Shown here piece by piece: positions 1 through 20,561 of a stretch of DNA of 20,561 bases. The notes beneath the pieces are model-generated. The model ran no database searches, had not been told where the DNA came from, and saw only the letters and a program-made list of their open reading frames with translations. Position 1 is the stretch's first letter, and the number at the start of each line of letters is the position of its first letter. The stretch comes from a virus. The position numbers and the translations under genes are program-made. The DNA lies in the IMG/VR virus record IMGVR_UViG_3300036768_000091, positions 1 through 20,561 of that record; one strand, given 5' to 3'.

Positions 1-1590
1 CTTGCGCTGCTTAGGCGTCCAATCCTTGTACTTGTCGGTCAGTTCTTCCTTGTACTTAATCATGGCCTTCTCAGCGTCGTTGAGCTTGACGCCACTGGCA
101 GCCTCTTGATTCAGTTGCTCAATGCGCTCACGTATGTTCTGTGTCAAGTCCTTATAAGCTTGCAGCGACTTCTTCTGTTCCTCGGTCAGCTCTGCGTACT
201 TGTTCTTGAGCGTCACGGCGGCGGTGGCCGCCTCGGCGGTTGCTGTCGTGGCGACGTTGGTGGCGGTAGCAGCAGCCTTCATCGACTCCGACAAGGTCGC
301 CACGGCCGACTTACCGTCAGCAAACTTCTGCACAACGCCGGCAGCGTATCGCTCACCAGCCTCGGTGAACTCTTTGATGCTGCTTATGCTGGCCTGTACT
401 TTAGCAGCCAGCTCCTTGTCGAACACGCTGGCGATAGCAGCAGCAATCTTGCCGCCCTCCACCAGCGGGAACACCAGTAACTGCATGATGCTGGACCCGA
501 CGTGCGCCAGCGAAGCGCCGATCAGCTCCACGCCGTCCTTGAAACCGGCCACTAACAAGCGTACAGATTCCCACATCACCTTGAGGGCGCCGCTTTGCAC
601 CAGCACGTCGCCCACGAAGCCCGCCAAGGAAGACACGGCCTTGACGCCCTCCCACACCTCACCAGCCAGACCTTTGAACGTAGCCCAAACTTCGCTCAAG
701 CCCTGTTTGTTGGAGTCAATCCAAGCGCCGACGCTCTTGAAAGCCTCGATGGCTTCATCCTTGAGCGATGGAATCAAACCACGGGCTGCCTCGATTACAC
801 CGGCCAACCCTAGCGTAGCGCCGCTGGATTTATTGATATCGTTGATGGCAACTTTGAAGTCGTTGGTCAAACGGGTCATGGCCCCGCCGACGGTGTCTGG
901 GATACTGGCCATTTCCTTCTTGAGCTGGTCCAACGACTTCACCAAGGCGTTGCCGACCACATCGGCAGTGAGCTTGCCTTCGCTGCCCATCTTCTTCAGC
1001 TGCTCAATTGGCACCTTCATGCCGTCAGCCAAAGCTTTCATGAAACGAGGCGAAGCTTCTGCGATGGACCTGAATTCATCGCCTTGCAGCTTGCCGCTGC
1101 CCATAGCCTGAGCAAACTGCAAAGTGGCAGACGCGGCTTCTTGCGCGCTGGCGCCGCCCACGCGCAACGAAGCCGAAAACGCCTCGACAATTTTGCCAGT
1201 TGTGGCTACGTCGCCCCCCATACGCTTGACGGGGTCGTGCAGCTTAGTAAACAGAGTGGCAGTCTCAGCTAGCCCCACATTAGACTGCTGGGCGATCTTG
1301 TACACCAGCGCTTGGGCCTTGGCAAAATCCTGCGCGGTACCTGTAGCTAGCTTGAGCCGCGCGTCAACAAGCGCCATGGCGTCAGCCGTCTTGACCAACT
1401 CGCCAATCGTCGCACCTAGCGCCAAGCCCGCTAACACACCCTTGAGCTTGCCCCAAGACGCCTCCATCTTGGTGGCCGCGCCGGCAGCCTTGTCGCCTGC
1501 TGAAACGAAGCGGTCCAGCTCGTCACGGGCTTTGCCCACCTGGCTAGAGTCAATGGCCAGCCCAAGGGTAGTGATATCCATGCCACTCAT
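1..1590 (-). CDS. Tail tape measure protein, N-terminal 530 codons (runs off left edge)
   Basis: The reading frame opens at ATG 1590 and stays open to the window edge, so only the N-terminal part is present. AAGGA lies 8 nt before the ATG, and the ATG overlaps the stop of the upstream chaperone ORF as ATGA. The start (MSGMDITTLGLAIDSSQVGK) and the segment at about residues 70-215, rich in short helices with GGASAQEAASATLQFAQAM, resemble the tape-measure N-terminal domain of lambda-like phages. A hydrophobic stretch (GVLAGLALGATIGELV) lies near residue 50, and further hydrophobic and alanine-rich helical segments follow. Tape measure proteins set tail length and thread the tube; the position directly after the G/G-T chaperones is the standard one in siphoviruses. 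Family assignment is firm; total length is unknown. Confidence 0.9.
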   Translation of the reverse strand, partial: MSGMDITTLGLAIDSSQVGKARDELDRFVSAGDKAAGAATKMEASWGKLKGVLAGLALGATIGELVKTADAMALVDARLKLATGTAQDFAKAQALVYKIAQQSNVGLAETATLFTKLHDPVKRMGGDVATTGKIVEAFSASLRVGGASAQEAASATLQFAQAMGSGKLQGDEFRSIAEASPRFMKALADGMKVPIEQLKKMGSEGKLTADVVGNALVKSLDQLKKEMASIPDTVGGAMTRLTNDFKVAINDINKSSGATLGLAGVIEAARGLIPSLKDEAIEAFKSVGAWIDSNKQGLSEVWATFKGLAGEVWEGVKAVSSLAGFVGDVLVQSGALKVMWESVRLLVAGFKDGVELIGASLAHVGSSIMQLLVFPLVEGGKIAAAIASVFDKELAAKVQASISSIKEFTEAGERYAAGVVQKFADGKSAVATLSESMKAAATATNVATTATAEAATAAVTLKNKYAELTEEQKKSLQAYKDLTQNIRERIEQLNQEAASGVKLNDAEKAMIKYKEELTDKYKDWTPKQRK

Positions 1591-1937
1591 TTGCGACGTC
1601 CTTCTGCTGGCTTGGATTGCGTGTTGATTTCGATGAACGCTCTGTCGATGGCGCGCAACGCAGCAACGTCCACTGGGTCGATGTCGCGCTTGGTAAGCTG
1701 CGCCCAGTGACCAATTTCCGACCAAGCGAAAGTAGAAAGCGCCAGACCTTGCTGGCGCCCTTCCGCTAACTCATGCCACCAGGCCCACCAATGGCTGCAC
1801 ATAGGCAACAAAGTAGGCCCCACTAACTCAGGTGGCGTGCGTCCGGTCTGGCGTTGGACTGATTCAAGGTGATCGCGCAGCGAACGGCCATCCGCTTGCT
1901 TCTTAGCCAGCTGGAACTGATGCTGCGCAAACTCCAC
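1587..1937 (-). CDS. Tail assembly chaperone, T-like domain, probably made by -1 frameshift
   Basis: This 116-codon ORF has GTG 1937 as its first possible start, but no good ribosome binding site precedes it: the nearest AAGGA ends about 15 nt upstream. The frame is open back to 1973, overlapping the end of the upstream chaperone gene in its -1 frame. The likely product is therefore a G-T fusion rather than a free protein. The centre carries a Trp-rich segment (HWWAWWHELAEGR) followed by WSEIGHWAQLTKRDIDP and ALRAIDRAFIE, a pattern I associate with phage tail assembly chaperones placed just before tape measure genes. The known role of lambda G-T is to coat the tape measure protein and recruit tail tube subunits. 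Its stop overlaps the tape measure start by four bases. The function is inferred from position and motif. Confidence 0.75.
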   Translation of the reverse strand: MEFAQHQFQLAKKQADGRSLRDHLESVQRQTGRTPPELVGPTLLPMCSHWWAWWHELAEGRQQGLALSTFAWSEIGHWAQLTKRDIDPVDVAALRAIDRAFIEINTQSKPAEGRRK

Positions 1938-1948
1938 GACCGACGCAA

Positions 1949-2353
1949 TCAGTCCTTGATGAAATTTCCGACGTCAATTGCTGCCGTCAGAACCTGACCC
2001 CGGATCACCGGGTACTTCTCATAGACACGACGGGCTTCGGCTTTGCTGAAAGCGATGTCCTTGCCCGCCTCCACCATGTTGGTCCAACCCAAGGTGACTT
2101 CGGCCAACACCTCGGCGGTATCGTCGTCGTCTTCAGGACTCATGGCGCGGGCCACCGCGCTTTTCTCGCGCATCGCTTGACGCTTCTTGCGGCGCGACAT
2201 CAACTCCTGGAAGCGCTCGGAGAAAGCGCCTTGAACCTTGATGACCAGACCGGTTTCTTCGCCGGTGCGCGGGTTGACGATGGGGACGTCAATGCCCTCC
2301 TCGGAATGCGCTGTGACATCCAGTGCGGTGATATCAAACTTGCGGGAGTCCAT
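1949..2353 (-). CDS. Tail assembly chaperone G-like protein
   Basis: A 134-residue acidic and basic protein starting MDSRKFDITALDVTAHSEEG. I chose ATG 2353 over the in-frame TTG 2368 because GGAG lies 9 nt before the ATG. It sits between the tail tube gene and the tape measure gene, exactly where gpG-like chaperones lie in lambda-like tail modules, and its length is close to that of lambda gpG (140 residues). The middle is a highly charged stretch (about residues 50-75: RRKKRQAMREK, then EDDDDT). Three codons before the stop it contains the slippery heptamer A AAT TTC, which would give a 255-residue fusion with the next ORF. No enzymatic motif is seen, and none is expected for a chaperone. 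Confidence 0.75.
   Translation of the reverse strand: MDSRKFDITALDVTAHSEEGIDVPIVNPRTGEETGLVIKVQGAFSERFQELMSRRKKRQAMREKSAVARAMSPEDDDDTAEVLAEVTLGWTNMVEAGKDIAFSKAEARRVYEKYPVIRGQVLTAAIDVGNFIKD
1961..1967 (-). promoter_or_regulatory. Putative -1 ribosomal frameshift site, AAATTTC
   Basis: Read on the minus strand in the frame of the upstream chaperone, the codons are GGA AAT TTC ATC AAG GAC TGA. The heptamer A AAT TTC fits the X XXY YYZ rule, and a -1 slip joins the frame that continues through the T-like ORF without a stop. The direction (-1), the place (last few codons of G) and the flanking genes match the conserved tail-gene frameshift known from lambda and many other phages. I saw no obvious strong stimulatory hairpin directly downstream. 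Confidence 0.72.
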
Positions 2354-2374
2354 TGTAACCAGCTCCAAATGAAA

Positions 2375-2404
2375 GCGGGTGTGGGGCCAATCCCCAGCAC
2401 CCGC
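2375..2404 (-). terminator. Strong hairpin after the tail tube gene; terminator or attenuator
   Basis: Arms 2375-2386 and 2392-2404 pair over 12 bp (GCGGGTG plus TGGGG) with one bulged base and a 5-nt loop. In the leftward transcript the stem is followed by TTTCATTT, a weak U-rich tail. It lies in the gap between the tail tube stop and the ribosome binding site of the chaperone gene. That position suits partial termination or protection of the tail tube mRNA 3' end. The structure is directly visible; termination strength is inferred. Confidence 0.65.
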
Positions 2405-2431
2405 CGAGAAGTTTATGCCTGCTTAGCGTCG

Positions 2432-3673
2432 TCAGGCGAGGCTATCTTGCACAGACAGCGTGGTGCGCTCGGTCTTCACACCCGTACCGCCGTTGGCGTT
2501 CAGCAGCGCCTGGAAAGGCAGCGTCTGCACCAGGCCCTTTTCACCGTCGTCTTTACTGGCGCCGCCAAACTTGACGCGCGGCAGCACAAACGTCATGAAG
2601 TCGGCAGTGGCCGTGTTGTCGGTGGTGAAGGCTGCCAAAATGTCCACCTCAGTCTCGTTGATGAACGCATCGCGGATGGTCACTCCGTCGAAATACATCG
2701 AAGCTTGGCCGCTCACCAAGACGCGGCCCGGGAACTGGTTGGGAACAACATTCGCACCCACCACCGGATCGCCAGTGAAGTTGGCTGCGATAGTCACGGA
2801 CAAGCCAGTGAGAACTGCCACTGACTGGCCGGCCAGCCGCACCACGCCGTTCACAGCCGCCAGTGAGCCGGAAGTAGTGGCGGCGGTGGGACTGGTGAAG
2901 TATTGAGTGTTGGTCGCGACACCGCCGCGCTTGGCCTGCGTGTCGGCCATATCCTGACCGCGCACATCCCAGTTGATGGTAGCTAGTCCAGTAGGTGGCA
3001 AGTCGATAGAGGCTTGCGCCAACTTGCAACCCAGGAACAACTCAGATTGCCCCAGATCGCTGTACCAATGTTCGATGGCAAACGACTTGTCGGTGTGGCC
3101 TGAGCTGGGCACGTAGGTTTTCTTGCCAACCACGGTAATCGTACAACCAGTGATCGGGCCCTCAGCCACCATCGCGGAGCCGTTGAGCGGTAGCACGGTC
3201 ATGGACGTCGCCGACGCAATGTCCGTGATCATGACGTTCTTGTTGATATTGCTGGCGTTGAGCGCGCCCACGCTGAAGCGGACCACGTCGCCCACCTTCA
3301 AGCCGTCAGTCAACCAGCTGCCAGCGCTGCGCACGACGGTGTAGGTAGGCCCAGAGCCGGAGATAGTCAGGCCGGCGCCAGTGATGGCAGTGACTGCTGC
3401 GAAATCGCGCTTGAGGATCGCCGCCAAAAAGTCCTTCCAAGTGCCAGGTGACAGCTCGCCATTGATACCGCCGGCCACGCGGCGCACGCCGTGGCGGAAA
3501 TCCGACATCTGCTGATCGGTGCGAATCTCGTTGGATTGGTAAGTCTCCTTGGTCAAGTCCAAGGTGGAAGTGATACGGCGGAGTTGTTGGGCCGAAGCCT
3601 GTCCAGGGGCAGTGCCATATGCGGACTCTGCCTTGTAAGCCAATTGTTTGAAAACACCAGCTGCGATGGGCAT
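2432..3673 (-). CDS. Major tail tube protein
   Basis: A 413-residue protein starting MPIAAGVFKQLAYKAESAYG, with a strong AAAGGAGG site 6 nt before ATG 3673. The N-terminus (YKAESAYGTAP...LRRITSTLDLTKETYQSNEI) and the many short beta-strand segments resemble the tail tube proteins of siphoviruses of this type. Residues about 95-190 and 270-310 look like inserted beta-sandwich domains rich in T, S, V and G, as often seen in tail tube proteins that carry surface decorations. It lies between the tail terminator gene and the chaperone pair, the usual place for the tube gene. A TATAAG-type promoter lies just upstream and a hairpin just downstream, which fits high expression. The subunit polymerises into the tube through which DNA passes. 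Confidence 0.85.
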   Translation of the reverse strand: MPIAAGVFKQLAYKAESAYGTAPGQASAQQLRRITSTLDLTKETYQSNEIRTDQQMSDFRHGVRRVAGGINGELSPGTWKDFLAAILKRDFAAVTAITGAGLTISGSGPTYTVVRSAGSWLTDGLKVGDVVRFSVGALNASNINKNVMITDIASATSMTVLPLNGSAMVAEGPITGCTITVVGKKTYVPSSGHTDKSFAIEHWYSDLGQSELFLGCKLAQASIDLPPTGLATINWDVRGQDMADTQAKRGGVATNTQYFTSPTAATTSGSLAAVNGVVRLAGQSVAVLTGLSVTIAANFTGDPVVGANVVPNQFPGRVLVSGQASMYFDGVTIRDAFINETEVDILAAFTTDNTATADFMTFVLPRVKFGGASKDDGEKGLVQTLPFQALLNANGGTGVKTERTTLSVQDSLA

Positions 3674-3723
3674 GACGCCCTCCTTTCAATGAAGTGAACG
3701 GATACACTGCCGAAGCAATGCAA

Positions 3724-3752
3724 CTTATAGCCGCCGACCCAGCGCCAGTCAA
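3724..3752 (-). promoter_or_regulatory. Putative late promoter for the tail tube gene
   Basis: On the minus strand TTGACT (3752-3747) and TATAAG (3729-3724) are separated by 17 bp, each matching the sigma70 consensus at five of six positions. The -35 overlaps the last codon and stop of the tail terminator gene. The predicted start lies about 40 nt before the tail tube ATG. The same two hexamers occur ahead of the scaffold/coat genes, which supports a shared promoter type. No transcription data are available to me. Confidence 0.68.
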
Positions 3753-4174
3753 CTCAGAACGTCGGCCCTGTACGGCACACTGATAGGCACCACGAAATAC
3801 CCGTCATCGACCAAAGCCCTGCCAATACTAGGACTGCGGTCAATCACCAGTCTGACGTTCCCAGCCGACAAGAACGTACCGCGCTTGTAGTGATCACGCA
3901 ACAGCTCAGCCCGCTCTGTGGCTTTACCAGCTCCTTCGTTCAGGGGGTAGAACAACGTTAGTTGGAACACACCCGTCTCGCGCTTGAGAGCGGTCCCAGA
4001 CCCTTCCGCGACGCCCATAGTCGGGTTGTCAGTTTCAGCCGGAAGCAAATTCGCTCGCTGGTACGGAGTCCCGACAACCGGTTTGTACGGCACATTTTCC
4101 CAAGCGGTGGGTAAGCCGCCGCTTAGAACGTTTAGGTGGACTTCCAACAGCTGACGGATTACAACATAGGACAT
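3749..4174 (-). CDS. Tail terminator-like protein
   Basis: A 141-residue protein starting MSYVVIRQLLEVHLNVL. ATG 4174 is preferred over the in-frame TTG 4180 because AGGAAGG lies 7 nt upstream of it. The order connector, gp10-like protein, this gene, tail tube is the usual siphovirus order, in which this slot holds the tail terminator or tail completion protein. An N-terminal helix is followed by sheet-like segments (TGVFQLTLFYPLNEGAGKATERAELLRDHYKRGTF, broken by polar loops), a pattern I recall from the DUF4128 group of phage proteins. Such proteins cap the tail at the head-proximal end. The role rests mainly on position and length; the fold is not proven from sequence alone. Confidence 0.65.
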   Translation of the reverse strand: MSYVVIRQLLEVHLNVLSGGLPTAWENVPYKPVVGTPYQRANLLPAETDNPTMGVAEGSGTALKRETGVFQLTLFYPLNEGAGKATERAELLRDHYKRGTFLSAGNVRLVIDRSPSIGRALVDDGYFVVPISVPYRADVLS

Positions 4175-4176
4175 GA

Positions 4177-4566
4177 TCAAGCCTTCCTAGCGGCTTCCCG
4201 CACTTTGGCCACCCACTCTCTGGCAGCGATACGCACCATGCCTTGCGGCGCCTGGGTCTTGCTGTAGCCGTACTCCAGCCGCACCGCGTAGGGCAACGAA
4301 TTGGTCAGGTACACGACGCCGCCCACAGGCAACGTCAGAGCCTTCCTGATTTCTCCCTCGGAACGCATAGTGGCGGTGCTGGCAGTCGTGCTGCGATCGG
4401 GCGCGCCAAAAGACACGTTCCAGTTGCTCTTGAAACGGCCGGTGTCCACTGGGCTAGCACGCACCACGCGGCTGAAAATATCGAACGTGGATTTACGCAC
4501 GATGACGTCCATGCTAACGTTGGCCTTCTTAGCCAGCTTTTCCAATGGCACGCTCCACTTAGCCAT
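4177..4566 (-). CDS. HK97 gp10-like head-tail or tail completion protein
   Basis: A 129-residue basic protein. ATG 4566 shares one base with the stop of the upstream gene (TGATG), which suggests translational coupling; GTG 4569 is an alternative start. The segment RASPVDTGRFKSNWNVSFG, followed by a YLTNSLPYAVRLEYGYS block, is the hallmark of the HK97 gp10 family (PVDTGR.K.NW, then N..PYA..LE.G.S). In phages with this family the protein helps join head and tail or complete the tail. The C-terminus is a basic helix (IAAREWVAKVREAARKA). Neighbours on both sides are connector or tail genes. Family recognition is strong; the exact step is less certain. Confidence 0.8.
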   Translation of the reverse strand: MAKWSVPLEKLAKKANVSMDVIVRKSTFDIFSRVVRASPVDTGRFKSNWNVSFGAPDRSTTASTATMRSEGEIRKALTLPVGGVVYLTNSLPYAVRLEYGYSKTQAPQGMVRIAAREWVAKVREAARKA

Positions 4567-4934
4567 CACTTCCGCACTTGCAACGTATGTATGACGACAG
4601 TGCCGGCCGGGTTTAACTTCTTGGCCCGCACCACACTCCAGATTTCGCCACCTACAGTCAACGTGTCGCCCATCCCCACTTCGGGCAACCCTTGAGCGCT
4701 GATGATAGCCTTGCGGTCCCCTCGCAACACCGCGCTGTCTCCGTCAGCCCTGAACGCCGCCTCTGTGTAGTCCAACATCACGCCCACAACCGTGACAGCT
4801 GTGGACCCTGGCGTGGCGTCTGAGATCGTCGGGTTGTAAACGCCCGGAGTGCACACCGTGACCGTCATGGGCTGACCCTTATCGGCCAACAGACGTCGCG
4901 CGGTGTTAGCCAGCTTGCTGTACAAGGTGCTCAT
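4566..4934 (-). CDS. Head closure-like connector protein
   Basis: A 122-residue protein starting MSTLYSKLANTARRLLADKGQPMTV. An N-terminal helix is followed by a mostly beta region that includes GDRKAIISAQGLPEVGMGDTLTVGGE and ends in a strand (VVIHTLQVRK). This layout, together with the position between a DnaT-like head-tail adaptor and an HK97 gp10-like gene, matches the head closure or stopper slot of siphoviruses. The start overlaps the upstream stop as ATGA, and the stop overlaps the downstream start by one base, so the three genes are probably translated together. No catalytic motif is seen. The assignment depends on context and general pattern. Confidence 0.6.
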   Translation of the reverse strand: MSTLYSKLANTARRLLADKGQPMTVTVCTPGVYNPTISDATPGSTAVTVVGVMLDYTEAAFRADGDSAVLRGDRKAIISAQGLPEVGMGDTLTVGGEIWSVVRAKKLNPAGTVVIHTLQVRK

Positions 4935-5458
4935 GAACGACTCACTTGTATGCTGCCGCCGCCTTGATCCTTGAGCAACGGTCCCAACAAGTTGTCCACC
5001 GCTCGATAGCGCACAATCGGAGTAGAGCCGTCCATGTATTCCACTTCGATGACGTCAACTTTTTCACGCTTCACGATCTGAGCAATGTCTGCCGCCAGAT
5101 CGCCAGATGCCGCCTTGAACGCCATCTCAGCGTTGGCTTGTTGCACCTCAATAGGCACCACATTGTCAGCGTAGTACGCAGGACCGTAACCGTAGGCAAC
5201 CGGTCCGTCTGCGCGCGGCACGTTGTAGCGGGGCCAGTCCATAGACTGCGTGACAGTCTTGCGTTGGCCTACCCAACGCAGACGATACGCCTGCTGCATG
5301 TAGTGAGCAGCCCGCACCAGCGCGGCTTCCTTCTCCGGCAACGACAAAGTAGCCCACAAGGTGATACCGCGAGCCGAGTGCCACGCGTCGGCATACTCCA
5401 CAGAGCAGTACACCTGGGCGTCTGACTTGGCTGTCCCGTCCTCAACAATCAAAGCCAT
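4931..5458 (-). CDS. Head-tail adaptor, DnaT-like phage family
   Basis: A 175-residue protein starting MALIVEDGTAKSDAQVYCSV, with GAGAGG 5 nt before the ATG. The opening (LIVEDGT....A.VY.S...AD..H..RG...W), the helical block EKEAALVRAAHYMQQAYRLRWVG and the later WPR...P...EVQQANAEMAFKA are typical of a phage family often labelled DnaT-like ssDNA-binding protein. In phage genomes it occupies the head-tail adaptor position and resembles HK97 gp6-like helical adaptors. Its stop overlaps the next gene's ATG. The replication-related name is probably misleading: the setting here, after head proteins and before connector genes, argues for a structural adaptor bound under the portal. Confidence 0.75.
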   Translation of the reverse strand: MALIVEDGTAKSDAQVYCSVEYADAWHSARGITLWATLSLPEKEAALVRAAHYMQQAYRLRWVGQRKTVTQSMDWPRYNVPRADGPVAYGYGPAYYADNVVPIEVQQANAEMAFKAASGDLAADIAQIVKREKVDVIEVEYMDGSTPIVRYRAVDNLLGPLLKDQGGGSIQVSRS

Positions 5459-5467
5459 GTTATCCTC

Positions 5468-6280
5468 TCAGTTTTTAATCGGCCAATCTTGATCCTGGCC
5501 TTCGAGCGGGAAGCCCTGACGCGCCGTCAGGTACTGCTGAGCAAGCCCCGCCAACACGTACAACTGCGTCAGGCCAACAAGCGGCATCGACTGGTTGATG
5601 CCCGCCAGCGGGTAAGTCTGGAATTCGTCATACAGCACCTCGGTCAGCAGCTCGATGACGCTGACCGCTTCGACCAAGCTCACGTTGTAGGTGTACGCTA
5701 CCGCTGCCGCGACATAGTCCGCAGCGGCCGACCCTTCAGCCAACACACTGAGCAACGCAGCAGCCGCCTGGGCTGCGTCCGCCGGGGCGACGCCTTCGAT
5801 CACCAGCTCAGTCAGCAACTGCGCAGCTGCGACCAAGTCAGCTACGCTAAGGGTTTCTACCTGGTCCGCCGACACCACCGGGCCGGTCGAAACGTCGGCC
5901 GCCGCCGAAACCGGATCGAGAACCTGCGCGAAAGCCGCAAAGCTTGCTGCCAGATCGTGCGCAGGTGCAATTATCTCGGTGATAGATGCACTACCCTGCA
6001 TTCCGGCCGCTTCGGCTGCCCCTACGGCCACCGCTTCGATCAATCCCGAAACCAGCGCGCCGACCCCGGCCAGGTTGTCGGTAGCAGCAGCCGACTCCAG
6101 CACCGCCGACAACGCGGCTAACTGAGCCGACAAAAGATCGTTAGCGACAACCGACTCTTGCGTGAACCCGGCCGCCGCTAGCGCAATCGCCAAACCCTCC
6201 CCCGCAACCGCGCCCTCTTCAACATTAACGTTGTAGGTAGCGCCGCCGTTGCTCGCGGTCAGGGCTAGCAGCAAAGACAT
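5468..6280 (-). CDS. Alanine-rich repeat protein of the virion gene block
   Basis: A 270-residue protein of very low complexity and no recognised family. From about residue 38 to 215 it is made of degenerate repeats of about 20 residues, each with an acidic residue near the start, a small-residue run and often AD or ND before a hydrophobic part (for example LESAAATDNLAGVGALVSGL). The last 48 residues switch to a different short repeat of pattern (Y/F/M)PLxGxxQ, seen as YPLAGINQ, MPLVGLTQ and FPLEGQDQ. The ORF lies between virion structural genes and the head-tail adaptor, and AGGG lies about 10 nt before ATG 6280. A virion surface or head-associated role is plausible, but this is inference from position only. 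Confidence 0.7.
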   Translation of the reverse strand: MSLLLALTASNGGATYNVNVEEGAVAGEGLAIALAAAGFTQESVVANDLLSAQLAALSAVLESAAATDNLAGVGALVSGLIEAVAVGAAEAAGMQGSASITEIIAPAHDLAASFAAFAQVLDPVSAAADVSTGPVVSADQVETLSVADLVAAAQLLTELVIEGVAPADAAQAAAALLSVLAEGSAAADYVAAAVAYTYNVSLVEAVSVIELLTEVLYDEFQTYPLAGINQSMPLVGLTQLYVLAGLAQQYLTARQGFPLEGQDQDWPIKN

Positions 6281-6281
6281 G

Positions 6282-6566
6282 TCAATTCACCCTGCCGGGC
6301 TCCAAGTGGCCATTGGTCACCAGCCAGGTGTACACCGCCAGACTGAGATCGTCGCGGCGCGTCAGCCCGGGAGTAGGCGAAGCGCCCAGGATAGTCGCCA
6401 CGTCGATCTCACTCATAGGCACCGTCTTCTCGGATATGGCCGCGAAGTTGCCTTGCTCGTCGGCAAACCCATAACGAACAGTGACGTGCGCTGTCCCGTC
6501 CGCCGACAAAGTCAGCGGCAAAAGTTTGACCTGCTTAGTGTAGTTGCCTGCGTAGGTTACGGGCAT
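6282..6566 (-). CDS. Small virion-block protein of unknown function
   Basis: A 94-residue protein starting MPVTYAGNYTKQVKLLPLTLSADG, with GAGGAG 6 nt before ATG 6566. The first half reads as beta strands (HVTVRYGFADEQGNFAAISEKTV) and the second as a short helical domain. No family or motif is recognised. The stop lies 1 nt before the start of the alanine-rich repeat gene, and the start is 10 nt after the preceding stop, so it belongs to the same transcript. Coding status is supported by the good ribosome binding site and tight packing. It may be an accessory part of the head or of the neighbouring repeat protein's assembly. Confidence 0.7.
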   Translation of the reverse strand: MPVTYAGNYTKQVKLLPLTLSADGTAHVTVRYGFADEQGNFAAISEKTVPMSEIDVATILGASPTPGLTRRDDLSLAVYTWLVTNGHLEPGRVN

Positions 6567-6576
6567 GGCAGTCTCC

Positions 6577-8016
6577 TCATATCCAACGAGCGTCGAAAGT
6601 GATAGTGTGCGCGATCACGCCCGCAGACGGGGCAGTGCCCACTTTCTTCTTGACACAAGCCACGTACTCGCCTGGATTGACGACTACAGGCGAGTTGAGC
6701 GTCATCTGTACCGTCTGAAGCGCGGTCAGAGCCGCCGCCCCCGAAGCGACCGCCTGGTTGCCCAGAGGTATACGGCGTGGCGCCTTGGTAGCGATGCCTT
6801 CGACCGTAGCCAGAGACAACGCGTTGTGACCGAACGCCAAAGACCAGACAGCGTTGTATCCGCCGCCCGTCAAAGCCGTCTGAACAAAACTCTCGATCTT
6901 GACTCCATTGATAACCAAGCGCCGACCCGGAATAGCCACAGAACCAGCCGGGTTTAGGTAGCTACAAATGATGCCGTCTGTGGTAACCGCCAACGTGTCA
7001 GTCTCCCAAAACTGACCGCCCAGACCAGTGCCCAAGGCTGCCGTGGTATTCGTAGGTACAGCCGCAGTAGGGTTAGCATTATTGGCAAACTGCGCAAGCG
7101 AGCCCATGGTATGGCCGCTCAGCCCTTGGTAAGCGCCGTGCATAGCATTGCCGACGTCGTTGAAATCCAACACCTGCGACAAGCCGCCCAAGGCTACCGT
7201 GTAGCTGAACAACTTAGTCTGCAGCACGCCGCCGGCCGCGCCTGGATGCCGTTGTTGAATGAACCACTGCCCGCTGGCACTGGACATTACAACCCCGCCA
7301 GCCGTAGGCACTTTGATGACGCCGTGCAGCACGTCGTCAATCCAGAACTCAACTGTACGTTGGTTCTGCACAATGCCGTATTTCTTCGCTTCATTGTTAG
7401 CGTAGGTTGCCCCGGCAAATACGCTGGTAGTTGTCTCAGAGCCGGAAAACGACACCACGCCCGAAATGCCGGCAGACGTCAACCTGAAAAAGCACCCGTC
7501 CGACGGCGCGACGTTGCCTACAGTCGACGCAATACCGACACCAAACTCAACAATGACGTTGGCGGTAGGCTGCGCGGTGAAAGCCACCACTTGCTCAACG
7601 TACAGCGCCCCCGAGCCGAACGTGGGGAACATGGCGTAAGTGCCCAGACCGCAGTTGGTGTTTGCGGTAGCGATGCCGCCGCCATTAAGAGTAACCCCGT
7701 TGGCAGACCAAGTTATGGTCTGCGTAGTGGCGCCGTAGCGGTGTTTGCCAGTATTCTGAGCCGTGTAAAAGAACTGCTCGCTGTCAAGTAAAACGTCGAG
7801 CCCCACACGTTGGCGATAGTCGATGTCAACTTCGCCGCTGCGCAGCAAAGCGTGCCCGATCTGAGACCCGGGGTCAACCTCACTAAAGGCGCGAATGCAG
7901 CCAACACGCTCAGGAAAAGAGCCGGCATCGGGCTCGGTCGCCACCATCAACTGATGGCCGCTGTTAACTTCGGCGACTTGCCCGCTGGCGTCACCTTCGA
8001 TGCGGAAACCCGCCAT
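6577..8016 (-). CDS. Large virion-associated protein with LamG-like middle region
   Basis: A 479-residue protein. ATG 8016 is chosen over the in-frame TTG 8031 because AAGGAG lies 6 nt before the ATG, and this start also avoids overlap with the preceding gene. The N-terminus (MAGFRIEGDASGQVAEVNSGHQL) is followed by a middle region, about residues 80-275, with the strand pattern of concanavalin/LamG-like sandwiches: VEFGVGIAS, DGCFFRLTSAG, a spacer, then RTVEFWIDDVLHGVIKVP. The C-terminal 150 residues are again beta rich, with GRRLVINGVKIESFV and VVVNPGEYVACVKKK. Proteins of this shape are common among phage head fibres and surface proteins. A carbohydrate-binding or decoration role on the capsid is plausible but not shown. 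Confidence 0.7.
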   Translation of the reverse strand: MAGFRIEGDASGQVAEVNSGHQLMVATEPDAGSFPERVGCIRAFSEVDPGSQIGHALLRSGEVDIDYRQRVGLDVLLDSEQFFYTAQNTGKHRYGATTQTITWSANGVTLNGGGIATANTNCGLGTYAMFPTFGSGALYVEQVVAFTAQPTANVIVEFGVGIASTVGNVAPSDGCFFRLTSAGISGVVSFSGSETTTSVFAGATYANNEAKKYGIVQNQRTVEFWIDDVLHGVIKVPTAGGVVMSSASGQWFIQQRHPGAAGGVLQTKLFSYTVALGGLSQVLDFNDVGNAMHGAYQGLSGHTMGSLAQFANNANPTAAVPTNTTAALGTGLGGQFWETDTLAVTTDGIICSYLNPAGSVAIPGRRLVINGVKIESFVQTALTGGGYNAVWSLAFGHNALSLATVEGIATKAPRRIPLGNQAVASGAAALTALQTVQMTLNSPVVVNPGEYVACVKKKVGTAPSAGVIAHTITFDARWI

Positions 8017-8027
8017 GATAGTCTCCT

Positions 8028-8321
8028 TCAATCAGCCCAGACGTAGCGGGCCTTGAACGTACCCGACAAGCGCGCGAGGCAAGCCGCCTGCGCAACGAAT
8101 CCCGATCCGCCCGTCACCGAGACGCACGACAACGACAAGCCGGCTAACGGCAACAACGAGTGCTCGTAACTGTTATGGTCGGCCGTACTATCTTGCCCCA
8201 TCAGGTACAACTCAACCTTAGAAGTGGGGCCGATGGCCGTGTCGGTAACCGTAGCCGTCACGACGTTGGTGCCGGGGGCGGCCCCAAAGTTGAAGGTGAC
8301 AACCCCCTGCCCAGTAGCCAT
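8028..8321 (-). CDS. Small beta-rich phage structural protein
   Basis: A 97-residue protein starting MATGQGVVTFNFGAAPGTNVVTA; the ATG shares a base with the upstream stop (TAATG). It is made of strands (VTATVTDTAIGPTSKVELYLMGQDSTADHNSYEH) and ends in GTFKARYVWAD. I recall small phage proteins with the same GQG...F.FG..PG start and a W.WAD end in virion gene blocks, usually labelled hypothetical. It is translationally coupled to the gene before it, which also ends in a beta domain. The function is unknown; a head accessory role is an inference from position between the coat and connector genes. Confidence 0.7.
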   Translation of the reverse strand: MATGQGVVTFNFGAAPGTNVVTATVTDTAIGPTSKVELYLMGQDSTADHNSYEHSLLPLAGLSLSCVSVTGGSGFVAQAACLARLSGTFKARYVWAD

Positions 8322-8947
8322 TACGCACTCGCTGTGTAGGTGACGTTGAGCGTGTCGCCGCTTTGCACGGAGCGGTCGCCGCCGCTAAACGTACCAGCTG
8401 AGTACAGCAGCCCGGAGGTGCCGCCTTTCGTGTTGTTCGTCACCAAGAAAGCGCCCTTGATGGTCGCTGTCCCGTTGATGTTAAACGCTGTGGCGGTACT
8501 GGACTTGGACGAAGCGCTGGCGGCATTCCACGACACAGCCGGTCGGTTGGCGTTGCTGTACACTGTAGACTCAGCCCACCCACCGTGCGACGCCATAGTG
8601 TCGCCAGCAGCAGGCCCGGTGGTGTACCCCGCAGAGTCGATCAACCCCAGATACCAAGCAGCGGTGTAGCCACTTCCGGCCATGTACTTGTCCAGCAGAT
8701 CGTTCTTGCCCGCCGTGACGACTAGGTTGACAACATCCTCGGCCCAACGCAGCGAGCCGTCCGCAGCGCGGCACTCCAGCGTGTAGTGACCGGATACATA
8801 GGCCGACTCACGCAGAGCGACGCGGCGCGCGACGTCGCAACCTGCGGCGTCCATAGCCGCGATGCGCTCTGCGTGGCTGACTTTGGGCCCGAACAAGCCC
8901 GCGAGAGCAGCGGCCAAAGCCGCCCTCAAATTGTGCAGTTTCTTCAC
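8321..8947 (-). CDS. Phage virion-block protein, conserved C-terminal beta domain
   Basis: A 208-residue protein. GTG 8947 is chosen as the start because AAGGAG precedes it by 7 nt and it forms a GTGA overlap with the upstream stop. The N-terminus is a basic alanine-rich helix (VKKLHNLRAALAAALAGLFG) that could be membrane-active or a signal-like segment. Residues about 65-208 contain SGHYTLECRAADGSLRWAEDV, then NLVVTAGKNDLLDKY, a WYLGLID segment, GDTMASHGGW, and a final GGDRSVQSGDTLNVTYT. That series is a widespread phage protein pattern known to me mostly as hypothetical. It likely forms part of the particle surface. The function is not established. Confidence 0.72.
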   Translation of the reverse strand: MKKLHNLRAALAAALAGLFGPKVSHAERIAAMDAAGCDVARRVALRESAYVSGHYTLECRAADGSLRWAEDVVNLVVTAGKNDLLDKYMAGSGYTAAWYLGLIDSAGYTTGPAAGDTMASHGGWAESTVYSNANRPAVSWNAASASSKSSTATAFNINGTATIKGAFLVTNNTKGGTSGLLYSAGTFSGGDRSVQSGDTLNVTYTASA

Positions 8948-9135
8948 TGATCCGCTCCTTGGGGCTGGACTTCCTCCAACTGGCTTGCCGCAAACCAACG
9001 CTCATGGCACTCGTTGGCCGCGTCGGTGTAAGCCACTAGCAACTCGATGTCGTCGGTAGCGGGGTTGATGCGGCGTGCGATCACAGACCCCTCGATCACG
9101 GGTTGGATCACGCGTACTTGAGCGCCGGTCTTCAT
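8944..9135 (-). CDS. Small phage protein of unknown function
   Basis: A 63-residue protein starting MKTGAQVRVIQPVIEGSVIARR. ATG 9135 is preferred over the in-frame TTG 9150 because GAAGGGG lies 6 nt before it. The pattern (V.VIQPVIEG.V..R, an acidic middle, then ERWFAASQLEEV) looks like a small SH3-like beta barrel. Comparable short proteins are often found between coat and connector genes in phages. It ends in a GTGA overlap with the next gene, so the two are coupled. No function can be stated. Confidence 0.65.
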   Translation of the reverse strand: MKTGAQVRVIQPVIEGSVIARRINPATDDIELLVAYTDAANECHERWFAASQLEEVQPQGADQ

Positions 9136-9146
9136 GTCACGCCCCT

Positions 9147-9332
9147 TCAAGATACCGGCACCCAGCCGCCAGCTGCGTAGTTGGTCACCTCGTCAGGGTG
9201 GACGTCGGCACGGTGCGGCGCCGGGTAGCTGTCAGGATCGCGCTGCATACGCACCAACTTGATAACGTCGCGCGGACTTTGATCCTGGAGTTGTTGATCT
9301 TCAAGTTGGGCCTTGGCTTGGTTCTTGGACAT
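9147..9332 (-). CDS. Small hydrophilic phage protein
   Basis: A 61-residue protein starting MSKNQAKAQLEDQQLQDQ with GAAGGAG 5 nt before the ATG. A charged, glutamine-rich helix is followed by a short domain ending HPDEVTNYAAGGWVPVS. Short proteins with an E...Y..GGWV ending are common directly downstream of phage coat genes, where they may be minor head components. It is the first gene after the coat gene hairpin. Coding status is supported by the ribosome binding site and compact spacing; the role is unknown. Confidence 0.65.
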   Translation of the reverse strand: MSKNQAKAQLEDQQLQDQSPRDVIKLVRMQRDPDSYPAPHRADVHPDEVTNYAAGGWVPVS

Positions 9333-9353
9333 TTGTGCTCCTTCAAATACGAG

Positions 9354-9376
9354 GCAAGGGGCGCGGAGCCCCTTGC
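9354..9376 (-). terminator. Perfect hairpin after the coat gene; terminator or mRNA-end structure
   Basis: GCAAGGGGC (9354-9362) and GCCCCTTGC (9368-9376) form an uninterrupted 9-bp stem around a 5-nt loop. In the leftward transcript it follows the coat gene's two tandem stop codons. The tail after the stem (CTCGTATTTG) lacks a true U run, so partial termination, transcript-end stability or a processing block is more likely than full termination. Confidence 0.6.
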
Positions 9377-9403
9377 ACTTGCTTCAGCAGTGTTGGTAGA
9401 TCA

Positions 9404-10549
9404 TCAGCCCAGCAGCAGCGCCACGTGCTCGGGCTTGATGCACGCCACACCCCAAGCCAAGCACACTTCGTACTTGACCTGGCGATATTGCCTGTACACG
9501 CGCACCTCAAACGTCAATCCGGTGATCGGATCAGTCAGGAACATGCTGTCGTCGGCGCTGTCACCGCCATTGGGCACTGCAGGCGCACGAGCTGCCAGCA
9601 CGAGAGCGTTGCGAGAGAACGCCACGTTGGGAGTGTAGTTGTTGCCCACAGTGATGGCGGTGTTGTCCGCCACGACGGCGCGTGCGCCCGGTTTGTTGAT
9701 CGACAGCGAGCCGCCGGACAGCGCAGTGCCCACGACGTACTTGTCGTTGTTGCCGCTGAAAGTAATCACGTCGCCGGCCAAGATGGTGCCGGTGCCGGTG
9801 TCCACCGGGATCACAGTGGTGCCCGCGACGATGCCGGTGCTGTTCACCAGGTAGCCGGAACCGGTGCCCTTGGTGTGCTGCGTCAAGCCGGCGCTGTAGC
9901 GGACAGCCATGTTCTGCAGCCGGTCGGTCATGCCGTTGCGCAGCATGTCGCTGGACCCCGCCTCGTTGACGCGAAACAGGACAGCCTGCTTGCCGCGCAG
10001 GTTGGCGATGGTCGCGCTGTTGAACACGATCTGACGATCGGCGATGGGGGCACCATTGTCATCCAGAATCTGCGCAACGCCGGCCAGATCAGACAGATCG
10101 TTGGCAGTGCCCAGTGGCGTAGTGCCGGCCGTCCCGTAGGCGCGGGAAGCGCCCTGCTTGGCGGCAATGGCCAGGTCCACTTCCACGGCATTGACCAGCT
10201 TGCGCATAGCGTCGGCGAATTGGTCAGCCAGCACCTGATTGTAGGTACCGCTGGAGCTCACCGCGCGCTGCTCTTCACCATTCCAACGAACCGGCGCAGC
10301 CTTGGACTTGGTAATGGTAATGGGCACGGTGCCCACGACGGTGTCGCCGCTGTTGGCGGGGTTGATGCCTGGAGTGATATCTTCCAGCGCCCCGGCTTCG
10401 CCCAGCGGCACGTTGACGGTCTGGTTGACCGCCGCGCGCTCGGCATTGGAGTCGCGGCGCACAGCGGGAATGAAGCCCACCATTTCGCGGCTGACCACGT
10501 TGAGGGCTTCGTACAAAGTCGGGATCATCCCGGTGAGGGTGTTTGCCAT
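9404..10549 (-). CDS. Major capsid protein, P22 coat family
   Basis: A 381-residue protein starting MANTLTGMIPTLYEALNVVS, followed by REMVGFIPAV and later GAGALEDITPG-like and GDTVVGTVPITITKSKAAPVRWNGEE segments. This is the recognisable pattern of P22 gp5-type coat proteins. An inserted region at about residues 230-300, rich in beta strands (GTTVIPVDTGTGTILAGDVITFSGN), corresponds to the I-domain-like part of the family. AAAGG lies 5 nt before ATG 10549. It follows the scaffold gene by 30 nt, as expected for co-assembly, and ends with tandem TGA codons followed by a hairpin. Subunits form the icosahedral shell around the scaffold. A P22-type coat together with a siphovirus tail module is a known combination. 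Confidence 0.92.
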   Translation of the reverse strand: MANTLTGMIPTLYEALNVVSREMVGFIPAVRRDSNAERAAVNQTVNVPLGEAGALEDITPGINPANSGDTVVGTVPITITKSKAAPVRWNGEEQRAVSSSGTYNQVLADQFADAMRKLVNAVEVDLAIAAKQGASRAYGTAGTTPLGTANDLSDLAGVAQILDDNGAPIADRQIVFNSATIANLRGKQAVLFRVNEAGSSDMLRNGMTDRLQNMAVRYSAGLTQHTKGTGSGYLVNSTGIVAGTTVIPVDTGTGTILAGDVITFSGNNDKYVVGTALSGGSLSINKPGARAVVADNTAITVGNNYTPNVAFSRNALVLAARAPAVPNGGDSADDSMFLTDPITGLTFEVRVYRQYRQVKYEVCLAWGVACIKPEHVALLLG

Positions 10550-10579
10550 GGGGGCCTTTCAGAAATTGAATGTGAAGGG

Positions 10580-11329
10580 TCAATCAGTGATCGTCGCCTC
10601 GGTCGCCACCTTGACTTTTTCAGCCGGCGGCAACGCGTCAAATTGCGCGCGGGTGAGAGTACGCTTGCCACCGCTCTGACCTTGAGGACTCACGCCGCTG
10701 CCCGATTGGCCAGTGCCCTTGAGGATGTTCGCCTTGTAGGGGTACTGATCCACTAGCACTTCCAGCGCCTCGTCGAAGTCAGCTAGCTCGCCAGGGCGAG
10801 CACGGCTGTAGATGCGATTGCCGGCTGCGTCCACAGCCACCATCTTGCCATCTTCCAACTTGAAGTGAGAGCCAAACCGGGCCTGGACCAAGTCGGCCGG
10901 AATGGCAAACTTGTCCGCGATGAACTTGGAGCGGGTAAAGGCACCGCCCACCTTTTCGGCATACAGAGCCTGTTCCAGCTCGCTCACACGCTTGACCGTG
11001 GGGGCGTACTTTTCCTCAAGAGCTTTGATGGCCTCAGCCTTGACCTTTTCGACTTCGCCGGCATCCACCAGCTTCTTGTCGTCAAGATTCTTGAGCGTAG
11101 CGATGGCCTTGATCGCAAGGGCCGGGTCGGTGATGCCGTCAAAGGCTTTCAGCTTGCTCTCAGCAGCTTCGGCCCGCTCCCGGTGGGACTTGGCTTCGGC
11201 GTTGAGACGGCTGATCGTGCCTACGGTGGCCGCAGCGTCAAACGCCACTTCCTTGCCATCGTCGGTCACATAAACGGGCTTGCCATCCTGCAAGACCACG
11301 TTGCCATTGGCATCCAGCTTGAGTTTCAT
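10580..11329 (-). CDS. Capsid scaffold protein
   Basis: A 249-residue protein starting MKLKLDANGNVVLQDGKPVY. ATG 11329 is preferred over ATG 11347 because AGAGGA lies 6 nt before it, while the upstream ATG has no properly spaced site. The N-terminal strands are followed by a long charged helix likely to form a coiled coil (about residues 35-130, with AEAKSHRERAEAAESKLKAF and KVKAEAIKALEEKYAPTVK). The C-terminus is a basic and polar helix (RTLTRAQFDALPPAEKVKVA) after a Gly/Ser/Gln linker, like scaffold tails that bind coat subunits. Placement immediately before the coat gene and behind a shared promoter supports the role: directing procapsid assembly and then leaving the shell. Confidence 0.82.
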   Translation of the reverse strand: MKLKLDANGNVVLQDGKPVYVTDDGKEVAFDAAATVGTISRLNAEAKSHRERAEAAESKLKAFDGITDPALAIKAIATLKNLDDKKLVDAGEVEKVKAEAIKALEEKYAPTVKRVSELEQALYAEKVGGAFTRSKFIADKFAIPADLVQARFGSHFKLEDGKMVAVDAAGNRIYSRARPGELADFDEALEVLVDQYPYKANILKGTGQSGSGVSPQGQSGGKRTLTRAQFDALPPAEKVKVATEATITD

Positions 11330-11461
11330 TGTCAGTCCTCTGGACATCCGTCCGTTGATTGCGGGGCGGGGTCATCCAACCCCAGGGCACCCATCAGCAT
11401 CCGCGTCAGGGCAATCAGCAGTTACCTGCAACATGATTGACGCAAGGCCAATCAAGCGCAG

Positions 11462-11491
11462 CTTATACCGCCAGACAAGTCGTGTAGTCAA
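11462..11491 (-). promoter_or_regulatory. Putative late promoter for scaffold and coat genes
   Basis: On the minus strand TTGACT (11491-11486) and TATAAG (11467-11462) are separated by 18 bp. Both hexamers differ from the sigma70 consensus at one position. The predicted start is near 11455, leaving a leader of about 125 nt before the scaffold ATG. A terminator-like hairpin lies about 30 bp upstream, insulating this operon from the terminase/portal transcript. The 296-nt gap between the MuF and scaffold genes holds these two elements and no convincing gene. Confidence 0.7.
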
Positions 11492-11518
11492 CCGCGAAGT
11501 CGCGCCCACACTGCGCAC

Positions 11519-11543
11519 AAAATCGCAGCCTAGAAGCTGCGAT
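11519..11543 (-). terminator. Intrinsic terminator after the MuF head gene
   Basis: ATCGCAGC (11522-11529) and GCTGCGAT (11536-11543) form a perfect 8-bp stem with a 6-nt loop. In the leftward transcript the stem runs directly into TTTTG. It lies about 80 bp past the MuF gene stop and just before the scaffold/coat promoter. The U run is short, so termination may be partial. Confidence 0.65.
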
Positions 11544-11625
11544 CACGCCGAAGCCAGGCGGGCCTGCACCCGAAGGTCCGATCTGTGCGCCTAGATGGCA
11601 GGATTTTGCAAAGCGCTGCATCGCG

Positions 11626-12744
11626 TCAAATCAGGCCCGCACGCTTGAAAGCTGCGGCGTCGCGCGCTTGCAGCTGCTCCAACGTGAGCATCTCACCTCT
11701 GTTGGTGTACAACGCATCGAAGGGCATCTTGCCCTCGCGCATCAGCTTGCCGCGCGTCGGCCCCACAATTTCATCCTGGCGAGCCGCCGACTGCCTACGC
11801 AGCCAGTCCCCATAGCTGAGGTCAGCTGGCACTTGGCCGTCCATCGACGCCCGGGTGCCTGCGTCCATGTCGTCCACGGGCAGTCCTAGTTCCTCCCACG
11901 ACTTGGTAACCGGGTAGCTAGCACTGCGGCACCGCCAATGTAGGCGTCCGGGACCGCCTAGCCACGGAATACTGTGGCCGATCGGCTTATGTGACACGGG
12001 GTGGTAGCTCTTGTTGTCGCGAATTTGACAACCCGCACTGGTGCGTCCGTCCAGCGTGGAGTGCCACACCACTTCCTTGATGAGGTCGCTGTTAGAAGCG
12101 AATACCGACTCGCGCACTGACTCGGCAACGTGACTCAAAGCCGTGCGCACCACGGCTTCGGCGTTGCGACGATCGACCTGCATAATGCCATCCTGAAACT
12201 TGCCGGCCCGCGTGCCGCGAATGCGGCGCACGATGTCCTCTGAGGTCTGCCCCTCCAGGTAGCCCATGCGCACAGCATCCCGAATACGCACTGCGCGGTC
12301 CGCCTCCAACCCGCTCATCCACTCGCTCAGCAACCGGCCCTGAAAGGGGCGCGCCAAAGCCGCTGCGTACACCTGGTCAGCAGTGACCGCAGCTACTGTG
12401 AACGGAACGCCTCCAGGCAACGTGGTAGCAAACAGCTGGGCTTGATACTTCAGCTCATAGCCGGCTAACTGGCGCAACTCCTCGTTGAGACGCTCACCCA
12501 CTGCGGTGTAGGCTTGCCGATTAACGGCGCGCACAGACTCCAGCAAAGCATCCAAGCGCTCAACCTTGAGCGACGGGCTCGGAGGCAACTGGTCCATCAC
12601 CGCGCGCAACTGAGCCGTCAGGTCTGCGTCGGTACGGTTCAGCAACTGAATGATGCGGCGCACCACGCCGACATTCAGCTGCTGGAAATCCACCTGATGC
12701 GAGATACTGGCGGCTTGCAGTTTCTCGTTGACAGTGCGCAGCAT
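11626..12744 (-). CDS. MuF / SPP1 gp7-type head morphogenesis protein
   Basis: A 372-residue protein whose C-terminal half carries the MuF signature: VWHSTLDGRTSAGCQIRDNK at about residue 220-240, then HPVSHKPIGHSIPWLGGPG and RLHWRCRS (the STLD.RT...C..RD....GP...H..CRS pattern). The N-terminal part is helical. The ATG lies 2 nt from the portal stop, with CAGGG 6 nt upstream. Proteins of this family bind the portal, enter the procapsid as minor head proteins and in some phages are ejected with DNA. It directly follows the portal gene, as usual. The last 30 residues (GEMLTLEQLQARDAAAFKRAGLI) are an acidic and basic helix with no toxin domain visible. Confidence 0.85.
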   Translation of the reverse strand: MLRTVNEKLQAASISHQVDFQQLNVGVVRRIIQLLNRTDADLTAQLRAVMDQLPPSPSLKVERLDALLESVRAVNRQAYTAVGERLNEELRQLAGYELKYQAQLFATTLPGGVPFTVAAVTADQVYAAALARPFQGRLLSEWMSGLEADRAVRIRDAVRMGYLEGQTSEDIVRRIRGTRAGKFQDGIMQVDRRNAEAVVRTALSHVAESVRESVFASNSDLIKEVVWHSTLDGRTSAGCQIRDNKSYHPVSHKPIGHSIPWLGGPGRLHWRCRSASYPVTKSWEELGLPVDDMDAGTRASMDGQVPADLSYGDWLRRQSAARQDEIVGPTRGKLMREGKMPFDALYTNRGEMLTLEQLQARDAAAFKRAGLI

Positions 12745-12746
12745 GA

Positions 12747-14144
12747 TCAGCCCTGGCCAATATTGCCGCCCTCCATACCTGGAGCTGGGCCTTGAGACTC
12801 AATGCGCTCACGCTCGTCGTCCCAAGACAAGTCAGACGACAGGATGCCGCGCCTCTGCAGCTCGCCATGCAACGTCGCATCGCTGAGCTTACCTGCGATG
12901 TTCATGCTAAGCAGCAACTGCGCCGACGCCTCCGCAAGAGTAGCCGCGCCGAAGTCCTTGAACAACGTCACTTTGCCGCCCTGGGGCAACTTGAGCCACT
13001 CGGCGGCCAAGGCCAATACCTGGTCCAACGCATCTTCAAAGTCCTCGACGATAGACTGCAACAGACACGCACCCAACGCATTCTCTGTGTGAACCTGAGT
13101 GGCAGTAACCCTGGGTGCCAGCACCAACAACTCCGCACCGGCCTGTCGCATGCGCTCTTCCAAGTCCTTGAGGTCTGCTGCTCCAGCTTCAATGGCCTTT
13201 CCGCTGTGCTCCACGAATTTGAGATCGCCATTGACGGGCAACTTGGTAGCAGAAGACGCCCCGATAACCAACTTGTAGTCATCATCGACGCCCACAACCG
13301 CGAGAATGGGCACGCGGGCCACGTGCAAGATGTTCTGCTGGTCACTGGCCGACTGCCAATGTGCCACGTTGAGGTGAGCCACCTCAATCAGCGGCGGGCG
13401 CCCACTCATGAAGCCCAAACGTTCACCGTACACCGGCACGAAGGGCACCTTACCCAACGTGTTGACGCCGCCGTCGTACAGCACCCACTCACCCTTGGCG
13501 TTGGGGCGGTGAATCTCCCAGGCGTTAGGCATCAGCACACGCACCTGTTTGATCTCCTTCTCGCCATATGCACCATCAGCCTCAGTGACGCACTCCGTGA
13601 AGCGCAGCTGAGTCAACTGCCACACACCGTTGACGCGCTCAGCGCGCCAACCCAGCAACTGGTGCGGACTGATCTTCACCAAGTAAGGGCGCAGCCCCAT
13701 AGCGGCTTCTTCGGCCTGAGTGTAGGGCTGCCCATTAGGCTTGGGCTTGGCCACAGGAAACTCAACCAGAATGCCGCCCAGGCCGTAGCTCAGTGCGGTC
13801 TGAAACACGTCGGCCGCGAAGGCGTGCAGATTGCGCCCTTGCTGGTCGGCATCCTCCATGTACTCTCGCAGCTGCGACGGCGTGTCGTCGCTCAGAGTGA
13901 GAGCCTTGCTGAAGGGCTTACCGCTCAGTGTGCTGATCGTGCGCTTGAAAGCCGGGAACAACACAGAACGCTTGAGCCGCTTCTCATACGCCTCGTCTTC
14001 CTCCTTGGCAAACTGCGGCAGGTAGCGCTTGCCAGCTGCGCGCATAGCAGTCGTGCCGCCCAGCAAAGTTGTCACCAGCTCCCATTCTCCCCCCATAGCC
14101 GCAACAGCAGCCGACTTCTCAACCAACGGGTTCTTCGTGGACAT
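12747..14144 (-). CDS. Portal protein, DUF4055 family
   Basis: A 465-residue protein starting MSTKNPLVEKSAAVAAMGGE, with GAGAGG 5 nt before the ATG. The pattern of portal proteins labelled DUF4055 is visible: RYLPQFAKEEDEAYEKRLKR and a KRTISTLSGKPFSK segment near residues 40-80, then AADVFQTALSYGLGGILVEFP around 110-130, and GKVPFVPVYGERLGFMSGRPPLIEVAHLNVAHWQ (broken by loops) around 235-265. Its length and position between the large terminase and the MuF gene agree. The portal forms the ring at one capsid vertex through which the terminase pumps DNA and to which the tail attaches. No anomaly is seen. Confidence 0.88.
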   Translation of the reverse strand: MSTKNPLVEKSAAVAAMGGEWELVTTLLGGTTAMRAAGKRYLPQFAKEEDEAYEKRLKRSVLFPAFKRTISTLSGKPFSKALTLSDDTPSQLREYMEDADQQGRNLHAFAADVFQTALSYGLGGILVEFPVAKPKPNGQPYTQAEEAAMGLRPYLVKISPHQLLGWRAERVNGVWQLTQLRFTECVTEADGAYGEKEIKQVRVLMPNAWEIHRPNAKGEWVLYDGGVNTLGKVPFVPVYGERLGFMSGRPPLIEVAHLNVAHWQSASDQQNILHVARVPILAVVGVDDDYKLVIGASSATKLPVNGDLKFVEHSGKAIEAGAADLKDLEERMRQAGAELLVLAPRVTATQVHTENALGACLLQSIVEDFEDALDQVLALAAEWLKLPQGGKVTLFKDFGAATLAEASAQLLLSMNIAGKLSDATLHGELQRRGILSSDLSWDDERERIESQGPAPGMEGGNIGQG

Positions 14145-14157
14145 AGACGCCTCTCAG

Positions 14158-15504
14158 TTAACCAATAACCAAGTTTTCAACAACGCCGGACTGCGACACC
14201 ACCGGAAACTTCCTCGCCACGTAGTACCCCAAAGCGTCGCTGATGTGCGTAAGCTTGCGATCTGCGGCCTTGTCGATCTCGCCAGAGCCGCCCTGCAGTA
14301 CGCGCACGCCCTCCAGGTCTTTGACCACGTGCGGAGCCTTCTTGGGATCGACCATGAGACGGATAACACCGTCGGCGGACTTCAACCGCGTGTTCACCGC
14401 ATTCACACGTGCGCGCTCAGCAGGGTTGCTGGCCGGCACCTGGAAGCTCAACCGCTCACCAAACACTGGACGCAGTTCCCGCTTGATCAAGTCCCAGTCA
14501 CTGCCCTGTACCTTGGCTGAACCCCTGGCGCCGCCGGTGGCATCCCCAAAGCATACCACAGGCCCTTCGTGCTGGCCGTACAGCTCTACGATCTTGCGGC
14601 ATACAGCCAACGTGTTGCTGTTCTGCGGTATGTACACCTCGCCAATCACGCCGGTACCGATCACCGGCCGATTGAGCATGAGACGCCCGGTGGCGGGGTC
14701 GCGCTCATACTGCTTGGGCAGCTGCTGCTCCTGCACGACGGCGCACACGCCTGGGTCCACGTTGAAATCAAAGCACAAGCCGATAGGCAACCGCGCATCG
14801 TAAGCCAACGGCGCGCAATGCTCCGCGTCGCTAAACGGGTAGTAGGCCCTCCCAACGAAGTTGACGAAACTCGCCTCGTACTCCTGCTGAAACACCAGCG
14901 GGTCGAGTTGGCGCTTAGCGGCTGCCACCTCAGCGGGGTCGAGAATGTCGCTGGACTTCCAAGTAAACGAAGCCCATTCAGGATCGCCGCTGTGAAGTGC
15001 GTACTGGTTGATGTCATAGTAGTGGTTGCGACCTTCCGGCACGCCGATCAACCAGCACCAGCCCTTTCGATCCGAGAGCGCAGGGCGCACATTCTCACCC
15101 CAAGCGCTGGGCTTCATGTTGGCGTATTCGTCGAGTACCCCGCCATTCCAGGGCCGGCCCTCGATGCGCTCGGGCTTGTCCAAGCCGATGACCCAGATTT
15201 CGGCCCCGTTGACCAACCGCAAACACAGATCAGTTTCGCGCGGCGCCTCGCGCAGCAGCTCCCTGGGCACCATGGCCTTGAGGTCAGCCCAATAGATGGC
15301 CTTGGCCTGGTCGCGCGTGGGGGCGCCAGCGAAAAAGCGCGGATCGTCCCAGCCCCTAGCAGTGAGCGCTTCCACTAAAAGCTTGCGCTTGGCATTTTCG
15401 GTCTTGCCGCTGCGCCGACCTGCGGGCACGACCCGAAAACGCGCAGAACTGCTCATCAAGGCCGCTTGCGTCGGGTGGTAGCGGAGCGGATACAGCCGTC
15501 TCAT
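14158..15504 (-). CDS. terL: Terminase large subunit
   Basis: A 448-residue protein starting at ATG 15504, preferred over TTG 15507. The ATPase domain shows a Walker A motif GRRSGKT at residues 29-35 and a Walker B GGVLDE at about 121-126. The nuclease domain carries three acidic sites expected of an RNase H-like fold: FDFNVDPG near 240, FGDATGGARG near 310 and HISDALGYYVA near 425. The enzyme cuts concatemeric DNA and drives it into the procapsid through the portal. It sits between the small terminase and portal genes. The start is only a few bases after the stop of a possible 35-residue ORF, consistent with coupling. All core motifs are intact. Confidence 0.93.
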   Translation of the reverse strand: MRRLYPLRYHPTQAALMSSSARFRVVPAGRRSGKTENAKRKLLVEALTARGWDDPRFFAGAPTRDQAKAIYWADLKAMVPRELLREAPRETDLCLRLVNGAEIWVIGLDKPERIEGRPWNGGVLDEYANMKPSAWGENVRPALSDRKGWCWLIGVPEGRNHYYDINQYALHSGDPEWASFTWKSSDILDPAEVAAAKRQLDPLVFQQEYEASFVNFVGRAYYPFSDAEHCAPLAYDARLPIGLCFDFNVDPGVCAVVQEQQLPKQYERDPATGRLMLNRPVIGTGVIGEVYIPQNSNTLAVCRKIVELYGQHEGPVVCFGDATGGARGSAKVQGSDWDLIKRELRPVFGERLSFQVPASNPAERARVNAVNTRLKSADGVIRLMVDPKKAPHVVKDLEGVRVLQGGSGEIDKAADRKLTHISDALGYYVARKFPVVSQSGVVENLVIG

Positions 15505-15508
15505 CAAA

Positions 15509-15616
15509 TCAACCGCTTGACAAATTTACGCCAAGGTCTTTTGCCCGACGTACTGCGGCGTTGGTTGTAGCCCAACCCGCAAACAAAAACTCGGTATCTC
15601 CTTTGCGCGACTTCAC
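15509..15616 (-). CDS. Possible 35-residue ORF between the terminase subunits
   Basis: GTG 15616 overlaps the small terminase stop as GTGA, an AAGGCGGG-like site lies just upstream, and the ORF ends at TGA 15511-15509, five bases before the large terminase ATG. It thus fills the inter-gene gap exactly. The peptide begins MKSRKGDTEFLFAGW and ends DLGVNLSSG; it has a basic start, a short hydrophobic and aromatic patch and a polar helix-like second half. The frame differs from both terminase genes. I know no family for it. It could be a true micro-protein, a coupling peptide that carries ribosomes to terL, or chance. The two tight junctions make chance less likely but do not exclude it. Confidence 0.45.
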   Translation of the reverse strand: MKSRKGDTEFLFAGWATTNAAVRRAKDLGVNLSSG

Positions 15617-16230
15617 AACCCGCCTTGTTCATCGGGCTTCGTAGTGGCCAGCGCTGCTGCCACTGCATCCTGAATAACCTTGGCAGCCGCGCTGGGGTCT
15701 TGCGGTGTATCGTCATGTTTGTCCTTCCAATCCTTGCGCCGACGATTCTTGAGCCAAATGAAGGCCGCCGCGACATCAGGCGGCAGCCTCTTGCGCACAG
15801 TCACAAGGCTGACTTCTCCACGGCCGGTAGCGACAGCAACCTGCTCATCGTACTCATAGCCAACAGCGCGAGCATACAACGACCCCGCAACTTTGGCGTC
15901 AGCTCCTTCGCGCCCTTCTTTTACCGCGGACACAAACGGAGCAACTTCGTCTGGGTTCTTTACCCTGCCCGCCAACCAATCTCCGATTGTTGAACCTGAC
16001 AAATTGAAATGCCGCCCCAATTCGTCGTTGGACAATCCAAGCAAACAAAGATTGGTGACATACTCAAGCTGTATCTTGGTCCAACGTGGAGGGCGCCCCG
16101 TGCGCTTCACGGTTTCGCCAACTTCGGCGTCGGCGGGGGCTGGCGTAATCGGCAATTCAGGACCGCCACGATTGACCACCACGTTCTTGCGCTTGGGAAT
16201 TTTCTTTGCAGGGGCTCGCTTTGTTACCAA
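15613..16230 (-). CDS. terS: Terminase small subunit
   Basis: A 205-residue DNA-binding protein if it starts at TTG 16230, which has GGAG 7 nt upstream; ATG 16266 in the same frame has no good site, adds a Cys-containing N-terminus and falls inside an inverted repeat, so I prefer TTG. A basic N-terminus (TKRAPAKKIPKRKN) leads to a helix-turn-helix at about residues 60-95 (NLCLLGLSNDELGRHFNLSG, then STIGDWL). The second half has ADAKVAGSLYARAVGYEYDE and RLPPDVAAAFIWLKNRRRKDWKD, common in terminase small subunits. The protein recognises the packaging site and hands DNA to the large subunit. It is the first gene of the leftward operon. Confidence 0.86.
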   Translation of the reverse strand: MVTKRAPAKKIPKRKNVVVNRGGPELPITPAPADAEVGETVKRTGRPPRWTKIQLEYVTNLCLLGLSNDELGRHFNLSGSTIGDWLAGRVKNPDEVAPFVSAVKEGREGADAKVAGSLYARAVGYEYDEQVAVATGRGEVSLVTVRKRLPPDVAAAFIWLKNRRRKDWKDKHDDTPQDPSAAAKVIQDAVAAALATTKPDEQGGL

Positions 16231-16257
16231 GGTATTGCTCCAACAGTTAGTAAGTGT

Positions 16258-16372
16258 GCAGACCATTGAAGGACTTACGGCTGACGCACTGATTAGCGTT
16301 GCGCTGGTCTGCCGCCCTTCGCACTCTTGGCACCAACCACCGAATGCCTAGTGGCGGAGTCACGCTGGTGCC
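16258..16372 (-). other. Two long-range inverted repeats in the terminase operon leader
   Basis: The first repeat pairs GCAGACCA (16258-16265) with TGGTCTGC (16305-16312), a perfect 8 bp across 39 nt. The second pairs GGCACCA (16329-16335) with TGGTGCC (16366-16372), a perfect 7 bp across 30 nt. Each encloses a smaller stem (ACGC/GCGT and CCAC/GTGG). They lie between the predicted TATAAG promoter and the small terminase start, so in the leftward RNA they would form two consecutive stem-loops. They could instead act as DNA, for example as a packaging site near terS. The role is unknown. Confidence 0.55.
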
Positions 16373-16389
16373 TACGTTGGCCTACACCC

Positions 16390-16419
16390 CTTATACCCGC
16401 GCCGCACAACTGGCGGCAA
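16390..16419 (-). promoter_or_regulatory. Putative late promoter for the terminase operon
   Basis: On the minus strand TTGCCG (16419-16414) and TATAAG (16395-16390) are separated by 18 bp. The -10 is the same as in the scaffold/coat and tail tube promoters and is preceded by a similar GC-rich spacer end. The -35 is weaker, matching consensus at three positions. The predicted start is near 16383, giving a structured leader of about 150 nt before the small terminase gene. Confidence 0.5.
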
Positions 16420-16790
16420 TCACAAACGGCAGCCCGGTGGCGGTAAACAACACGTTTATCAACAACTCTGCCGCTAGCGCAGCCGTTACACACTCCGCGA
16501 GTAGTTTACACCACGAGTTCCCTAGTTCCTCTTTTTTCCACTTTACCTTTTATTAGGAAAAAGTTGTTATATATACAAGAGAAAAGAAGAATAAAAGAGT
16601 AGGGCACGTTTCCGAGAAACCGAGAACCGTTGTTTTGTTGTGGCCCCCGTTGATGAAGCCCTCCACATTTGACAGACCACCGTCCTGTAATTTACACATC
16701 TATCTGCAAATTCAATCAGCAAACCAGCATCACAAATTGCACGACTTTATACATAGCTATACTTAAACACTTCCCGTAGGAAAGCGACCT
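16420..16790. promoter_or_regulatory. Divergent control region, AT-rich, no convincing gene
   Basis: This stretch separates leftward late genes from rightward early genes. From about 16500 it is clearly richer in A and T than the rest, with a purine-rich run at 16579-16600 and an alternating TA run near 16569-16575. A 13-bp palindrome GTTTC-CGA-GAAAC lies at 16608-16620, followed by a second CGAGAA copy. For rightward transcription I see TTGACA at 16669-16674 without a good -10, and TATACT at 16758-16763 with only a weak TTGCAC 15 bp upstream. Either could serve the gene at 16791. A phage operator or replication origin could lie here, but nothing decisive is visible. Confidence 0.5.
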
Positions 16791-17264
16791 ATGACGAACA
16801 AATTGATGAAGATGCTGTTTCCTCAGCTCTCAGATACCATGTCAAAAGAGCGCGCGGAAGTGTTTTTGAACGTGCTCGGCGCCGTGTTTGAAGTGCGCCA
16901 GAAGGGGCAGACCACGCAGTTGTTTTGGTTGGAAACCATGCCGGGTAGATACCGTCAGGCGGGGCGCGAAATCTCTGGCGACCAAGTCTGCGTATTCGGC
17001 CAGACGTTGCTGCGCACGCACGTGATCTGGGCGGTCCTAACCGGTGTCTTAGTCAGGCCGTCGGACGTACTTCAGACGCGCCCGTTGTTTAATGGCGATA
17101 AGGTGGACCCGTTGAATGCCGCCACTTGGCGCCTGTTTACCGGGGCCGCCGCCGCCAAGTTCAAGACGGCGCGGACGCCCCGCGCAGCCATGCGCTTACC
17201 GTATATCAATTACAAGGGTGAGCGAAAGGTAGCCGGCCGCCACCTGCATATTGCGGACTGCTGA
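16791..17264 (+). CDS. First rightward gene, unknown function
   Basis: A 157-residue basic protein starting MTNKLMKMLFPQLSDTMSKE, with AGGAAAG 6 nt before the ATG. It has a helical N-terminus (RAEVFLNVLGAVFEVRQKG), a short beta region (TTQLFWLETMPGRY), a polar middle with VDPLNAATWRLFTGAAAAKF, and a strongly basic C-terminal third (RTPRAAMRLPYINYKGERK). I recognise no family. As the first gene of the rightward cluster, immediately before the primase/helicase and its leader, it may be an early regulatory or DNA-binding protein, but there is no clear helix-turn-helix. Good codon continuity and ribosome binding site support it as a real gene. Confidence 0.72.
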   Translation: MTNKLMKMLFPQLSDTMSKERAEVFLNVLGAVFEVRQKGQTTQLFWLETMPGRYRQAGREISGDQVCVFGQTLLRTHVIWAVLTGVLVRPSDVLQTRPLFNGDKVDPLNAATWRLFTGAAAAKFKTARTPRAAMRLPYINYKGERKVAGRHLHIADC

Positions 17265-17266
17265 AC

Positions 17267-17296
17267 TAGACCATGACCGGGCTGCCCGTCTATAAT
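17267..17296 (+). promoter_or_regulatory. Putative promoter for the primase/helicase gene
   Basis: A perfect TATAAT (17291-17296) has TAGACC (17267-17272) 18 bp upstream, matching the -35 consensus at four positions. The spacer contains an 11-bp perfect palindrome CGGGC-T-GCCCG at 17278-17288, which could be an operator. The predicted start at about 17303 begins the structured leader RNA. The promoter lies right after the stop of the preceding gene. Confidence 0.6.
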
Positions 17297-17302
17297 GCGT
17301 CC

Positions 17303-17469
17303 CGTCGCGGGATTCCGCCTCCAGCCTTCTCAGTGCGTTGCGGCACCGGCGCCACGCACCTGTCTTCGTCGGCTCCAGTGTGTGGCCGAGTAGGCAAGGC
17401 CAACCCCGCGACACCTTACACGCAGATGAGGGCGCGCAACACCTTCATCCTTGCAGGAGCCGACCAAGA
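17303..17469 (+). ncRNA. Structured leader RNA before the primase/helicase gene, P4 immunity-like arrangement
   Basis: This 167-nt untranslated stretch holds two pairs of complementary segments. GTCGCGGG (17304-17311) pairs with CCCGCGAC (17405-17412), and GTCGGCTCC (17368-17376) pairs with GGAGCCGAC (17456-17464). The second pair covers the AGGAG ribosome binding site of the primase/helicase gene. The order A-B-A'-B' means the two helices cross, so they would form a pseudoknot or compete. Local hairpins also occur: GTGCG/CGCAC (17333-17359) and TGGCC/GGCCA (17383-17402). Phage P4 controls its primase gene through a leader with complementary segments and a small CI RNA; similarity to that design is inference. 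A 66-codon frame crosses the region but lacks a ribosome binding site. Confidence 0.5.
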
Positions 17470-19548
17470 ATGAGCACAACCCCGCGCAAGAAGGCAGCCG
17501 CCACGGCAGCCGCCGGTCTCACCGAAGCTGAGGTGCGCGAACGCATGCTTGTCAAGCTCCAGTCATCTGGGCTCACGGCGAAGGATGCGGTGGCTATGAG
17601 GTTAGTGCCGCTCACTAAAGCCGGCGCGGCTAAGCTCAAGCTGCCTAGCGTCAACGAGTGCTTCGTTATCCCCTACTTCGACTTGAAGGGCCGACCCACC
17701 AAGTTCTGGCGCGCACGATTCGTCGTGGATACGCGCAAGGGCTTCGACGTTTTAGCCGGCCGCAAGGCGCTGCGATACGTCCAGCCGGCAAACTCAGTCA
17801 CCGAAGCCTATTTACCGCCGTTGGGTGTAGATTGGACCGCCATCGCGCGCAACGCCGACGAACCGTTAGTGATTACCGAAGGTGAGCTGAAAGCGGCGTG
17901 CGCAGTACGTCACGGATTTCGCACTATCGGCCTTGGTGGTGTTTGGTCATTCCAAAGCACTAAGCACAATACCGCGTTGCTGCCTATTTTTCATGAGTTC
18001 GCGCTGTCTGGCCGTATGGTGTACATATGCTTCGACAGCGATGCGGCTACTAACCCCAACGTGGTGGCGGCCGAGCGCCGACTGGCCGAGCGCTTGTTAG
18101 AGTGCGGGGCCGTAGTCCACGTTGTTAGGCTCAAGCCTGGCAAGTCTGGTCAGAAGATGGGCCTAGACGATTTCATCGTGGAGTATGGCCCCGGAGATTT
18201 CCAAACGTTGCTGGACACCGCCCAGGAATACGAAGGCTCCGAAGTGCTGCATGAGCTAAACGAGTGCGTTGTCTACGTGCGCAACCCCGGTTTAGTATGG
18301 GACCACCGTCTGGGCACCCGCATGTCGCCTAGCGGCTTCGTCCAACATCATTACAGCGACTGGGTGTACACTGAGCGAGTCAAAGGCGCAAAATCTGATC
18401 GTTTGGTAGAAGTGCGCGCGGCAGAAAAGTGGCTCAAGTGGCCTGCTCGCGCCGCAGTAGACGGCCTGTCCTTTGCCCCTGGCCAAGATCGTATTACTCA
18501 AGACAACAAGCTCAACCTTTGGACCGGCTGGGGAGTGCCCGACGGCCCTATGGAGGGTGACGTCAGTCCGTGGCACCACCTGCTAGATCATTTGTTCCAG
18601 GATGAGCACGAAGCGCGTCAATGGTTTGAACGTTGGTGCGCGTACCCGCTCCAATATCCAGGCGCCAAGATGGCTACGGCTGCAGTATTGTGGGGGGTGG
18701 TTCACGGCAGCGGCAAGACCCTTGTCGGCCATACGCTCATGCGCATCTACGGCAAGCACGCTACCGAGATCAATGATGACGCACTCGATGATGAGCGGCG
18801 TGAGTGGGCTGAGAATATGCAGTTCGTGCTCGCCGATGACATCACGGCGCGTGGCGATCGTCGGTTTATGCGACGGCTCATGACCATGATTACGCAGAAG
18901 CTGCTGCGACTCAATCCTAAATACGTGCCCAGCTACACCGTCGAGGACGTCATCAATTACTACTTCACATCTAACGAGCCCGACGCTATCTACATGGATG
19001 ACCAGGATCGTAGATTTTTTGTACACGAAGTGCGGGCGGGCAAGTACAAAGACTACAAGGACTATGTCGCTTGGCGGGACAGCGTGAGCGGCATTGCGGC
19101 GTTGTGGTACTATCTATTGCACTTAGACCTGGGCGACTTCGACCCGCAGGCGCCAGCGCCGATGACCACCGCGAAGTCCACCATGATCGAGCTGGGCAAG
19201 AGTGAACTGGGTGCTTGGGTGCGTGAACTGCGCGATAATGCTGACGCAGTTCTCGACAAGTACAAGTTGCAGGGCGATCTGTTTAGCGCCCAGGAGCTGT
19301 ATGCCTTGTATGATAGTGCAGGCGACAAGCGGGCTTCGGTCAACGCCCTGGCACGTGAGTTAAAGCGGGCGGGGCTTCCGACTGCAGGTGGCCCGGATTC
19401 CAAGATCAAACGCCCTGACGGGTCCACGTTGCGTGTATACGCTGTGCGCAATATCGACAAGTGGTTGAAAGCCTCATGGAAAGAAGCGTGCGAGCATTAC
19501 GCTCACACGCACCCCCAGCTGATCAAGCGGTCAGGTGGGAAGTTCTGA
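17470..19548 (+). CDS. Bifunctional primase/helicase, TOPRIM-like plus SF3-like ATPase
   Basis: A 692-residue replication protein. ATG 17470 is chosen because AGGAG lies 10 nt upstream, although the frame is open further back. The N-terminal half resembles DUF3854/TOPRIM-like primase domains: ITEGELKAA with E137, and an FDSDA motif at 188-192. The C-terminal half resembles DUF5906/P4 alpha-type helicases: Walker A VVHGSGKT at 410-417, Walker B LADD with D456-D457, and a sensor asparagine in TSNEPDA at about N502, followed by DRRFFVHEV. A winged-helix-like tail ends the protein. No zinc-binding primase motif is seen at the N-terminus. It probably opens and primes phage DNA. Its expression may be controlled by the leader before it. 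Confidence 0.85.
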   Translation: MSTTPRKKAAATAAAGLTEAEVRERMLVKLQSSGLTAKDAVAMRLVPLTKAGAAKLKLPSVNECFVIPYFDLKGRPTKFWRARFVVDTRKGFDVLAGRKALRYVQPANSVTEAYLPPLGVDWTAIARNADEPLVITEGELKAACAVRHGFRTIGLGGVWSFQSTKHNTALLPIFHEFALSGRMVYICFDSDAATNPNVVAAERRLAERLLECGAVVHVVRLKPGKSGQKMGLDDFIVEYGPGDFQTLLDTAQEYEGSEVLHELNECVVYVRNPGLVWDHRLGTRMSPSGFVQHHYSDWVYTERVKGAKSDRLVEVRAAEKWLKWPARAAVDGLSFAPGQDRITQDNKLNLWTGWGVPDGPMEGDVSPWHHLLDHLFQDEHEARQWFERWCAYPLQYPGAKMATAAVLWGVVHGSGKTLVGHTLMRIYGKHATEINDDALDDERREWAENMQFVLADDITARGDRRFMRRLMTMITQKLLRLNPKYVPSYTVEDVINYYFTSNEPDAIYMDDQDRRFFVHEVRAGKYKDYKDYVAWRDSVSGIAALWYYLLHLDLGDFDPQAPAPMTTAKSTMIELGKSELGAWVRELRDNADAVLDKYKLQGDLFSAQELYALYDSAGDKRASVNALARELKRAGLPTAGGPDSKIKRPDGSTLRVYAVRNIDKWLKASWKEACEHYAHTHPQLIKRSGGKF

Positions 19549-19582
19549 GCTGTAACGATGACTAGGAGCTGACGATGACTAG
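19547..19582 (+). repeat. Tandem duplication at the primase stop / next gene start
   Basis: GAGCTGTAACGATGACTAG (19547-19565) is followed directly by GAGCTGACGATGACTAG (19566-19582), identical except for a 2-nt insertion. The first copy starts inside the primase stop codon and the second holds the start codon of the next gene. Both copies contain ATG ACT AG; the first gives only a four-codon ORF. The duplication also creates the AGGAG used by the second start, at the junction of the copies. Confidence 0.7.
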
Positions 19583-20027
19583 CAAACTTTCTCTGCCGCA
19601 TCTTGGGACGGCTAATCGCTTGTTGGCTGATTTGCAAGCGCTGGGCTATGACTTGACGATACGCGGCGGTGATCCGACGGGCGACGCGGCCACTATTTGT
19701 GTCTGCCTGGGGCAAGTTTCCTTGGCGGCTAAATCTCAGCCGACCGCCGATAGCGAAGAAGTTGTGCGGCGGAAGGCCAGCGGTCTTTTGATGGAGGCGG
19801 AGAAGCGCCGCCGAGAAGGCCCGACTGTATCGGTTGCACCTATCGCTGGGGTTATCGACTACAGTGCAGCCTCGTTGTGGCTAGGAGCCGCGATGCACCA
19901 TTTGGACGAAGCCTTGCCTAGCGGCCAGCGCGAGCGTGCAGCAGTTGCCTTGGAGTTACTAGAGCTGGGCGCGCGTCATCTGCGTATTTGGATGGACCGC
20001 AAGGGTTTCACCAAGGCGCAACCGTGA
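19575..20027 (+). CDS. Unknown protein downstream of the primase/helicase
   Basis: A 150-residue protein starting MTSKLSLPHLGTANRLLADLQ, with AGGAG 6 nt before the ATG. The first 45 residues look like a small alpha/beta unit (LGYDLTIRGGDPTGDAATICVCLG), then a charged linker (SEEVVRRKASGLLMEAEKRRREG), then a helical domain (SAASLWLGAAMHHLDEALPSG, later AAVALELLELGARHLRIWMDR). No family is recognised and no metal or nucleotide motif is seen. It is transcribed with the primase/helicase and the DnaJ-like gene, so a role in replication or early takeover is possible but unproven. Confidence 0.72.
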   Translation: MTSKLSLPHLGTANRLLADLQALGYDLTIRGGDPTGDAATICVCLGQVSLAAKSQPTADSEEVVRRKASGLLMEAEKRRREGPTVSVAPIAGVIDYSAASLWLGAAMHHLDEALPSGQRERAAVALELLELGARHLRIWMDRKGFTKAQP

Positions 20028-20028
20028 G

Positions 20029-20044
20029 CGCCAACGTGTTGGCG
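20029..20044 (+). other. Hairpin just after the 150-residue gene
   Basis: CGCCAA (20029-20034) and TTGGCG (20039-20044) form a perfect 6-bp stem with a 4-nt loop two bases after the stop codon. There is no U run, so it is not a convincing terminator; it may stabilise or space the mRNA between two co-transcribed genes. Confidence 0.4.
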
Positions 20045-20085
20045 ACTCGCGCCGCAGTGCCAGTTCATCGTGAGGAGTTGTAGCA

Positions 20086-20475
20086 ATGCGGAATAGCTGT
20101 CTAACCGGCAAGTCCAAAGCGCACATCGTCCAGCGCGCGACTGCGGTGCTGACGGCGCGGACTCATTATGAGGCGCTGGGGGTGCCGGTCACCGCCAGCC
20201 GGGACACGATCAAGTCGGCGCACAGAGAGCTAGCTGGGTTGTTTCACCCGGATCGCTGCGTACTAGACGCCGCCCATGACGTGATGAGTCGTGTCAACCA
20301 AGCCTATGCCTGTCTCAGCGACAAAGAGTCAAAGCGCTTGTACGACACGATTAACAAGATCCAGCGTCGGACTTGCGACGCCTGCGGTGGGAAAGGTTAT
20401 CGGTTCAAGCAACAGGGCTTCGGCAAAAGGCTCAGGACGCCTTGTGATAACTGCGGTGGGAGTGGTCAATGCTGA
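20086..20475 (+). CDS. Miniature DnaJ-like co-chaperone with one pair of zinc-finger repeats
   Basis: A 129-residue protein with GAGGAG 8 nt before the ATG. Residues 26-90 form a J domain: HYEALGV, a helix with TIKSAHRELAGLFHPD, the invariant HPD at 54-56, and VNQAYACLSDKESKRLYD. Two CxxCxGxG repeats follow, C97-C100 (CDACGGKG) and C120-C123 (CDNCGGSG), enough to bind one zinc ion. Full DnaJ has four such repeats and large C-terminal substrate domains, both absent here. J domains stimulate host DnaK. Next to a primase/helicase, a role in loading or remodelling replication proteins, as host DnaJ does for lambda, is plausible. A role in virion assembly cannot be excluded. Confidence 0.85.
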   Translation: MRNSCLTGKSKAHIVQRATAVLTARTHYEALGVPVTASRDTIKSAHRELAGLFHPDRCVLDAAHDVMSRVNQAYACLSDKESKRLYDTINKIQRRTCDACGGKGYRFKQQGFGKRLRTPCDNCGGSGQC

Positions 20476-20561
20476 GGATGAAGCCGTTGGTCTGGAAGCC
20501 CAGACCCAAAGCACATCATATCGTTAACGGGTGGGTGCTAACTCGCACCGGTGGCCGGCGC
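20469..20561 (+). CDS. Start of a basic unknown protein (runs off right edge)
   Basis: ATG 20469 overlaps the end of the DnaJ-like gene by 7 nt, and GGGAG lies 6 nt before it, inside the upstream coding sequence. The 31 visible codons begin MLRMKPLVWKPRPKAHHIVN and are strongly basic. The frame is open to the window edge. Overlap and a well-spaced ribosome binding site suggest a coupled gene. Too little is visible for a family assignment. Confidence 0.5.
   Translation, partial: MLRMKPLVWKPRPKAHHIVNGWVLTRTGGRR

Follow-up and report, generated by a model that had tools for sequence, protein, structure and literature searches.

The window, by which we mean the whole stretch of DNA analysed here, is a 20561-base virus record in which the minus strand carries structural genes and the plus strand replication genes. 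The latter include a primase/helicase gene (17470-19548) whose 692-residue product contains the domains DUF3854 and DUF5906, the TOPRIM-like motifs TEGELK and FDSD, a Walker A motif (GSGKT) and an SF3-type helicase. The helicase part matches a phage primase with a solved structure (6K9C/6LRB). A first-pass annotation of this DNA had assigned the protein to the P4 alpha type, which is a fair description of its architecture only (TOPRIM-like motifs with an SF3-type helicase); the solved match of the helicase is another phage primase. The leader of the gene lies at the junction of the divergent gene blocks. Downstream of the primase, 20086-20475 encodes a DnaJ-domain protein with a zinc-finger-like tail, and a chaperone-like gene was also observed in the same block in the phages AXL3 and PW916, and perhaps in MW202621.

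A promoter scan of 16300-17700 found one sigma-70-like site, TAGACC-18-TATAAT (-10 box 17291-17296), and no antisense promoter. Given that this is the sole promoter-like site, the predicted transcript 5' end falls at or beside segment A, in agreement with the first-pass annotation; A begins 7 nt past the -10 box, roughly where the transcript is expected to start. In relatives, a TATAAT/TATACT-like box was also seen just 5' of the strand corresponding to A. The parts of the leader, with the gene that follows, are:

17267..17296, + strand: sigma-70-like promoter TAGACC-18-TATAAT; transcription start expected near 17303
17304..17311, + strand: A, the 5' strand of stem P1, GUCGCGGG; exact complementarity, P1 arms swap test P=0.0002
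17324..17331, + strand: possible inner continuation of P1, GCCUUCUC, pairing with 17388-17395 (GAGUAGGC) with one mismatch
17332..17344, + strand: C element, AGUGCGUUGCGGC (in relatives GAGUUACGGC); GUUGCG at 17337-17342 is complementary to C'
17351..17359, + strand: P2 5' strand, GCCACGCAC; recovered by blind search, P2 arms swap test P=0.001
17363..17376, + strand: extended B, UCUUCGUCGGCUCC, inside the 18-nt P2 loop; 13/14 pairs with B'
17378..17386, + strand: P2 3' strand, GUGUGUGGC; recovered by blind search
17405..17412, + strand: A', the P1 3' strand, CCCGCGAC; runs on into GACACCUU (17410-17417), common to type II relatives
17425..17449, + strand: P3 hairpin, GAUGAGG[..GCGCAACA]CCUUCAUC; P3 arms swap test P=0.0002
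17456..17469, + strand: extended B', GGAGCCGACCAAGA; Shine-Dalgarno (SD) region up to the start codon
17470..19548, + strand: primase/helicase gene, controlled by the leader in our proposal

Segments A (17304-17311, GTCGCGGG) and A' (17405-17412, CCCGCGAC) are exact reverse complements over 8 bp, as are B (17368-17376, GTCGGCTCC) and B' (17456-17464, GGAGCCGAC) over 9 bp. Both pairings, and the segment order A-B-A'-B', are exactly as the first-pass annotation had given them, with B' lying at the primase/helicase ribosome-binding site, AGGAG (the ATG is at 17470). An independent repeat search found a longer B/B' match, 17363-17376 (TCTTCGTCGGCTCC) with 17456-17469 (GGAGCCGACCAAGA), of which 13/14 positions are complementary, so that B' extends without a gap from the SD to position 17469, next to the ATG. 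This match was reached in none of 5000 dinucleotide shuffles of the leader. When the best contiguous helix in the window was compared with shuffles, p=0.037 was obtained for A and p=0.010 for B, and the joint P1+P2+B architecture scored above all 150 shuffles (p=0.0066). Features missing from the first-pass annotation are P2, whose loop holds B, the P3 hairpin downstream of A', and the complementarity of C to C' (CGCAAC, 17435-17440) in the P3 loop. The C/C' pair of the window carries a two-sided change, GUUGCG/CGCAAC versus GUUACG/CGUAAC.

An open frame of 66 codons (17273-17473) spans the whole leader and overlaps the primase start as ATGA. It was rejected as a leader peptide: the frame begins upstream of the -10 box, is closed in most relatives and is probably a GC-rich artefact.

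No close relatives at the DNA level were found in the phage collection. Protein searches of virus contigs and genomes yielded numerous primase homologues, of which the closest is 67% identical and some are carried by the isolated phages AXL3 and PW916; the leaders of these homologous genes differ in sequence and retain the helices P1, P2 and P3. The nearest lineages, which we call type I (the window, L002, L003, L009, L010, L011/L012 and L104), follow a common plan from 5' to 3': P1 5' strand, C, P2, A', P3, and B' at the SD. P1, formed by A and A', starts at the predicted 5' end in these lineages and near it in most leaders, while the P2 loop measures 16-33 nt and contains B. Their C element reads GAGUUACGGC, where the window has AGUGCGUUGCGGC, and their P3 loop carries C' as CGUAAC, where the window has CGCAAC. 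P1, P2 and the SD pairing are kept in the more distant L112, L122 and L016. The SD also pairs back into the P1 interior, usually the P2 loop, with B/B' pairs of GUCGGCUCC/GGAGCCGAC in the window, GGUGGCUCC/GGAGUCACC in L003, UAGCUCCC/GGGGGCUA in L122, UUCUCCA/UGGAGAA in L112 and CCUUAUAC/GUAUAAGG in L010; B/B' is weak in L009 and not clear-cut in AXL3. For AXL3, a GTG start with the SD GAGGAG was ruled out, as L051 reads GTG-TAA there. The longest leader, of ~290 nt (L010, 4638-4925), has two copies of CCGUAAC, one beside B within the P2 loop and the other in the P3 loop.

Compensatory changes, which the first-pass annotation had named as the observation that would support its pairings, are present in these relatives. 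Since a MAFFT alignment of the type I leaders was out of helix register, we used strand-swap tests on anchored regions. Exact permutation of strands between the 7 lineages, which abolished the pairing energy, gave P=0.0002 for P1, P=0.001 for P2 and P=0.0002 for P3; B against the SD reached P=0.057 in the same lineages, a weak value that reflects conservation of the SD and of its complement. With 11 leaders, the 5' arm against the 3' region (P1) gave P=1e-5 and the P2 loop against the SD P=0.0025. The best SD partner within P1, sought without reference to P2, was the B segment in 8/10 leaders, and the Fisher P values were 2e-4 for B and 2e-7 for A. SD-duplex energies of single leaders were mostly not significant against shuffles, a test that is too weak at that scale. 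C/C' was likewise not significant alone when taken leader by leader. A complement of this length is not rare in shuffled linkers, and since C and C' are mostly invariant, their pairing is based on few two-sided changes.

The type I helices had in part been picked by eye ahead of a blind search for P1+P2+B. That search recovered the helices in the window, L002, L003, L104, L011, L112, L122 and L016. At p<=0.02, 35/142 non-redundant primase leaders were positive in the joint search, compared with 6/141 control genes from the same loci and ~3 expected. P1 was the most widespread element, reaching p<=0.02 in 44/142 leaders versus 5/141 controls. Start codons in the survey were picked automatically and some are wrong (e.g. 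L009), which biases it against the signal. We also observed SD pairing with upstream segments of 9-15 nt in the leaders of L350, L450 and L471, including a 17-bp long-range stem in L471, with start codons again assigned automatically.

The element appears specific to this gene. The pattern GAGTTACGG-N20-40-GTCGGCTCC matched 11 stretches of the virus collection, of which 8 lie directly upstream of a primase homologue, including one previously not known (L104). The other 3, from one locus in two copies and from L106, lack a neighbouring primase homologue and resemble chance matches. Significant matches to a profile of the C-P2 block, run over the collected loci, were confined to primase leaders, looser motif scans gave only chance matches besides the known primase leaders among the matches listed, and no second motif copy was found in the records of ten relatives. 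None of the 4227 Rfam models matched the window or its relatives at the gathering threshold, and only chance matches were seen at permissive E-values. No published description of the leader was found in the literature searched, whose coverage stops short of subscription papers.

The leaders of more distant relatives (L047, L054, L055, L061, L067, L069 and others), which we call type II, have a P1, a P3 whose loop reads GCUGAG and, upstream, a CUCAGC complementary to it. RNAalifold predicted P1 and P3 without guidance, and 11/21 predicted pairs show two-sided changes. When P1, P3 and the loop pairing were specified, 96.7% of cells pair, and the covariation score was matched by 0/500 shuffles; a second alignment, which placed P1 worse, was set aside. 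The variable cells of P1 and P3 include G-U pairs and no A-C pairs, which points to selection on the plus-strand RNA. Among 25 leaders with CUCAGC paired downstream, 21 have a second GCUGRG copy, giving CUCAGC two alternative partners, and the pairs flanking this downstream helix also co-vary (swap P=0.007). Two copies of GCUGAG or GCUGGG that can each pair with one upstream CUCAGC suggest a two-state switch built into type II. Individual leaders in which GCUGAG or GCUGGG occurs twice, in the P3 loop and downstream, include L047, L048, L055, L067, L069 and L054, among others.

With E below 0.001 as the cut-off, a covariance model of type II (R1, relatives of L047/L061) matched more than 20 leaders, all of them primase leaders. 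Built without the window, this model placed its best match within 17200-17500 at 17302-17496 on the plus strand, aligning A/A' as P1 and sharing GACACCUU after A'. The match scores only 8.2-8.6 bits, with E=0.0017 over 301 bases and 4 over 913 kb. Types I and II are likely two forms of one leader family; the order of B and C differs between them. In L057 (2829-2994), L058 (823-996) and L072 (4364-4517), 100-500 nt separate the type II leader from the primase downstream; in L058 the leader seems to be followed by a small reading frame with an SD, AAGGACCCGAG, that is complementary to CUCGGGUC in the leader.

We consider it probable that 17304-17469 is a conserved cis-acting leader RNA whose SD-covering pseudoknot fold regulates translation of the primase/helicase, perhaps autogenously. 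Comparison of the sequences supports a 5'-terminal stem P1 that encloses hairpin P2, with hairpin P3 after P1. It also shows complementarity of the SD region to the P1 interior, mostly to the P2 loop; pairing of the two would make an H-type pseudoknot. The P3 loop may in addition pair with C inside P1, a helix with weaker support than P1, P2, P3 or the SD pairing. Masking of the primase SD by crossing helices in a structured leader, the central proposal of the first-pass annotation, is thus supported by complementarity and by conservation in relatives. That annotation had left open a pseudoknot or a two-state switch. Two exclusive states fit less well than the pseudoknot, since the bases of A and B do not overlap and both helices are conserved, and since B sits in the P2 loop, in most leaders within 0-2 nt of the P2 3' strand, an arrangement like that of an H-type fold. 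Free folding of the window favours a nested fold with B/B' and without A/A', and nested P1+P2+P3 plus the two extra helices has an energy comparable to the best nested fold (pseudoknot penalties left out), so a stable pseudoknot and a switch are both possible.

The leader appears to hide the ribosome docking site, and probably sets the time at which phage DNA replication begins. In the folded state, the ribosome-binding site would be covered and primase/helicase translation low. Some trigger would stabilise or undo the fold, and so set the timing or amount of the replication protein. By analogy with T4 gp32 on its own leader pseudoknot, the likeliest trigger would be autogenous, with the primase/helicase or a partner binding the fold; a metabolite or a trans-acting RNA may instead play this part. 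More speculatively, and with rather less than even confidence, we suggest that these double loop-pseudoknot leaders, with two subtypes in many tailed phages, form a new class of RNA switch gating the primase/helicase, in which CUCAGC would give type II its two states and the primase or a metabolite would be sensed.

Several other explanations were weighed against autogenous control. If the leader were a riboswitch that senses a metabolite or an ion, its compact pseudoknotted fold would be the aptamer and the SD pseudoknot the expression platform. The leader does combine a conserved structured domain with an SD-masking platform, as riboswitches do, and its conserved junction and loop motifs (GAGUUACGGC, CUCAGCAAG, GACACCUU), two loop pseudoknots and, in most type II leaders, a CUCAGC with alternative partners in the P3 loop and the downstream GCUGAGG could all be read this way. 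Known riboswitch classes usually recur in front of several genes, whereas this element was found upstream of one phage gene only, in a context that suggests no ligand, and we regard a riboswitch as unlikely. A 5' mRNA stabiliser or fixed translation throttle, with no regulated switch, would account for P1 being the most widespread element and for its position, in most leaders close to the predicted 5' end, at which a stem would impede 5'-end-dependent decay. Such a device needs neither SD complementarity, nor a P3 loop complementary to C, nor conserved loop sequences, which makes it quite unlikely in our judgement. The position beside the primase gene, at the junction of divergent gene blocks, could also indicate a direct role in replication, with the element supplying a primer or R-loop RNA or acting as a single-strand origin that the primase recognises. 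This is very unlikely: G-U without A-C pairs indicate selection on the RNA of the plus strand, a repeat search of 16260-17480 found no iterons or origin repeats, and a pairing aimed at the SD is irrelevant to an origin.

The first-pass annotation had also related the leader to the immunity of satellite phage P4. In such a scheme, a small RNA processed from the leader would pair with complementary leader segments and halt primase expression in lysogens. There is a likeness, in that complementary segments precede the replication genes, including the primase/helicase, of the P4 alpha operon, as seqA, CI and seqC do (PMC4825925). The P4 CI RNA acts in the lysogen through premature transcription termination, by way of a processed RNA (PMC4825925). 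In the window, in contrast, nothing points to lysogeny or to a terminator, and the pairing covers the SD rather than an antiterminator. The integrase family PF00589 went unmatched in 12 relatives (some records being fragments) and was detected in control genomes, the isolated relative AXL3 is virulent (PMC7504290), and no terminator-like site was found on the plus strand of 16300-17700, in or after the leader, in a scan that does not cover Rho-dependent sites. We therefore set the relation to P4 aside as highly improbable. Chance complementarity in a GC-rich leader, to which the modest value for A/A' alone in the window might point, is hardly credible given the B/B' shuffles and the helices conserved in relatives.

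Some known RNAs resemble parts of the proposed fold. In the SAM-II and preQ1-II riboswitches, the SD or adjacent bases pair with a hairpin loop in a pseudoknot, as predicted here; the leader of the window is much larger, has a single gene context and is unmatched in Rfam even at permissive thresholds. In the rep leaders of IncI and IncB plasmids (repZ/repA), translation is switched on by a pseudoknot whose loop is the target of an antisense RNA. The window similarly has a hairpin loop that would pair near the SD of a replication gene, but no antisense promoter was found in the promoter scan.

To our knowledge, translational control of phage replication genes by a leader pseudoknot is represented by essentially one textbook case, T4 gene 32. 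With the primase leader, which has no match in Rfam, there would be a second case, unrelated to the first and apparently widespread. Isolated phages, such as Stenotrophomonas phage AXL3 (type II), allow the leader to be tested directly. Annotators would gain a model for a leader that currently goes unannotated, and a new ligand- or protein-controlled RNA could emerge.

The gene 32 leader is alike in being the 5' leader of a replication protein mRNA and in holding a pseudoknot (PMC3014915), which in the window is predicted, with complementarity and covariation as its evidence. T4 gp32 and gp43 are precedents for autogenous control among phage replication proteins, and a 2010 review considered gene 32 possibly the only viral pseudoknot used in translational autoregulation (PMC3014915). 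In T4 the pseudoknot sits 67 nt ahead of the start codon and serves to nucleate gp32 on a ribosome-binding site that is A+U-rich and unstructured (PMC3014915). A similar coaxial H-type geometry is plausible in the leader of the window, which differs in that the SD itself would form one pseudoknot strand and in having P1 and P3 in addition. A cis-acting leader that masks the SD in a pseudoknot is of a known kind. What appears to be new is the family, with its two subtypes, and the gene that it targets.
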